Positions 1 through 64,000 of a stretch of DNA of 64,000 nt are shown in pieces; position 1 is the first letter of the stretch; each line of letters begins with the position of its first letter. The stretch is from Metallibacterium scheffleri. GTDB taxonomy: Bacteria; Pseudomonadota; Gammaproteobacteria; Xanthomonadales; Rhodanobacteraceae. Under the pieces are notes generated by a model. It was not told the origin of the DNA and made no database searches. It saw only the letters and a program-made list of their open reading frames with translations. A program made the translations under genes and the position numbers. The stretch is taken from positions 186,001-250,000 of the forward strand of contig NZ_LDOS01000002.1 of assembly GCF_002077135.1 (NCBI RefSeq). Reading direction: 5' to 3'.

Positions 1-1186
1 CGTGGCGGCGCTTGCGCTGGATCTCGTGGCGCTGCTGCGGCAACGGCAGGCCGTTGATCTCGACCACGTTGTCGAGCATGCGCGTGAACACGCGCACCAC
101 CTCGCGGTACTCGTCCCAGTCGAAGCGCGCCTTGGGTCCGAAGGCGTCGCGCACGAACAGAGTGAGATTGACCGAGCCCAGCAGACACGAACCATAGGGT
201 GGCAGTGGCTGCTCGCCGCACGGATTGGTGGCGCGGATGGCCTCGCACCACCAGTTGTTGTTCATCTCGTTGACGCGATCGATCAGGATGAAGCCCGGTT
301 CGGCGTAGTCGTACGTCGACACCATGATCATGTCCCACAGGTGTCGTGCCTTGACGTGGCCGTAGATCTTGCAGGCCACCATGCCATCCGCGCGGTCGAC
401 GTAATTCTCGTGCGTGGGCCACTCGCGCCAGATCACCTGCGCGGGGTCGTCCAGCACGACCTCGTCCTGTTCCTTGACGTGCACCGGGAACAGCAGCGGC
501 CAGTCGGCGTCGTCCGCGACCGCCTGCATGAACGCATCGGTGATCAGCAGCGACAGATTGAACTGGCGCAGGCGACCCGCCTCGCGCTTGGCCCGGATGA
601 ATTCGCGCACATCGGGATGGGCCACGTCGAAGGTACCCATCTGCGCGCCGCGGCGACCGCCGGCACTGGATACGGTGAAGCACATCTTGTCGTAGATATC
701 CATGAACGACAGCGGGCCGCTGGTGTAAGCGCCGGCGCCCGAGACATACGCACCCCGCGGGCGCAGCGTGGAAAATTCATAGCCGATGCCGCAGCCAGCC
801 TTCAGTGTCAGCCCGGCCTCGTGCACTTTCTCTAAAATATCGTCCATCGAATCCGTGATGGTGCCCGAGACGGTGCAATTGATGGTGCTGGTAGCGGGCT
901 TGTGCGCCAGCGCGCCGGCGTTGGAGGTGATGCGCCCGGCCGGAATCGCGCCGTGGCGCAGCGCCCACAAAAATCGCTCGCACCAGTGCTCGCGCAATTC
1001 CGGCGTGGCCTCAACCTCGCTCAGCGCGCGCGCGATGCGCTGATAGCTGGCGTCGATGTCGGCATCCACCGCCGCGCCCTGCTTTGATTTGAGACGGTAC
1101 TTCTTGTCCCAGATGTCGAACGAAGCAGGTTGCAACGGAATCGCTGCGGCGTCGGGAAGTGTGGTGGTGGCGCGTGCCGTGCTCAT
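1..1186 (-). CDS. nrdJ: Adenosylcobalamin-dependent (class II) ribonucleotide reductase, partial
   Basis: Reduces ribonucleotides to deoxyribonucleotides using adenosylcobalamin as radical source, in the cytoplasm. The reading frame starts at the ATG complementary to 1184-1186, with an AAGGAG ribosome site at 1198-1203, and runs off the left edge after about 395 residues, so the C-terminal half is missing. Family marks are visible: the ITSNAGA and TINCTVSGT stretch with the first redox cysteine, the KAGCGIGYEFSTLRPRGA loop, the SSAGGRRGAQMGTF segment and the active-site motif NPCGEQPLPPYGSC, which carries the catalytic cysteine and glutamate and marks the class I/II fold. The KAGCGIGYEFSTLRP loop is typical of the B12-dependent NrdJ type, not NrdA. 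No nrdB partner is seen. A candidate NrdR operator lies upstream. Class assignment is confident; completeness cannot be judged. Confidence 0.93.
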   Translation of the reverse strand, partial: MSTARATTTLPDAAAIPLQPASFDIWDKKYRLKSKQGAAVDADIDASYQRIARALSEVEATPELREHWCERFLWALRHGAIPAGRITSNAGALAHKPATSTINCTVSGTITDSMDDILEKVHEAGLTLKAGCGIGYEFSTLRPRGAYVSGAGAYTSGPLSFMDIYDKMCFTVSSAGGRRGAQMGTFDVAHPDVREFIRAKREAGRLRQFNLSLLITDAFMQAVADDADWPLLFPVHVKEQDEVVLDDPAQVIWREWPTHENYVDRADGMVACKIYGHVKARHLWDMIMVSTYDYAEPGFILIDRVNEMNNNWWCEAIRATNPCGEQPLPPYGSCLLGSVNLTLFVRDAFGPKARFDWDEYREVVRVFTRMLDNVVEINGLPLPQQRHEIQRKRRH

Positions 1187-1742
1187 GTGCTGCTGGACTC
1201 CTTGTGCATGGCTGCGCGGATTTGACGGTGCGCGCGCAGGCGCGGAATGCGGGCCACGACAGGAAATGCCGAGGCGCGGCGCGGCAGGCGAAGCGGTTGC
1301 ATTGCCAGCGCACTGCAGGCACGACCGCGCCGACGTGCCGGGCTTGAATTCAAGGCATGTCCTGACATCGTTGAATCCCTCCCGGTGGTCCCGCCGGCTC
1401 CCACAGGTTGGGTCGCACTGCAATTGCGACCACAACATCTTGTGGCGAAGCAGGCGGCAAAACTAGCGCCGGCACGCCAAGGTGTCAACGCATTTCTGTG
1501 CTGCCGCGCACGTGCTTGCGCCAAGGCTGCGCACACGTCGGGTTGCGTGGCCGCACGTTGCAAAATCCGGACGGCGGGCCGTGATTGCCGACTTGCCGTT
1601 TCGAGGCGTACGCCATGCGTGGCTGCCTGTACGCCTGCGCCTGTCAATCCAGCGCCAAGCGATTTCGCGAACCGTGACGTGATGCGTGCATGTGTGTGCC
1701 ACAGTGCCGATAATCGCCCTGCCTTTTCCAGGGACCACCCGC
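1187..1742. other. Intergenic region between divergent nrdJ and the PstS-like gene
   Basis: This 556-base stretch separates two divergently transcribed genes. It holds the nrdJ ribosome site (1198-1203), a candidate NrdR box pair (1398-1445) about 240 bases before nrdJ, and otherwise no convincing gene. I looked for a cobalamin riboswitch on the nrdJ strand: a partial B12-box-like string is present near 1352-1367, but the conserved GCCACTG core is not. Confidence 0.5.
1398..1445 (-). promoter_or_regulatory. Candidate tandem NrdR boxes upstream of nrdJ
   Basis: The 16-mer CCACAACATCTTGTGG at 1430-1445 is a palindrome (6-bp arms) and fits the NrdR box pattern acaCwAtATaTwGtgt at the core C-w-A-n-A-T-n-T-w-G positions. 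A weaker box, CTCCCACAGGTTGGGT, lies at 1398-1413, so the centres are 32 bp apart. NrdR operators are known to be two boxes spaced by an integral number of helical turns (about 31-32 bp). NrdR would repress nrdJ when dATP/ATP ratios are high. The match and spacing are seen; function is inferred, and the distance to the start codon is long. Confidence 0.6.
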
Positions 1743-2831
1743 ATGCGTCGCGCCTGTCTGTTGCTGCTGTCATTCTTGTGCACTGCGGTCGCCGCTCAGG
1801 CCATCGCCGCGCCGGCCTCGGCCACGCTGCGCTGGCGTGGCGATTTCACCACCGCCCACAGTCTCGCTGATGGCCTTGCCAAGGCCTGGGCGCGCGACGA
1901 GGGCGGCAGGCTCGATGTGGATTCGTTCAACACCATCTCCGGCATCGACCAGGCACTCGATGGCAGGGTTGATATCGCGGGCAGCGCGCGGCCGCCGTTT
2001 TCCGGACGCCCGCAGGAATCAGGTCTGGTGTTCACCCCGTTGGCCTGGGATGCGCTGGTGCTGATCACCCACCGCGACAATCCGGTGCACAACATCACCT
2101 TGCAGCAGCTGTATCAGGTGTACATGGGTTACACCACCAACTGGAGTCAGCTCGGCGGTCCGGACAAGCCGATCAATCTGTACTCCATCGCCAGCCCGCT
2201 GGATGGCGTCGAGTTTGACCTGCGCAAGTTCCTGTATGGGCGTGGTGACCAGGAGATCGCGGCGCCGCGCCTGTATCTCAACACACAGCAATTGCAGGTC
2301 GCGGTGGGCCTCGACCCCGATGCGCTGGGGGTCAGCGCGTACTCGAATGTCTATCGCAACCCCAGGCTGCAGATGTTGCGCGTCGAAGGCATCAAGCCGG
2401 ATGCGCGCAGCATCAGCGACGGCACTTATCCGATGCTGGTGCCACTGTATTTCGGCAGCAATCCGAACGATCCGAAGGCGGCCGAGGTGCGCAGATTCAT
2501 GCGCTTCGCCGAAGGCCCCAGGGGCCAGGCGGTGATCCGTGCGCAGGGCATGATCCCCTACGCCGATGGCGCTGCGCTGGCGGCGGGCGCCGAGACGCGC
2601 GCCACCTGGATCGCGCAGCGCCTCGCTGCCGAGCAGAGCGCCGGCAAGATCGCCATGAATGGTCCGCTGGCTGCGCCTGGCGCGACTTACTCGCAAGGCG
2701 CCAGCATCGCGCCGACCTCGCCCAGCACGCAGGCGGCGCGAGCGCGCATGCAAGCGCGTGATGCGCTGGACAGGAAAGTGAAGCCGGTGCTGCGGACTGC
2801 CGACGCCAGCGAGGGCGGCGGCGGCGAGTGA
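1743..2831 (+). CDS. PstS-like periplasmic substrate-binding protein
   Basis: A 362-residue secreted protein of the phosphate-binding-protein-like type II periplasmic fold. The chosen ATG at 1743 begins a clean signal peptide (MRRACLLLLSF ... AQAIAAPA); an upstream in-frame ATG at 1686 would add residues that do not fit an export signal. The mature part has the family order: LRWRGDFTT near the start, a GSARPP anion-loop-like segment, QLYQVYMGYTTNWSQLGG (the PstS-type 'ey..I..G.i..W..lGG' block) and a C-terminal FGSNPNDPKAAEVRRFMRF helix. The last 70 residues are Ala/Ser/Thr-rich and likely disordered. No pstCAB or phoU lies nearby, so it may be an orphan binding protein or a phosphate sensor/scavenger. 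It ends in a 4-base overlap with the next gene, suggesting cotranscription with the phosphatase. Confidence 0.8.
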   Translation: MRRACLLLLSFLCTAVAAQAIAAPASATLRWRGDFTTAHSLADGLAKAWARDEGGRLDVDSFNTISGIDQALDGRVDIAGSARPPFSGRPQESGLVFTPLAWDALVLITHRDNPVHNITLQQLYQVYMGYTTNWSQLGGPDKPINLYSIASPLDGVEFDLRKFLYGRGDQEIAAPRLYLNTQQLQVAVGLDPDALGVSAYSNVYRNPRLQMLRVEGIKPDARSISDGTYPMLVPLYFGSNPNDPKAAEVRRFMRFAEGPRGQAVIRAQGMIPYADGAALAAGAETRATWIAQRLAAEQSAGKIAMNGPLAAPGATYSQGASIAPTSPSTQAARARMQARDALDRKVKPVLRTADASEGGGGE

Positions 2832-3529
2832 GACCGCTGCGCGCGCTCAGTCTCGACCTCGACGACACGCTGTGGCCGATCGAACCGGCGATCGCCGCCG
2901 CCGAGGCCAGCCTGCACGACTGGTTGCACGCGCACGTACCCGCGGTGGCCGCGGCGTGGCCGCCGCCAGCCATGCGCGAATTGCGCACGCGCATCGCGCG
3001 GCATTGCCCCGAGATCGCGCATGATTTCAGCGCGCAGCGCCGCTTGTCTCTGGCGCATGCGCTGCGCGCCTGCGGTGCCGATGAGGCGCAGGCCGAGCCG
3101 GCGTTCGAGGCGTTTTTCTCCGCGCGCAATCGCGTGGTGTTTTATGACGACGCGTTGCCGGCGCTGACGCGATTGGCCGCACTGTTGCCGCTGGCCAGCC
3201 TGAGCAATGGCAATGCCGATCTCGCGCGCATCGGTATCGATGCGCACTTCGCCGTGCAGGTTTCGGCGCGCGAAGCGGGCGTGGCCAAGCCCGACGCACG
3301 CATTTTCACCGCGCTATGCCAGCGCCTGGGCTGCATGCCCGCGCAGGTGCTGCACGTGGGCGACGATCCGTTGCTGGATGTCGCCGGTGCCCGCGCTGCC
3401 GGCTTGCAGGCGGCGTGGCTCAATCGCACCGCCAGCGTCTGGCCCGGCCCGGGTCCGATGCCTGCGCTGGTGTTCCGCGATCTTGGCGAACTCGCCGACT
3501 GGTGTGCGGCACATCTTGGCGCGGATTAG
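2828..3529 (+). CDS. HAD-superfamily hydrolase (haloacid dehalogenase-like phosphatase)
   Basis: A 233-residue cytoplasmic HAD hydrolase, probably a small-metabolite phosphatase. All four HAD motifs are present in order: motif I DLDDTLW (nucleophile Asp near residue 10), motif II SNGN, motif III Lys in AKPDARIF, and motif IV HVGDDPLLDVAGA. The helical cap between motifs I and II fits subfamily IA (YjjG/pyrimidine nucleotidase or phosphoglycolate phosphatase-like). Translation starts at the GTG whose last bases overlap the TGA of the PstS-like gene, so the two are coupled. The pairing with a phosphate-binding-like protein hints at phosphate metabolism, but the substrate cannot be told from sequence. 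Confidence 0.85.
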   Translation: MRPLRALSLDLDDTLWPIEPAIAAAEASLHDWLHAHVPAVAAAWPPPAMRELRTRIARHCPEIAHDFSAQRRLSLAHALRACGADEAQAEPAFEAFFSARNRVVFYDDALPALTRLAALLPLASLSNGNADLARIGIDAHFAVQVSAREAGVAKPDARIFTALCQRLGCMPAQVLHVGDDPLLDVAGARAAGLQAAWLNRTASVWPGPGPMPALVFRDLGELADWCAAHLGAD

Positions 3530-3618
3530 CATGGCGGTTTGCGTGGCGTGCATCGGCGCAAGTCAGCAGCGCGCGCCACGCGCCATTCCATTCCCTTCCA
3601 TCGTTTGCGGAGTTGTCC

Positions 3619-4992
3619 ATGTCCAACCTGATCGAAGCGCGCCGCGGCCAGCACGCGGTGCCGATCGAAAGCCTCGACGCCGCAGCGCTGCCGGCCTGTC
3701 GCAAACGCCTGACCGCGGCGCAGCGGCACTGGCTGCAGGCCAGTGATTTCAACGCGCGTGCCGGCAGCGTGCTGCTGTTGCCCGATGCCGACGGCAAGCT
3801 CGCGCGCGTGCTGGTTGGCGTCGATCGCGAGGAGCCACTGTGGGCGTTGGCTGCGCTGGCGCAGAGCCTGCCCGAGGGTGACTACGCGCTGGCCGCCGAA
3901 GGCGTGCTGGGTGACACGCGTCTCGCGGCCCTGGGTTTCGCGCTGGGCGGTTATCGCTACGCGCGTTATCGCAAGGCGCCGCGCGCACCGGCGCGTCTGC
4001 TCGTGGCACCGGCGTTGCTGGCCGAACTGCAGCCCCTGCTCGATGCCGCCGCGCAGGTGCGCGATTGGGTCAACACACCCACCGAGGACATGGGTCCGGC
4101 CGATCTGGCCGCCGCCGCGCACGCGCTCGGCAAGACGCACGACGCCAAGGTGCGCGAATGGGTCGGCGATGAACTGCTCGCGAACCACTTCCCCACCATC
4201 CACGCCGTCGGCCGCGCCAGTCATCGCGCGCCGCGCCTGATCGAATTGCGCTGGGGCAAGCGCAAGCACCCGCACCTGGTGCTGGTGGGCAAGGGCGTGT
4301 GCTTCGATACCGGCGGACTCAACCTGAAATCCGGTGACGGCATGCGCTGGATGAAGAAAGACATGGGTGGCGCCGCGCACGCGCTGGCGCTGGCCGGGCT
4401 GGTGATGCGGGCCATGCTGCCAGTACGTCTCACTCTGTTGATCCCGGCGGTGGAGAATGCCGTGGCCGGCAACGCGCTGCGTCCGGGCGAGGTCATCACC
4501 ACGCGCAGCGGGCAGACCGTGGAGATCGACAACACCGATGCCGAGGGTCGCCTGATCCTGTGTGACGCGCTGGCCTACGCCGCCGAGCAGCAGCCGGACC
4601 TGATCATCGATTTCGCCACACTCACCGGTGCCGCGCGCGTGGCGCTGGGACCCGACCTGCCGGCGCTGTTCGGCAATCGCCGCGAGTTGCGCGAGGCGGT
4701 GCTGGCCGCCGGCGAGGCCGAGCACGATCCGCTGTGGTCGCTGCCGCTGTGGCGTCCGTACCGGCGCATGCTCGATTCGTACTTGGCCGACTTCGCCAAC
4801 AGTGGCGCCTCGCGCCATGCCGGCGCCATCACCGCCGCGCTGTACCTCGAACGTTTCGTGCCGGACACCACGTCGTGGCTGCACGTGGACGTGTACGCAT
4901 GGAACGACGCGGATCGCCCCGGCCGGCCGCGTGGCGGCGAGGCACAAAGCCTGCGTGCGTTTTTTGCTTTTCTGCGGCAGCGCTATGCCTAG
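3619..4992 (+). CDS. Leucyl aminopeptidase family protein (peptidase M17)
   Basis: A 457-residue cytoplasmic two-metal aminopeptidase that removes N-terminal residues from peptides. The ATG at 3619 follows the M17 pattern of an N-terminal macro-like domain and a C-terminal catalytic domain. Catalytic signatures are visible: VGKGVCFDTGGLNLK (metal ligands Lys and Asp), MKKDMGGAAHALAL (Lys/Asp), the PROSITE-type block NTDAEGRLIL (Asp/Glu ligands and catalytic Arg), and the DFATLTGAARVALG loop. The C-terminus keeps LHVDVYAWND. At about 457 residues it is shorter than PepA (about 500) and closer to the PepB-like/Xanthomonadales second M17 enzyme. It stands alone between the HAD gene and a convergent stress gene. 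Confidence 0.9.
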   Translation: MSNLIEARRGQHAVPIESLDAAALPACRKRLTAAQRHWLQASDFNARAGSVLLLPDADGKLARVLVGVDREEPLWALAALAQSLPEGDYALAAEGVLGDTRLAALGFALGGYRYARYRKAPRAPARLLVAPALLAELQPLLDAAAQVRDWVNTPTEDMGPADLAAAAHALGKTHDAKVREWVGDELLANHFPTIHAVGRASHRAPRLIELRWGKRKHPHLVLVGKGVCFDTGGLNLKSGDGMRWMKKDMGGAAHALALAGLVMRAMLPVRLTLLIPAVENAVAGNALRPGEVITTRSGQTVEIDNTDAEGRLILCDALAYAAEQQPDLIIDFATLTGAARVALGPDLPALFGNRRELREAVLAAGEAEHDPLWSLPLWRPYRRMLDSYLADFANSGASRHAGAITAALYLERFVPDTTSWLHVDVYAWNDADRPGRPRGGEAQSLRAFFAFLRQRYA

Positions 4993-5102
4993 CCTGTCGG
5001 ACTTTGGTTGGCCGGGCTGTAAATCCGTCTGTGCGGTCCCTATCCCCGCCGCCGCTTGGCCCACAGAACCGCACTGGCCTTTCCGGGCTCCATGGTCTCG
5101 AC

Positions 5103-5924
5103 TCAGTGCGCTACCAGCAGGGGCAGCGGACATTCGCGGAACAGCGCGCGGGTGACGCCGCCGAGGACCATCTCGGTCAGCCGCGAGGTACCCCAGGCGC
5201 CCAGCACGATCAGATCGCATTGCAAGGCCTGCGCGCGCGCCAGGATGGCGGGCGCTGGCGCGCCTAGCGCGGCAAGGCGCTCGATCGCGGCATTGATGCC
5301 GCGTTGCGCGAACCACGCCGGCAGATCCAGCGGTGGCAGCCAGGCCAGTCCCTCCGGGCCCCGTTCGCGGCTGCCGTCGAGTACATGCACGGCGTCGGCA
5401 TGGGCCAGCAACGACGCCGCGCCATGCAATGCACGCGCGGATTCCAGGCTGCCGTTCCAGGCGATCAACACGCGCTGGCCGACGCTGGCCGCGCCGGCCG
5501 CGGGCACGATCAGTACCGGCTTGGCCGCGGTGAATACCGCGCGCGAGGTACTGCCGAAACCGATCGGCGCATCCTCGCGTGTCTGCGGACGTTGCACGAT
5601 CAGCAGATCGGCACTGGCCGCGGCCAGGCACAACACCTGCGCCAGGTCGCCCTCGCCGACGCGCCAGTCGCCGTGCAGATCGCGCTGGCGCAACAGTTCC
5701 TGCCACCACGCGGTCTTGGCGGCGGCGTGCTTGCGCGCCTGCTCGGCTTCCTGCACCTGCAGCGTGATCGCTTCGGGCACGGCGAACGCCGCGCTGGGCA
5801 GGGCCGCGGCAAACACGCCACTGAGCCGCGCCTGCAGGCGCGCGGCCAGGTCCAGGGCCAGATCCAGGGCCGCATGGCGCGTGCCGGGATGGGGAACGTG
5901 CACGATGAATTCGAGGGTGGACAT
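5103..5924 (-). CDS. Universal stress protein, tandem UspA domains
   Basis: A 273-residue cytoplasmic protein with two consecutive Usp folds. The start is the ATG complementary to 5922-5924 (MSTLEFIVHVPH). The first Usp unit runs to about residue 145 and ends SRAVFTAAKPVLIVPA; the second begins GQRVLIAWNGSLESARAL and ends with LIVLGAWGTSRLTEMVLGGVTRALFRECPLPLLVAH. That tail is the nucleotide-binding G-x2-G-x9-G(S/T) type loop (GAWGTSRLTEMVLGGVT), so the second domain may bind ATP while the first looks degenerate. Convergent with the aminopeptidase gene and divergent from the small secreted protein. Induction by stress or stationary phase is family knowledge, not seen here. Confidence 0.88.
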   Translation of the reverse strand: MSTLEFIVHVPHPGTRHAALDLALDLAARLQARLSGVFAAALPSAAFAVPEAITLQVQEAEQARKHAAAKTAWWQELLRQRDLHGDWRVGEGDLAQVLCLAAASADLLIVQRPQTREDAPIGFGSTSRAVFTAAKPVLIVPAAGAASVGQRVLIAWNGSLESARALHGAASLLAHADAVHVLDGSRERGPEGLAWLPPLDLPAWFAQRGINAAIERLAALGAPAPAILARAQALQCDLIVLGAWGTSRLTEMVLGGVTRALFRECPLPLLVAH

Positions 5925-6074
5925 GGGCGCACGACTCCGCTGGATGTGAATGGCGTCAACGCCGCGTATGCTTTGCGCATTGCGCTGCGTAGGGTGATGC
6001 GGCAAGACTATCGCCCGCGCTGCGTCGCCGCGAGTGCGGTGCTGATGCGTCGTCACGATTCCAAGGAGTGCCTC

Positions 6075-6518
6075 ATGCGTATGCTCACCGCCAGGATTCT
6101 GTGCGTCGGTCTGCTGCTGGTTGGCGGCATGGTCGCCATGCCCGCGCAGGCGCGCGATATCAGTTGCCGCATGACCTACAGCCTCAAGGGCTGGTCGCTG
6201 TTCTATCAGACCGCGCGCGGCAGCGGTGTGGTCACTTGCGACAATGGGCAGAGCCTGCGCGTGAGCATCGAGACCAAGGGCGGCGGCCTGACCATCGGCA
6301 AGTCCGAGATCCACGACGGACACGGTCGCTTCGCCGGTGTGCGCGACATCCGCGACGTGCTCGGCGCCTACGCCACCGCCGAAGCCCACGCCGGCGTGGT
6401 CCGCTCCAGCGCCGCGCAGGTGCTGGTCAAGGGCAACGTCACCCTGGCACTGGCCGGCACCGGCGAGGGCTGGGATCTGGGCATCGCCTTCGGCAAGTTC
6501 GTGATCAAGGCTGATTGA
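6075..6518 (+). CDS. Secreted protein of unknown function
   Basis: A 147-residue protein whose start ATG at 6075 is preceded by a strong AAGGAG site (6063-6068). Residues 1 to about 27 form a signal peptide (MRMLTARILCVGLLLVGG ... AQARD). The mature part is a glycine-rich, mostly beta sequence with two cysteines (ISCRMTY and VVTCDNG) that could form one disulfide, and ends LGIAFGKFVIKAD. I do not recognise a family with certainty; the pattern of short beta strands resembles small periplasmic or surface beta-sandwich proteins. It lies just upstream of a GFA-type gene, and the gap of about 10 bases suggests cotranscription. Confidence 0.65.
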   Translation: MRMLTARILCVGLLLVGGMVAMPAQARDISCRMTYSLKGWSLFYQTARGSGVVTCDNGQSLRVSIETKGGGLTIGKSEIHDGHGRFAGVRDIRDVLGAYATAEAHAGVVRSSAAQVLVKGNVTLALAGTGEGWDLGIAFGKFVIKAD

Positions 6519-6527
6519 CGCATCGGG

Positions 6528-6938
6528 TTGGCACGCGTGGAGCTGCATACTTGCCGCGGCGGTTGTCACTGCGGTCGCGTGCGTTTCGAGTGCCAGCTGC
6601 CGGTGCAGCCGCTGGTGCTGGAATGCGATTGCTCGATCTGCCGCATGAGCGGTTACTTGCATCTCATCATTCCGGCTGCGCGGTTCCGCCTGCTCAGCGG
6701 GGCGGAGGATTTGCGCGAATACCGCTTCAACACTGGCACGGCGCGACGTCTGTTTTGCGCGACCTGTGGCATCAAGAGTTTCTACGTGCCGCGCTCGCAC
6801 CCGGATGGCATCGACATCAACCTGTGCTGCCTGGACGTCGACAGCGTGCCCGAGTACACGCTGCAGGCCTTCCGCGATACCGAGCGCGAGGCCAGCACCG
6901 CCGCGCTGGCGCATCTGAGCGTGCCAGGCCCGCATTGA
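6528..6938 (+). CDS. GFA family protein (glutathione-dependent formaldehyde-activating-like, zinc-binding)
   Basis: A protein of about 136 residues with the CENP-V/GFA beta fold. The zinc-binding cysteines are clear: GGCHCG near the N-terminus, CDCSICRMSG in the centre and FCATCGIKSF in the second half. Members bind zinc and are named after formaldehyde/glutathione chemistry, but most, including this one, have no proven reaction. The start is unsure: TTG at 6528 or GTG at 6537 (giving MELHTCRGGCHCG); no ATG fits. The gene follows the small secreted protein closely and precedes a hemolysin III-like gene. Confidence 0.85.
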   Translation: MARVELHTCRGGCHCGRVRFECQLPVQPLVLECDCSICRMSGYLHLIIPAARFRLLSGAEDLREYRFNTGTARRLFCATCGIKSFYVPRSHPDGIDINLCCLDVDSVPEYTLQAFRDTEREASTAALAHLSVPGPH

Positions 6939-7005
6939 ACCGGCGCAGTTCGTGTCGCGTCGTACAGGTAAGTGATCGCGTGCATTTTCGGCGCCGGAGT
7001 TGCCA

Positions 7006-7671
7006 ATGAATAGCCACAATCAGCCCCGTCCCAGCGTACTGAACCTGCATGACGAGCGAGTCAGCATGCTGATTCACGCGCTGGGCATCGCGCTCAGCGG
7101 TGCGGGTCTGGTGCTGTTGATCGTGGCTGCGGCTGCACTGGACCAGGTCCGTGCGCTGCTGGCCGTGGTGGTGTTCGGCAGCGCGCTGGTGCTGATGTAC
7201 AGCGCGTCGACGCTGTACCACGCCGTGCGTGGCGCCGATGCCAAGCGGCGTCTGCGGCGCCTGGATCACGTCGCCATTTATCTGCTGATCGCCGGCACCT
7301 ATACGCCGTTCACCCTGCTGGCCTTGCGGGGTGCGTGGGGTTGGAGCCTGTTCGCGGCGATCTGGGTGCTGGCGGGCCTTGGCAGCGTGCTGGAGTTCAG
7401 CGGTTGGGGGCAGCGTCGCTGGCTGGCGGCGCTGGTCTACGTGGGCATGGGCTGGATCGGCGTGTTCGCGTTTGCGCCACTGCACGCGGTGTTGGCCAGT
7501 GGCGGGTTTGCCCTGCTGCTGGCGGGCGGTGTGGCCTACACCCTGGGCGTGCCGTTTTATCTGTGGCGGCGACTGCCGTTTCACCACAGCATCTGGCATG
7601 TGTTCGTGCTGGCCGGCAGCGTGCTGCAGTTTCTCGCGGTGCTGCTGTATTTGCTGCCGCTGGCGCGTTGA
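7006..7671 (+). CDS. Hemolysin III family integral membrane protein (PAQR-like)
   Basis: A 221-residue inner membrane protein with seven predicted hydrophobic segments, the length and layout of the HlyIII/YqfA (PAQR) family. Conserved family residues are present: SASTLYHA near residue 65 (Ser and His of the metal site), the LRRLDHVAIYLLIAGTYTP block (Asp) and the C-terminal HHSIWHVFVLAGS block (His pair). These residues make up the putative zinc site shared with adiponectin-type receptors, which act as hydrolases. The true role of bacterial members in membrane homeostasis is unsettled; 'hemolysin' is a historical name. The ATG at 7006 was chosen over a TTG six bases upstream. Confidence 0.88.
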   Translation: MNSHNQPRPSVLNLHDERVSMLIHALGIALSGAGLVLLIVAAAALDQVRALLAVVVFGSALVLMYSASTLYHAVRGADAKRRLRRLDHVAIYLLIAGTYTPFTLLALRGAWGWSLFAAIWVLAGLGSVLEFSGWGQRRWLAALVYVGMGWIGVFAFAPLHAVLASGGFALLLAGGVAYTLGVPFYLWRRLPFHHSIWHVFVLAGSVLQFLAVLLYLLPLAR

Positions 7672-7811
7672 ACACAGCACGGCGGCTGTTTGCGCGCAGC
7701 CAAGCGCCCCAGCATGGCAAGTGCGGGCAGCCACCTGGATCAGCAGCAGTACACGGCGGGGTATCGGCGCTTCTGCGGGGCCGCAATGCAAAGATCGGCA
7801 ACGCGCGCAGC

Positions 7812-8714
7812 TCAGCGCGATCGCCACGCGCCCGGATAATGCACGCCGGGTTGCGGGCGCTCGCGCAGCACCTCGCGGCGGAAGCGGAACAGCGCGGCCG
7901 GACGCCCGCGCGGCGCGCGCGCTTGCGCGCCGGTGGCCTCGACCAGACCGGCGTTCTCGATCAGGCGGCGGAAGTTCTGCGTGTGCAGGCGACGTCCGGT
8001 CAGCGCCTCGATCACCTGCTGCATCTGGGTCAGGGTGAAACTCTCGGGCAGCAGCTCGAATACCACCGGGCGATAGCGCAGCTTGCCGCGCATGCGTCCC
8101 AGCGCGGTAGCCAGGATGCGGCGGTGATCCTGCACCAATGTGCGACCCAGTCCCGGCGCGCCACCGGCCTCGGCCACCAGCCCGGCTTCCCACAGCAGTT
8201 CGTAGCGCTCCAGCGTGTGCTCGGCATCCCATGGCGCGCCATGCAGGCCGAATACCAGTTCCACGCGCTCGCGCCGTTGCGCCATGGCGCCGGCCCAGTG
8301 CAGCAGTGCCGGCGCCAGCGCCGCATCAAGCAGGGCCGGGCGCTGCTGGCGCCAGTCCTCCCACGGCAGAAAGGCATACACATCGTGCCAGTGCGCGGCA
8401 CCTTCGGGCAGGGCTTGCTCGCGCGTCAGCGCGAGGTAGGCGATGCCGATCGTGCGTGGCCGCGCATGACGCAGGAGCGGATCGCGCTGGCGGTCGCCGA
8501 AGGTATACAGCTGCTCGACATAGCCGAGCTGGAAACCGCTCGCGCGCTGTACCCACTCACGCAGGCCGCGCTCCAGCGTGGGATGCGCGGCGCTGTCCAG
8601 CGGGCCCGCCGGCAGCGCGCAGCCCTCCGCCGTGGTGGTGGTGAGCACGCGCGGTGTAGCTGCGGTCACGGCCAGGATCACCGCTTCCAGGTTGACACCT
8701 AACGCATCCGGCAT
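7812..8714 (-). CDS. Nudix-fold transcriptional regulator (NrtR-like), probably non-catalytic
   Basis: A 300-residue protein with an N-terminal Nudix fold (residues 5 to about 150) joined to a C-terminal winged helix (about 210-280; FTLTQMQQVIEALTG ... NFRRLIENAGLV). This layout is that of NrtR-type regulators, which sense ADP-ribose and control NAD or sugar metabolism genes. The Nudix box, which should read G-x5-E-x7-RE-x2-EE-x-G, is degenerate here (PTLERGLREWVQRASG): the paired glutamates are absent, so hydrolase activity is unlikely and ligand sensing more likely. The C-terminus is Arg-rich. Regulated genes are not evident from the neighbourhood; a ClC gene lies next, transcribed in the same direction with a 121-base gap. 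Confidence 0.75.
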   Translation of the reverse strand: MPDALGVNLEAVILAVTAATPRVLTTTTAEGCALPAGPLDSAAHPTLERGLREWVQRASGFQLGYVEQLYTFGDRQRDPLLRHARPRTIGIAYLALTREQALPEGAAHWHDVYAFLPWEDWRQQRPALLDAALAPALLHWAGAMAQRRERVELVFGLHGAPWDAEHTLERYELLWEAGLVAEAGGAPGLGRTLVQDHRRILATALGRMRGKLRYRPVVFELLPESFTLTQMQQVIEALTGRRLHTQNFRRLIENAGLVEATGAQARAPRGRPAALFRFRREVLRERPQPGVHYPGAWRSR

Positions 8715-8835
8715 ATCCGAAGCACTCCTGCATTGAGCCTACGCCACTGCCAAAGGGAATACCCGCGGCAGGTTCGTGTTGGGCTCAAGCAGAAGTGATG
8801 CCAAGCGCGCGTCACACGCCGTGACGATTGACCGA

Positions 8836-10230
8836 TCAGGTCGACGCTGGCGGTGGCGTGCTGTCCACGACGTCTTCTTCTGCGGCGGTGCCACGGTGCA
8901 GGGCATCGTGATAGATCGACTGCGGATGGATCGCACGCGAGATGTGATAAGCGGCCAGACACGACAACATCAGTGCTGGTACCAGCTGGTATTCCAGGGT
9001 CATCTCGAACACGATCAGGAACGACATCAGCGGTGCGTGCGTGGTCGCTGCCAGGAACGCGCCCATGCCGATCACCGCATACACGATGGGCAGCGAACTG
9101 CCCGGCCACAGGGCGTGCGCAGCACTGCCGATCAGCAGGCCGAGCAGCGCGCCGACGAAAATGGTCGGCGTGAACACGCCGCCGACCGCGCCCGAGCCGG
9201 TGGTCGCGGCGGTGGCGAGCACCTTGGCGATCAGCACTGCGATCACCAGCGTGACCGGCCACGGCGAATGCAGCACATCGTTGACCACGCTGTAGCCGTT
9301 GCCCCAGACCTGCGGATACAGCACTGAAATCAGGCCGACGATGAGCCCGCCCAGTGCCAGTTTCAGCGGCAGGCCCAAACGCAGGCGCGCGGCCAAGCGA
9401 TGGCCGCCGTCCAGCGTGGCCATGAACAGCGGCGCCAGCGCGCCCAGCGCGGCGCCCATGATCAGGAACAGCGGCAGCTCCCACAGCGTGGCCACGTGCA
9501 GTGGCGGGATCATGTACACAGGCTTGTAGCCCAGCACTTGGTGCACGGTGACGTTGCTGATCACCGAGGCCACCATCAGCGGACCGAGGCGGCGGATGGC
9601 CAGCGTGCCATAGACGATCTCGGCGATGAAGATCGCACCGGACAATGCCGCGTCGTAGGCCGCGGCGAAACCCGCCGCCGCGCCGCAGGCCAGCAGCAGG
9701 CGCAGGTCGTCGCCGTCGAAACGCGCGAGTTGACCGATCCACGAGCCGGTGGCCGCAGCCAGTTGCACCATCGCACCCTCGCGGCCGATCGAGCCGCCGG
9801 CACCGATGGTGCACAACGAGGAGGCGCTGCGCAGCAGGGTGCCTTTGACATCCTGGCGACCGTCGCCGATGGCGATGGCTTCCAGATAATCCGGCTGTTT
9901 CTTGCCCTTGGCGGCGCGCTGCGCCAGCCACAGGATCGCCCCTGCGGCGATGCCGCCCAGCGCCGGAGTGATGGCGCGGCGCCACGGTGCCAGCATCTCG
10001 GCCGCGTGCACCAGGCTGCCCGGATGCTGCGTGGCGAGCCGTTCGGTGAGCGCCATGCCCTCGTGGAACAACACCGTGGCCAGCCCGCCGACCACGCCGA
10101 TCAGTGCCGCCCACAGCAGCAGCCAGCGGTCATCGCCGTGATAGCCCGGTGCCCGCGTCGAGGCTGGCCCGGCTGTTGCCGGTGCCGGGCGCGCCGGCGC
10201 GGCGCCTGCGGAATCGACAGGCGCGCTCAC
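8836..10230 (-). CDS. ClC-family chloride channel/transporter
   Basis: A 464-residue inner membrane protein with the ClC fold of about 18 helices after a Pro/Ala-rich cytoplasmic tail of about 30 residues. Visible family motifs are GGSIGREGAMVQ (selectivity filter; the gating Glu is retained but the usual Pro of GREGP is Ala), FAAAYDAALSGAIFIAEIVYG, and GSGAVGGVFTPTIFVGALLG. From memory of E. coli ClcA (FIIEEM), the internal proton-transfer Glu203 position reads Ile here, so it may not be a strict H+/Cl- antiporter. The gene begins inside the last codons of the ETF:ubiquinone oxidoreductase gene (4-base overlap), so the two are one transcription unit. Confidence 0.87.
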   Translation of the reverse strand: MSAPVDSAGAAPARPAPATAGPASTRAPGYHGDDRWLLLWAALIGVVGGLATVLFHEGMALTERLATQHPGSLVHAAEMLAPWRRAITPALGGIAAGAILWLAQRAAKGKKQPDYLEAIAIGDGRQDVKGTLLRSASSLCTIGAGGSIGREGAMVQLAAATGSWIGQLARFDGDDLRLLLACGAAAGFAAAYDAALSGAIFIAEIVYGTLAIRRLGPLMVASVISNVTVHQVLGYKPVYMIPPLHVATLWELPLFLIMGAALGALAPLFMATLDGGHRLAARLRLGLPLKLALGGLIVGLISVLYPQVWGNGYSVVNDVLHSPWPVTLVIAVLIAKVLATAATTGSGAVGGVFTPTIFVGALLGLLIGSAAHALWPGSSLPIVYAVIGMGAFLAATTHAPLMSFLIVFEMTLEYQLVPALMLSCLAAYHISRAIHPQSIYHDALHRGTAAEEDVVDSTPPPAST

Positions 10231-11837
10231 AGGTTCTGGTAGTTCGGACCGCTACCGCCTTCTGGTGCCACCCAGTTGATGATCTGGTAGGGGTCTTTGA
10301 TGTCGCAGGTCTTGCAGTGCACGCAGTTGGCGGCATTGATCTGCAGGCGCTTGCCGGCCGCGTCAGCGACCATCTCGTAGACACCGGCCGGGCAGAAGCG
10401 CGTGCACGGATTGGCGTATTCGGTGGCGCAGCGGCCGACGCAGATGCCGGTGTCGGCCACCTGCAGATGCACCGGCTGGTCCTCGTCGTGCTCGGTGGCG
10501 GCGAAGTACACGCTGGCCAGGCGGTCGCGCGGCGGCAGGCTGCGCGGCACGTAGTCGCGTGGCGGTGACTGCTGCGCGTCCACGCGCGCGAGCTGGGCGT
10601 GATCGGCGTGATTGCGCAGCGTCCACAGCGAGCGCCCGCCGAGCGCGGTTTCCCAGCCGGCGTTGGCCAGCCCGAGCCACAGCCCCTTGTGAAAACCGGG
10701 GCGGATATTGCGCACGCGGCGCAGCTCGCCGACCACGGCGGAGGCGCGCAGGCGCGCATCCCAACCGCTGCTGCCATAGCCCTGCGCGGCAACGTGTTCG
10801 GCGGCCAGCATGGCCGAGCGCATGGCCTGGTGCGTGCCCTTGATCTTGGGCACGTTGAGCAGTCCCGCGGCATCGCCGATCAGCAGTGCACCCGGCATCT
10901 CGACCTTCGGCAGGGACTGATAGCCGCCTTCGACCAGTGCACGCGCGCCGGCCGAGAGGATCTGTCCGCCATCCAGCAACGGCTGCACGCGCGCGTGCTG
11001 CTTGAACTGCTGGAACGCCTCCCATGGCGAGAACATCGGATCGCGGTAGTCCAGGCCGACCACGAAGCCGATCGCCAGACGGTCGCCGTCGAGGTGGTAC
11101 ATGAAGCTGCCGCCGTAGGTTGCCGGGTCCAGCGGCCAGCCCAGCGTGTGCACCACCTTGCCCGGCTCGCCACGGCCAGCCGGCAATTGCCAGAGCTCCT
11201 TGAGGCCGATGCCGTAGGTCTGCGGGTCCGCGCCGCGATCCAGGCCGTAGCGCGCGATCAGATGTTTGCTCAGGCTGCCGCGGCAGCCTTCACCCAGTAC
11301 CGTCAGCGCAGCCTTGATGTCGATGCCTTGCGTGTAGCTGGCCTTGTGGCTGCCATCGCGCGCCACGCCCATATCGCCGATGCGCACGCCGGTCACGGCG
11401 CCCTGCGCATCGAACAGCGGTTCGGCGGCGGCGAAGCCGGGATAGATCTCCACGCCCAGCGCCTCGGCCTGCGGCGCCAGCCACGCGCACAACGCGCCCA
11501 GGCTGACGATGAAGTTGCCGGCGTTGTGCATCTGCGGCGGGGTCGGCATCCGCAGCGCCTTGCGCGGGTTGCGCAGCCACCAGAACTCGTCGTGCCGCAC
11601 CGGCACGCAGACCGGCGGCGGCGTCTTGCGCCAGTCCGGCAGCAGCGCGTCCAGCGGCGCCGGCTCGATCACTGCGCCGGACAGGATCTGCGCGCCGACG
11701 GCGGCGGCTTTCTCGATCACGCACACACGCGCCTCGGGCTTGAGCTGCTTGAGGCGGATCGCGAACGCCAGTCCGGCCGGACCGGCGCCGACGGTCACCA
11801 CGTCGTACTCCATCACATCGCGTTCGCTCATGGTCAT
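10227..11837 (-). CDS. Electron transfer flavoprotein:ubiquinone oxidoreductase
   Basis: A protein of about 536 residues, the size of ETF-QO, which passes electrons from ETF (fed by acyl-CoA dehydrogenases) to the quinone pool at the membrane. The N-terminal FAD Rossmann motif DVVTVGAGPAGLAFAIRLK follows the start; the middle has IGDAAGLLNVPKIKGTHQAM, a typical second FAD contact. The C-terminus carries the ferredoxin-like 4Fe-4S domain: CVGRCATEYANPCTRFCPAGVY and ANCVHCKTCDIKDPYQIINW. Two in-frame starts are possible, at 11837 (MTMSERD) or 11831 (MSERD), neither with a clear ribosome site. The ClC gene downstream overlaps by four bases. etfAB are not in the window. Confidence 0.95.
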   Translation of the reverse strand: MTMSERDVMEYDVVTVGAGPAGLAFAIRLKQLKPEARVCVIEKAAAVGAQILSGAVIEPAPLDALLPDWRKTPPPVCVPVRHDEFWWLRNPRKALRMPTPPQMHNAGNFIVSLGALCAWLAPQAEALGVEIYPGFAAAEPLFDAQGAVTGVRIGDMGVARDGSHKASYTQGIDIKAALTVLGEGCRGSLSKHLIARYGLDRGADPQTYGIGLKELWQLPAGRGEPGKVVHTLGWPLDPATYGGSFMYHLDGDRLAIGFVVGLDYRDPMFSPWEAFQQFKQHARVQPLLDGGQILSAGARALVEGGYQSLPKVEMPGALLIGDAAGLLNVPKIKGTHQAMRSAMLAAEHVAAQGYGSSGWDARLRASAVVGELRRVRNIRPGFHKGLWLGLANAGWETALGGRSLWTLRNHADHAQLARVDAQQSPPRDYVPRSLPPRDRLASVYFAATEHDEDQPVHLQVADTGICVGRCATEYANPCTRFCPAGVYEMVADAAGKRLQINAANCVHCKTCDIKDPYQIINWVAPEGGSGPNYQNL

Positions 11838-11927
11838 GCGGCCGGCATTGAAACGTTCGTTTGATTCTCGCGCTTTGCGGCGTGGGCGGCAACGCGCACA
11901 ATGCGATTTTGCGCGGGGAGCGGCAGG

Positions 11928-13322
11928 ATGAATCAAGACGTGGTCGATGCAACCAGTTCCGGCGTCTGTCAGACGCTCGCCGCACTGGCCTCCGGCAACA
12001 TCGGCCCGGTCGATGTTGCCGAAGCCTGCCTGCAGCGCGCGCATCGGCTCAATCCGCGACTGGGTGCGTTCGTCGATTTGCGCCAGGCGCTGGTGCGCGA
12101 ACAGGCGCAGGCCAGCGCGCATCGCCGTCGCGAGCACATACTGGGGCGGCTTGACGGTATCCCCATCGCGATCAAAGACTGCTTCGACATCGCCGGATGG
12201 CCAACGCGCGTCGGTTTGCCGCGCGCGGCAGTGGAGATGGCAACCCACGACGCCGCCGCAGTAACGCGACTGCGCGCTGCGGGCGCGGTGCTGATGGGCA
12301 AGACCGCGCTCGACGAGGGCCAGCTCGGCGCGCATGGACAGAGCCCGCACTATCCGCCGGTACGGCATCCGTTGCGGCCCACGCATACGCCGGGCGGTTC
12401 GTCCAGCGGTGCCGCGGTAGCGGTAGCCAGCGGCATGGCGCTGGCCGCGCTGGGCGCGGATGGCCTGGGCTCGGTGCGCATTCCGGCGAGCTATTGCGGT
12501 CTGGTCGCACTCAAGCCGACGCACGGTGAGATTTCCTGCGTCGGCATGACGCCTGGCGCGCGGCGTCTGGATTGCGTGGGCATCCTCGCGCGCGAGGTGC
12601 GCGACGCGGTGGTGATGCTGCAGGTGCTGGCCGGCTATGACGCCGAGGATGCGTTCTCGCGCAAGCGCCGCGTCGCCTTCGCATTGCCCGATCTGGAGCC
12701 CGGCCGCCTGCGCGTGGGCCTGCTGCCGGATCTGGCCGCGCTCGGCGTGGACGACGCCATGCAGCAGGTGTTTGCACGCGCGCTGGATACGCTGGGCGAT
12801 CTGCTCGGGCGCTGCCATCGCGTCGATTGCGCGGACTGGGATTTCGCGCGTGCGCGCCGCGCCGGTCTGCTGCTGCTGGAAGCCGAGATGCTGCACACCT
12901 TCGCTGCGGATCTGCTGGATGTCGCGCATCCGGTCTCGCCGCGCTTCCGCCACATGCTGGATTACGCGCGTGGCAAGAGCGCCGCCGACTATGTCGCCGC
13001 TGATCGCATGCTCGACGCCGCGCGGCTGAAGGCGCGGCGCTTGTTCGCGCAGGTCGATGTGCTGATCACGCCGACCACGCCCAGCGGCGCGTATCCGCTG
13101 CAACAGGCCGAGCCCGCCAACGCCGCCGACCTGACCAGCTTCGCCAGCCTGTCCGGCTGCCCCGCAGTGAGCATCCCGATGGGCATGCTGCCCGATGGGC
13201 TGCCCGCCGGCTTGCAAATCGTCGGTCCGCCCGGCTCGGATTTGCGCCTGCTCGAGCTGGCCGAGGTGTTCGCCGCCGCGCTGGATACGACGCCCGTGTT
13301 CCCCATGGGCAATGATTCCTGA
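11928..13322 (+). CDS. Amidase signature family hydrolase
   Basis: A 464-residue cytoplasmic amidase. The Ser-cisSer-Lys triad is present: Lys in GIPIAIKDCFD (about residue 75), the cis-Ser in TPGGSSSGAAVAVASG, and the nucleophile Ser in GADGLGSVRIPASYCGL, where GLG replaces the more usual DTGG. The C-terminus PAVSIPMGMLPDGLPAGLQIVGP is standard. It is most like AtzF/GatA-type stand-alone amidases, and since gatB and gatC are not next to it, a role in tRNA amidation is unlikely; the substrate is unknown. It starts at the ATG 11928, divergent from the ETF-QO gene across 90 bases, and its last codons overlap alkB by 11 bases. Confidence 0.88.
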   Translation: MNQDVVDATSSGVCQTLAALASGNIGPVDVAEACLQRAHRLNPRLGAFVDLRQALVREQAQASAHRRREHILGRLDGIPIAIKDCFDIAGWPTRVGLPRAAVEMATHDAAAVTRLRAAGAVLMGKTALDEGQLGAHGQSPHYPPVRHPLRPTHTPGGSSSGAAVAVASGMALAALGADGLGSVRIPASYCGLVALKPTHGEISCVGMTPGARRLDCVGILAREVRDAVVMLQVLAGYDAEDAFSRKRRVAFALPDLEPGRLRVGLLPDLAALGVDDAMQQVFARALDTLGDLLGRCHRVDCADWDFARARRAGLLLLEAEMLHTFAADLLDVAHPVSPRFRHMLDYARGKSAADYVAADRMLDAARLKARRLFAQVDVLITPTTPSGAYPLQQAEPANAADLTSFASLSGCPAVSIPMGMLPDGLPAGLQIVGPPGSDLRLLELAEVFAAALDTTPVFPMGNDS

Positions 13323-13929
13323 GCCGCGGCCGGCACTGCCGGGTGCAGCGCTGCCGCTACCCGGTGCGCTGCTGCGCCTCGCGCCGGATTTTCTGGCGGC
13401 AAGCGAAGCCGACGCGTTACTGGGCGAACTGATGACCGCGATCGCATGGGAGCAGCACCACGTGCGCCTGTTCGGACGCACGCTGCCGGTACCGCGGCTG
13501 TCGTGCTGGATCGGTGATGCCGAGGCTGCTTATACGTACTCGCGCATGCGTTTCGCGCCGCGCCCGTGGCCCGCGGCGTTGCTGGCGCTGCGCGCGCGCA
13601 TGCAACGCGATTGCGCCGCGCGCTTCAATAGCGTGCTGGCCAATCTGTATCGCGATGGCCGTGACGGCATGGGTTGGCATAGCGACGACGAACCCGAACT
13701 GGGGGCCGCGCCGCTGATCGCCAGCCTGAGCCTTGGCGCATCGCGGCGGTTTTTGCTGCGCGCGCGCAGCGGGGCCACGCACAGCACGGCGTTCGCACTG
13801 ACCCACGGCAGCCTGCTGTTGATGGGCGGCGCCTGCCAGCACCTGTATCGCCATGCCGTGCCGCGCACGCGCGCAGCAGTCGCGGCGCGCATCAATCTCA
13901 CGTTTCGTTGGGTGCAGCCGCGTGACTGA
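13312..13929 (+). CDS. AlkB-type 2-oxoglutarate/Fe(II) DNA dealkylase
   Basis: A 205-residue dioxygenase that removes alkyl lesions (1-methyladenine, 3-methylcytosine) from nucleic acids by oxidative demethylation. Motifs match the ALKBH2/AlkB2 bacterial branch: LANLYRDGRDGMGWHSDDEPELG with the HxD iron ligands, IASLSLGASRRFLLR, then the distal iron His in QHLYRHAVP, and the 2-oxoglutarate-binding Arg near the RINLTFRW end. The start ATG 13312 lies inside the last codons of the amidase gene, so translation is coupled. No ada or adaptive-response gene is adjacent. Confidence 0.92.
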   Translation: MIPEPRPALPGAALPLPGALLRLAPDFLAASEADALLGELMTAIAWEQHHVRLFGRTLPVPRLSCWIGDAEAAYTYSRMRFAPRPWPAALLALRARMQRDCAARFNSVLANLYRDGRDGMGWHSDDEPELGAAPLIASLSLGASRRFLLRARSGATHSTAFALTHGSLLLMGGACQHLYRHAVPRTRAAVAARINLTFRWVQPRD

Positions 13930-13953
13930 GGCGCGGAGCACACGCCGGTCGCG

Positions 13954-14580
13954 TCATTGCGGTTTTCGCATTGCCTCGGCAGCGCGCAGTTGGCGCACGG
14001 TCCATGCAGCGACGGCGTTTTGCAGGGTAGTGCTGGCAGTGCCGAAAGCCTGCGCGGCGGCGGCGGCCTGATCGCTGCTGGCGACCGCGCTGGCGCTGAA
14101 GCGCTGCTGCGCGATCAGTTGCCGCGAGGCGTTGTCGAGCAGGCGCACCTGCAGCGCGATCTGCGCGGCGGCGTGGGCGCCATCCACGCGCAGGCGAAAT
14201 TCAGCCAGGTCGCTTTGCAAGGTGTAGCGCGTCAGCACGCCACTGTCGGCGGGCACCGCGCGCGTCAGCCCGGCGTCGATCAACGCGCGCAACAGGCGCT
14301 GGCGCAGCATCACCGCCGGACGTTCGGCCCAGCGCGCACCCGCGTAAACCTGCAGTTGATCGGGCTGCGGGCTGACCAGCAGCGCGGGGCTGTCCAGCAA
14401 GCCTTCGGCACCGGGCAGGGCCACGGCCAGCGAGATCGGCAGAGGCGTGGCGCTGAGCGTGGGCGGCGCGCTCGGCGGCAGCTGAAATACCTCCTGGCTA
14501 CCGCGCGGGGCGATGACGCTGGCGCAAGCGCCGAGCAGCAGGGTGGCCAGCAACGGCGCGGCGAGGCGGATTCGTCTCAT
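13954..14580 (-). CDS. Mla/MCE operon auxiliary lipoprotein (PqiC/YmbA-like)
   Basis: A 208-residue outer-membrane-type lipoprotein with a signal peptide and lipobox LLGAC (Cys about residue 19). The rest is the 'ABC-type transport auxiliary lipoprotein' fold (DUF330/YmbA-like), seen in the PADQLQVYAGARWAE-like block (here PQPDQLQVYAGARWAERPA) and the later RYTLQSDLAEFRLRVDG strand. Such lipoproteins work with MCE proteins in moving phospholipids between inner and outer membranes. It is the last gene of the four-gene operon and overlaps the MCE gene by four bases (ATGA). Confidence 0.83.
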   Translation of the reverse strand: MRRIRLAAPLLATLLLGACASVIAPRGSQEVFQLPPSAPPTLSATPLPISLAVALPGAEGLLDSPALLVSPQPDQLQVYAGARWAERPAVMLRQRLLRALIDAGLTRAVPADSGVLTRYTLQSDLAEFRLRVDGAHAAAQIALQVRLLDNASRQLIAQQRFSASAVASSDQAAAAAQAFGTASTTLQNAVAAWTVRQLRAAEAMRKPQ

Positions 14581-15518
14581 TGCGGGTGGTACTCCCTGGG
14601 TGCATCGCGGCCCAGCAGATAGCCGGCCGGGTCAGGACGCAGACGCGCGCCCAGTGCATTGAGCTGGCGCAGGGTCTGCTGCAGTTCGCGCAGCGTCGGC
14701 CCCAGTTCGGCCGCGCCCTGGGTGCCGGCGGCAAGGGCGCCTCGATTCTCGGCGATGACCTGCTGCAATTGTGCGCTCATGCGCTGGAACGACTGCAGGC
14801 TGGCCTGCGCGCTTTGCATGGTGGCACGACCCTGATCGTTGATCAGCGCGTTGGTGTTGCCGGCGAGCCGATCGACCTGCGCCAGCGTGGCGTTGAGGCG
14901 CGTGCTGGCATCTGCCAGTTGCACCAGCGCCGTGCGCAACTGGCCGCGTTCGGTGGCGATCGCCGCGGTGGTTTCGTCGAGATGCTGCAAGGTGCTGCCA
15001 AGGCGCTTCACGTTCTGCTCCGAGAGCAATTCCTGCAGGCGCTGCAGCACTTCGTTGGTGTTGGTGGCGATGTCTTCCCCGGAGCTGAGCAGCTTCGACA
15101 GCTCGGAATTCTGCGCCACGATCACCGGAATGTGATCATCTTGGCCGCGCAGGCGCGGGCTGCCAGGCGAGCCACCGGTGAGCTGGATGAAGGCCACGCC
15201 GGTCAGACCCAGCAGGCCGAGCTTGGCGCCGGTATCCACTTTGACCGGTGTGTCGCCGCCGACCTGGATGCGCGCGATGACCTTGCGCGGATCATGCGGG
15301 TCGAGCTTGAGATCAGCCACCTGGCCGACCTTGATGCCGTTGTATTGCACCATGCCGCCCTTGGACAAACCGGTGACCGATTCGTTGAACACTACATCGT
15401 AGTAGGCGTAGGCGTGATCGACGCTGCTCTTGCCCAGCCACAACACGAACAGCAGGGCACCCAGCAGTACCGCCAGGGTGAAAGCGCCGATCAACACGTG
15501 GTGCGCGCGCGTTTCCAT
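14577..15518 (-). CDS. MCE/MlaD family substrate-binding protein of lipid ABC transporter
   Basis: A 313-residue protein with one N-terminal membrane anchor (VLIGAFTLAVLLGALLFVLW) and a periplasmic MCE domain: YYDVVFNESVTGLSKGG, VQYNGIKVGQV and the GLLGLTGVAFIQLTGG hydrophobic loop characteristic of MlaD. The C-terminal 150 residues are a long helical, probably coiled-coil extension (repeated Gln/Leu/Ala), longer than E. coli MlaD (183 residues) and like the Xanthomonadales/Pseudomonas PA3213-type forms. The start ATG is at 15518. It lies directly after the ATPase gene with a one-base gap. Confidence 0.9.
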   Translation of the reverse strand: METRAHHVLIGAFTLAVLLGALLFVLWLGKSSVDHAYAYYDVVFNESVTGLSKGGMVQYNGIKVGQVADLKLDPHDPRKVIARIQVGGDTPVKVDTGAKLGLLGLTGVAFIQLTGGSPGSPRLRGQDDHIPVIVAQNSELSKLLSSGEDIATNTNEVLQRLQELLSEQNVKRLGSTLQHLDETTAAIATERGQLRTALVQLADASTRLNATLAQVDRLAGNTNALINDQGRATMQSAQASLQSFQRMSAQLQQVIAENRGALAAGTQGAAELGPTLRELQQTLRQLNALGARLRPDPAGYLLGRDAPREYHPQ

Positions 15519-15519
15519 C

Positions 15520-16338
15520 TCATCTATTCTCCGGCGTTGGCGTGGCCCAGGCCACGTTGGCGGCGCGTCCGCGCGGGCCATGGAAATATTCCTGCACCCA
15601 CGGATGATCGTAACGCGCAACGGTGGCCAGATCGGCGCAAACCACCACGCGGCGGTCGGCCAGCACGGCCACGCGATCGCAGACCGCGTGCAGCGAATCG
15701 AGATCGTGCGTGTTCATGTACACGGTCAGGCCCAGCGCGTCGCGCAGCGTGCGCAGCAGGTGATCGAAGCCGGCGGCGGTGACCGGGTCCAGCCCCGAGG
15801 TGGGCTCGTCGAGAAACAGGATTTCCGGATCCAGCGCCAGCGCGCGCGCCAGCGCCGCGCGTTTGCGCATGCCGCCGGACAGCTCGGATGGATATTTGTC
15901 GCGTGCGTCCTGTGGCAGACCGGCCAGGGCGATTTTCAGTGTCGCCACACGGCGCGCGTCGCGTGCGCTCAGCGCGGTGTGCTCAAGCAGCGGCACGCAG
16001 ATGTTGTCGGCCACGCTCAGCGACGAAAACAGCGCGCCGTCCTGAAACAGCACGCCGATGCGGCGTTCGATGGCGATGCGCTGCGGCGATGGCAGCGCAT
16101 GCAAATCGGCACCCAGCAGACGCACCGTGCCGGCATCGGGGCGACGCAGGCCGATGATCGTGCGCAGCAGCACGGATTTGCCGGTGCCGGAGCCACCGAC
16201 CACGCCGAGAATTTCGCCGCGCGACACTTGCAGGTCAAGATGCTCGTGCACGACCTGCGCACCAAAGCGCGTGCCCAGATCGCATACCGCGATCGGTGCA
16301 ACCGTCGTGGCTGCCGGCGCGGCGGGCAACGCGTTCAC
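15520..16338 (-). CDS. ABC transporter ATP-binding protein, MlaF type
   Basis: A 272-residue cytoplasmic ATPase that powers the lipid transporter. Walker A is GGSGTGKSVL, the Q-loop is VLFQDGALFSSLSV (the MlaF hallmark 'FQ.GALF.SL.V'), the signature is LSGGMRKRAALARAL, Walker B is ILFLDEPTSGLDP and the H-loop is NTHDLDS. Translation most likely starts at the GTG complementary to 16336-16338, which overlaps the TGA of the permease gene by two bases and gives VNALPAAPAATT before the ATPase core. The C-terminal tail beyond residue 250 is short and basic. Confidence 0.92.
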   Translation of the reverse strand: MNALPAAPAATTVAPIAVCDLGTRFGAQVVHEHLDLQVSRGEILGVVGGSGTGKSVLLRTIIGLRRPDAGTVRLLGADLHALPSPQRIAIERRIGVLFQDGALFSSLSVADNICVPLLEHTALSARDARRVATLKIALAGLPQDARDKYPSELSGGMRKRAALARALALDPEILFLDEPTSGLDPVTAAGFDHLLRTLRDALGLTVYMNTHDLDSLHAVCDRVAVLADRRVVVCADLATVARYDHPWVQEYFHGPRGRAANVAWATPTPENR

Positions 16339-17486
16339 CAGCCCATCTCCATGAAAAACAGCGCGGCCAAGGCATCGACCATGATCACCACGAAAATCGC
16401 CTGCACCACGCTGGAGGTGGTGCGCTCGCCCACCGATTCGGCGCTGCCGGTGACCTTGAAGCCCTCCAGACAACCGATGATGCCGATCAGAAACGCCAGT
16501 ACGGGGGCCTTGCTCATGCCCACCCAGAAGTAGCTCAGCGGGGTGTCGGCGTGAAACAGCGAAAGAAACATCGCCGGCGGGATGCCGATCACGGTCACGC
16601 AGACGATGGCGCCGCCGAGCACGCCGGCCAGCATCGAGATCAGCGTCAGCATCGGCAGACCCAGTATCAGCGCCAGCACGCGCGGCAGCACCAGCACCTC
16701 GATCGGGTCCAGTCCGATGGTGCGCAGCGCGTCGATTTCCTCGTGTGACTTCATCGCGCCGAGTTGCGCGGTGAACGCGCTGGCGGTGCGTCCGGCCAGC
16801 AGGATCGCCGCCAGCAGCACGCCGAATTCACGCAGGAACGCGAACGACACCAGATCGACGGTAAATACGCTGGCGCCATAGGTGCTGAGCACGGTCGCGC
16901 CGAGAAACGCAATCACGGCACCGACCATCAGGGACAGCAACGCCACGATCGGCAGCGCGTCCAGCGTGGTTTGTTCCAGTTGCGCGACCAGCGCGGTCAT
17001 GCGCCAGCGCCGTGGGCGCAGCATGTTGCGCGCCAGGGTTTCCAACACCAGACCGATGAAACCGAGCAGGGCGCGCAGCTGGCACCAGATGGCCTCGCTG
17101 GTGCGCCCGAGTCGCGCCAGCAGTTCGACGAAGCCCAGCCCGTCGCTGCCGGGCGGTGTGTAGGCGAGGATGTCGCTGACCGCGCCGCCGACGGTGCCCA
17201 GCAAGGCACGGCGTTCGGGGACGAGGCCGGGCAGCGTGGTGATGACCGCGCGCAGGCGCTCCGGGCCCAGCAGCAGGCTGAGCAGACCGGCCCCCGCGGT
17301 GTCCAGCGCACTGAGTGCGCTCAGATCGAGGCGGAAATCAGCGCCGAGTGTCCTGCGCGCAGGCTGCATCTGCTGCTCGATGGCGGCGAAATGCGCCAGC
17401 GTCCATGCGCCGGATACGCGCAGCGTCATGCTGCCATCGCCGTCGGCGAGCAAGTCGACGCGACCGGGGACATCAGTCGAACTCAT
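16335..17486 (-). CDS. MlaE-type lipid ABC permease with N-terminal STAS domain
   Basis: A 383-residue inner membrane permease and the first gene of the Mla-like operon. Residues 1 to about 105 form a STAS-like domain (LDLSALSALDTAGAGLLSLLL), which in E. coli is a separate protein, MlaB; here it is fused to the permease. The permease part has the MlaE blocks LLSLMVGAVIAFLG, FLREFGVLLAAILLAGRTASAFTAQLG, EEIDALRTIGLDPIEVLVLPR and GSAESVGERTTSSVVQAIF. The start ATG at 17484-17486 (MSSTDVPGR) is preferred over an upstream in-frame ATG at 17564 that adds a sequence without family match. The fusion is common in this lineage. Confidence 0.92.
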   Translation of the reverse strand: MSSTDVPGRVDLLADGDGSMTLRVSGAWTLAHFAAIEQQMQPARRTLGADFRLDLSALSALDTAGAGLLSLLLGPERLRAVITTLPGLVPERRALLGTVGGAVSDILAYTPPGSDGLGFVELLARLGRTSEAIWCQLRALLGFIGLVLETLARNMLRPRRWRMTALVAQLEQTTLDALPIVALLSLMVGAVIAFLGATVLSTYGASVFTVDLVSFAFLREFGVLLAAILLAGRTASAFTAQLGAMKSHEEIDALRTIGLDPIEVLVLPRVLALILGLPMLTLISMLAGVLGGAIVCVTVIGIPPAMFLSLFHADTPLSYFWVGMSKAPVLAFLIGIIGCLEGFKVTGSAESVGERTTSSVVQAIFVVIMVDALAALFFMEMGW

Positions 17487-17614
17487 GGATGCGAGATTAG
17501 CAGTTCGCTCGCGCTGGCCTGGTCGCGGCATCCGGGTCACCGCATCAGGATCGAGCATCCACAATGGCGGGCTGCATTCCGCTTGTCGGCTTTGTATATC
17601 CTTTCATCTGAAAA

Positions 17615-17644
17615 TTAATATTTACAATTACATAAACGTATAGT
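17615..17644 (+). promoter_or_regulatory. Putative promoter of the minor pilin operon
   Basis: An AT-rich patch (17595-17648) stands out in otherwise GC-rich DNA just before fimT. A possible -35 TTAATA (17615-17620) and -10 TATAGT (17639-17644) are 18 bases apart. The -35 is a poor sigma70 match, so the exact hexamers are uncertain; the AT-rich island as promoter is more certain than the boxes. Confidence 0.35.
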
Positions 17645-17679
17645 TTTGCGCGCGTACAACCGAACCGGGGGCAACGCCC

Positions 17680-18249
17680 ATGGGACGTCGAGTCGGTGCA
17701 ACGATCCGCCTGGAGTGCGGGTTTTCGATGGTGGAGCTGCTGATTGCGCTGGCCATCCTGGCGGTGCTGGTCAGCTTGGCCGTGCCCGGCATGCGCACGT
17801 TGCTGGTCAGTCGGCAGGTGACCGGCGCCCGCAACGACCTGCTGGCCGATCTGCAGACCGCGCGCACCCTGGCGATCAGCCGCACGCAACGGGTCGGCGT
17901 GGTCGCCAGCGGTGGCCATTGGCAGGATGGCTGGCAGATCCAGCCGGATGGCACGCCGTCCGCGGCGAGCTACAGCGCGGCCAGCGCTACGCCACTGCAC
18001 GCGCATGAAGCACTGGGCGCCGGGTTCACCGCCGCCATGGATCGCGGCGGCGCGATCGATCGCGTGGTGTTCGCGCGGGATGGCAGCGTGTACGACACCG
18101 CCAGCAAGGCGCGCGCCAGCGACGACACGACCTTCGGCGTGTGCAAGCCCGCTGGCGCGAGCGCGCAGGCAATGGTGCTGGTCGTGCACGCCTCGGGGCA
18201 GATGGAGTCCTACCGCGACCGCCGCGTGAGCGGAGCGAGCTGCCCATGA
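17680..18249 (+). CDS. fimT: Type IV pilus minor pilin FimT/GspH
   Basis: A 189-residue prepilin. After a 13-residue leader the prepilin peptidase site G|FSMVELLIALAIL is present, with Glu at +5, followed by the hydrophobic helix that holds the pilin in the membrane and then the fibre. The GspH/FimT globular domain follows (ARNDLLADLQTARTLAISR). FimT has been linked to DNA binding during natural transformation in related bacteria (Legionella, Xanthomonas-type FimT); the tail here contains Arg residues (SYRDRRVSG) that would suit this, which is inference. First gene of the operon; its stop overlaps pilV by four bases. Confidence 0.88.
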   Translation: MGRRVGATIRLECGFSMVELLIALAILAVLVSLAVPGMRTLLVSRQVTGARNDLLADLQTARTLAISRTQRVGVVASGGHWQDGWQIQPDGTPSAASYSAASATPLHAHEALGAGFTAAMDRGGAIDRVVFARDGSVYDTASKARASDDTTFGVCKPAGASAQAMVLVVHASGQMESYRDRRVSGASCP

Positions 18250-18779
18250 ACACGCATGCCGTGCAACGCGCGAACGGCTTCAGCCTGGTCGAGGTGCTGG
18301 TCGCGGTGCTGATCTTCAGCCTCGGCCTGCTCGGCATGGCCGCACTGCTGGTGGTGGCCACGCAGTCCAGCCACGCCTCGTATTTGCGCACGCAGGTCGG
18401 CTTCCTGGCCGAACAGATGGCCAACCGCATGCGCGCGAATCCGCAGGGCGTGTGGTCCGGACACTACGACAGCGCCGTGTATCCGGTCAGCGGGACGCCG
18501 CCGGTTTGCGACAGCGCCGCCGGTTGCTCGCCGGCGCAGGTCGCGCAGCGCGACCGGATCCTGTGGAGCCGCCAGTTGCAGCAGTTCCTGCCCGCCGGCG
18601 TCAGCGCGGCGCTGCAGTGCACGCAGCCGGCGGGCGGTCCCGCGATCAGTGCGGCGCAATTCGCCTACCGCCCGCCCTATGCGGGCACCTGTTCGATGAC
18701 CGTTACCTGGACCGAAGCCGCGTTGGCGCGCGGCGCCATGCCCGGCGCACAAACCTTTGCCTGGGTTTTCCAGCCATGA
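18246..18779 (+). CDS. pilV: Type IV pilus minor pilin PilV
   Basis: A 177-residue minor prepilin with cleavage site G|FSLVEVLVAVLIFSLGLLG at about residue 12, the PilV-type signature. It would prime pilus assembly together with PilW, PilX and FimT. The globular part has four cysteines (CDSAAGC, CTQ, CSM). The gene overlaps its neighbours by four bases on both sides (ATGA), so translation is coupled along the operon. Confidence 0.9.
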   Translation: MNTHAVQRANGFSLVEVLVAVLIFSLGLLGMAALLVVATQSSHASYLRTQVGFLAEQMANRMRANPQGVWSGHYDSAVYPVSGTPPVCDSAAGCSPAQVAQRDRILWSRQLQQFLPAGVSAALQCTQPAGGPAISAAQFAYRPPYAGTCSMTVTWTEAALARGAMPGAQTFAWVFQP

Positions 18780-20107
18780 CGCCGCGCCGTGATGGTGGCA
18801 CCGGGTTCACCCTGGTCGAACTGATGATCGCGCTGGCGCTGGGTCTGCTGGTGACCGCCGGCATCATCAGCGTGTTCGTTGCCACCAGCAAGGCCGGCAA
18901 CGTGCAGACACAGATGGCGCGGCTGCAGGAGGAAGGTCGCTACGCCATGGGCCAGATCGGCAGCGATCTGAGCATGGCCGCCGGCCTCTACGGCGCCAAC
19001 ACCGGCGGTCTGGCCACGCAGGAAACCTACGGCTACATGGATGGACTGCGCAGCCCCACGGCGTATGTGCAGTACGCCAGCCTGGGCCTGCCCGACAACG
19101 CGGTGATACTGGCCAATCCGCCCGCGGCGCCGTATCCGCTGCCCTCGCGCATCTACGTCAGCGGCTACGAGTGCAGTACCGCCGCATGCATGCCCGCCGT
19201 GCCGATTGCGGTCGCGCCGGCGATGGGCACGGCGGCGGGCAATCGCGTGCCGGGTGCCGATGTGCTGACCGTGCGCTATGTCAGCGGCCGTGGCTGGTCG
19301 GTGGTCGAGGGTGGCTCGGCGCAGGACTGCGACGCGACCAACAATCTCACCTCGCTCAGCATCGCCACGCAGACCGGCGATGCACCCCTGTCGAGTTTCC
19401 AGACGGGTGATCTGGCGCTGCTCACCGACGGCTCCGCCGCGGCGGTGTTCAAGGTCACGCGCGCCGGTGGCGTGTTCACCCCGGCCAGCGATTTTCCGGG
19501 CCATGCACCCGGTTGCGTCGATACGCAGACCGATGCGCGCCTGTTCAACTTCACGCGCGACTTCACCACCGTGACCTATTACCTGCAGTTGCTGGCCGAC
19601 AGCAATCCGGATGCGCCGGCCGGGCATCGGGTCGCCGCGCTGATGCGCAAGGTGAATGGCGGTGCGGCCGAGGAAATCGCGCGTGGCGTCGAGCGCCTGG
19701 ATTTCCGCTACGTGATCGAAAACGCCAGCGGCGGCGTGAGCGTGCTGGGTGCCGCCAGCGTGGCGGCGGGTACCGATGGTTCCGGCAACGCCATCGCCTG
19801 CCCGGTGCAGCCTGACCTGAGTGCCTTCACCGGCGCCACGCTGACCGAGCTGCAGCAGGGCTGTCTGTGGCGCGCCCTGCGTGCCATCGAAGTGCACGCC
19901 CTGGTCGCCAATGCCACGCTGCTGCCCACGCTCAGCGCCGGCGAGCTGGCCTACCGTTACTCCTGCGACGGCAGCGCCGCATGCGCCAATACCGGCGCCG
20001 CGCAGGTGCCCACCGCGCTCACCACGCCGCTGCCCAACGGCCTCGACAAACGCATGCTGCGGCGCGAATTCGTCGGCCTGTACAGCGTACGCAACTACAA
20101 CCCGTGA
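18776..20107 (+). CDS. pilW: Type IV pilus assembly protein PilW
   Basis: A 443-residue minor prepilin-like protein with cleavage site G|FTLVELMIALALGLLVTAG. The start ATG 18776 overlaps the pilV stop. Beyond the N-terminal helix the sequence matches the long PilW family of Xanthomonadales (ARLQEEGRYAMGQIGSDLSMAAG; DVLTVRYVSGRGW; RVAALMRKVNGGAAEEIARGVERLDFRYV). Minor pilins form the tip complex with PilY1. Length is on the high side compared with Pseudomonas PilW (about 274) but usual for this group. Confidence 0.9.
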   Translation: MTPRRDGGTGFTLVELMIALALGLLVTAGIISVFVATSKAGNVQTQMARLQEEGRYAMGQIGSDLSMAAGLYGANTGGLATQETYGYMDGLRSPTAYVQYASLGLPDNAVILANPPAAPYPLPSRIYVSGYECSTAACMPAVPIAVAPAMGTAAGNRVPGADVLTVRYVSGRGWSVVEGGSAQDCDATNNLTSLSIATQTGDAPLSSFQTGDLALLTDGSAAAVFKVTRAGGVFTPASDFPGHAPGCVDTQTDARLFNFTRDFTTVTYYLQLLADSNPDAPAGHRVAALMRKVNGGAAEEIARGVERLDFRYVIENASGGVSVLGAASVAAGTDGSGNAIACPVQPDLSAFTGATLTELQQGCLWRALRAIEVHALVANATLLPTLSAGELAYRYSCDGSAACANTGAAQVPTALTTPLPNGLDKRMLRREFVGLYSVRNYNP

Positions 20108-20739
20108 TGGTCATGTCCATGCGCATCCGCCAGCCGATCGTTTCCGCCATGCCGCCCCGTCCGCGCGGCGCGGCGCTGATGGTGGCGCTGGTGTTCATGC
20201 TGCTGCTGGCGATCCTCGCCATCGGCGCCATGCGCAGCGCCGTGCTGCAGGAGAAGATGGTCGGCGCGGTGCGCAACCAGCAACTCGCGGGCATGGGCGC
20301 CGAGTCGGCGCTGCGCGCCGCCGAGTTCCGCCTGTGGTCGGCCAGCATCAGCGCGCAGCCGGTCATCTGCGGCGCAGCCGCGCTGGGCGGCTGCTTCAGC
20401 TATGTCGCCGGTCAGCCCAATGCCGCGGTACAGGCCTTCGTCGCTGCCAGCGGCTGGTACAGCGCCGGCGGCACCAGCTATGCGACGCAGGACATGACGA
20501 CGCTCGCCGGCACGCAGGTCACCGCGCGGCTCGCCGTGAACCCGGTATTCCTGATCGAGGATCTTGGCATCGAGACGCCGCCTGGCCTCGGCCCGGCACG
20601 CGAATCCGGCGCCACCGGCCCCAAAACCGGCCCGGGCAGCACCGACAAACATCTGTATCGCATCACCGCGCGCAGCACCGGCGGCAACGCCAACAGCCTG
20701 CGCGTGGTGCAGAGCACCTTTGCCGCCAAGAGCAACTGA
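20107..20739 (+). CDS. pilX: Type IV pilus assembly protein PilX
   Basis: A 210-residue minor pilin-like protein. The start ATG at 20107 shares a base with the pilW TGA. The N-terminus reads RPRGAALMVALVFMLLLAILAIGAMR, the PilX type with GAALMVALVFMLLL and no canonical Glu5, followed by QEKMVGAVRNQQLAGMGAESALRAAE, the family-typical helix. The C-terminal TDKHLYRITARSTGGNANSLRVVQSTF matches the PilX end. It acts with PilY1 in pilus tip priming and adhesion. Confidence 0.88.
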   Translation: MVMSMRIRQPIVSAMPPRPRGAALMVALVFMLLLAILAIGAMRSAVLQEKMVGAVRNQQLAGMGAESALRAAEFRLWSASISAQPVICGAAALGGCFSYVAGQPNAAVQAFVAASGWYSAGGTSYATQDMTTLAGTQVTARLAVNPVFLIEDLGIETPPGLGPARESGATGPKTGPGSTDKHLYRITARSTGGNANSLRVVQSTFAAKSN

Positions 20740-20749
20740 GGACCACGCC

Positions 20750-23700
20750 ATGCGCCAGCGTCCCCGCACCGGCCACGCACACGTTGTCTTCACGCTTGCG
20801 CTGCTGCTTACGCTCGGTGCGGGTCTGCGCAGCGCGCCCGCGCTGGCTGCCGTGTATTACACCGTGGACCTCAGCACCACGCCGCCGGATCTGACCAAGG
20901 GCGTCGATCCGAATATCGCCGTCACCTTTGATGACTCCGGTTCGATGAGCCTGGACTACATGGGCGACAACCGCCCTTTCGACAATGCCGGGTGGGGTTC
21001 CGCGCCATGGCGCTGCGCGGGTGTCATCGATCCGCGTGTCACCGCCGCGGGCGACCTGCGCGCCCATGCCATGAATGGCGTGTACTACAACCCCAACGTA
21101 CAGTATCTGCCGCCGCTGTACGCGGACGGCACGGTGTTTCCGAATGCCGATGCCAGCCTGGTCGCGGTCTGGCGCGACGGCATTCTCAGGAACCGACCGC
21201 TTGCCGCCGCCGATCCGGGCACGACCGATTTCACCCGCGCATGGCAATGCGCCAATGGCCTGGCCAATCCGGTGGGCACGGGACCGTTCTACTGGCGCCT
21301 CAAGGCCGGGGTGGATATCGGCACGCCGGTCGCGGTCAACACCGCTGCGCTCTACGACGCGGCCAACTGGGAGGCGATCGCGGTACCCGCCAGCGAGTAC
21401 CAGAACTGGGCCAACTGGTGGGCGTACTACCGCACGCGCAATCTGATGACGCGCACGGCGCTGTCGCGGGTGTTCGGCGGCCTGGGTGACAACATCCGCG
21501 TGGTCTTCCAGAACATCAACAGCAACACGGCTACGTATCCATGGCTGGCGAAAAACGTCACTACGCTGGGTGCATTCAGCGGCGCCGTGCGCAGCGGATT
21601 TTTCAACTGGGTCTACCAGGTGCCGGCTAGCGGCAGCACGCCCGATCGTGCCGCGACGATTCGCGCGGGCGAGTTTTTCACCGGTGGCGCCGGCAGCGTC
21701 CAGTTCACCAGCGCGGACCCGTACTGGAACGGCCTGAGCGGCGCGGACAAGGCCGACCTGACCTGCCGGCAGAACTTTCACATGCTGGTCACCGATGGTT
21801 ACTGGAACGAAACCGATCCAAACTTGCCGAGTGGCTATTTCAACGGCGAAGCCTCGCGCATGCTGCCCGACGCCACCGCCTACAACGCCGGCGCTGCCAC
21901 CAGCCGGATTTTTTCCGAGGTCGGTGGCGCACCCTACGATTCATCGCTGGCCAACATCGCTTTTTATTACTGGGCCAGCGACTTGCGCGCCGATCTGGCC
22001 AACAACGTGCCGGCGTATTTTCCCGACAAGACCACCGGCGTCACTGGCGCACCGGTGACCGGCGTGATCAGCAACCCGGCCGCGATTCCCGAGATCTACT
22101 ACAACCCCGCCAACGACCCGGCCAGCTGGCAGCACGTGGTGCAGTTCATGGTCACCCTCGGCGTGGCCGGCACGTTGAACTATCCGCTGGATTTCACCGC
22201 GTTGCGCACCGGCGCGCGGACCTGGCCGCGTCCGCTCAACAACGCCGCGTCCGCGGTGGACGACACCTGGCATGCCTCGGTCAACGGTCGCGGCGATTAC
22301 TTCAGCGCCTCCGATCCGGGCGAACTGGTCAGCAAGCTGCAGGACATCATCGACAGCATCATCGCGCGGCGCAGCTCCAGCACGGCCAGCAGCCTCAGCA
22401 CCGCGGTGCTCACAGTGAACACGGTGAGCTACAGCACCGGCTATGACTCCAGCGACTGGAGCGGCACCGCCACCGCGCGCATGGTCGATGCCGATACCGG
22501 TTTGTTCGGCAACACGCTGTGGGATGCCGGCTGCAAGTTGAGTGGCGGCTTCTGCGTGGCCACGGGCACCAACCTGGGCGCGGGGCGCGATCCGGATACG
22601 CGCGTGATCCTGACCGCGCAAGGCACCGGTGCCGGACAAGGCATCGCCTTCCGCTGGGCGGCGTTGCCGACGACACTGCAGAGCCTGCTCGACCAGGACG
22701 AGAACGGCGTCAGCGATGGCCACGGCAGCGCGCGGCTGGATTTCCTGCGCGGCGATCGCGGCAACGAGGGCGTCCTGTTCCATCGCCGCGGCTCGGTACT
22801 GGGTGCGGTGGTCAACTCGCAGGCGCTGTACGTGGCCGCTCCGGACAGCGGCTACCGCGACACGTTTCCCGCCGGCACGCCCGAGCAGGTCGCGGCGGCC
22901 GCCGGCACGACCTACGAGCAATTCGTTTTCGACCATCGTAACCGCGCGCCGACCATCTACCTCGGCGCCAACGACGGCATGCTGCATGCGATCGACGCCA
23001 CCGCCACGACCGCCGGCGGCAGCGAGCGCTGGGCCTACGTGCCGTACACGCTGTACCCGACATTGAGCAAGATCAGCGCCATGAACGACACGTTGCAGCC
23101 CATGGTGGATGCCACGCCGATCGAGCGCGATGTGTTCTTCGGCGGGGCCTGGCACACGATCCTCGTCGGTGGACTGCGTCTCGGCGGGCGCGGCATCTAC
23201 GCGCTGGACATCACCAGCCCGACCGCCAGCGAGGCCAGCCCGGGTGCCAAGGTGCTGTGGGAGTTCAGCCACGCGTCCAGCGGTGGCGCCGACCTTGCCT
23301 ACACGTATGCTCAGCCCAACGTCGCGCGCCTGGCCAACGGCAAGTGGGTGGTGCTGGTACCCGTGGGCTATTTTCCCCACGGCAGCATGGCGCCGGCCGC
23401 CAGCAACAGCTACAGCAGCCTGTTCGTGCTGGATGCGCAGACCGGCACGCTGATCCGCCAGATCAAGACCTCCAGTGCGCCGCAAACCGCCGTGCTCAGC
23501 TACGGCCTGGCCGCGCCGGTGCTGGGCGACTACCAGAACGACCAGATCGACGACGTGGCGTTCGCCGGTGACATCCAGGGCAACCTGTGGCGCTTCGATC
23601 TGTCCGCTGCCAACCCGGCCAACTGGAGCGTCGACCTGATATTCAAGCCGCTGACGCCGGGCGCGCGTCCGATCACCGTCATGCCGCGTCTGTTTGCGGA

Positions 23701-24334
23701 CGTGTTCACGCGTAAGTTCGATGTCGTGTTCGGCACCGGCAAGTACCTGGGCCTGAGCGATCGCACCAACGCCGGCGTACCCACGCAGGCAATCTATGGC
23801 GTGCGCGAGTATGGTGCCGCCGCGCCCGCGTACCCCATCACCGACAGCCAGCTGGTGCTGCAGGATCTGGGCACGCTCGCCAATGGCGCGCGCGTGCTCA
23901 CCGACCTGCCGGTCACGGCGGATCATCGCGGCTGGTATTTCCTGCTGGACAGCGCGCCCGGCGAGCGCAGCGTGGTCAGCCCCGTCGCACTGTTCAACAC
24001 CAACCGCGCCGTTCTGGCCACGTTGATCCCCGGCGGCAGCGATCCCTGCAATCCCAGCCGTCAAGGCGCAGTGATGGTGATCGATGCCGCCAATGGTGGT
24101 GCCAGTGCGGGGCTCGCATCACTGGCCCTCGGATTCGACGTGCCATCCGGCTACGCCGTGGCCGGCATCAGCGTGGGCAATCCTCCCGCGGCGGGCGCGT
24201 TGCCGGTGGCCACGCGTGTCGGTGGCGGCAATCTCATGCTGCCCGGCATCCTGCTGCCCGGCGGCAGCACCTTCCAGTTTTCTGACAGCTACTGGCGGCG
24301 CCGTTCCTGGCGCGTGCTGCAACAGGGGCAATGA
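20750..24334 (+). CDS. pilY1: PilY1-type pilus tip adhesin/assembly protein
   Basis: A 1194-residue secreted protein found at the type IV pilus tip, where it controls retraction and adhesion. A signal peptide (to about residue 34) is followed by a variable N-terminal von Willebrand A-like domain; the MIDAS-type motif DDSGS is at residues 61-65. The C-terminal beta-propeller begins around [20 protein letters not shown] and contains [17 protein letters not shown], a PilY1 hallmark, and the calcium-binding-like loop DYQNDQIDD near residue 925. The sequence ends [17 protein letters not shown]. The start ATG 20750 lies 11 bases after pilX. The last codons overlap pilE. Confidence 0.93.
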
Positions 24335-24768
24335 GCATGACCATGACCAACGCATCCCGGGAACAGCCGCCGTGCCGCGCGCACGGTTTCACCCTCATCG
24401 AGCTGATGATCGTGGTGGTGATCATCGCCATCCTCGCCGCCATCGCCATCCCCAGCTATCGCAACCATGTGCTGCGCACGCAGCGCACCGACGGCAAGGA
24501 TTTGCTGCTGCGCCTCGCCCTGGCGCAGGAGCGCTACTACACCGCCAACAACCGCTACACCGCGACGTTTGCCGATCTGGCGCAGGCATCCAGTTCCGAG
24601 CACGGCTACTACGTGGCGCAGGTCGCCACTGCCCGTTCCAGTCTGGCCTACACCCTGACCGCGGTGCCACAAGCCGATCAGGTCAGTGATGCCTGCGGTG
24701 ATCTCACCCTCGACAACACCGGCGTCAAGGCCTATTCCGGCAACACCGGCAACGGCCCCTGCTGGTAG
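24331..24768 (+). CDS. pilE: Type IV pilin PilE-like minor pilin
   Basis: A 145-residue prepilin with leader ending HG and cleavage site [25 protein letters not shown], the classical pilin N-terminus with Glu5. The rest is short: [28 protein letters not shown]-type block, typical of PilE minor pilins of the Xanthomonadales fimT-pilE cluster, and a C-terminal disulfide pair (DACGDL and GPCW). It is the last gene of the operon. Starts at 24331 (overlapping the pilY1 stop) or the ATG six bases on are equally possible. Confidence 0.9.
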
Positions 24769-24808
24769 CGCGCCCGGCGCGACGCATGCGCACGGCATCC
24801 GTGCGTTC

Positions 24809-24837
24809 TTGTCGCTGCATGCATCCGTGCGTACACT
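24809..24837 (+). promoter_or_regulatory. Putative promoter of tRNA-Thr
   Basis: TTGTCG (24809-24814) and TACACT (24832-24837) are separated by 17 bases and end 12 bases before the tRNA, the geometry of a sigma70 stable-RNA promoter. Both hexamers match consensus at four of six positions. Confidence 0.6.
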
Positions 24838-24849
24838 ACGCGACCTTTC

Positions 24850-24925
24850 GCCGGAGTAGCTCAGTTGGTAGAGCGGCGCATTCGTAATGCGTAGGTCGTA
24901 GGTTCGACTCCTATCTCCGGCACCA
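24850..24925 (+). tRNA. tRNA-Thr (anticodon CGT)
   Basis: A complete 76-base tRNA. The acceptor stem GCCGGAG pairs with CTCCGGC, the D-arm is GCTCAGTTGGTAGAGC, the anticodon stem-loop is GCGCA-TTCGTAA-TGCGT with anticodon CGT (reads ACG, Thr), and the T-arm loop is GGTTCGACTCC. Discriminator A and an encoded CCA (24923-24925) follow. The DNA right after its 3' end is accessory in character, as is frequent for tRNA genes, but I find no duplicate of the tRNA 3' end within the window. Confidence 0.95.
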
Positions 24926-25030
24926 CCAACACTTCCTGGCACGTCCGCGGAAGTCCAGAAACCCGGCTGAAATCCAGCTTGATGCTCGCCCGGGAAAATC
25001 GAATGAAGCTGCTCGTCGGTTTCCTCGTAA

Positions 25031-25858
25031 TCATTTTGGCCCCCCCGGCGTGTTCGTGCTGGCTTTTGCCGCAACGGTCTGGGGTTGTGGCGCTGGAAAG
25101 GAAATCGCACAGGCCTGCCTGCTGAGCGTCGGGGTGTGGCCGTGCGCAAATGGCCCGGTTGGAGGCGTGTAGGTGGCCGTGAACTGATTGGGTACCGTGT
25201 AGCTGTAGCCGGTCAGGTTGCCCTCGGCGTCGTAACTCTGATTCGTCGTCGCGCTGGCCAGGCTGAGCTGGCCGAAGTTGGCGCTTCCGGGCGCCGGCAG
25301 CGGGCTCGGCACCGTCTCCTCGTCGGCCACCGTGAGCGTGCCATTGAGGATTTTCTGTTCGGCCAATTGATACCAAGGCGTTCCGCCCGTGGGCCGCGCG
25401 TAGCTGGCCTGCGCGGTCACCTGCCCATCGGCGCTGTACGCCGTGTCCTGCGCCGACATCAGCCAGCCGCCCACGTTGACCGTGATCCAGATCGCCTCGC
25501 CGGAATCGTAGTATTTCTCCGTGGTGCCATTCATGAAGTACTGCGCCGTCGCCAGCAGGTGGCCGGCGGCGTCGTACTGCTGCGTCGACTCGATGCCGTT
25601 GTCCGTCTGCCCCGCCGTCAGATCCACCTGATACCACGTTCCAGTGCGCTCGCCGCGCAGGTCGTAACTGAAACGCTGCGCCATCAGATCAGTGCCGCTG
25701 TTGCCACCGATCGTCTCCACGCTGACCACGTTGCCGGCCGCGTCGTAGCTGTTCTCGTAGCTCGGCGCAGCACCTGCAGGATTGCCCAGCACGATGGAAC
25801 CGTTGACCAGTTGACCGTTCGCGATGACTACCCGGTTGTCGGCGTCGTAGGTGAACAC
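25031..25858 (-). pseudogene. Rhs/YD-repeat protein fragment
   Basis: A 275-residue open frame made of Rhs/YD repeats: FTYDADNRVV, NSYDAAGNVVSVE, FSYDLRGERTGTWY, QQYDAAGHLLATA, QSYDAEGNLTGYSY. Full Rhs proteins are over 1000 residues and form a shell around a C-terminal toxin. Here the frame begins at a GTG directly after an in-frame stop, within the repeat region, and the last 50 residues are Pro/Thr-rich without an Rhs core end (no DPxG-type boundary seen). It is therefore a displaced internal fragment. It lies downstream of the ankyrin and lipase genes on the same strand, as expected from recombination in an Rhs toxin locus. Confidence 0.75.
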
Positions 25859-25878
25859 GTTTCAGCGCGCCGCGCGGC

Positions 25879-26694
25879 TTATGGGTGACCACCTCCGCTG
25901 TCGGAGGATGACGGGGACAAACCCGGCGGAGGAGGTAAGACAACGAATCCCTTCGGGCGCGGCGTGGGCCGATAGCCCTTAGTTGCAAGCATCTGCAGAA
26001 CCTTCAATCTCGCAGCGGCAACTGGTGTGCCAGGCGGTACTCCACGCGCGTCCACGCCATTTGCAAGATCTTGCAGGTTGTAGTCGTACCCATGCCTCAA
26101 GAGCATTTCGACCACATCGAACTTGGCCAGCGCTGCAGCATCCGTGGCAGCTGTGCTGCTGCCATCGTAACGCTCGTTAACGTCTGCGCCATGTTCGAGC
26201 AGGAGCTTCACGTTTTGCATTCGATCCTGTTCGATCGCAGCTGAGAGCGCTAGCTCGAATCCACCTGCCGCCTTGATATTTGGATCGCCACCATGGGCCA
26301 GCACCATCGGCAGCCACCGCGGATCGCTGCTTTCTGCTGCGAGCCACGTCGCCGACATGTCGCCGCTCTGTTTCATCTTGAAATTCGGATTGGCGCCTAA
26401 CCGCAGCAACCGTTCTGCACCCCCGTGGTTGTGGCACTCCATGGTCCAGATCAGCACCGTCATATCCCGATAGCCAGTCGCGTTGACGCTGGCCCCTTGC
26501 TTCACCAAGGTATCGATCTTGTGGATGTCGCCCGCACAGGCCGCATTCACCAGTGCCAAGGTCTGCGGGTCGGCAAATACGTCGCTCGCGGACTTGCCGC
26601 CGATCACCACTTGGCTGCACCCCACTGTCTGCATGATCATCGTCATCAACCCCAGGGCAAGCAACGAGCGCCACCGTTTCATCTGGAGACTCAT
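25879..26694 (-). CDS. Ankyrin-repeat lipoprotein, possible immunity protein
   Basis: A 271-residue protein with a hydrophobic export signal ending TVGC, a weak lipobox (Cys about residue 26), then four or five ankyrin repeats: ALVNAACAGDIHKIDTLVKQ, LIWTMECHNHGGAERLLRLGANPN, MVLAHGGDPNIKAAG, ALSAAIEQDRMQNVKLLLEHGADVN, DAAALAKFDVVEMLLRHGYD. A Pro/Ser-rich tail ends the protein. Its ATG overlaps the TGA of the lipase gene by four bases, so the two are translationally coupled. Periplasmic repeat lipoproteins next to lipases are known immunity partners of type VI lipase effectors; that role is inference from context here. Confidence 0.65.
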   Translation of the reverse strand: MSLQMKRWRSLLALGLMTMIMQTVGCSQVVIGGKSASDVFADPQTLALVNAACAGDIHKIDTLVKQGASVNATGYRDMTVLIWTMECHNHGGAERLLRLGANPNFKMKQSGDMSATWLAAESSDPRWLPMVLAHGGDPNIKAAGGFELALSAAIEQDRMQNVKLLLEHGADVNERYDGSSTAATDAAALAKFDVVEMLLRHGYDYNLQDLANGVDARGVPPGTPVAAARLKVLQMLATKGYRPTPRPKGFVVLPPPPGLSPSSSDSGGGHP

Positions 26695-27353
26695 GGTCCC
26701 GTCCCTCCGTTCGAGGCGCCTTGCAACTGCGTCAGGCGGTAGTTGAGCGCGAGTGCAACCGACATGATCGAGTGCTGCGCCAGCATCTCGACAGGATTGT
26801 AATCCTCGTACCAGGGAATCGGCGTGCCGTTGCTGGACACCGGCGTCAATGCAATGCGCGTGCCCTCGGCACTGGGCGCCTGCAGCGCCGGCAAGGGCGG
26901 AAGGCCGCTGTATAGTAGCGCCGCATCCAGCGCCGGCACGATCACCGGACTGTCGTCCTGCAACGTGGACAGAATCTCGTGATTGTCGTAGTAGGCACTG
27001 ACCAGTTGCGGCAACTGCTGTACGTATTGAGCATTTGCGCGCGCAAACGTCGCTGCATTCACCCCCGCTGCGTTGAAGGTGTAGGCCGGCAGCCCGGTGA
27101 TGGCGGACTGCAGCGTGGCCAGTCCGCCACCCAGCGAGTGGCCCGTGAAGACGACGTTGACACCGCTCGTGCCTTCCAACTTTGCAACAGCATTCGCCAC
27201 CTTCGCCGCCTCGTCATACTGCTGCGAATCAGCGCCAAAGACCTGCTCGAAATTATTCCTCCAGTCCGGTCCCCACAGCCCACCCTGAGTGCCGCGGTCG
27301 GCGATGATGTAGTTCTGATACAGCGGGCTCTGCTTGCCCTTGTCGGCGTACAC
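26691..27353 (-). CDS. Lipase class 3 / alpha-beta hydrolase, N-terminally truncated
   Basis: A 220-residue fragment of a lipase-3-type hydrolase. The nucleophile elbow VVFTGHSLGGGLATLQSA is intact, preceded by the DRGTQ oxyanion-type strand and followed by a candidate Asp (PVIVPALD or YYDNHE). The frame opens at a GTG 25 bases from the purL stop with no ribosome site, and family-like sequence (DPASRFFAAVYADKG) continues in frame upstream toward the purL end, so the true N-terminal part has been lost. It overlaps the ankyrin lipoprotein gene. It probably came from an Rhs- or T6SS-linked lipase effector whose remaining half was deleted up to the purL stop codon. Confidence 0.65.
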   Translation of the reverse strand: MYADKGKQSPLYQNYIIADRGTQGGLWGPDWRNNFEQVFGADSQQYDEAAKVANAVAKLEGTSGVNVVFTGHSLGGGLATLQSAITGLPAYTFNAAGVNAATFARANAQYVQQLPQLVSAYYDNHEILSTLQDDSPVIVPALDAALLYSGLPPLPALQAPSAEGTRIALTPVSSNGTPIPWYEDYNPVEMLAQHSIMSVALALNYRLTQLQGASNGGTGP

Positions 27354-27378
27354 CGCCGCGAAGAACCTGGATGCCGGA

Positions 27379-30300
27379 TCAGCCCAGCCAAACGCGCGCG
27401 TTGCGGAACAAGCGCAGCCAGGGCGAGTCCTCGGTCCAGCGCTCGGGGCGCCAGCTCATCTGCACGCTGCGGAACACGCGCTCGGGGTGCGGCATCAGCG
27501 CCAGCACGCGGCCGTCGGCGGCGTGGAAGCCGGTGAGACCTGCGGGCGAGCCGTTGGGGTTGAGCGGATAGGACTCGGTGGGCTTGCCGCGGTTGTCCAC
27601 ATAGCGCAGACAGGCGCCACGTGGTTTTTCGCCGTCGGGCCACATCGCGCGGCCTTCGCCGTGCGCCACCACCACCGGAATGCGCGAGCCGGCCATGCCG
27701 GCGAGGAAAATCGAGGGTGAATCCATGACTTCCAGGGTGACCAGGCGCGCTTCGTATTGTTCGGACGTGTTGCGGCGGAAATGCGGCCAGGCCTCGGCGC
27801 CGGGGATCAGGGTTTTCAGCTCGGACAGCATCTGGCAACCGTTGCACACGCCCAGCACGAAGTGATCGGGGTCGGCGATGAAGCTCTGGAACTGCTCGCG
27901 CAATGCCGCGTTGTAGCGGATCGACGCGGCCCAGCCGCGGCCGGCGCCGAGGACGTCGCCATAGGAGAATCCACCGCAGGCGGCGAAGCCCGTGAAGTCG
28001 GCGAGCGTACGGCGCCCGGACTGGAGGTCGCTCATGTGCACATCCACCGCCTCGAAACCGGCGCGGGTGAAAGCGGCGGCCATCTCGACCTCGCCATTCA
28101 CGCCTTGCTCGCGCAGGATCGCCACGCGCGGCCGTGCGCCGCTGGCGATGAACGGCGCGGCGATGTCCGCGCCCGGCTCGAAGCCGAGCTTCGGGCTCAG
28201 GCCCGGATCGACATCGTCGATGCGCCAGGCGCGCTCGGCGTCGGCGCTGGCCGGGTTGTCGCGCAGACGCTGCATGGCGTGGCTGGTTTCCTGCCAGGCG
28301 CTGAGCCATTGCGTCCAGTTGCCGCGCGCTACGGTTTCGCTGCCGAGGAACAGCTTGATGCCCAGCTTCTCGCGCGGCTCGCCGATGCGGTGCAGAACCT
28401 TGTCCAGGCCGTGGCTGAGTGCCAGCGCCTGCAGGCGTTCGCGGTCGGCCCGGCGTGCTTGCAGCACCGCGCCCAGTTCCTCGTTGAACAGTGCGCGCAG
28501 CGTGGCCTCGCCCCAGCCATCCAGCTGGACGGTGAAGCCGCAGTGGCCGGCGAAGGCCATTTCCAGCAGGGTGACGATCAAGCCGCCGTCGCTGCGGTCG
28601 TGATAGGCGAGCAGCAGGCCCTGCGCGTTGGCCTGTTGCACGAAGGCGAACAGCGCGCGCAGCGTGGCCGGATCGTCCACATCCGGGGCCAGACCGCCGC
28701 CGCGGTTGAACACCTGCACCAGGATCGACTCGCCGAGGCGGTCGCGACCGGCGCCGAGATCCAGCAGCCACAGATCGCTGTCGCCCTGATCGAGGCGCAA
28801 CTGCGGGGTCAGCGCGCGGCGCACGTCGGTGACGCGCGCGAACGCACTGACCACCAGCGATACCGGCGCCACGGTGCGCTGCGCGCCGAGCTCGGCATCG
28901 TCCCAGCGCGTCTGCATGGACAGCGAGTCCTTGCCCACCGGGATGGAAATATCCAGTGCCTGCGCCAGCGTGCTGGCGGCGGCCACGGCATCGAACAGGC
29001 GCGCGTCCTCGCCGGGGTGATCGACCGCCGCCATCCAGTTGGCTGACAGGCGCACCTCGCCGATCTCGCCGATGGGCGCGGCGGCGAGGTTGGTCAGCGC
29101 CTCGCCGATGGCCATGCGCGCAGATTCGGCGCCGCCGATCAAGGCCAGCGGCGTGCGTTCGCCCACGGCCATGGCTTCGCCGGCATAGCCTTCGAAATCG
29201 ATCAGACTCAGCGCGCAATCGGCCACCGGCACCTGCCAGGGACCGACCATCGGATCGCGCGCGCACAGACCGCCGACACTGCGGTCGCCGATGGTGATCA
29301 GGAACGACTTGCTGCCCACGCTGGGATGCCGCAGCACGCGCGTGATGGCTTCCTCCAGCCCGATGCCGGACAGATCCGGCACCACGTCCACGCGCGGCTT
29401 GATGCGCTGCGCGTCACGCTGCATGCGCGGCGCTTTGCCCAGCAGCATTGGCAGCGGCATGTCCGCCACGTCCAGCGCGGCGCCGCCGCGGCTGTCGCGC
29501 ACGCGCAATTGCTGCGCGGCGGTGGCGGTGCCGAGCTGCGCCACCGGGCAGCGTTCGCGCGCGCAGATCGCCAGAAGCTGGTCGAGCTGATCCGGGCGTA
29601 CGCCCAGCACGTAGCGTTCCTGCGCCTCGTTGCACCACAGTTGCATCGGGCTCAGTGCAGGATCGGCCGAGGGCACGCGCGCCAGCTCGATCTCGCCACC
29701 GACGCCGGAGTCGTGCAGCAATTCCGGTAGCGCATTGGACAGGCCGCCGGCGCCGACATCGTGGATGGCGACGATGGGATTGGCCGCGCCCAGCGCGCAG
29801 CAGGCGTCGATCACTTCCTGGCAGCGGCGCTCCATCTCGGCGTTGTCGCGTTGCACCGAGGCATAGTCGAGCGCGGCGCTGGCGGTGCCGCCGTGCATCG
29901 ATGACGCCGCGCCGCCGCCGAGGCCGATCAGCAGTGCCGGGCCGCCCAGCACCAGCACCGCATCGCCGGGCTGCAGCCTGAGCTTTTGCACATGCCCCGC
30001 GGCCAGGTTGGCGATGCCGCCGGCGAGCATGATCGGTTTGTCATAGCCGCGGCGCAGGCCGAATTCGCCGGTCTCCTGCTCGAAGCTGCGCAAGTAGCCA
30101 GCCAGGCATGGACGGCCGAATTCGTTGTTGAACGCGGCCGCGCCCAGCGGACCGTCGCGCATGATCTCGAAGGCGCTGGCGTAGCGCGGGGACAGCGGGC
30201 GTTCGCTTTCCCATGGGCGCGGCAGGCCGGGAATGCGCAGATGCGACACGCTGAAGCCGGTCAGGCCGACCTTGGGTTTGCCGCCGCGGCCGACCGCGCC

Positions 30301-31242
30301 TTCGTCGCGGATTTCGCCGCCGGCGCCAGTGGCCGCACCCGGCCATGGCGCGATCGCGGTCGGGTGGTTGTGGGTTTCCACCTTGATCGCGTAAGGCACC
30401 TCGCAGGTTTCCGCGCGCCACACGCCAGACTGCGCATCCACGCCGAAGCGGCGCCCGCGACTGCCGGCGATCACTGCGGCGTTGTCGTTGTAGGCCGACA
30501 GCGTGTGCGCCGGATGCGCGGCGTGGGTGGCGCGGATCATGCCGAACAGGGTTTCTTCGCGCGGCTCGCCGTCCAGCGTCCAGTGCGCGTTGAATACCTT
30601 GTGCCGGCAGTGTTCCGAGTTGGCCTGCGCGAACATCATCAGTTCGGCGTCGGTGGGGTCGCGGCCCAGCGTGCGGTAGCTATCCACCAGATACCCGATT
30701 TCATCCGTGGCTAGCGCCAGGCCCAGGCGTGCATTGGCGGCCTGCAATGCCGCTTGCGCGCCGCCGGCGAGCGCGATGTGTTCGAGCGCGCCGGGCTGGC
30801 CGTGCAAGAACAACTCCGCCGCATCCTCAATGCGCGTCAGCACCGACTCGGTCATGCGGTCGTGCAGCACGTCCAGCGCGGCGGCGTGGGCCGGGTGAGC
30901 GGCCGCAGGCAGGGCATCCAGCGCATACGCCACGCCGCGCTCGACGCGCGCCGCCGCGAAGCCGCAGCCGCGCAGGATGTCGCTGGCCTTGGATGACCAC
31001 GGCGAGACCGTGCCCAGGCGCGGCGTCACCCACAGGCTGGCGACCGCGGGCGTGGTGTCGCGGGCCTCCAGCACTTCGCGCAGGCGCGCCAGTGTCGCCG
31101 CATCGGGCTCGGCGTCGGTATCCAGCACGAACACATACCAGGCCTGACGCACGCGTGTGCCCGCACTGATCGTGTGCAGGCGGGCGTTGAGGCGTTCGAG
31201 GCGGAAAGGCGAAAGTGCGCTGGGACCATCAAGAACAAGCAT
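27379..31242 (-). CDS. purL: Phosphoribosylformylglycinamidine synthase
   Basis: A 1287-residue single-chain enzyme for the fourth step of purine synthesis: it converts FGAR to FGAM with ATP and glutamine. The N-terminal PurS-like region, the linker, the two AIRS-type halves and the C-terminal glutaminase are all present. Landmarks are FAQANSEHCRHKVFNAHW, ETHNHPTAIAPWPGAATGAGGEIRDEG (ATP site), GGPALLIGLGGGAASS, VGKDSLSM, and the glutaminase nucleophile VLGVCNGCQMLSELK with PHPERVFR near the end. Length is as in other gammaproteobacteria. The start ATG lies at 31240-31242. Its stop codon directly adjoins the truncated lipase, marking one edge of the accessory block. Confidence 0.97.
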   Translation of the reverse strand: MLVLDGPSALSPFRLERLNARLHTISAGTRVRQAWYVFVLDTDAEPDAATLARLREVLEARDTTPAVASLWVTPRLGTVSPWSSKASDILRGCGFAAARVERGVAYALDALPAAAHPAHAAALDVLHDRMTESVLTRIEDAAELFLHGQPGALEHIALAGGAQAALQAANARLGLALATDEIGYLVDSYRTLGRDPTDAELMMFAQANSEHCRHKVFNAHWTLDGEPREETLFGMIRATHAAHPAHTLSAYNDNAAVIAGSRGRRFGVDAQSGVWRAETCEVPYAIKVETHNHPTAIAPWPGAATGAGGEIRDEGAVGRGGKPKVGLTGFSVSHLRIPGLPRPWESERPLSPRYASAFEIMRDGPLGAAAFNNEFGRPCLAGYLRSFEQETGEFGLRRGYDKPIMLAGGIANLAAGHVQKLRLQPGDAVLVLGGPALLIGLGGGAASSMHGGTASAALDYASVQRDNAEMERRCQEVIDACCALGAANPIVAIHDVGAGGLSNALPELLHDSGVGGEIELARVPSADPALSPMQLWCNEAQERYVLGVRPDQLDQLLAICARERCPVAQLGTATAAQQLRVRDSRGGAALDVADMPLPMLLGKAPRMQRDAQRIKPRVDVVPDLSGIGLEEAITRVLRHPSVGSKSFLITIGDRSVGGLCARDPMVGPWQVPVADCALSLIDFEGYAGEAMAVGERTPLALIGGAESARMAIGEALTNLAAAPIGEIGEVRLSANWMAAVDHPGEDARLFDAVAAASTLAQALDISIPVGKDSLSMQTRWDDAELGAQRTVAPVSLVVSAFARVTDVRRALTPQLRLDQGDSDLWLLDLGAGRDRLGESILVQVFNRGGGLAPDVDDPATLRALFAFVQQANAQGLLLAYHDRSDGGLIVTLLEMAFAGHCGFTVQLDGWGEATLRALFNEELGAVLQARRADRERLQALALSHGLDKVLHRIGEPREKLGIKLFLGSETVARGNWTQWLSAWQETSHAMQRLRDNPASADAERAWRIDDVDPGLSPKLGFEPGADIAAPFIASGARPRVAILREQGVNGEVEMAAAFTRAGFEAVDVHMSDLQSGRRTLADFTGFAACGGFSYGDVLGAGRGWAASIRYNAALREQFQSFIADPDHFVLGVCNGCQMLSELKTLIPGAEAWPHFRRNTSEQYEARLVTLEVMDSPSIFLAGMAGSRIPVVVAHGEGRAMWPDGEKPRGACLRYVDNRGKPTESYPLNPNGSPAGLTGFHAADGRVLALMPHPERVFRSVQMSWRPERWTEDSPWLRLFRNARVWLG

Positions 31243-31283
31243 GCGCGGCGCCGTAAATCAGGAAAACGCGATTTTAACCCGAG

Positions 31284-31310
31284 CCGGGACCCGGGACTCG
31301 TGGCAAGGCT
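31284..31310. repeat. Dispersed intergenic repeat, partial copy
   Basis: The string around CCGGGACCCGGGACTCG is a degenerate copy of the GGACTCGGGACTCG element seen at 34007, 34089 and 39465. It lies in the 110-base gap between purL and pilU. Short reiterated GGGACTC-type intergenic repeats suggest a genome-wide family. Confidence 0.45.
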
Positions 31311-31352
31311 CGCGCGGTGGTCGAGGCGCCTTGGCTTTTTCCGGCGTGCGGC

Positions 31353-32474
31353 TCAATACCCGGTGCCAAAGCCGTCGTCGGCTTCGACAGGCAGATCGGC
31401 TTCCTGCGCGCTGCCGCCTTCGGCAAGACGGATGCGCAGGGCCAGGCCATCGCGCGAATCGGCCTTGTTCAGCGCCTCCTCCAGCTCGACGCGGCCGTCG
31501 CGATACAGCTTGAACAAGGACTGATCGAAGGTCTGCATGCCTTCGTGGAGGCTGCGCTCCATGGCCGGCTTGATCTCGTGCACCTGACCACGGCGCAACA
31601 GGTCGCGGATATGCGGGGTGTTGATCAGCACCTCGGCGGCAGGCAGGCGGCGGTTGTCCTTGCCGATCACCAGGCGCTGGCTGATCACCGCCTTGAGGTT
31701 GAGCGACAGGTTCATCAGCACATTCTTGTGCGCGCCCTCGGGAAAGAAATTGAGGATGCGCTCGATGGTCTGGTCGGCGTTGTTGGAGTGCAGCGTGGCC
31801 AGGCACAGATGCCCGGTTTCGGAGAAGGCGATGGCCGCGTCCATGGTTTCCTGATCGCGGATCTCGCCGATCATGATCACGTCCGGCGCTTCGCGCATGG
31901 CGTTCTTCAACGCCTCGTGGTAGCTGTGCGTGTCCAGCCCCACCTCGCGCTGGTTGACGATCGAGCGCTTGTGCCGGTGCAGGTATTCGATCGGGTCCTC
32001 GATGGTGAGGATGTGCCCCGGGGTGCCCTGGTTGCGATGATCGATCATCGAGGCCAGCGTGGTCGACTTGCCCGAGCCGGTGGCGCCGACGACCAGCACC
32101 AGGCCGCGCGGCTCCATGATGATGTCCTTGAAGATCGCCGGCAGACGCAGTTGCTCGATGCTGGGGATATCGCTCTTGATCGCGCGGATCACCATGCCGA
32201 TCTCGCCGCGCTGCTTGAACACGTTGATGCGGAAACGCCCGACATCCTTGACCGCGACCGCCATGTTCAATTCGAGATCGCGCTCGAACTGTGGCGCCTG
32301 GCCTTCGCTCATCAGCGAGTAGGCGATCTTCTTCACCATGCCACCGGGCAGCCCGGTGTTGCCGAGCGGATAAAGCTTGCCCTCGACCTTGATGTTCACC
32401 GGCGCGCCGGTCGTCAGAAACATGTCCGACGCGCCCTTGTCCACCATCAATTTCAGGAAATAACCGATGTCCAT
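31353..32474 (-). CDS. pilU: Type IV pilus retraction ATPase PilU
   Basis: A 373-residue hexameric ATPase that assists PilT in pulling back type IV pili. Motifs: Walker A VVGATGSGKSTTLASM, Asp box TIEDPIEYLH, Walker B DVIMIGEIRDQETM and His box GHLCLATLHSNNADQTIERI, followed by the AIRAE-like C-terminal region with ALRIRLAEGG. The start ATG (MDIGYFLKLMVDKGASDMFL) at 32474 is PilU-like; PilU proteins are longer than PilT at the C-terminus, which here ends EADDGFGTGY. pilT is not in the window; in many relatives it lies next to pilU, so its absence is a local difference. Confidence 0.9.
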   Translation of the reverse strand: MDIGYFLKLMVDKGASDMFLTTGAPVNIKVEGKLYPLGNTGLPGGMVKKIAYSLMSEGQAPQFERDLELNMAVAVKDVGRFRINVFKQRGEIGMVIRAIKSDIPSIEQLRLPAIFKDIIMEPRGLVLVVGATGSGKSTTLASMIDHRNQGTPGHILTIEDPIEYLHRHKRSIVNQREVGLDTHSYHEALKNAMREAPDVIMIGEIRDQETMDAAIAFSETGHLCLATLHSNNADQTIERILNFFPEGAHKNVLMNLSLNLKAVISQRLVIGKDNRRLPAAEVLINTPHIRDLLRRGQVHEIKPAMERSLHEGMQTFDQSLFKLYRDGRVELEEALNKADSRDGLALRIRLAEGGSAQEADLPVEADDGFGTGY

Positions 32475-32572
32475 TGTCTGCGCCCGATGCACGAATGCGT
32501 TGCCAAGTACGGGCCGGCGTGCCAAAAATGCGCGCCACCCCCCGCTGCGATGCGCAGGTTATGGCACGGCCC

Positions 32573-33043
32573 ATGAGAATTTTCCACCGCGCGGCACTCA
32601 TTTCCGCTGTTTCATCCCTGTTGCTGTTGCTCGGTGGCTGCGCCAGCACGCCGCCGCCCACCGACGCCATGACCCAGGCGCGCGACATGCTTGACGCCGC
32701 GCGCGGCGCGCAGGCGACGATCTTCGCGCCACTGGACCTGGGTACGGCGCAGGCGCGCTATGCCCTCGCGCAGCAGGCACTGGCCGGCAAGCACTACGAC
32801 CGCGCGCGGCGCTACGCCAACGAGGCCGAGGCCGCCGCCGAGCTGGCGCGCGCCAGGGCCGAGCTGGGCCAATTGCGCGAGCAGATCCACCAGCGCGCGC
32901 GCGCCAACGCCGAATTGTCCAGCCACCTGCTGGGCATCACGCCAGGCGCTGCGACGCAGCCGATGAACGCGGCGCCCGCGCCAGCCAGCAGTGCCACGCA
33001 AACCTATCCCGCCAACGCGAGCAGCACGGGGGGTGCGCCATGA
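32573..33043 (+). CDS. DUF4398 domain lipoprotein
   Basis: A 156-residue outer-membrane-type lipoprotein with signal peptide and lipobox LLLGGCAST (Cys about residue 23). The mature part is a helical DUF4398 domain (MTQARDMLDAARGAQATIFAPLDLGTAQARYALAQQAL and RRYANEAEAAAELARARAEL) and a Thr/Ala/Pro-rich tail. DUF4398 lipoproteins usually sit beside an OmpA-type protein, as here, where the next gene overlaps by four bases; the pair probably links outer membrane and peptidoglycan. An alternative start lies at 32561. Confidence 0.8.
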   Translation: MRIFHRAALISAVSSLLLLLGGCASTPPPTDAMTQARDMLDAARGAQATIFAPLDLGTAQARYALAQQALAGKHYDRARRYANEAEAAAELARARAELGQLREQIHQRARANAELSSHLLGITPGAATQPMNAAPAPASSATQTYPANASSTGGAP

Positions 33044-34005
33044 AGCGTGTCCTGTTGCTGCTGGCGTTGTGCGCGGCAAGCAGCCTGGCCTTGGCCGCGC
33101 CGCCGCCGCCCGATCCCGTCTACCAGAATCTGTCCGCCGAACTCGCGCAGCTTGGCCGGGATCCAGTGCTGGGCCACTATGCGCAGGGCGAACAGGCGCG
33201 CGCACGCGATGCGCTGGCGCAGTTGCTGGCAGCCGCGGGTGACCCGACCGAGCACGCCTACTGGGCCTACATTGCCGCGCGCCGGGTCGAGTTGGCCCAG
33301 ACCACCGCGCAGATCGATGACGCGCGCGCCAAGCTGGTGCAGTTGCAGCAGGAGCGCGATCGCATCCGGCTGCAAGCCAAGGAGCAGGAAGTCGCGCGCG
33401 TGCGCCAGCAACTGGCGCAGGCGCGCCTGCAAAATGCCGCCGCCGACGAGGAAACCCAGCGTCTGCAGGCGCAGGGTCAGAGCTACGCCCAGCAGGCCCA
33501 GCAGGCGCAGCAGGAAGCCACCCAGGCCAAGCAGATGGCCGCGATGCAAAGCAAGGCCGCGAGCCTGGCCAAGCGTGAGGCGGCGCTGGCCGAGCAGGCG
33601 ATCCAGGCCATGCAGGGCCGGCTCGATCACCTGACCCCGCGGCAAGGTCCGCAAGGGCTGCAAATGACCCTCGAAGGCGATGCGTTCGCGCCCGGGCAGT
33701 CCGGCCTCAGGCCGCAGGCGGCCAGCCATCTCGGTACCCTGGTGCAGTTCGCGCAGTCACACGCGCATGCGCCACTGCTGGTGATCGGCTACACCGACGA
33801 CACCGGCAGCGCCGCCGCCAACCTGGTGCTGTCGCGGCAGCGCGCTCAGGCCGTGGCGCAGACGCTGCTGGCGCAGGGCGTGCGCGCCGCGCGCATCCAT
33901 GTCGAGGGCAAGGGCGAGGCCGATCCGATCGCTTCCAACGCCACCCCCGAGGGACGCGCGCGCAACCGCCGCGTGGTGGTGATCCTGCGCGGCGTCGGCG
34001 GCTGA
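33040..34005 (+). CDS. OmpA-family peptidoglycan-binding protein with coiled coil
   Basis: A 321-residue secreted protein: signal peptide (to about residue 19), a DUF4398-like helical unit, a long Gln/Ala-rich coiled coil (residues about 95-190) and a C-terminal OmpA domain. The OmpA core is visible as VIGYTDDTGSAAANLVLSRQRAQAVAQTLL and the C-terminal ARNRRVVVILRG; the peptidoglycan-binding Asp and Arg are in these blocks. The coding end is part of an 83-bp tandem duplication. Translation is coupled to the upstream lipoprotein. Confidence 0.87.
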   Translation: MKRVLLLLALCAASSLALAAPPPPDPVYQNLSAELAQLGRDPVLGHYAQGEQARARDALAQLLAAAGDPTEHAYWAYIAARRVELAQTTAQIDDARAKLVQLQQERDRIRLQAKEQEVARVRQQLAQARLQNAAADEETQRLQAQGQSYAQQAQQAQQEATQAKQMAAMQSKAASLAKREAALAEQAIQAMQGRLDHLTPRQGPQGLQMTLEGDAFAPGQSGLRPQAASHLGTLVQFAQSHAHAPLLVIGYTDDTGSAAANLVLSRQRAQAVAQTLLAQGVRAARIHVEGKGEADPIASNATPEGRARNRRVVVILRGVGG

Positions 34006-34132
34006 GGACTCGGGACTCGAGACAAGGCGCTGCGGCTCGTGCCGTCATCCGTCGCGTGGTGGTGATCCTGCGCGGGGTCAATGGCTGAGGACTCGGGACT
34101 CGAGACAAGGCGCTGCGACTCGTGCCGTCATC
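33967..34132. repeat. 83-bp imperfect tandem repeat at the ompA-like gene's 3' end
   Basis: Two units (33967-34049 and 34050-34132) share nearly all positions. Each unit holds the last codons of the OmpA-like gene (RRVVVILRGVGG or RRVVVILRGVNG, then a stop) and the dispersed element GGACTCGGGACTCGAGACAA plus the GGCTCGTGCCGTCATC tail. The second unit is noncoding in context. The duplication adjoins the left edge of the lanthipeptide island. Confidence 0.85.
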
Positions 34133-34192
34133 CAGCGCCGCGCTCAATCCTCCTCGGCGCGCGGTTTCCGGGCGGCGACCGGTTTTTTCTGC
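34089..34192. repeat. Island-flanking direct repeat, left copy
   Basis: This 104-base stretch is repeated in the same orientation at 39465-39567 with, by hand alignment, about 12 mismatches and one gap. It consists of the dispersed GGACTCGGGACTCG element and, on the minus strand, a diverged copy of the last codons of the EF-G-like gene: QKKPVAARKPRAEED-stop here against QKKLAAAWKPHAEED-stop in the intact gene. It marks the left border of the AT-richer island. Confidence 0.8.
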
Positions 34193-34337
34193 CCTTGCTT
34201 TGCTGTGGCAATAGGCGTACAAGCGCGAATTGTCGAGAGTGTACTCAAACCGCGACTGGTCGGTGACATTAAGCTATGGCGTGGCTTTGAAGCCTCCCTT
34301 TCGACACACGACTCAACAGTTCAACTAGGAGAGCGTC

Positions 34338-34526
34338 ATGGATACTATTTCTCAAGACAAAGATCTTATAGCGAAGTGGCGAAATGATGGGAGTAGTGGC
34401 AACCCTGCCGGTCCTCTGTTTAGCAGTGGGGAGTTCGCCGAAGCTGATATAGCATCGGAGAGCGGACTCATGTTTACGCAATGCGGCACAAATTGCACAT
34501 ATTCTCTCAAAGCTTTTTGTTGCTGA
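34338..34526 (+). CDS. Class II lanthipeptide precursor peptide (LanA)
   Basis: A 62-residue peptide directly before a LanM synthetase, with an AGGAG ribosome site six bases from its ATG. The leader resembles the mersacidin type: LIAKWRN ... NPAGPLFSSGEF compared with IIRSWKD ... NPAGNPFSELKE in mersacidin (from memory). The putative core, LMFTQCGTNCTYSLKAFCC (residues 44-62), has four cysteines (49, 53, 61, 62) and four Thr/Ser (47, 51, 54, 56), a balanced set for up to four (methyl)lanthionine rings. The CTYS segment resembles the lipid II-binding CTxTxEC motif, but the conserved Glu is missing. No double-glycine cleavage site is seen; Ser42-Gly43 is the nearest candidate. The product is presumably an exported antimicrobial or signal peptide; the exporter is not in the island. 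Confidence 0.8.
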   Translation: MDTISQDKDLIAKWRNDGSSGNPAGPLFSSGEFAEADIASESGLMFTQCGTNCTYSLKAFCC

Positions 34527-35917
34527 ATCAAGTGGCGTCATCTATTGACGCAAACAACTTTGGGCCATCGCTGGGTTGCTTGGTCTCGTCCGCGCTTGAC
34601 GAGCTAGCAACCCAGCTTATGCAAGTTCGACAACTATCTCACCGCGAACGAGACGCGATCCTGCTTGCGACGCGAGAGTCTCTGCTTGAAAGTCTACATG
34701 GAAAGCTGTGCCGTGTGCTAGTTCTGGAACTGCACGCAGCTCGCGTAGAAGGGCGGCTATCAGGTCAAGATAGTTCGGCTCGCTGGGCCCACTTTCTTGC
34801 ATTGTCGTCACAGCGAAGCTTCTGGGACGCTTTAAGTGATCAATACCCATCACTACTTTCGCGCGTCGACAGCATTACGCGAAACCGGTGCGGGGCATCG
34901 CTTATCTTTGCTCAATATTTGGCTATCGATCGCGCGAAACTGGCCACGCTATGTGGTGGCGATCCTGGTGAATTGCAGGCTGTAAGTTTTGGTGCTGGTG
35001 ATACTCATCGCAGCGGCCAAGCTGTCGCACTGCTAAAATGTCAGTCTGGTCGGCTCGTCTATAAGCCTCGCTCGGCCGCTGTTGATGCGGCTCTTGCACA
35101 ATTCATCGCCGAGATCCTAGATGTGTTCAATGGCACATCAACTATCCGAGTACCAAGAGTTTGGTCGCATGACAACCATAGCTGGGCTGAATTCATCGAT
35201 CATCGTCACGCTCTCGGAAATGACGAGCTTCGAGCATTCTATCGAGGTATTGGACACTGGCTAGCAATTATGCGACTACTCGGTGGGAGCGATCTGCATG
35301 CAGAGAACCTGATCGCTCATGGCGGCAGTCCCGTTATTGTCGATTGCGAAACTTTATTTACTCCGATGTTACCTACCGTTGCAACAGGATTTGGGATGGC
35401 TATTGATTATGCATCTGAGCTTGTCCGTAGCTCCGTTCTTAGTATTGGGTTATTGCCTGGAAGGGGTATGGGACTCGGTTGGCGTGGAGTAGATTCATCA
35501 GCAGTTGGAGCTTTACCAGGTGAACAACCAAAGTTAATGCAACTTGGGCTTTTTGAAGCTGGAACTGATCGGGTTCGCGTCGATTATACTTGGGTCGATG
35601 CTAAGGTTTCTCAAAACCATCCAAGCTTGGAACCCGATCTCTCGCACTATTGGCCAGAGGTTCTGGAATCATTTGATGCTATGACAGAGACTTTGAGTGC
35701 TCTTGATGCAAAAGGCACCTTGCAACGTCTTTTGAGAATTTTTTCTGATTGTCCGATTCGTGTAGTAGCGAGGTCCACTGAAGTATACGCAGAGGTCGCG
35801 CGCATGCTGTGGCATCCTGTGTCACTACACAGAGAGGAAGTGGCTATTCATCATGCCTATGATTTATTGGAAAAAATGGCCGCCAATGTGCCCCTTGCCC
35901 CAATAATCAGGCAGTGA
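34481..35917 (+). CDS. Lanthipeptide synthetase LanM, N-terminal dehydratase part (split gene)
   Basis: A 478-residue frame matching the dehydratase domain (DUF4135) of class II synthetases, which phosphorylates and eliminates Ser/Thr of the precursor. Landmarks: VLVLELHAARVEG, GDTHRSGQAVALL with LVYKPRS (nucleotide-binding), GGSDLHAENLIAHGGSPVIVDCETLF (catalytic/active-site loop), and MLWHPVSLHREEVAIHHA near the end. It stops after PLAPIIRQ, where LanM proteins normally continue into the cyclase half; that half follows in another frame with a 4-base overlap. The first ATG (34481) overlaps the precursor gene; a GTG at 34532, five bases after the lanA stop, is an alternative start. Codon use and base composition are visibly AT-richer than the core genes. 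Confidence 0.88.
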   Translation: MRHKLHIFSQSFLLLNQVASSIDANNFGPSLGCLVSSALDELATQLMQVRQLSHRERDAILLATRESLLESLHGKLCRVLVLELHAARVEGRLSGQDSSARWAHFLALSSQRSFWDALSDQYPSLLSRVDSITRNRCGASLIFAQYLAIDRAKLATLCGGDPGELQAVSFGAGDTHRSGQAVALLKCQSGRLVYKPRSAAVDAALAQFIAEILDVFNGTSTIRVPRVWSHDNHSWAEFIDHRHALGNDELRAFYRGIGHWLAIMRLLGGSDLHAENLIAHGGSPVIVDCETLFTPMLPTVATGFGMAIDYASELVRSSVLSIGLLPGRGMGLGWRGVDSSAVGALPGEQPKLMQLGLFEAGTDRVRVDYTWVDAKVSQNHPSLEPDLSHYWPEVLESFDAMTETLSALDAKGTLQRLLRIFSDCPIRVVARSTEVYAEVARMLWHPVSLHREEVAIHHAYDLLEKMAANVPLAPIIRQ

Positions 35918-37407
35918 TCACTGCAGAAGTTGCTGATTTAATGCAAGGCGATATCCCACTTTTCACTACTGTGGCTTCTCATGGCGTGGCAACTGGTCCA
36001 CAGAACATCACTTGGCTAGCGCCCTGCGATTTGATTGACGATTCCCTCCGGCGCTGGCGCTGTGCTGACTCTAAATTAGAGCGGTATGTGATTCAAGCGG
36101 CTTTGGTGAGCGCATATATTAATGACGGGTGGACTCCGGCTGAAATCACCTTGTCGTCAAAGCGCGTGCGAACCGGAAACATTGATTCGCGCAGACGGCG
36201 CCAAGCGGCACGTATTATGATGGAATTAATAAGAACTGCCATTCGCGGCAAAGATGGTAGTGTGGCATGGATTGCAACCGTTTTTACTCCAGCAGGCTGG
36301 TCTGTGCGGCCTCTCGAGCATGACTTATATGGAGGAATTTCAGGAATTGCAGTACTTGTCAGTGCTTATCTACGTGAAACTTCAGCTGGCCGCGTCGATC
36401 CTGTATATGGGCTTGAAAACTTATTCGAAGGAATCAGAAAATCATTGGAATTTGCGGACAACAAGCGTGCAACACATCGGAGCGGAAGCATAAAGGTGCG
36501 GCCATCTCCGCCCGGGGGATACATCGGGTTAGGTTCACAGATTTGGGCTCGTTTGGTACTGTCAAGTTTTTATGCGAATGAGTGGGATAATTTGGGAAGC
36601 GCTTGCATGCTTGCGGATGCCATCCCGGATGCGGCGGATCATGCCGAAACTGACGACGTGCTAATCGGGCGAGCAGGAGCAATTCCGCCACTCCTTTTAC
36701 TTGCAGAAAAAACGAAGAATAAACGCTATTTGCGTATGGCATGTGATTTGGGTGATCGGATCTGCTCCAATGCTCAGAGAAGTGATATCGGTGCATTCTG
36801 GCCTCACCCTAGATGGCCTAATGGAATCGGCGGTTTCGCGCATGGGGTAAGTGGCATTGGTTGGGCATTGGCCAAGTTAGCTCGTGCGGCAGATAACAGC
36901 CGGTACATGGAAATGGCGCAGGCTGCATTTGCATTCGAAGATGCGCTATATGACGAAAATGAACGCAACTGGCTTGATCTGCGCCACGGTGGACTCAAAG
37001 GAGCTGCGGCTTGGTGTCACGGCGCGGTTGGTATTGGTTTAGCCCGCGTAGCATTAGATCCATATATAAATAAGTCCGTTACTCGTCAATTGCTGCGCCG
37101 CGCCTCAGATGCAGCATGGCGACTTGGTTTAGGATGGAGTCATTGCGCCTGTCACGGTGATTTAGGCACTTGGGAGCTTTTGCAAATTGCCATTGATGCC
37201 GGAGAAGCACCCATAGGGCTAACTGAGCAGAGTTTACTTGAAGTTATTTTGACAAGTATTGAAGATTATGGACCAACTTGTGGTTTTGTCCGAGATGTTT
37301 TCTCACCAAGTTTGATGCCGGGATTGGGTGGAGTTGCCTATCAGTTGCTGCGTTCTAATCGCAAATCAAATCTACCTTCGATCTTAACCTTGGGGACGGA
37401 TTTTTGA
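35914..37407 (+). CDS. Lanthipeptide synthetase LanM, C-terminal LanC-like cyclase part (split gene)
   Basis: A 497-residue frame beginning at a GTG inside the stop region of the dehydratase frame (GTGA overlap 35914-35917). Its start, VITAEVADLMQGDIPLFTT, is the sequence that in one-piece LanM enzymes follows directly on PLAPIIRQ, so nothing is missing between halves. The C-terminal 330 residues are LanC-like: YGGISGIAVLV, GFAHGVSGIGWALAKLA, AWCHGAVGIGLARVAL (zinc Cys about residue 368) and CACHGDLGTWELL (zinc Cys-His about residue 412). This part adds cysteines to dehydrated residues to form thioether rings. Either two coupled proteins, a frameshift mutation, or a recoding event could explain the split. 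Confidence 0.87.
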   Translation: MITAEVADLMQGDIPLFTTVASHGVATGPQNITWLAPCDLIDDSLRRWRCADSKLERYVIQAALVSAYINDGWTPAEITLSSKRVRTGNIDSRRRRQAARIMMELIRTAIRGKDGSVAWIATVFTPAGWSVRPLEHDLYGGISGIAVLVSAYLRETSAGRVDPVYGLENLFEGIRKSLEFADNKRATHRSGSIKVRPSPPGGYIGLGSQIWARLVLSSFYANEWDNLGSACMLADAIPDAADHAETDDVLIGRAGAIPPLLLLAEKTKNKRYLRMACDLGDRICSNAQRSDIGAFWPHPRWPNGIGGFAHGVSGIGWALAKLARAADNSRYMEMAQAAFAFEDALYDENERNWLDLRHGGLKGAAAWCHGAVGIGLARVALDPYINKSVTRQLLRRASDAAWRLGLGWSHCACHGDLGTWELLQIAIDAGEAPIGLTEQSLLEVILTSIEDYGPTCGFVRDVFSPSLMPGLGGVAYQLLRSNRKSNLPSILTLGTDF

Positions 37408-37703
37408 AGTTGTATAACGCGCAGACTTGGATATATGAAACCCGAGTTCCTCTGATGCAGCCGAATCGTCTCTTTAAATCGAAGGGTGTTTCTAAATAAA
37501 TAAGTACGTTAAATCACTTTGTAGGTATGCACTTGGACCATTGCGACGATCTGCGATGTGGTTCTATTCAATTAGAAGATGCTTTGGCGCTGTTTCACTA
37601 CCAAGCGTGCATCGTGCTCGAGTCTAAGGTTAGTTTTCAAATTTTGGTCCGCAGGCTTCATAATATTTAGATGGATGCTGACCTTTCATGGTCGGAGTTC
37701 GCA
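37408..37703. other. Intergenic region between lanM and the convergent oxygenase gene
   Basis: An AT-rich stretch of about 296 bases between convergent genes. It has no clear stem-loop terminator with a T run. The only open frame of note is the 47-codon frame at 37527-37670. Confidence 0.4.
37527..37670 (+). CDS. Small open reading frame, doubtful
   Basis: A 47-codon frame from ATG 37527 to TAG 37670, starting MHLDHCDDLRCGS and ending LVRRLHNI, with three cysteines. There is only a weak GTAGG before the ATG. It is not similar to the LanA leader, and I cannot assign a function. It could be a chance frame in AT-rich DNA. Confidence 0.2.
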   Translation: MHLDHCDDLRCGSIQLEDALALFHYQACIVLESKVSFQILVRRLHNI

Positions 37704-39215
37704 TTATATAGAGACAACGTCAAAAGCAATTGTCAGACGACTGTCCGTTGGAGTTCCCGAGAAAGGTATGGTACCGTGCCACATCCATGACGGGAACAGG
37801 ACTAAGACGCCTGGCTCGGGGCGCACAAAGTGTTCGGGAGTCAGGTGTGGTGTTGTTGGAATCCCCGGTTCACCAAAAGTGAGCCAACCTTCCTTGCCTT
37901 CCATACCTAATGCGTCAGGGACATGGATGTGGCAGGCGGACGACAGCCACCCTTTCCCATGGAAATGGTTGACGTGATACCCGTTAGGGCGCAATCGCAC
38001 AGACCAGATACCACTGAGCTTGTATGTCCCGGTATTGCGCCGTCTCAGCAGATCTTCGCCCATACCAATGGATTCCATGTAGCGGCGAATGGGTCCGTCG
38101 ATTGCTTGTGTAAAGGCGCGAATTGCTGGATCTTGGGATTGCTCTAGCCGAAGTTCGATCTGCGTCCCTGAGCGCAGTGTCTGCATTAGGGGCTGCGCCC
38201 GGAGTGCTTCATGCAATCGGCTCAGGGCCTGCGCAAGGTCGCAGAGGTAAGAGGTGAGGTTCTGCCATCCGGCTGGCGTATCGATCTTACTCGGCTTGAC
38301 GAAGTTTTGATAGTCGTACAACGCACGATAGCGCGGGTCTCCCAGCATGCGCCAGGCACTGGCACGCACGGCGATTGCGTGGCCGTCATCCGGATTGACT
38401 GCAAGCAATTTGTCGGTAACTGCAACCACGCGTTCCGCATGCCCGGAAGTCAGCAGTGCATCGGCGTAGGCGCTGATCGCATCTACACTCGCTGGTGCCG
38501 TTCGCACAGCGGTTTCTGCATGTGCCAGGGCACAGGCTGCATCAAACTTCAGTGCTGCCTGGGACGCGGCCACGTGTAACTCAACGCTTGTTGCTCTGTG
38601 ACGAATTCCCTCGGCAAGCTCGGGATAGACTTCATTAGTTTGCCCTGACGCTTCCAATAGCTTGGCCTTTAGAAGTCGCAACTCGAGATGGCCAGGCGTG
38701 GCACGTAACGCCACATCGATCCCGTTTGTCGCTGTGCGGAAGTCGCCCGTGCGCATCCAGACGAGTTCGGCCAAGTTGGTATGCGCCGCGACATGAGTAG
38801 GGTCAAAACGTATTGCCCGACGAAACTCAGCTTCGGCTGCATCGTAGCGATTTGATCCGAATAGAGCGCGGCCCAGAACAAATCGTGCCCCGGGGCTGTC
38901 GGCTCCTTTGGCAATGGCGCTTCGTGCCGCAACGACCGCCGCATCGCTTTGTCCGCTTTCGCCCAGAGCCACTGCAAGCCCGAGTTCTGCCGTGCCACTA
39001 CGGGGCGCAACAGAAATGGCCGTTCGAAAGGCAGTGATTGCGTCAGCCAGACGTCCCGCAGACAACAGAAGCTGTGCGCGCCACAGGACCAATTCGGGGG
39101 GGGGGGGATTCGATTGCATAAATGTATCAATGACTGCGATCGCATCCGCTATGCGATTCTGAGCCAGTAGCGTACGAATCGAGTTTTTCACTACCTGAGC
39201 TTCAGATGATCTCAT
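37704..39215 (-). CDS. TPR protein with C-terminal putative 2-oxoglutarate/Fe(II) oxygenase domain
   Basis: A 503-residue protein. Residues about 1-290 form a row of tetratricopeptide repeats (for example ADAITAFRTAISVAPRSGTAELGLA, GRALFGSNRYDAAEAEFRRAIRFDP, HVAAHTNLAELV). The C-terminal part has the putative 2OG-Fe(II) oxygenase fold (PF13759 type): YHVNHFHGKGWLSSACHIHVPD with candidate iron His, then GVLVLFPSWMWHGTIPFSG with the distal His and SRLTIAFDVV with the 2OG-binding Arg. Such TPR-oxygenases hydroxylate proteins or peptides, though few are characterised. Convergent to lanM inside the same island, it could tailor the lanthipeptide, which is inference. The start ATG 39213-39215 follows an AGAG site. 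A 12-C run lies in codons for the Pro stretch near residue 38. Confidence 0.78.
   Translation of the reverse strand: MRSSEAQVVKNSIRTLLAQNRIADAIAVIDTFMQSNPPPPELVLWRAQLLLSAGRLADAITAFRTAISVAPRSGTAELGLAVALGESGQSDAAVVAARSAIAKGADSPGARFVLGRALFGSNRYDAAEAEFRRAIRFDPTHVAAHTNLAELVWMRTGDFRTATNGIDVALRATPGHLELRLLKAKLLEASGQTNEVYPELAEGIRHRATSVELHVAASQAALKFDAACALAHAETAVRTAPASVDAISAYADALLTSGHAERVVAVTDKLLAVNPDDGHAIAVRASAWRMLGDPRYRALYDYQNFVKPSKIDTPAGWQNLTSYLCDLAQALSRLHEALRAQPLMQTLRSGTQIELRLEQSQDPAIRAFTQAIDGPIRRYMESIGMGEDLLRRRNTGTYKLSGIWSVRLRPNGYHVNHFHGKGWLSSACHIHVPDALGMEGKEGWLTFGEPGIPTTPHLTPEHFVRPEPGVLVLFPSWMWHGTIPFSGTPTDSRLTIAFDVVSI
39096..39107 (-). repeat. 12-base homopolymer (poly-C on the coding strand)
   Basis: Twelve consecutive G on the plus strand, coding for the Pro run SNPPPPELV near the N-terminus of the TPR-oxygenase. 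Runs of this length slip easily during replication, so the gene could switch on and off by frameshift; in this sequence the frame is on. Confidence 0.9.
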
Positions 39216-39390
39216 GATCAAGTCTCTTCGGCACACGATATTGCTGCATCATTTTTGAATGCTGCAGTGCAACGGAAAATTGCTGAACGTCAGCGTAGCC
39301 TAATAACCATGCACTTGCGGCGCAATCGGGCGCGCAGCCTTTGAGGATGCCGGTTGCAACTGCTCTTCGGAAAAGCGTTTTTTCATTCAC
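39202..39390 (-). pseudogene. Small frame with an IS3-type orfA start remnant
   Basis: Two overlapping short frames lie here. From GTG 39390, with a GGAG site, a 62-residue frame reads NEKTLFRRAVATGILKG ... LLGYADVQQFS and overlaps the oxygenase start; its end faintly recalls an AraC helix-turn-helix (LGYADVQQFSVAL ... YR). From ATG 39386 (cat at 39384-39386), the other frame reads MKKRFSEEQ before diverging; these nine residues equal the usual start of IS3-family OrfA, and GILK, found in the first frame, is its usual continuation. The simplest reading is a decayed IS3 orfA start carrying a frameshift. Neither assignment is certain. Confidence 0.4.
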
Positions 39391-39464
39391 GCCCAATCTC
39401 CTTCACCGGGTCGATTGGGCTCCAAGGCTCCGTGCTGCTCAAAACCGGGGGCCGGGGGCGTCGG

Positions 39465-39567
39465 GGACTCGGCGCTCGGGACAAGACGCTGCGGCTCGTG
39501 CCGTCATCCAGCGCCGCGCTAATCTTCCTCGGCGTGCGGTTTCCACGCCGCGGCCAGTTTTTTCTGC
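39465..39567. repeat. Island-flanking direct repeat, right copy (EF-G gene 3' end)
   Basis: Right copy of the flanking repeat described at 34089-34192. From 39519 on it is the true coding end of the EF-G-like gene (minus strand), so this copy is probably the original site and the left copy the duplicate. It contains the GGACTCGG element and the GGCTCGTGCCGTCATCCAGC string. Confidence 0.8.
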
Positions 39568-41561
39568 ACCGCTGGCGGCGTGGCCTCGTAATGCGCCAAC
39601 TCCATGCTGTAGCGGCCCTGACCAGCGGTGGCGGCTTTCAGTTCGGTGGCGAAGCCGTCGAGTTCGGCCAGTGGTGCCTGCGCGCTGATCGCGCCCTCGC
39701 CGCGGCGCGGTGAGCCGGTGCCGAGGATGCGCGCGCGCCGCGCCGCCAGCGCGCCGGTCAGATCGCCGACGTGCGCCTCCGGCACGCTCACTTCCAGATT
39801 GACGATCGGCTCCAGCAGCAGTGGTTCGGCCTTGAGCACCGCATCCAGGAACGCCTTGCGCCCGGCGCTGATGAAGGCGACTTCCTTGGAGTCCACCGGA
39901 TGGCTCTTGCCGTCGTGCACGGTCACGCGCAAATCCTCCAGCGGATAGCCCGCGATCGCGCCCAGCCCCAGGCCCTGGCGCACGCCTTTTTCCACCGCCG
40001 GAATGAACTGGCCGGGGATGGTGCCGCCCTTGACCGCATCGACGAACTCGAATCCGGCGCCACGCGGCAGCGGCTCGACGCGCAGGAAAACCTCGCCGAA
40101 CTGGCCGGCACCGCCGGTTTGCTTCTTGTGACGGAAGTGGCCTTCGGCGAGGCGGCTGACGGTTTCGCGATAGGCGATGCGCGGCGCGCGCTGGGTCACT
40201 TCCACGCCGAAGCGCGCGCGCATGCGCTCCAGCGTCACGCGCAGGTGCAGCTCGCCGAGGCCGCGGATCACGGTCTCGTTGAGTTCCTTGCGGTGCTCGA
40301 TGCGAAAGCACGGGTCTTCCTCGGCCAGCCGCGCCAGCGCCAGCGCCAGCTTCTGTTCCTGGCCCTTGCTGGCGGCCTCGATGGCCAGCGCGAACATCGG
40401 CTGCGGCAGCGCGATCGGCGCCAGCGCGATGCCATCCTCGTCGTGCGAATCGTGCAGCACGGCCTCGGGGTGGATGTCATCGATCTTGGCCACCGCGGCG
40501 ATATCGCCGGGGATGGCCTCGCTGATCTCCACCGTGTCCTTGCCGCGCAGGCGGAACAAGTGCCCGACCTTGAACGGCTTGCGCGCATCGTCGACAAACA
40601 GCTGCGCGTCGCGGTGCAGCGTGCCCTGGTGCACGCGAAACACGGCGATCTTGCCGAGGAATGCGTCGTGCTGAATCTTGAACACGTCGGCCAGCACATG
40701 CCGCGCGGGATCGGGCAACACCTCGATACGCGCGTCGTCGCTGTTGCGCCGGTACGGCGGCGGATTGGCCTCGGCCGGGTTGGGCAGCAGGCGCTGCGCC
40801 AGCTCGATGAACTCGGCCACGCCAGCGCCGCTGCGCGCGCTGGTGAAGCAGATCGGCAGCAGATGTCCTTCGCGCAGGCACTGCTCGAAAGCGTCGTGCA
40901 GATCCTGCGCGCTCAGCGCGTCCTCGCCGGCATCCAGATAGCGGCCCATCATGCGTTCGTTGATCTCGACGACCTGATCGAGGATGCGCGCGTGCGCGCC
41001 GGCGAGGCTGTCGAAGTCGGTGTCGCCGCTGGCGTGGGAAAACGCATCCAGCACCGTGGCGCGGCCGCGGGCAGGCAGGTTCACCGGCAGGCATTCGGGG
41101 CCGAATTCGGCGCGCAGCGCATCCACCAGCGCGGCGAGGTCGGCGTCCTCGGCATCGATGTGGTTGATCACCAGTACGCGCGCCAGGCCGCGTTCGCGCG
41201 CGTAGTGCAGCAGCCGGCGCGTGCCGTACTCGATGCCGGCCGCGGCGTTGACCACGATGGCCACGGTTTCCACCGCGGTCAGCGCCGCCAGCGTGGGGCC
41301 GCGAAAATCCGGATAGCCGGGCGTGTCGATCAGGTTCACGCGCAGGCCGGGGCGCTCGATCGTGGCTAGCGCGCTCTGGATGGAATGGCCGCGCGCGATT
41401 TCCTCGGCGTCGAAATCGCCGAGCGTGCTGCCGCGCTCGATCGTGCCTGCCGTCTGGATCACGCCGCCGGCCAGCAGCAGGGCTTCGAACAGGGTGGTTT
41501 TGCCGGCGCCGGGGTGTCCTGCCAGGGCGATGTTGCGGATGTCGCGGGGGGTGATGGGCAT
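39519..41561 (-). CDS. Elongation factor G-like GTPase (second EF-G type)
   Basis: A 680-residue translational GTPase with EF-G domains I-V but divergent from canonical FusA. P-loop GHPGAGKTTL (residues about 15-24), G3 DTPGYPDF, and G4 reading NHID in place of NKxD. Domain III-V marks are present: RIEHRKELNETVIRGLGELHLRV, RIAYRETVSR, KKQTGGAGQFGEV and PVDSKEVAFISAGRKAF. It matches the 'elongation factor G-like' group of bacteria with two EF-G copies; its role may be in ribosome recycling or stress, unknown here. The ATG at 41561 is preceded by GGAG; an upstream ATG at 41573 is possible. It is isolated between two AT-richer islands. Confidence 0.9.
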   Translation of the reverse strand: MPITPRDIRNIALAGHPGAGKTTLFEALLLAGGVIQTAGTIERGSTLGDFDAEEIARGHSIQSALATIERPGLRVNLIDTPGYPDFRGPTLAALTAVETVAIVVNAAAGIEYGTRRLLHYARERGLARVLVINHIDAEDADLAALVDALRAEFGPECLPVNLPARGRATVLDAFSHASGDTDFDSLAGAHARILDQVVEINERMMGRYLDAGEDALSAQDLHDAFEQCLREGHLLPICFTSARSGAGVAEFIELAQRLLPNPAEANPPPYRRNSDDARIEVLPDPARHVLADVFKIQHDAFLGKIAVFRVHQGTLHRDAQLFVDDARKPFKVGHLFRLRGKDTVEISEAIPGDIAAVAKIDDIHPEAVLHDSHDEDGIALAPIALPQPMFALAIEAASKGQEQKLALALARLAEEDPCFRIEHRKELNETVIRGLGELHLRVTLERMRARFGVEVTQRAPRIAYRETVSRLAEGHFRHKKQTGGAGQFGEVFLRVEPLPRGAGFEFVDAVKGGTIPGQFIPAVEKGVRQGLGLGAIAGYPLEDLRVTVHDGKSHPVDSKEVAFISAGRKAFLDAVLKAEPLLLEPIVNLEVSVPEAHVGDLTGALAARRARILGTGSPRRGEGAISAQAPLAELDGFATELKAATAGQGRYSMELAHYEATPPAVQKKLAAAWKPHAEED

Positions 41562-41918
41562 GACGGTCTCCATTGCGGCGCACGTCGTGGACGCGCGTCG
41601 GGTGAGCGTCTGGCCCGTCCACGGGGACAGTGCCGCCACCGGCGCAGCCGGCGCGGGCGGGTCATGGCGGGGCCGCGGGCTGCGGCCACGCGCCTAGCCT
41701 TGTGCGCGTGGCCGGCGCGGTCAAGCTGCGTTGCGCTGTGGCGGGATTATGGTGCGCGGGTGCAATGCTGGCGCGTGTACGATGGCGCGGGACGGCGAGA
41801 AAAGAGCCGGTGCGTGCGGTATGCTTGCGCGTAAGAGACAGATTGGCTGCGAGCGCCGGATATAGCCTGCAAAGTGCCGCATGTCCGCCGCCGCTATGCC
41901 TGATCCTTTGGATCTCAA
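41562..41918. other. Intergenic region upstream of the EF-G-like gene
   Basis: About 357 bases between divergent genes. The first 200 bases are GC-rich and probably hold the EF-G-like gene's promoter; base composition then falls into the AT-richer methyltransferase remnant. I see no gene or clear hairpin. Confidence 0.35.
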
Positions 41919-42334
41919 ATGAAAGAAGCTAGCATATTCACAAAAAGCGAGTACCCAATGCATACCAACATGAAAGAAGATGCACTAAGCACTCAGAGTT
42001 CCAGCTACGCGACAAACATGGCTGACACATAAATCGCCAAGGCTGTTAATGAAATCGGATTTTGGTGGCACAGCATAGATCTGAATGGATTCATAACTCC
42101 TGGCGGCAAGAGTCAACAAGTCCTCCATAATGAGTGGCGTGCAATGGAGGTGCCCGACTTGAGAGGCAAGAGTGTTCTCGATATCGGAGCTTGGGATGGC
42201 TTCTTCAGTTTCGAGGCAGAGCGTCATGGAGCCGAATCTATTGTTGCCCTGGATCATTACGTGTGGGCAACAGACAGGCCCGGATTGGCAAAGTATCGGC
42301 AAGAGTGCATGCGGGTCGCGAGAGAGCCTGACCC
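41919..42334 (+). pseudogene. CmoB-like SAM methyltransferase, 5' part, interrupted
   Basis: First half of a class I methyltransferase. An ATG at 41919 opens a 37-codon frame ending at TAA 42030-42032; the same frame then continues IAKAVNEIGFWWHSIDLNGF ... KSVLDIGAWDGFFSFEAERHGA ... ALDHYVWATDRPG up to the insertion at 42335. The WWHSIDL and VLDIGAWDGFFSFEAE blocks match the DUF1698/CmoB-type family (SAM-binding motif I). The in-frame TAA comes before conserved sequence, so a nonsense mutation exists in addition to the insertion. The last six bases, TGACCC (42329-42334), are the target duplication. Base composition is lower in GC than the core genome. Confidence 0.8.
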
Positions 42335-43421
42335 CCCAAGTTCGACATCTTCGAGCGGAGATTTTGCTCTGAAGGTGTGTCGCGACAAGGGTTTTGGCTC
42401 GTCCGAAGCGGCCATGCTGTAGTGACACGTTATTTAGCAGAGTATGCTCAGTAGCGTTATTTTGTGCAGTAGAGTGGCGACATGTTCGTCAAGCTCACCC
42501 GTTCCGGTCCGCGCAGCTACGTCAAGCTCGTGGAGGCGTACCGCGATGATCGCGGGGTCTCCCGCCAGCGCGTCGTCGCCACGCTGGGTCGCCTGGAGCA
42601 GGTCCGCACCGGCGGGGCCGATGCCCTGATTCGCGGTCTGCACCGCGTCATCGACGGCGAGGAGCCGCAGGCGCCCTCGGTGCGCTTTGCCCCGGCGCTG
42701 GCGGTGGGCGACACGTGGATGCTGCACGCGCTGTGGCACAAGCTGGGCTGGGACGAGGCGTTTCGCCGGGTGCTGCGCAACGCTCACGGCGCCTTCGATG
42801 CCGAGCGATTGCTCCGGGTGATGGTCTTCAACCGGCTGTGCGATGCCACGTCCAAGCTCGGCGTCTTGCGCTGGCTCGAAGGCACCCGGGTGCCGGGAGT
42901 CGACAGCACCTCGGTCACGCACCAGCGGCTGTTGCGCACCATGGACACGCTGGCCGAGCGCAGTGAGGCGATGCAGCGCACCCTGGCGGCGGTGCTGCGG
43001 CCGCTGGTCGATCAGGACCTGTCGATCGTGTTCTACGACATGACGACGATCGGCATGGAGGGCCAGAGTGAGGTGCCCGGCGAGATTCGCCAGTTCGGCC
43101 TGTCCAAGGACGGCGGCATCCGCCGGCAGGTCATGCTCGGCGTCGTGCAGACCGCCGAAGGCTTGCCCATTGCGCATCGCGTGTGGGCGGGCAACACGGC
43201 CGAGGCGCCGACGCTGCATGCCGTCATCGACGAGATCCTGGCCCTCTACCCGGTCAAGCGCGTCGTGCTGGTGGCCGACCGCGGCCTGCTCAGCCTGGAC
43301 AACCTGGAATGGCTGCAGACGGTGCGCATCGGCAAGACGGCGCAACCCCTGGAGTTCATCCTGGCCGTGCCGGGTCGCCGCTATGGGGAGTTCAACGAGA
43401 TCCTCGGCGCCGTGCAGGCCG

Positions 43422-45328
43422 CCCAAGTTCGACATCTTCGAGCGGAGATTTTGCTCTGAAGGTGTGTCGCGACAAGGGTTTTGGCTCGTCCGAAGCGGCC
43501 ATGCTGTAGTGACACGTTATTTAGCAGAGTATGCTCAGTAGCGTTATTTTGTGCAGTAGAGTGGCGACATGTTCGTCAAGCTCACCCGTTCCGGTCCGCG
43601 CAGCTACGTCAAGCTCGTGGAGGCGTACCGCGATGATCGCGGGGTCTCCCGCCAGCGCGTCGTCGCCACGCTGGGTCGCCTGGAGCAGGTCCGCACCGGC
43701 GGGGCCGATGCCCTGATTCGCGGTCTGCACCGCGTCATCGACGGCGAGGAGCCGCAGGCGCCCTCGGTGCGCTTTGCCCCGGCGCTGGCGGTGGGCGACA
43801 CGTGGATGCTGCACGCGCTGTGGCACAAGCTGGGCTGGGACGAGGCGTTTCGCCGGGTGCTGCGCAACGCTCACGGCGCCTTCGATGCCGAGCGATTGCT
43901 CCGGGTGATGGTCTTCAACCGGCTGTGCGATGCCACGTCCAAGCTCGGCGTCTTGCGCTGGCTCGAAGGCACCCGGGTGCCGGGAGTCGACAGCACCTCG
44001 GTCACGCACCAGCGGCTGTTGCGCACCATGGACACGCTGGCCGAGCGCAGTGAGGCGATGCAGCGCACCCTGGCGGCGGTGCTGCGGCCGCTGGTCGATC
44101 AGGACCTGTCGATCGTGTTCTACGACATGACGACGATCGGCATGGAGGGCCAGAGTGAGGTGCCCGGCGAGATTCGCCAGTTCGGCCTGTCCAAGGACGG
44201 CGGCATCCGCCGGCAGGTCATGCTCGGCGTCGTGCAGACCGCCGAAGGCTTGCCCATTGCGCATCGCGTGTGGGCGGGCAACACGGCCGAGGCGCCGACG
44301 CTGCATGCCGTCATCGACGAGATCCTGGCCCTCTACCCGGTCAAGCGCGTCGTGCTGGTGGCCGACCGCGGCCTGCTCAGCCTGGACAACCTGGAATGGC
44401 TGCAGACGGTGCGCATCGGCAAGACGGCGCAACCCCTGGAGTTCATCCTGGCCGTGCCGGGTCGCCGCTATGGGGAGTTCAACGAGATCCTCGGCGCCGT
44501 GCAGGCCGAGCACTGCGTGCAGGCCAAGGACGAGGTCATCGGCGAGACGTCCTGGCAGGGTCTGCGCCTGGTCTGGGCGCACGAACCGCAGGCGGCTGCA
44601 CAGCAGAGCGCCGCACGGCGCCAGACCATCGAGACGCTGACGCAGCAAGCCGAGCTGCGCGCCGGCAAGCTCGACGCCCAGGACGCCGGCGCCGCTTTCA
44701 AGGGTCGGCGCCTGAGCGACTCGGGCGCCAAGGCATGGCTGTTCCGCGCCGTCAGCGACGCCCATCTGGGATCGATCATCAAGGTCGACCTGCAGTCCGA
44801 CCGGTTCGCCTACACCGAGGACGAGGCCGCGCTCAAGCGCGCCGAACTCAACGACGGCAAGCTGCTGCTGGTGACCAACACCACGGACCTCGATCCCGCC
44901 GAAGTGATCGCGCGCTACAAGTCGCTGGCCGACATCGAACGTGGCTTCCGGGTGCTCAAGTCCGAGATCGAGATCGCCCCGGTGTTCCACCGCCTGCCCG
45001 ACCGCATCCGCGCCCACGCCCTGATCTGCTTCATGGCGCTGGTGCTGTACCGCGTGCTGCGCATGCAGCTCAAGTCCACTGGCAGTTACTACTCCCCCGA
45101 GCGCGCGCTCGAAATCGCCCGCCGCATCCAGCTCCACCAGGTGCGCATCGCCGGCCAGGGTGCCGCCAGCGGCCTGACCGACCTGAGCCCCGAGCAGCTT
45201 GCCCTGTTCGACCAACTTCAACTCGACATCCCGACCAGAGAACCCTTCGACATCGCCCCGTAGTGCCAATTTCGATCGCCTGAACATAGGCGGATCAATG
45301 CCTTGCACAAAAATATGTCGAACTCGGG
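43422..45328 (+). mobile_element. Inner IS1634-type insertion sequence, complete
   Basis: A complete 1907-bp copy inserted in the same orientation within the outer copy's transposase gene. Inverted repeat ends are the same as for the outer copy; the 6-bp duplication is AGGCCG (43416-43421 and 45329-45334). Every stretch I compared between the two copies was the same, which suggests very recent transposition. Confidence 0.94.
43569..45263 (+). CDS. IS1634 family transposase (DDE), complete
   Basis: A 564-residue IS4-superfamily transposase of the IS1634 group, which cuts and pastes the element. DDE catalytic residues are visible: first Asp in IVFYDMTTI, second in VVLVADRGLLS, and Glu within the Y-(2)R-(3)E type block YKSLADIERGFRVLKSEIEI. 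An N-terminal RGVSRQRVVATLGRLEQV helix probably helps bind the ends. No frameshift or stop is seen, so it is probably active. Confidence 0.94.
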   Translation: MFVKLTRSGPRSYVKLVEAYRDDRGVSRQRVVATLGRLEQVRTGGADALIRGLHRVIDGEEPQAPSVRFAPALAVGDTWMLHALWHKLGWDEAFRRVLRNAHGAFDAERLLRVMVFNRLCDATSKLGVLRWLEGTRVPGVDSTSVTHQRLLRTMDTLAERSEAMQRTLAAVLRPLVDQDLSIVFYDMTTIGMEGQSEVPGEIRQFGLSKDGGIRRQVMLGVVQTAEGLPIAHRVWAGNTAEAPTLHAVIDEILALYPVKRVVLVADRGLLSLDNLEWLQTVRIGKTAQPLEFILAVPGRRYGEFNEILGAVQAEHCVQAKDEVIGETSWQGLRLVWAHEPQAAAQQSAARRQTIETLTQQAELRAGKLDAQDAGAAFKGRRLSDSGAKAWLFRAVSDAHLGSIIKVDLQSDRFAYTEDEAALKRAELNDGKLLLVTNTTDLDPAEVIARYKSLADIERGFRVLKSEIEIAPVFHRLPDRIRAHALICFMALVLYRVLRMQLKSTGSYYSPERALEIARRIQLHQVRIAGQGAASGLTDLSPEQLALFDQLQLDIPTREPFDIAP

Positions 45329-46154
45329 AGGCCGAGCACTGCGTGCAGGCCAAGGACGAGGTCATCGGCGAGACGTCCTGGCAGGGTCTGCGCCTGGTCT
45401 GGGCGCACGAACCGCAGGCGGCTGCACAGCAGAGCGCCGCACGGCGCCAGACCATCGAGACGCTGACGCAGCAAGCCGAGCTGCGCGCCGGCAAGCTCGA
45501 CGCCCAGGACGCCGGCGCCGCTTTCAAGGGTCGGCGCCTGAGCGACTCGGGCGCCAAGGCATGGCTGTTCCGCGCCGTCAGCGACGCCCATCTGGGATCG
45601 ATCATCAAGGTCGACCTGCAGTCCGACCGGTTCGCCTACACCGAGGACGAGGCCGCGCTCAAGCGCGCCGAACTCAACGACGGCAAGCTGCTGCTGGTGA
45701 CCAACACCACGGACCTCGATCCCGCCGAAGTGATCGCGCGCTACAAGTCGCTGGCCGACATCGAACGTGGCTTCCGGGTGCTCAAGTCCGAGATCGAGAT
45801 CGCCCCGGTGTTCCACCGCCTGCCCGACCGCATCCGCGCCCACGCCCTGATCTGCTTCATGGCGCTGGTGCTGTACCGCGTGCTGCGCATGCAGCTCAAG
45901 TCCACTGGCAGTTACTACTCCCCCGAGCGCGCGCTCGAAATCGCCCGCCGCATCCAGCTCCACCAGGTGCGCATCGCCGGCCAGGGTGCCGCCAGCGGCC
46001 TGACCGACCTGAGCCCCGAGCAGCTTGCCCTGTTCGACCAACTTCAACTCGACATCCCGACCAGAGAACCCTTCGACATCGCCCCGTAGTGCCAATTTCG
46101 ATCGCCTGAACATAGGCGGATCAATGCCTTGCACAAAAATATGTCGAACTCGGG

Positions 46155-46677
46155 TGACCCAGTTGAGACGACCAAGTTTTGGAATCCCGTAGATCTTCCT
46201 GGGAAAAATGGTTTTGATCTGGCTCACCGAATCCTTGATAGCAAGGTGACGACGCGCAACCAAGACTTTTTGCTGGCAAGCAGTGCCGAAATCGGTACGT
46301 TCGACGTGGTTTTTTTCCTCGGCGTTCTTTACCATATGCAAAATCCCCTTGAGTCTCTTAAAAAGGTCGCCGAGCTGACGCGGACGCTCGCGATTATCGA
46401 GACTCACGCAGTGGAGATTCTCGGGCAAGCGCAATCGCTCGCCGAGTTCTATCCAACGTCAGAATTGAATGGCGATCCATCAAATTGGTGGGGGCCAAAT
46501 ATTGCGGCGTTGGTAGGATTGTGCAAGGCGGCTGGCTTTAGTCGAGTCGTTGTGAAAAAAGGGCCTCCGAGATTAGGGCCGATAAAATCAATGGCGAGGC
46601 ATATCGCGGCGACTCTCAGAATTCCGTGGGGAACACGCGCGCGGCACTATCGCGCGATCGTTCATGCATGGAAGTAA
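46155..46677 (+). pseudogene. CmoB-like SAM methyltransferase, 3' part
   Basis: Second half of the interrupted methyltransferase, starting with the duplicated TGACCC. It reads DPVETTKFWNPVDLPGKNGF, later GTFDVVFFLGVLYHMQNPLESL (the conserved post-SAM block of the family), ILGQAQSL and the end TRARHYRAIVHAWK. Any translation from the IS end (ATG 46129) would yield only this half without the SAM-binding motif, so it is nonfunctional. The family methylates or carboxymethylates small molecules or tRNA; the substrate of this one is unknown. Confidence 0.85.
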
Positions 46678-47003
46678 GCGGCAAGCAGCGAGCAGACGAG
46701 GGCAAGGCGCGCATGTTCGCGCCCTAAGGATGGGCGGGTTTGCGCACGGCGAGCGGCGCGCAGTCAAGGCGCGATCCTGTGCTTGATCAAAGAAAGGCGA
46801 CCCCGACAGTAGCGCCTGCTGCGCAGGTGACTTCTCCATCGCCCCATCCCGTCATCTCCGCGTAGACGGCGGGGGATCAATAGGTGCTGGACAAGCGCGC
46901 TTGACGGCGGCAGTCTCCACATGTACCGCATGTTGTGCACCGCGTCAGCCCCGGTCGGGGCCGCACGGCGCGGCGGTGTCGCCCGTAGTCGCCGGAGCCT
47001 GTC
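46678..47003. other. Intergenic region upstream of gltB
   Basis: About 326 GC-rich bases between the methyltransferase remnant and gltB, presumably with the gltBD promoter. A short hairpin (CCTGC-TGC-GCAGG, about 46819-46831) has no T run. No gene or riboswitch is recognised. Confidence 0.35.
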
Positions 47004-51728
<4,725 letters not shown>

Positions 51729-51737
51729 GGCACAGCC

Positions 51738-53192
51738 ATGGGCAAGCCCAGTGGATTTCTCGATTGCCCGCGTCAGGATGAGCCGCGCGAGGCGCCGGCT
51801 ACGCGCGTGCGCCACTGGCGCGAGTTCACCCCGGCCCTGGCCGAGCCCGCGGCGCGCACCGAAGCGGCGCGCTGCATGGACTGCGGCATTCCGTTTTGTC
51901 ACAACGGCTGCCCGGTGCACAACCTCATTCCGGATTTCAACGATCGGGTGTGCAACGGGCGCTGGCGCGAGGCGCTGGATGCGCTGCACGCCACCAACAA
52001 TTTTCCAGAGTTCACCGGACGCGTGTGTCCGGCGCCCTGCGAGGCGGCCTGCACGCTGGGCATCCACGCCGCGGCAGTAGGCATCAAGGCCATCGAGCAC
52101 GCCATCATCGACACCGGCTGGGCGCAGGGCTGGGTGCAGCCGCAGCCGGCACATGCAGCCAGCGGGCGCCGTGTGGCCGTCGTCGGCTCCGGCCCGGCCG
52201 GGCTGGCTGCCGCGCAGCAACTGGCGCGCGCCGGCCACGCGGTGAGTGTGTTCGAGCGCCAGGCGCGGCCGGGTGGCCTGTTGCGCTATGGCATCCCCGA
52301 TTTCAAGCTCGACAAGGCGCTGATCGACCGACGCCTGGCGCAACTCGAAGCCGAGGGTGTGGTGTTCCGCTGCGGCGTCGAGATCGGTGCCGCGGCCGGG
52401 CAGCTCAGCGCCGCCGAATTGCTGGACACATTCGATGCCGTGCTGCTGGCCGTCGGCGCCGAGCAGCCGCGCGATCTGCCGATACCGGGCCGCGCGCTGG
52501 ATGGCATCCACTTCGCCATGGATTTTCTGCGCCCGCAAAATCAGCGCAATGCCGGCGCGCCGGTGGTCGACGCCATCGATGTCGCCGGCCAGCGCGTGGT
52601 GGTGATCGGCGGCGGCGACACCGGCAGCGATTGCGTGGGCACCTGCAACCGCCAGGGCGCGCGCAGCGTGACCCAGTTCGAGCTGCTCGCGCAGCCGCCG
52701 GTGCAGGAAAACAAACCGCTGGTGTGGCCGTACTGGCCGATCAAGCTGCGCACTTCCAGCAGCCACGAAGAAGGCTGCGCACGCGACTGGGCGGTGGCCA
52801 CGCAGGCGTTTCTGCCGGGCACTGGCGCGGCGCACGCCGATCACGTGCGCGCGCTGCGCGTGTGCCGCGTCGCGTGGCGCGACGGGCGCATGCATGAACT
52901 GCCGGAAAGCAGCTTCGAGATCGAGGCCGACTGCGTGCTGCTGGCGCTGGGTTTCGTGCATCCGCGTGCGCCGCTGCTGCAGGCCTTCGGCGTGACCAGC
53001 GATGCGCGCGGTCACATCAAGGCCGAGGCTGGCATGCACGCCAGCAGCTATGCGACCAGTGTGCCGTGCGTGTATGCCGCTGGCGACGCGCGCCGCGGCC
53101 AGTCGCTGGTGGTGTGGGCGATCCGCGAAGGCCGCGAGGCGGCGCGCGCCATCGACGTGCAGTTGCGCGCGAGCACGCTGCAACCCTGTTGA
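51738..53192 (+). CDS. gltD: Glutamate synthase (NADPH) small subunit
   Basis: A 484-residue FAD/NADPH subunit that passes electrons to GltB through two 4Fe-4S clusters. N-terminal clusters: [22 protein letters not shown] and [15 protein letters not shown] motif [27 protein letters not shown] motif [22 protein letters not shown]. The end [23 protein letters not shown] is the second FAD block. Cotranscribed with gltB. Confidence 0.97.
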
Positions 53193-53360
53193 GGCCAGTT
53201 GCCGCGATAAGCCTTGGTTTCGCAGGCAAGCACGCGATCCGCGTGCAGGCAGCGTGCGCGCTTGCACCGCGCCGGTTCAACATCGATTCAGCGCTTTCGG
53301 TTACGTTGACATCGCGCGCGCCTCGCGCGCTTGTGTCCAACCGCCACAACGGAGAAGTCC

Positions 53361-54005
53361 ATGAACATCCTGATGCGTTCCATGCTGTTGGGTTGTGCGC
53401 TGGCTGCGATCGCGGCGCCCGCGTTCGCCGATCCGCCGGACTGGGCGCCCGCGCATGGCTGGCGCGATCACCACGAAGGCGACGGCCCGCGTTATGTCTG
53501 GGCGCGCGTCGAGCGGGTCACGCCGATCTACGCGCGCAGCGGTTACCCGGTGCGGCGCGAGGTGTGCGAGCAGCAGCCGGGTTATGTGGTTTCGCAGGAG
53601 CGCTACCAGCAAGGCCCGGGCAGCACCGCCGGCACGCTGCTGGGCGCGGTCATCGGCGGCGCGCTGGGCAATCAGGTGGGCCACGGTGACGGTCGCGCCG
53701 CGACCACGATCGCAGGTGCGGTGATTGGTGGCGCCATCGGCAACAACGTCACGCGCGGTCCCGGCTACTACAGCGAGCAGCAGAGCTACCAGCCCGGCTA
53801 CCAGAACTGCCAGGTGCAGCAGGGCTGGCGCGCGCGCGAGCAAGTGGTCGGCTACGACGTGATTTATCGCTGGCACGGCAATGACTTCCAAACCCGCACC
53901 CGCTACGCGCCCGGCGAGCGCATTCGCATGCGTGTGGATCAGATTGCGCGCCCTTCGGGTGATGGCTACGGCGGTGGCTATCGTGGCGGTGGTGACGACC
54001 ACTGA
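53361..54005 (+). CDS. Glycine-zipper 2TM domain envelope protein
   Basis: A 214-residue exported protein. The ATG 53361 has a GGAG site (53351-53354) and begins a signal peptide (MNILMRSMLLGCALAAIAAPAFA). The middle holds the glycine zipper (rickettsial 17-kDa antigen-like) with two GxxxG-rich helices: GTLLGAVIGGALGNQVG and TTIAGAVIGGAIGNNV. A C-terminal region has Cys (QNCQV) and ends with a Gly/Tyr/Asp-rich tail. Such proteins sit in the outer envelope; function is unclear. A strong terminator follows. Confidence 0.85.
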   Translation: MNILMRSMLLGCALAAIAAPAFADPPDWAPAHGWRDHHEGDGPRYVWARVERVTPIYARSGYPVRREVCEQQPGYVVSQERYQQGPGSTAGTLLGAVIGGALGNQVGHGDGRAATTIAGAVIGGAIGNNVTRGPGYYSEQQSYQPGYQNCQVQQGWRAREQVVGYDVIYRWHGNDFQTRTRYAPGERIRMRVDQIARPSGDGYGGGYRGGGDDH

Positions 54006-54032
54006 GACGAACCATCGAGAGCAACTTTCGAC

Positions 54033-54055
54033 GGGGCGCCAAGGCGCCCCGTTTT
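54033..54055 (+). terminator. Rho-independent terminator
   Basis: Perfect 8-bp stem GGGGCGCC / GGCGCCCC with AA loop at 54033-54050, followed by GTTTT. It ends the glycine-zipper gene 28 bases after its stop codon. Confidence 0.9.
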
Positions 54056-54184
54056 CATGCTGGAAGCGCCACGCGCGCGTGCAAAGCGCTCGAAAGGTTG
54101 CGATATGTATCGACAACATCGGTTTAGCTTGCGTGCGCCTGCAGCCTACTAAGCTCGCCGCGCTGTACCTTTCCCGCGAGCCGC

Positions 54185-55084
54185 ATGCACAACGATCCGC
54201 TGCCTTCCGCCGCTGTGTATGCCTACCGTCCCGCACGCGGGCACGCCGCGCATGCGCCCGGTGTTCCGGCGCTGGCGTTCGACCGCGAAGGCCATGCGTT
54301 GCTGCACGCGCTTTACTGGCAGCGACGGCCCGACCCGCGCCTGCGCTGGATCAGCCTGGCACTGGTGCTGTTGCTGCACGTGCTGCTGGCGTGGTGGTTG
54401 TTTGTCGCCTCACGGCCGTTCGCGATCAGCGTGCCGCATGCGCCGGGTCACGTGCTGATCGTGCGTCTGATCCCCAGCCACCGCGTGCTGCCGCCACCGC
54501 CCGCGATCGCATTGCCGCCGCCGCTGGCCGCACCCGTGCCGGGCACTCACGCGCCACCGCGCCGGGCACTGCCCGCCGCGCGGTCCGCGCCCGCGCTGGC
54601 GCCCGCGCCATCCAGCACGCCGGCAGGCACGCTGCGGCTGTATTCGCCTGACGGCGCGTTGCTGCTGCCCAGGACCGTGCACACGCCGCCGCCCGCGGCG
54701 GCGTTCGCGCCACAGATGCCCACGGCCAACGTGGACATCAATCCGCGCCAGGTCGTGGCGCCGACGACGCACACGGTGTTTTCCAAATACTGGATTCCAA
54801 AAAACGAAACCCTGCTGGACAAGCTCGTGCGCGAAACCGTGCAGGCGTTCACCGTGCCGGTGCGTTTACCTGGCAACACGCACCTGAAGTGCATGATCGT
54901 GCCGCTGGCGCTGGGTGGTGGATGCACGTTTGGCGGACCCGATGATTCGCGATTCAAGCCGCCCAGGAACGCCACCACCATCCAGTTTTTGCCCGAGAAA
55001 CCGCTGGTGCCCGGGATGGGCTTTCCGCTGCACGCTGGCCGCAGCGCGCCCGCGCATGCAGCCAGCGTGCAGCGTCGGCGTTGA
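54185..55084 (+). CDS. Membrane-anchored proline-rich periplasmic protein (TonB-like N-terminus), copy 1
   Basis: A 299-residue protein with a cytoplasmic N-terminus of about 60 residues, one membrane helix (WISLALVLLLHVLLAWWLFVA), a Pro/Ala-rich spacer (residues about 95-140) and a C-terminal periplasmic domain. The layout recalls TonB, but the TonB C-terminal fold is not recognisable. The C-terminal domain has conserved positions shared with its neighbour: TLRLYSPDG, HTVFSKYWIPKNETLLDKLVRETVQ, TVPVRLPGNTHLKCMIVP and a second Cys in GGGCTFGGP, a likely disulfide. I cannot name the family; it is probably lineage-specific. Confidence 0.7.
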   Translation: MHNDPLPSAAVYAYRPARGHAAHAPGVPALAFDREGHALLHALYWQRRPDPRLRWISLALVLLLHVLLAWWLFVASRPFAISVPHAPGHVLIVRLIPSHRVLPPPPAIALPPPLAAPVPGTHAPPRRALPAARSAPALAPAPSSTPAGTLRLYSPDGALLLPRTVHTPPPAAAFAPQMPTANVDINPRQVVAPTTHTVFSKYWIPKNETLLDKLVRETVQAFTVPVRLPGNTHLKCMIVPLALGGGCTFGGPDDSRFKPPRNATTIQFLPEKPLVPGMGFPLHAGRSAPAHAASVQRRR

Positions 55085-55250
55085 CCATGTTGTCGAGCCC
55101 ACGCATCGTGTTGGTCCCGGTGCGCAGGCGCTCGAGCTGGCTTGAGTGAGCACATGTCGTGTCGGGGCCACGACATGGAGAAAGTGCAGAGCGGTGCCAT
55201 TTCGACATACTGCTAGGCTTGCCGCGGCATCGCCCGCATCCCCGAGCCGC

Positions 55251-56135
55251 ATGCACACCGATTTGCCCCAACCCGATGCCGCTTACGCCTATCGCCCTGC
55301 GCGAGGCCGCGCGGCAGGCGGGCGTGGCGGTCCGCAGCGCGCGTTCGATCGTGACGGTCATGCATTGCTGCGCGAGATGCGTGAACGGCGCCGTCCCGAT
55401 CCACGTTTGCGCTGGATCAGCCTGGTGCTGGTCCTGTTGCTGCACGTGCTGCTGGGGTGGTGGTTGTTCATGGCCTCGCGGCCGTATCCGATCAACGTCA
55501 CGCAGGCGCCGGGCGAGGCGCTGATCGTGCGCCTGATTTCCGCCGCGCGGCCGTTGCCGCCGCCGCCGGCGATCACGCTGCCGCCGCCGCTGACCGCGCC
55601 CCCGCCCACCGCGCATGCGCCGCCGCGCCCGGCACCGCCAGCCGCGCGCCCCGCGCCGCCGGCGGTGCCCACGCCGAGCAGCACGCCGGCCGGCACGCTA
55701 CGGTTGTATTCGCCCGATGGCAATCTGGTGTTGCCCAAGTCCACGGCGCCGCCACCGGTCGCCGCATTCGCTGCACAGGCGCCGCGCGCCAATGTCGATC
55801 TCAACCCGCGCACCGTCATCGCGCCGCCGCGGCACACGGTGTTCTCCAACGCCTGGGTGCCGAAGAACGAAAACCTGTTGCAGAAGTACGTGCGCAAGAC
55901 CATGCAGGAAATCACCGTGCCGGTGCGCCTGCCCGGCAACACGCGGGTCAAATGCGTGATCCTGCCGTTCCCGCCGGGCGGCGCCTGCGGCATCGCCGGG
56001 CCCAAGCAGTTATCGCACTTCACCGCGCCGGCGAATGCGAGCACCATCCAGATGCTTCCGGCAACGCCGCTGGTGCCGGCGGCGTCTGCCAGCCGCGGGC
56101 CCGCACCCGCGGCCAGCGTGCCGCCCCCGCGCTGA
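55251..56135 (+). CDS. Membrane-anchored proline-rich periplasmic protein (TonB-like N-terminus), copy 2
   Basis: A 294-residue paralogue of the preceding gene with the same order: cytoplasmic start AYAYRPARG, RRPDPRLRWISLVLVLLLHVLLGWWLF helix, Pro-rich spacer, TLRLYSPDG, HTVFSNAWVPKNENLLQKYV, ITVPVRLPGNTRVKCVILP and GGACGIAGP. The start ATG 55251 has the same CCGAGCCGC sequence before it as copy 1, so the duplication included the leader region. Both cysteines and the Trp-x-Pro-Lys-Asn-Glu string are kept, arguing that both copies are under selection. Confidence 0.7.
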   Translation: MHTDLPQPDAAYAYRPARGRAAGGRGGPQRAFDRDGHALLREMRERRRPDPRLRWISLVLVLLLHVLLGWWLFMASRPYPINVTQAPGEALIVRLISAARPLPPPPAITLPPPLTAPPPTAHAPPRPAPPAARPAPPAVPTPSSTPAGTLRLYSPDGNLVLPKSTAPPPVAAFAAQAPRANVDLNPRTVIAPPRHTVFSNAWVPKNENLLQKYVRKTMQEITVPVRLPGNTRVKCVILPFPPGGACGIAGPKQLSHFTAPANASTIQMLPATPLVPAASASRGPAPAASVPPPR

Positions 56136-56175
56136 GGCGAAAGTCGTGCCTGGCATGCGCGACGGCCGCGCAGGC

Positions 56176-58419
56176 CTAACCCATGCGCGCCAATTGCGCG
56201 GCGAAGGGCATGCGCCGCAGGCGTTTGCCGGTGGCCGCGAAGATGGCATTGGCCAGTGCCGGCGCGGCGCTGGGCACGCCGAGGTCCTCGGCGCCCACCG
56301 GCGTGGCGCCGGATGCGATGGCGATGACCTCGACCGCGCGCGGCAGCTCGCGCATGCGCGCGATCGGGTATTCGGGAAAATTCTGCTGCTGTACCTGACC
56401 GTCCTTGACGGTGATCTCTAGCTTCAGCGCGGTGGACAGGGCATCCAGCGTGCCGCCCATGATTTGCGCGTCCACGCCCAGCGGATTGACCACGCGCCCG
56501 ACATCGACCACGGCGACGGCGCGATGGAAATGCACCTTGCCGCCTTGCACCGATACTTCCATGGCGTGCGCGCAATAGCCGCCGGCGCTGAACGCGCAGG
56601 CCAGCCCGCGACCGTGGCCGGCCGGCACGCGCGCGCCCCAGCCGATTGCCTGCGCGGCGCGCTGCAGAACCGCTGCGAGGCGACCGCTGTCGAAGGTGAC
56701 GCCCTGCACCTGCCATTGCCGCGTGGCGCCCAGCAGCGCCAGGCGCAGCTTGAGCGGGTCCTGGTGCGTGGCGTGCGCGATTTCGTCGAGAAAACTCTCG
56801 ATGGCGAACGTATTGGAATCGTGCGAGGGCGCGCGCCACGCGCCGCGCCACAGCGGGAAATCCAGCGCGTACCAGCCGAGCTGGAAGTTGGGCACCAGCC
56901 CGGCGGGCAGCGCATCGGACTGCATCTCCGAGGTCCACAGTTGGCTGGCGGGTACGCCGCGATGCCACAGCCGCGAGGTGCTGGCGAGATGGTGTTGCCA
57001 GGCTTCGACGCGGCCCTTGCGATCGGTGCCGGCAGCCAGACGATGCACGCCGAAGGGGCGATAGACATCGTGGGTCATGTCGTCCTCGCGCATCCACAAC
57101 AGCTTGATCGGCTTGCCTGCGGCCTGCGCCAGCAGCACCGCCTCGGCGATGTAGTCGTCATCCAGCCGTCGTCCATAGCCGCCGCCGATGCGCGGCATCT
57201 CGATGAGAATGCTGCCGGCATCCAGGCCGGTGAGTTTTTGCACGATGCTCAGCGCGCGGCGTGGACTTTGCGTGGGCGCGATCAGATGCGCGCGATCGCT
57301 GGTGATCAGCGCCATGCAGCTCATCGGCTCCATGGTCGCATGCGCGACGAAGGGCACGTGGTACTCGGCTTCGATGTGGTGCGCGGCGGCCTTGAAAGCC
57401 TTGGCGAAGTCGCCGTCGTTGCGTACCGGCGTGGTCGGAGTGCCCTTGAGCAACACCTCGGCCTGCTGCGCCAGTGCCGCGCTGGAGGCGTCGCCGCCGT
57501 GGCGCGCGCGCCAGCGCAGCGCCAGTTGCGTGCGGCCCTTCAGCGCCGCCCAGGTATCGCGCGCCAGCACCGCGACGCCAGGTGCCAGCGGCACGTCGCC
57601 GATCAGTCCGCTGGCTTCACGCACGCTGATGAGGATGATTTTTTCCACGCCCTCCACGGCGCGCGCGGCGCCGTCGTCGAGGTGTGCCAGCTCGCCCTCG
57701 GCATAGGGACAACGCGCGATCACCGCCACATAGCCGTCGCCCCAGGTCTGATCGAAGGCGAAGGCCTGACGGCCGCTGAGCATGGCGCGTGCGTCGACAT
57801 CACCGGCCGGCTGGCCGATCAGCCGATAGTCGCTGGCCGGTTTCGGCGCCACGCCGGCGTCGGGCAACTGCAACTGCGCGGCGGCCGCGGCCAGTTCGCC
57901 GTAATCCAGGCGCCGGCCGTCCGGCGCGATCACCCAGCCGGCGTGCGTGCCGAGGCGCTCGGCGGGCAGATTCCAGCGTTGCGCGGCGGCCTGGCGCAGC
58001 AGCCAGCGCGCGGCGGCGCCGATGCTGCGCAAGTCCTGCCACGCCTCGGCGATGTTGCGGCTGCCACCGGCGTGCTGCGGTCCATACAGCCAGCGCGGCT
58101 TGCCATTGTCGTCCTCGACGCCCAGCGGCATCGCCAGCACTTCGACGCGCGCCCAGTCGGCGTCGAGTTCGTCGGCGATGATGCGCGGCAGCGACGTGCG
58201 CACACCCTGACCCGTATCCGGTGCGCGTGCGCCGATCAGGGTACGGCCATTGGGCTCGATGCTGACGAAGGCGCTGAGTCGCGTCCAGTTGTCGCCGAGC
58301 AGCGCCAGCGGCAGCGGCAGCGTGGCCGCGTGCAGCGCGCGCAACGGCAGGCCGACGATCAGCGCGCCGCCAGCGCCCAGCATGACCTTCAGGAATCGAC
58401 GCCGATCCAGCTCGCTCAT
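56176..58419 (-). CDS. Xanthine dehydrogenase family molybdopterin-binding subunit (IorB-like), exported
   Basis: A 747-residue large subunit of a molybdenum hydroxylase, probably oxidising an aldehyde or N-heterocycle. The N-terminus is a Tat signal (RRRFLKVMLGAGGALIVGLPL), so the enzyme works in the periplasm. Molybdopterin contacts include GARAPDTGQGVRTSLPRIIADEL, ATMEPMSCMA, GGGYGRRLDDDYIAEA and the end block GVPSAAPALANAIFAATGKRLRRMPF with a candidate active-site Glu just before it. The gene order, small 2Fe-2S subunit first, is the isoquinoline 1-oxidoreductase type. No cytochrome subunit or Mo-cofactor sulfuration chaperone is adjacent. Its start overlaps the small subunit by four bases. 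Confidence 0.9.
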   Translation of the reverse strand: MSELDRRRFLKVMLGAGGALIVGLPLRALHAATLPLPLALLGDNWTRLSAFVSIEPNGRTLIGARAPDTGQGVRTSLPRIIADELDADWARVEVLAMPLGVEDDNGKPRWLYGPQHAGGSRNIAEAWQDLRSIGAAARWLLRQAAAQRWNLPAERLGTHAGWVIAPDGRRLDYGELAAAAAQLQLPDAGVAPKPASDYRLIGQPAGDVDARAMLSGRQAFAFDQTWGDGYVAVIARCPYAEGELAHLDDGAARAVEGVEKIILISVREASGLIGDVPLAPGVAVLARDTWAALKGRTQLALRWRARHGGDASSAALAQQAEVLLKGTPTTPVRNDGDFAKAFKAAAHHIEAEYHVPFVAHATMEPMSCMALITSDRAHLIAPTQSPRRALSIVQKLTGLDAGSILIEMPRIGGGYGRRLDDDYIAEAVLLAQAAGKPIKLLWMREDDMTHDVYRPFGVHRLAAGTDRKGRVEAWQHHLASTSRLWHRGVPASQLWTSEMQSDALPAGLVPNFQLGWYALDFPLWRGAWRAPSHDSNTFAIESFLDEIAHATHQDPLKLRLALLGATRQWQVQGVTFDSGRLAAVLQRAAQAIGWGARVPAGHGRGLACAFSAGGYCAHAMEVSVQGGKVHFHRAVAVVDVGRVVNPLGVDAQIMGGTLDALSTALKLEITVKDGQVQQQNFPEYPIARMRELPRAVEVIAIASGATPVGAEDLGVPSAAPALANAIFAATGKRLRRMPFAAQLARMG

Positions 58420-58952
58420 GCCGGATTCTCCGGCTTGCCCGCCCGCGCGCGCGCCGCGCGCAGGATCGCCTTGCGGATGCGCGGATAGCTGCCGCAGCGG
58501 CACAGGTTGGGCAGGGTATCGAGTTCGGCTTCGCTGGGCTGCGGATGGTGTTGCAGGAGTGCGTGCGCGGCGATGAGCTGGCCGGTCTGGCAGTAGCCGC
58601 ACAGGATGGCATCCTCATCGATCCATGCCTGCTGCAATACGCCGGGACTGCCATCGGCCAGGGCCAGGCCCTCCACGGTGGTCACCTTGCGTCCGGCGAG
58701 GGTTTGCATCGGCGTCAGGCAGGCATGCGCTGGCTCGCCGTCGATCAAGACGCTGCATGCGCCGCAGGCACCGATGCCGCAGGCGTACTTGGTGCCGGTC
58801 AGTTGCAGGTAATCGCGCAGCCACCACAACAGCGGCATGTCCGGATCACCGGCGTGCAGGTAGGGCTTGCCATTGACCTGCAGATGGATGCCGCTGCGCT
58901 TGGGTTGCGGCGTGATATGCGCGGGCGGGACTTGCGGGGGCAGCGGAGCCAT
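58416..58952 (-). CDS. 2Fe-2S subunit of molybdenum hydroxylase (IorA-like)
   Basis: A 178-residue subunit with two 2Fe-2S clusters that carries electrons from the molybdenum centre. Plant-type cluster: CGIGACGACSVLIDGEPAHAC; second cluster: CGYCQTGQLIAAHALL with CRCGSYPRIRKAI. A start at 58952 (MAPLPPQV) is chosen because it lies nearest the domain; starts at 58979 and 58994 would add residues without family match. It leads the two-gene operon. Confidence 0.92.
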   Translation of the reverse strand: MAPLPPQVPPAHITPQPKRSGIHLQVNGKPYLHAGDPDMPLLWWLRDYLQLTGTKYACGIGACGACSVLIDGEPAHACLTPMQTLAGRKVTTVEGLALADGSPGVLQQAWIDEDAILCGYCQTGQLIAAHALLQHHPQPSEAELDTLPNLCRCGSYPRIRKAILRAARARAGKPENPA

Positions 58953-59061
58953 GGCGCGGATCTCGTGGGCAGGACGCATTCTCGCATTGCGCAACGGGCT
59001 GGCGCGCGCGGCATGGCGCGTAGTTCAGTACGCGGCGGGATACCGCTGCGCTGCGTGCACC

Positions 59062-59544
59062 TCAGCGCGGATATTCGATGTGCGTGACGGTCAGTGTCTG
59101 CGCGCCGGCAGGACGCCGCCAGGTCACCTCGTCGCCGACCTGGGCATCGAGCAGCGCGCGCGCCAGCGGCGATACCCAACTGACCTTGCCGGCACTGGCA
59201 TCAGCCTCATCCTCGCCCACGATCTGCCAGCGTTGCGTGGCACCAGCGGCATCTTCCACCGTGACCACGGCGCCGAAGGCCACTCGCTCGGGCGGCTGCG
59301 CAGCCGGATTGACCACGATGGCCGCCGCGATGCGCGTATCCAGCCAGCGCAGATCGCGCGCCAGCACCAAGGCGACGGCGGCATCGGCACGCGTCTGCGT
59401 GGCTTGCAACTCGTTGCGCACGGTCGTGGCACGCGCACGCAATTGCGCCAACCCGGATGCGGTGACGTAGTTGCGGTGTTCGCTCAACGTGCGCTCGGGC
59501 AGGGCCTCGGGCGCATCGGACTCCTTGGTGAAGGCGCGACTCAT
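59062..59544 (-). CDS. GreA/GreB-family transcription factor with altered coiled coil
   Basis: A 160-residue protein of the Gre fold: N-terminal coiled coil (about residues 25-75) and C-terminal FKBP-like domain (VAFGAVVTVED ... QRWQIVGEDEAD ... VSWVSPLARALLDAQVGDEVTW). Gre factors insert their coiled coil into RNA polymerase to rescue stalled complexes through an acidic tip (D/E, as in GDRSENADY of GreB). Here the coiled coil appears shorter by roughly 17 residues and the tip acidic pair is not recognisable (TRADAAVALVLARDLRWLD). It may bind polymerase without stimulating cleavage, like other Gre-fold inhibitors. The start is MSRAFTKESD. Confidence 0.82.
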   Translation of the reverse strand: MSRAFTKESDAPEALPERTLSEHRNYVTASGLAQLRARATTVRNELQATQTRADAAVALVLARDLRWLDTRIAAAIVVNPAAQPPERVAFGAVVTVEDAAGATQRWQIVGEDEADASAGKVSWVSPLARALLDAQVGDEVTWRRPAGAQTLTVTHIEYPR

Positions 59545-59575
59545 GCTCAATGATGTGGTGGCGCGGGGCGCACGA

Positions 59576-60895
59576 TCAAGCCGGCTTGCGTCGGCTCCAG
59601 AACGCATACACCGGCAATCCGAGCAGCATCACCAGCAGGCCCATGCCGGCATTGCCCGGGCTGTAGGCCACGGTCACCACGACCACCGCCAGCACCAGCG
59701 CTATGAAAACCACGGGTTCCAGCGGATACAGCGGCGTGCGGAATCCGCGGTAACCGGGTTGTCGGCGCCGATACCAGAACAATGCCGCGATGGTCGCGGC
59801 GTAGCCCAGCCAGTCCACCACCGTGGTGTAGTTGAGCAGCCAGGCGAAGCTGCCGCTGAGGGCCAGCACGATCGACCAGCCGGCCAGCACGATCAGCGCG
59901 CGTTGCGGTGTGCGCCGGCGTGGATGCAGCACGCCCAGACTGCGGAAAAACAGGCCTTGCGCGGCAATGGTCTGCAACACGCGTGCGGCTCCGCCCAGCG
60001 CCACCGCGCAGTACCCGAACGTGGACACGGCGATGCCGGCGGCGATCAGGCGTTCGCCCAAGGGTCCGAACGCTTGCCGCATCACCGCGGCAGCCGGCGC
60101 CTCGCTGCGTGCCAGACCGGCATGCCCCAGCGCCGCCAGATAGCCCAGGTTGACCAGCACGTAGACCAGCATCACCAGCAGCAAGCCGCCGATCAGCGCG
60201 CGCGGCAGCGTGCGCAACGGATCGCGTACCTCGCCGGCCAGCGCATTGAGATAGGCGAAGCCGCCGTAGGCGAACAGCACCGGCAGCAGCGCCAGGGCGA
60301 AATTCGGCTGGCCGATGGTGGGGTCGGCGGCCAGCGCGGCGGGCAGATGCGGCGCCGCCAGCCACAGGCCGGTGCCGGCCAGTGCCGCCACCGCACCCAG
60401 CTTGAGCAGGCTCAGCACATTTTGCAGTGCCGCGCCGGTGCTGATGCCACGCGCGTGCACCAGTGCGATCAGCACCAGCGCGCTGCTGCCCAGCGCCGGC
60501 GCGCTGTGCAGCGGCAGGCCGACCGCGGTGGCCGCGTAACGGCCGAAGATCAGCGCCACCGCGGCCAGCGAGCCGGGCAAGTCGGCGATCAGCATGGTCC
60601 AGCCGAACAGGAACGCCAGCAGCGGCCCGAACGCCTCGAAGATGTACAGATAGCTGCCGCCCGCCTCGGGTCGGCGCGCGCCCAGCTCGGCGAAGCACAG
60701 CGCGCCCAGCATGGTCAGCACACCGCCCAGCACCCAGGCCAGCAGCAGCTGGGTGCCTGAATGCGTATGCGCGGCGACCACCGCGGGATTGAGAAAAATC
60801 CCCGCGCCGATCACTCCGCCGACCACCAGCAAGGTCGAGGAAAATCCACCCATGCGGCGCAGGTAAGTAGCGCTCGCTGTCACCGTGTCGCTCAT
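59576..60895 (-). CDS. APC-family amino acid permease
   Basis: A 439-residue inner membrane transporter with about 12 hydrophobic segments. The family start VVGGVIGAGIFLNPA (helix 1 substrate site) is clear, as is FAELGARRPEAGGSYLYIFEAFGPLLAFLFGW and the FAYGGFAYLNALAGEVRDPLRTLPRAL block. It probably exchanges or imports amino acids driven by protons; the substrate is not evident. The gene follows the Gre-family factor on the same strand with a 31-base gap. Confidence 0.87.
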   Translation of the reverse strand: MSDTVTASATYLRRMGGFSSTLLVVGGVIGAGIFLNPAVVAAHTHSGTQLLLAWVLGGVLTMLGALCFAELGARRPEAGGSYLYIFEAFGPLLAFLFGWTMLIADLPGSLAAVALIFGRYAATAVGLPLHSAPALGSSALVLIALVHARGISTGAALQNVLSLLKLGAVAALAGTGLWLAAPHLPAALAADPTIGQPNFALALLPVLFAYGGFAYLNALAGEVRDPLRTLPRALIGGLLLVMLVYVLVNLGYLAALGHAGLARSEAPAAAVMRQAFGPLGERLIAAGIAVSTFGYCAVALGGAARVLQTIAAQGLFFRSLGVLHPRRRTPQRALIVLAGWSIVLALSGSFAWLLNYTTVVDWLGYAATIAALFWYRRRQPGYRGFRTPLYPLEPVVFIALVLAVVVVTVAYSPGNAGMGLLVMLLGLPVYAFWSRRKPA

Positions 60896-61149
60896 GCCGC
60901 TGGCCCCTGTGCGTGGATGATCGTGCCGGCAAGTCTGCCTGAGTCGTGCCGTCAGTGCCTGACGGGTCGGGCGCTGCGCGCGGCTGCCGGCGCTGGCCAG
61001 GCTGCGTGCTGTCCATTGCCATGGATAAGGGGGCGAGCATGCATGACCGGGATTTGCGCAGAGGGCGTGGTCCACCCGACATGCCTCGCATTTGGTGTCG
61101 CGACCCGCAAGGACGGATAATCCGCGTTTCTCCTTGCGGCAATGCCTCC

Positions 61150-62235
61150 ATGACCGAGATGACCGTGCTCAATCCCGTCCACCGTGCGTTGGGCGCGAAG
61201 ATGGTGGACTTTGGCGGCTGGGACATGCCGATCAGCTACGGCTCGCAGATCGAGGAGCACCACGCGGTGCGTACGGACGCCGGCATGTTCGATGTGTCGC
61301 ACATGACCGTGGTCGATCTGCGTGGCGCGCGCGTGCGTGAATTCCTGCGCCAGTTGCTGGCCAACAGCATCGACAAGCTCAAGGTCTCGGGCAAGGCGCT
61401 GTATTCCTGCATGCTCAATCCCGAGGGCGGCGTCATCGATGACCTGATCGTGTATTTCCTCGATGAAAGCCACTTCCGCCTGGTGGTCAACGCCGCCACG
61501 CGCGACAAGGACCTGGCCTGGATACGGCAACACGCTGCGCGCTTCGGCGTGCAGGTCGAGCATCACCCGGAATTGGCGATGATCGCCGTGCAAGGTCCGC
61601 ATGCGCGCGCCAAGGCCGCCAATCTGTGGCACGCGGAATTGGCGGCACGCGCGTTGGCCCTCAAACCCTTCAGTGCCACCCGCGAGGGCGCACTGTTCAT
61701 CGCGCGCACCGGCTACACCGGCGAGGATGGTTTCGAGATCACCCTGCCGGGTACCGAAGCCGCCGCATTCTGGCGGCGCCTGCAGGACGCCGGTGTGCAG
61801 CCCTGCGGACTGGGTGCGCGTGACACCCTGCGCCTGGAGGCCGGCATGAACCTCTACGGCCAGGACATGGACGAACGCACCACGCCCTTCGAAGCCGGCC
61901 TTGCGTGGACGGTGAGCATGGACGAGGGTCGCGATTTCATCGGCCGTGCCGCGCTCGAGCGCCAGCAGCGCGACGGCGTGCCGCGGCAGATGATCGGCCT
62001 GGTGCTGGACGAAAAGGGCGTGCTGCGCCATGGCCAGAGCGTGCACACCACGCAGGGCGTCGGCGAGATCCTCTCCGGCACCTTCGCGCCGACGCTGGGC
62101 AAGGCGGTGGCGTTCGCACGCATTCCGGCCGGCGATCCGGGCGCGGTCAGTGTCGGTATCCGCGGCCGTCAGCTGGCCGCGCGCGTGGTCAGGTACCCTT
62201 TCGTGCGCAATGGGCAGGCCTGCGCCGGCATTTGA
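61150..62235 (+). CDS. gcvT: Glycine cleavage system T protein (aminomethyltransferase)
   Basis: A 361-residue protein that moves the methylene group from the H-protein to tetrahydrofolate and frees ammonia. Landmarks: [53 protein letters not shown] (folate site) and [21 protein letters not shown]. The start ATG 61150 gives [11 protein letters not shown]; a divergent permease lies 250 bases upstream. No glycine riboswitch could be recognised in that gap. Confidence 0.96.
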
Positions 62236-62301
62236 CGTTCGTGCCGCTGTCTGCTTGCTAGAATTGTCCACGCTTCCAATCCTCCAACCGGAACTTTTCC
62301 C

Positions 62302-62700
62302 ATGAGCGAGATCCCCGGCGACCTCAAGTTTCTCAAGTCCCACGAGTGGGCGCGTCTCGAAGACGACGGCCTCGTGCGCGTCGGCATTTCCGAGCACGCG
62401 CAAAGCCAACTGGGTGATCTGGTCTACGTCGAGCTGCCTGGCGTCGGTGACGCGGTGACGGTCGGCAACGCCTGCGCCGTGGTCGAGTCAGTCAAGGCGG
62501 CTTCGGATGTGTACACGCCGGTCTCCGGCACCGTGGTCGAAGTCAACGAAGCGCTGAGCGACAAACCCGAGACGATCAACGAGGACGCCTACGGCGAGGG
62601 CTGGATCTTCGCGGTCAAGCCGAGCAACTCAGAGGACATGGAGGCGCTGCTCGATCCCGATGCCTACGCCGAGTTGCTCGACGAAGAAGACGCGCACTGA
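62302..62700 (+). CDS. gcvH: Glycine cleavage system H protein
   Basis: A 132-residue lipoyl carrier of the glycine cleavage complex. The lipoylated residue is Lys65 in [33 protein letters not shown] and the EGWIFAVKP end are typical. It follows gcvT by 66 bases. Confidence 0.97.
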
Positions 62701-62719
62701 GCGCAGCGAATCGATCTCC

Positions 62720-62744
62720 GCGCCCGGTTTCGGCCGGGCGCTTT
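62720..62744 (+). terminator. Stem-loop between gcvH and gcvPA
   Basis: Perfect 8-bp inverted repeat GCGCCCGG - TTTCGG - CCGGGCGC (62720-62741) then TTT. The T run is short, so it may only weaken transcription into gcvPA or stabilise the gcvTH message. Confidence 0.6.
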
Positions 62745-62762
62745 GCGTTCACGGAAACCACC

Positions 62763-64000
62763 ATGCCTTTCATCCCGCACTCCGAATCCGACGTTCGCGC
62801 CATGCTTGCGGCCATCGGTGTAGCCCAGATCGAGGATTTGTTCGACGAGATCCCCGCTGCGCTCAAGGCGCGGGCGCTGCAGCACGTGCCTGCGGGCTTG
62901 CCCGAGATGGATGTGGCGCGGCTCATGCGCGGCTACGCCGCGCAGGATGCTGGCGTGCTCAACTTTGCCGGTGCCGGTGCCTATGAGCACCACATTCCGG
63001 CGGCGGTATGGCAGATCGTCACCCGTGGCGAGTTTTATTCGGCCTACACGCCGTATCAGGCCGAAGCCAGCCAGGGCACGCTGCAGCTGATCTACGAATA
63101 CCAGACCATGATGACGCGGCTGACCGGCATGGATGTCAGCAATGCCTCGCTGTATGACGGCGCCACCGCGTTGGCCGAGGCGGTATTGATGGCCGAGCGC
63201 TGCATGAAAAAGGGCGCGCGGCGTGTACTGGTTCCGCGCAGCGTGCATCCGGCGTATCGCAAGACGCTGCGCACCATCGTCGATTTGCAGCACATCGAGG
63301 TGGTCGAGTTTGATTTCTGCCACGCCGGTGCCACCGCCGGCGGCATCGCGGCCGACTGGCTGGCGCGGCAGGATTTCGGCGCATTCACCGCGCTGGTGGT
63401 GCCGCAGGTCAATTACTTCGGCGTGCTGGAGGATGTGGATGCATTGACCGACTGGGCGCATGCGCAGGGCGCGCTGGTGATCGGCGTGATCAATCCGCTG
63501 GCGTTGGCGGTACTCAAGGCGCCCGGACAGTGGGGCGCCAAGGGTGCCGACATCGTGATTGGCGAAGGCCAGCCGATGGGTGTTCCGCTGAGCTCGGGCG
63601 GGCCGTATTTCGGCATACTCGCCTGCAAGCAGGAATTCGTGCGGCAGATGCCTGGGCGCGTCGTCGGGCGCACCACCGACCTCGATGGTCGCGCAGGTTT
63701 CACCCTCACCCTGCAGGCGCGCGAGCAGCACATCCGTCGCGCCAAGGCCACTTCCAACATCTGCACCAATCAGGGTTTGCTGGTGACCGCCGCGACCATC
63801 CACATGGCGCTGCTCGGTCCCGAAGGGCTGCGCCGCGTGGCGGTGCATTGCATGCGCAACGCACGCGCGCTGCGCGAGCGGCTGGCAGCGCTGCCGGGCG
63901 TGCACGTGCCGTTCGAGCGCGCGGGATTTCACGAATTCACGCTTGCGTTGCCGTTGTCGGCCGGCACGGTGATCGAGCGCCTCGCCGATGCGCGAATTCT
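62763..64000 (+). CDS. gcvPA: Glycine dehydrogenase (decarboxylating) subunit 1, partial
   Basis: At least 412 residues of the P-protein alpha part, cut by the right edge. It starts [20 protein letters not shown] and contains the GcvPA blocks [56 protein letters not shown] and [17 protein letters not shown]. The PLP-binding Lys belongs to the GcvPB half, which would follow outside the window. Two-subunit P-proteins are found in many bacteria, while E. coli and several gammaproteobacteria have one fused protein. It completes gcvT-gcvH-gcvP. Confidence 0.95.

Follow-up and report, generated by a model that had tools for sequence, protein, structure and literature searches.

Does the island at positions 34203 to 39411 of this 64,000-nucleotide stretch (the window) hold a working class II lanthipeptide pathway or a silent one, and how unusual is it for its host? 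An earlier note, made from the letters alone, recognized a precursor peptide gene, a LanM synthetase spread over two frames and a TPR/2-oxoglutarate oxygenase gene in foreign-looking DNA. These observations are upheld by the analysis below, which departs from that note on rarity and on the role of the oxygenase.

Composition and borders of the island

The GC content of the island is 0.516; the 10 kb to its left have 0.669 and the 10 kb to its right 0.663, and the lowest value outside the island was 0.636 (483 island-length segments, 100-base steps). The DNA is thus AT-richer than its GC-rich surroundings, as had been claimed. A recount of the line 35401 to 35460 agrees with the 26 G+C given before, and the coordinates first proposed lie close to the borders found here.

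The left edge is at about 34193, where an incomplete copy of the neighboring EF-G-like gene's 3′ end stops, and the right edge falls between about 39411 and 39465. A repeat search and comparison with sibling L058 revealed an 83-bp tandem duplication at the left border. In its first copy (33963 to 34045, + strand), the tail of the resident OmpA-like gene, which ends at 34005, is followed by spacer; the second copy is 92% identical. The second copy of the junction of ompA end, spacer and EF-G 3′ end spans 147 bp (34046 to 34192, + strand), forms the left island edge and is 81% identical to the junction of sibling G009. The repeat search also placed a right-hand copy of the spacer and EF-G 3′ end at 39465 to 39567 (+ strand); the resident EF-G-like gene itself occupies 39519 to 41639 on the − strand.

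In four siblings (L058, L060, L061 and L062) no island separates the OmpA-like gene from the EF-G-like gene, and the two are direct neighbors. At six other sibling loci the adjacency is not visible, one being cut by a contig end and five showing no EF-G match within 1.5 kb. None of the 12 siblings, several of which are 72 to 91% complete, has a DUF6229 or LanM match. On these sequence comparisons, the island was likely inserted at a junction that lacks it in siblings, and it appears to have been acquired horizontally. None of the relative loci compared is a donor candidate of similar GC. A plasmid origin was rejected, as the 119 plasmid records matching the 3′ part of LanM are all below 60% identity (best match 44%, a Nonomuraea record of 11.85 Mb).

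The flanking repeat was also considered as a dispersed mobile element, and this was rejected for the part probed: a 123-bp probe (34006 to 34128) searched against the host's own genome gave three matches, all at the island locus. Duplication of the EF-G 3′ end at both borders led us to consider site-specific integration there; no integrase was recognized at the island, and a simple attachment site would not explain why the left duplication also includes the end of ompA. An open frame of 64 codons near the right edge (39202 to 39396, − strand), perhaps not a gene, drew no hit from Pfam or NCBIfam at E 1, nor did the loci compared with it contain a homologue. An Rfam scan of 33900 to 46500 gave no match at the gathering score.

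Precursor and synthetase genes

The precursor gene lanA (34338 to 34526, + strand) lies directly upstream of lanM and encodes a 62-residue peptide that passes the DUF6229 (PF19740) Pfam model with 59.3 bits against a cut-off of 25, in agreement with its first description as a class II lanthipeptide precursor. It aligns with relatives' precursors that adjoin lanM; this alignment displays the leader motifs W-R and NPAGPLF...GEFAEADI, and the core end is CGTNCTYSLKAFCC. A precursor pattern adjoins lanM at 38 of 41 relative loci. The pattern search gave none at L032, L034 and L151, although alignment does show a precursor at L032.

Six relative loci (L047, L052, L150, L157, L159 and L163) have the core CGTACTGSxTRxCC. 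The island core shares its C-x3-C-x7-CC spacing and keeps its G-T and T-x-S positions, with one Thr replaced by Lys. The LanM proteins of these loci are 49 to 58% identical to the 3′ part of the island LanM and, unlike it, are encoded in one frame. Their GC content over the cyclase part is 0.65 to 0.73 (0.60 to 0.73 across all 41 relative loci), in contrast to 0.50 for the island lanM.

The island lanM consists of a 5′ part (34481 to 35917, + strand) with most of the dehydratase (DUF4135 profile positions 1 to 349 of 378) and a 3′ part in another frame (35914 to 37407, + strand) with the dehydratase end and a LanC-like cyclase, as assigned with TIGR03897 and Pfam. The start is uncertain; for most relatives the similarity sets in at about residue 7 to 35. 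Both pieces match TIGR03897 in order, the first over positions 7 to 427 (E 4.7e-85, 286 bits) and the second over 452 to 930 (E 2.7e-79, 267 bits). Each alone is below the whole-protein cut-off of 304 bits, and the gene does not encode the single polypeptide of about 900 to 1000 residues that would exceed it. The pieces likewise match LicM2 (PDB 6st5) in order (97 to 477 and 505 to 975), and the 5′ part matches CylM (PDB 5dzt). Each of these proteins, both from Bacillota, is matched as one chain, unlike the two pieces of the island.

Dehydratase and cyclase both have their catalytic residues: K195, D271, H273, N276, D288 and E290 in the 5′ part and the zinc ligands C368, C413 and H414 in the 3′ part. 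All nine, whose individual roles we assume from work on CylM, are identical in 27 of 27 relatives. A one-base frame change splits lanM inside the dehydratase domain, and the pieces overlap by GTGA, an exact 4-base stop/start at 35914 to 35917. The gene is unbroken at all 27 relative loci, one of which (L030) reaches the end of its contig, and every one of the 52 other LanM matches of the family search has a reading frame of 945 residues or longer. A search of the host's own genome for a second lanM found none. Apart from the frame change, some 970 codons are free of stops. The end branches of the two pieces (0.56 and 0.60) are not far from those of their neighbors. In the LanM tree, each piece falls in one supported group with relatives from the host's family and an Acidobacteriales bin.

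Exporter and oxygenase

No LanT was recognized in the island, as had been observed before: no C39-ABC transporter lies beside lanM, and annotation with general protein-family models recognized no immunity gene. In four of the six relatives with the same core type an ABC exporter gene directly follows lanM; the corresponding site in the island is an AT-rich spacer (37408 to 37703, GC 0.426), in which three exporter queries found no remnant. With tblastn, the exporters of three relatives had their sole match in the window at an ABC gene at 15.6 to 16.2 kb (31 to 33% identity). Elsewhere the host's own genome has four C39 matches, three of which were read by eye as C39-ABC exporters; an HlyD-like frame adjoins two of these. 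The earlier note had deduced from the missing exporter that export must use other genes or that the locus is dying. The exporters elsewhere agree with the former; against the argument as a whole, absence is common, an exporter match starting within 500 bp after lanM at only 8 of 39 distinct relative loci. Because most same-core loci do have one, we regard its absence here as a mild sign of reduction.

Opposite in strand to lanM lies a gene for a TPR protein with a C-terminal 2OG-FeII_Oxy_5 domain (37704 to 39236, − strand; Pfam profile positions 2 to 101 of 101). It had been taken to suggest an extra hydroxylation step. That it hydroxylates the lanthipeptide, so that the whole island forms one functional pathway, is highly improbable, even though it shares the AT-richer island with lanM and a homologue lies about 3.5 kb from lanM at one relative locus (L038 of G059). 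The other 40 of 41 relative lanM loci, some of them short, have no homologue, and none of 29 other homologue loci, viewed with up to 1.5 kb on each side, has a LanM match. The protein is common in the group: 44 of the 148 genomes, counting the own one, have homologues, and only 5 of the 44 also have DUF6229; the host's own genome has a second copy, and the GC content of the gene differs from that of lanM (0.568 versus 0.50). As a tailoring enzyme the oxygenase was therefore rejected on context, and it probably stands outside the lanthipeptide pathway.

The frame change and the place of the locus in its family

The chemistry of DUF6229-family lanthipeptides is established. Where such a locus is intact, LanM would bind the precursor leader, phosphorylate and then eliminate core Ser/Thr, and close thioether rings onto the core cysteines, and the product would then be exported, in some relatives via a neighboring ABC exporter. 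In the island copy, the frame change in the dehydratase region interrupts lanM, and the adjacent exporter of several near relatives is lacking. Since lanM is frame-broken and this exporter is missing, we favor, with some reserve, a class II lanthipeptide locus of the DUF6229 (rhodanocin-related) family that arrived horizontally and was recently silenced; it would have lost its lanthipeptide-forming activity and most likely yields no finished peptide today. Any decay would have begun recently, because no other stop interrupts the gene and the branches are of ordinary length. The earlier note had named loss of active sites, together with lack of an intact relative, as the mark of a decayed remnant. 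The outcome is mixed: the residues are kept and relatives have lanM in a single frame, but the island gene is broken.

The same conservation, extending to the core cysteines, together with the lack of other stops and the ordinary branch length, makes it possible, though doubtful, that the frame change stems from faulty sequencing or assembly of an intact, working DUF6229 locus whose product leaves through a transporter encoded elsewhere, such as the C39-ABC exporters; only one copy of the island is known. Against an error, the assembly has 5 contigs, and against sibling G009 six open frames of the window give unbroken, almost full-length alignments (about 5,100 codons), a weak control as these frames were chosen because they are open. 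The exact overlap and the catalytic residues kept in each piece would also suit a naturally split LanM, whose pieces are coupled in translation through GTGA and assemble into one enzyme. This is unlikely: the cut seems to fall inside the dehydratase, as DUF4135 stops short on the first piece, a weak match (E 0.32) to its positions 360 to 377 opens the second and the LanC-like match there begins only at residue 133; by eye, no clear ribosome-binding site precedes the GTG, and no other split exists at the 27 relative loci or among the 52 family matches. Very unlikely is the fuller version, in which such a two-chain LanM, its dehydratase cut in two, works and a transporter encoded elsewhere exports the modified precursor.

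Whether silenced, as we prefer, or not, the locus is less exotic than the earlier note implied by describing class II lanthipeptides as best known from Firmicutes and Actinobacteria. DUF6229 occurs in 21 of the 148 genomes of the relatives search, and 41 of the 233 genomes in the host's family encode a related LanM (own included in both). In a phylum sample of 398 genomes, LanM matches at E 1e-40 came from the own genome and two of its order. Precursors of DUF6229 type also lie beside LanM in actinobacteria (L032, L033 and L036) and in the Acidobacteriales bin, where the contig concerned, 3.3 kb long, may have been binned wrongly. According to the published account, DUF6229 proteins are class II lanthipeptide precursors, among them "rhodanocin" of Dyella; gammaproteobacterial members were made and characterized in 2022, one being active against Klebsiella pneumoniae, and its authors assign the family at least two ring patterns (PMC9576775). 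Rhodanocin (LanII of Dyella sp. 333MFSha) resembles the island in its DUF6229 precursor and class II LanM, a likeness at the level of precursor family and LanM class, and its precursor orthologues belong, like the island, to the Rhodanobacteraceae (PMC9576775). For Lysobacter, another report counts DUF6229 in 21 of 27 unique precursors and sorts the precursors into six families (PMC11451712).

The island is a foreign-looking and largely ordinary copy of a peptide-antibiotic gene set already described. With the false surprise of a class II lanthipeptide in a gammaproteobacterium and a doubtful tailoring step removed, it adds the diverged core CGTNCTYSLKAFCC to the gammaproteobacterial lanthipeptide family, and the comparison places an ABC exporter beside lanM in part of that family only. 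Were the two-chain LanM to work, it would be a natural split lanthipeptide synthetase.

Composition and insertion site of the island

The island (34203-39411) has a GC content of 0.516, against 0.669 and 0.663 in the adjoining 10 kb on either side, and lies below every one of 483 equal-length windows outside it, the lowest of which is 0.636. This bears out the earlier note, which had described it as clearly lower in GC than both flanks, and a recount of the quoted 60-base line of lanM (35401-35460) again gave 26 G+C. The gene content is also as claimed, with a 62-aa precursor (34338-34526, + strand), a LanM synthetase in two frames and, on the opposite strand, a TPR/2OG-oxygenase protein (37704-39236).

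The resident OmpA-like gene, which ends at 34005 (+), and the EF-G-like gene (39519-41639, −) are convergent. Ten sibling loci (L058 to L067) were found by the OmpA-like protein, best match each. In four of them (L058, L060, L061, and L062), the two genes are adjacent and the island is absent, with coding-end gaps of 51, 152, 81, and 81 bp, respectively; the L059 locus is truncated at the end of its contig, and the other five have no EF-G match within 1.5 kb. In the sibling genome G009, the two flanks of the island align to a single uninterrupted stretch. At the left edge, the junction is present a second time (34046-34192). This copy is 81% identical to the junction of G009, and both where ompA ends (GGGGTCAA) and where EF-G ends (CTCAATCC) it is closer to the G009 allele than to the resident one. 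We infer that the island arrived with, or via recombination with, DNA of a related species carrying the same junction. Within the genome, a 123-bp probe from the repeat matched at this locus only.

G009 also lacks another 3.8-kb stretch of the window (42334-46155), the flanks of which are continuous there; a Pfam search with four open frames from inside this stretch or its edge returned nothing at 1e-5. The GC content of 42001-43000 is 0.616, and that of 46001-47000 is 0.576. On the minus strand, 46767-53267 is open for about 2,170 codons; this frame is 76% identical to a G009 gene, and its GC is highest at the first codon position (0.86).

Integrity of the LanM synthetase

The two LanM pieces, encoded at 34481-35917 (+) and 35914-37407 (+), cover positions 7 to 427 and 452 to 930 of the TIGR03897 profile. 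Nine residues, which we take from CylM studies to be catalytic or zinc ligands, are all present and are identical in 27/27 relatives. LanM is a single open frame at all 27 relative loci, that of L030 running off the contig end, and the family search returned 52 other LanM matches, all in frames of at least 945 aa; the match in genome G583 crosses a TGA, yet the frame is open over 977 aa. The earlier note would have seen a decayed remnant in a LanM lacking its active-site residues, with no intact relative. The residues are kept and the relatives are intact, while the window's own lanM is frame-broken.

The break is a one-base frame change just ahead of the stop codon (35915-35917); in relatives the frame continues past this point. 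The break seems to fall inside the dehydratase domain, with DUF4135 profile positions 1 to 349 of 378 on the 5′ piece and a weak match to positions 360 to 377 (E 0.32) opening the 3′ piece, 133 residues into which the cyclase match starts. The 3′ piece begins at a GTG overlapping the stop of the 5′ piece (GTGA), and reading the sequence by eye revealed no clear ribosome-binding site before it.

The frame change could be a single sequencing error. Six open frames of the window aligned with G009 nearly end to end over 5,132 codons with zero breaks, a weak control because the frames were picked as open ones. LanM trees were built separately from the 3′ part and from the 5′ part, with 28 rows in each. 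In both, the window groups with L030, L044, L047, L049, L052, L053, and L055 with support (100/99), and in the 5′ tree L031 and L035 join this group; the trees do not resolve the order inside it. The window's end branch is 0.56 in the 3′ tree (L052, 0.58) and 0.60 in the 5′ tree, the longest in its group (others, 0.09 to 0.52). Recent loss, or error, fits these results better than old decay does.

Precursor peptide and exporter

The precursor scores 59.3 bits against Pfam DUF6229 (cut-off, 25), the family of the rhodanocin-type precursors of Dyella; an NCBIfam profile search gave zero matches at E 1. W14, P23, A24, G25, and L27 are invariant across a 24-row alignment, in which the L001 row repeats the window's own sequence. 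In the core end, CGTNCTYSLKAFCC, the cysteines are spaced as in six relatives whose core reads CGTACTGSxTRxCC (L047, L052, L150, L157, L159, and L163), four of which carry an adjoining ABC exporter.

Among 41 relative loci checked, 39 of them distinct (L158 repeats L031, and L160 repeats L035), an ABC exporter match starts at most 500 bp after the LanM match at eight (L032, L038, L040, L041, L047, L150, L157, and L159); L030, L053, and L153 have <600 bp of sequence after LanM. LanT is absent from the island, as first reported, and no exporter remnant was detected there with the exporters of three relatives, queries that transporters of other kinds may escape. Four C39 matches lie elsewhere in the genome; the three that were read by eye, rather than by family search, look like C39-ABC proteins, and two of them adjoin an HlyD-like frame.

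Oxygenase and distribution among relatives

The oxygenase is matched at E 1e-30 or better in 44 of 148 genomes, counting its own, which holds two; five of the 44 (G000, G043, G059, G062, and G075) are also DUF6229 positive. Only one of 41 relative lanM loci has a homologue (L038, in G059), and no LanM match was detected within the up to 1.5 kb searched on each side of 29 other homologue loci; the G059 homologue lies farther from LanM than that. Since the gene is common in genomes without DUF6229 and rarely near lanM, it is read as a passenger or independent gene, and this context corrects the proposal that it adds a hydroxylation step to the lanthipeptide. A 12-G run within it (39096-39107) is a likely slippage-prone tract, across which the frame stays open.

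DUF6229 occurs in 21/148 genomes in the relatives search, and the LanM 3′ part is matched at E 1e-40 in 41/233 genomes of the family (own genome counted in both). A scan of named genomes gave seven loci, from one Acidobacteriales bin, two Luteibacter (L031 and L035), and four actinobacteria. DUF6229-type precursors adjoin lanM at L030 to L033, L035, and L036; none was found beside lanM at L034. Four of these loci lie outside Proteobacteria, L030 in the Acidobacteriales bin and L032, L033, and L036 in Saccharothrix and two Microbispora, their precursors being recognised by alignment or pattern and not by Pfam model score; the last-listed Microbispora locus has two in tandem.

PMC9576775 reports the production and characterisation of the peptide encoded by a Dyella DUF6229 locus, states that this peptide and one from Pseudomonas are the first characterised gammaproteobacterial lanthipeptides, and proposes the name rhodanocins; according to its authors, the data point to DUF6229 proteins being precursors of lanthipeptides. 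PMC11451712 gives 72 class II loci with 27 unique precursors in Lysobacter, 21 of the 27 being DUF6229. A class II lanthipeptide in a gammaproteobacterium is thus less surprising than had been supposed. These papers make this a known type of locus, of which the island is a new example, probably silenced recently.
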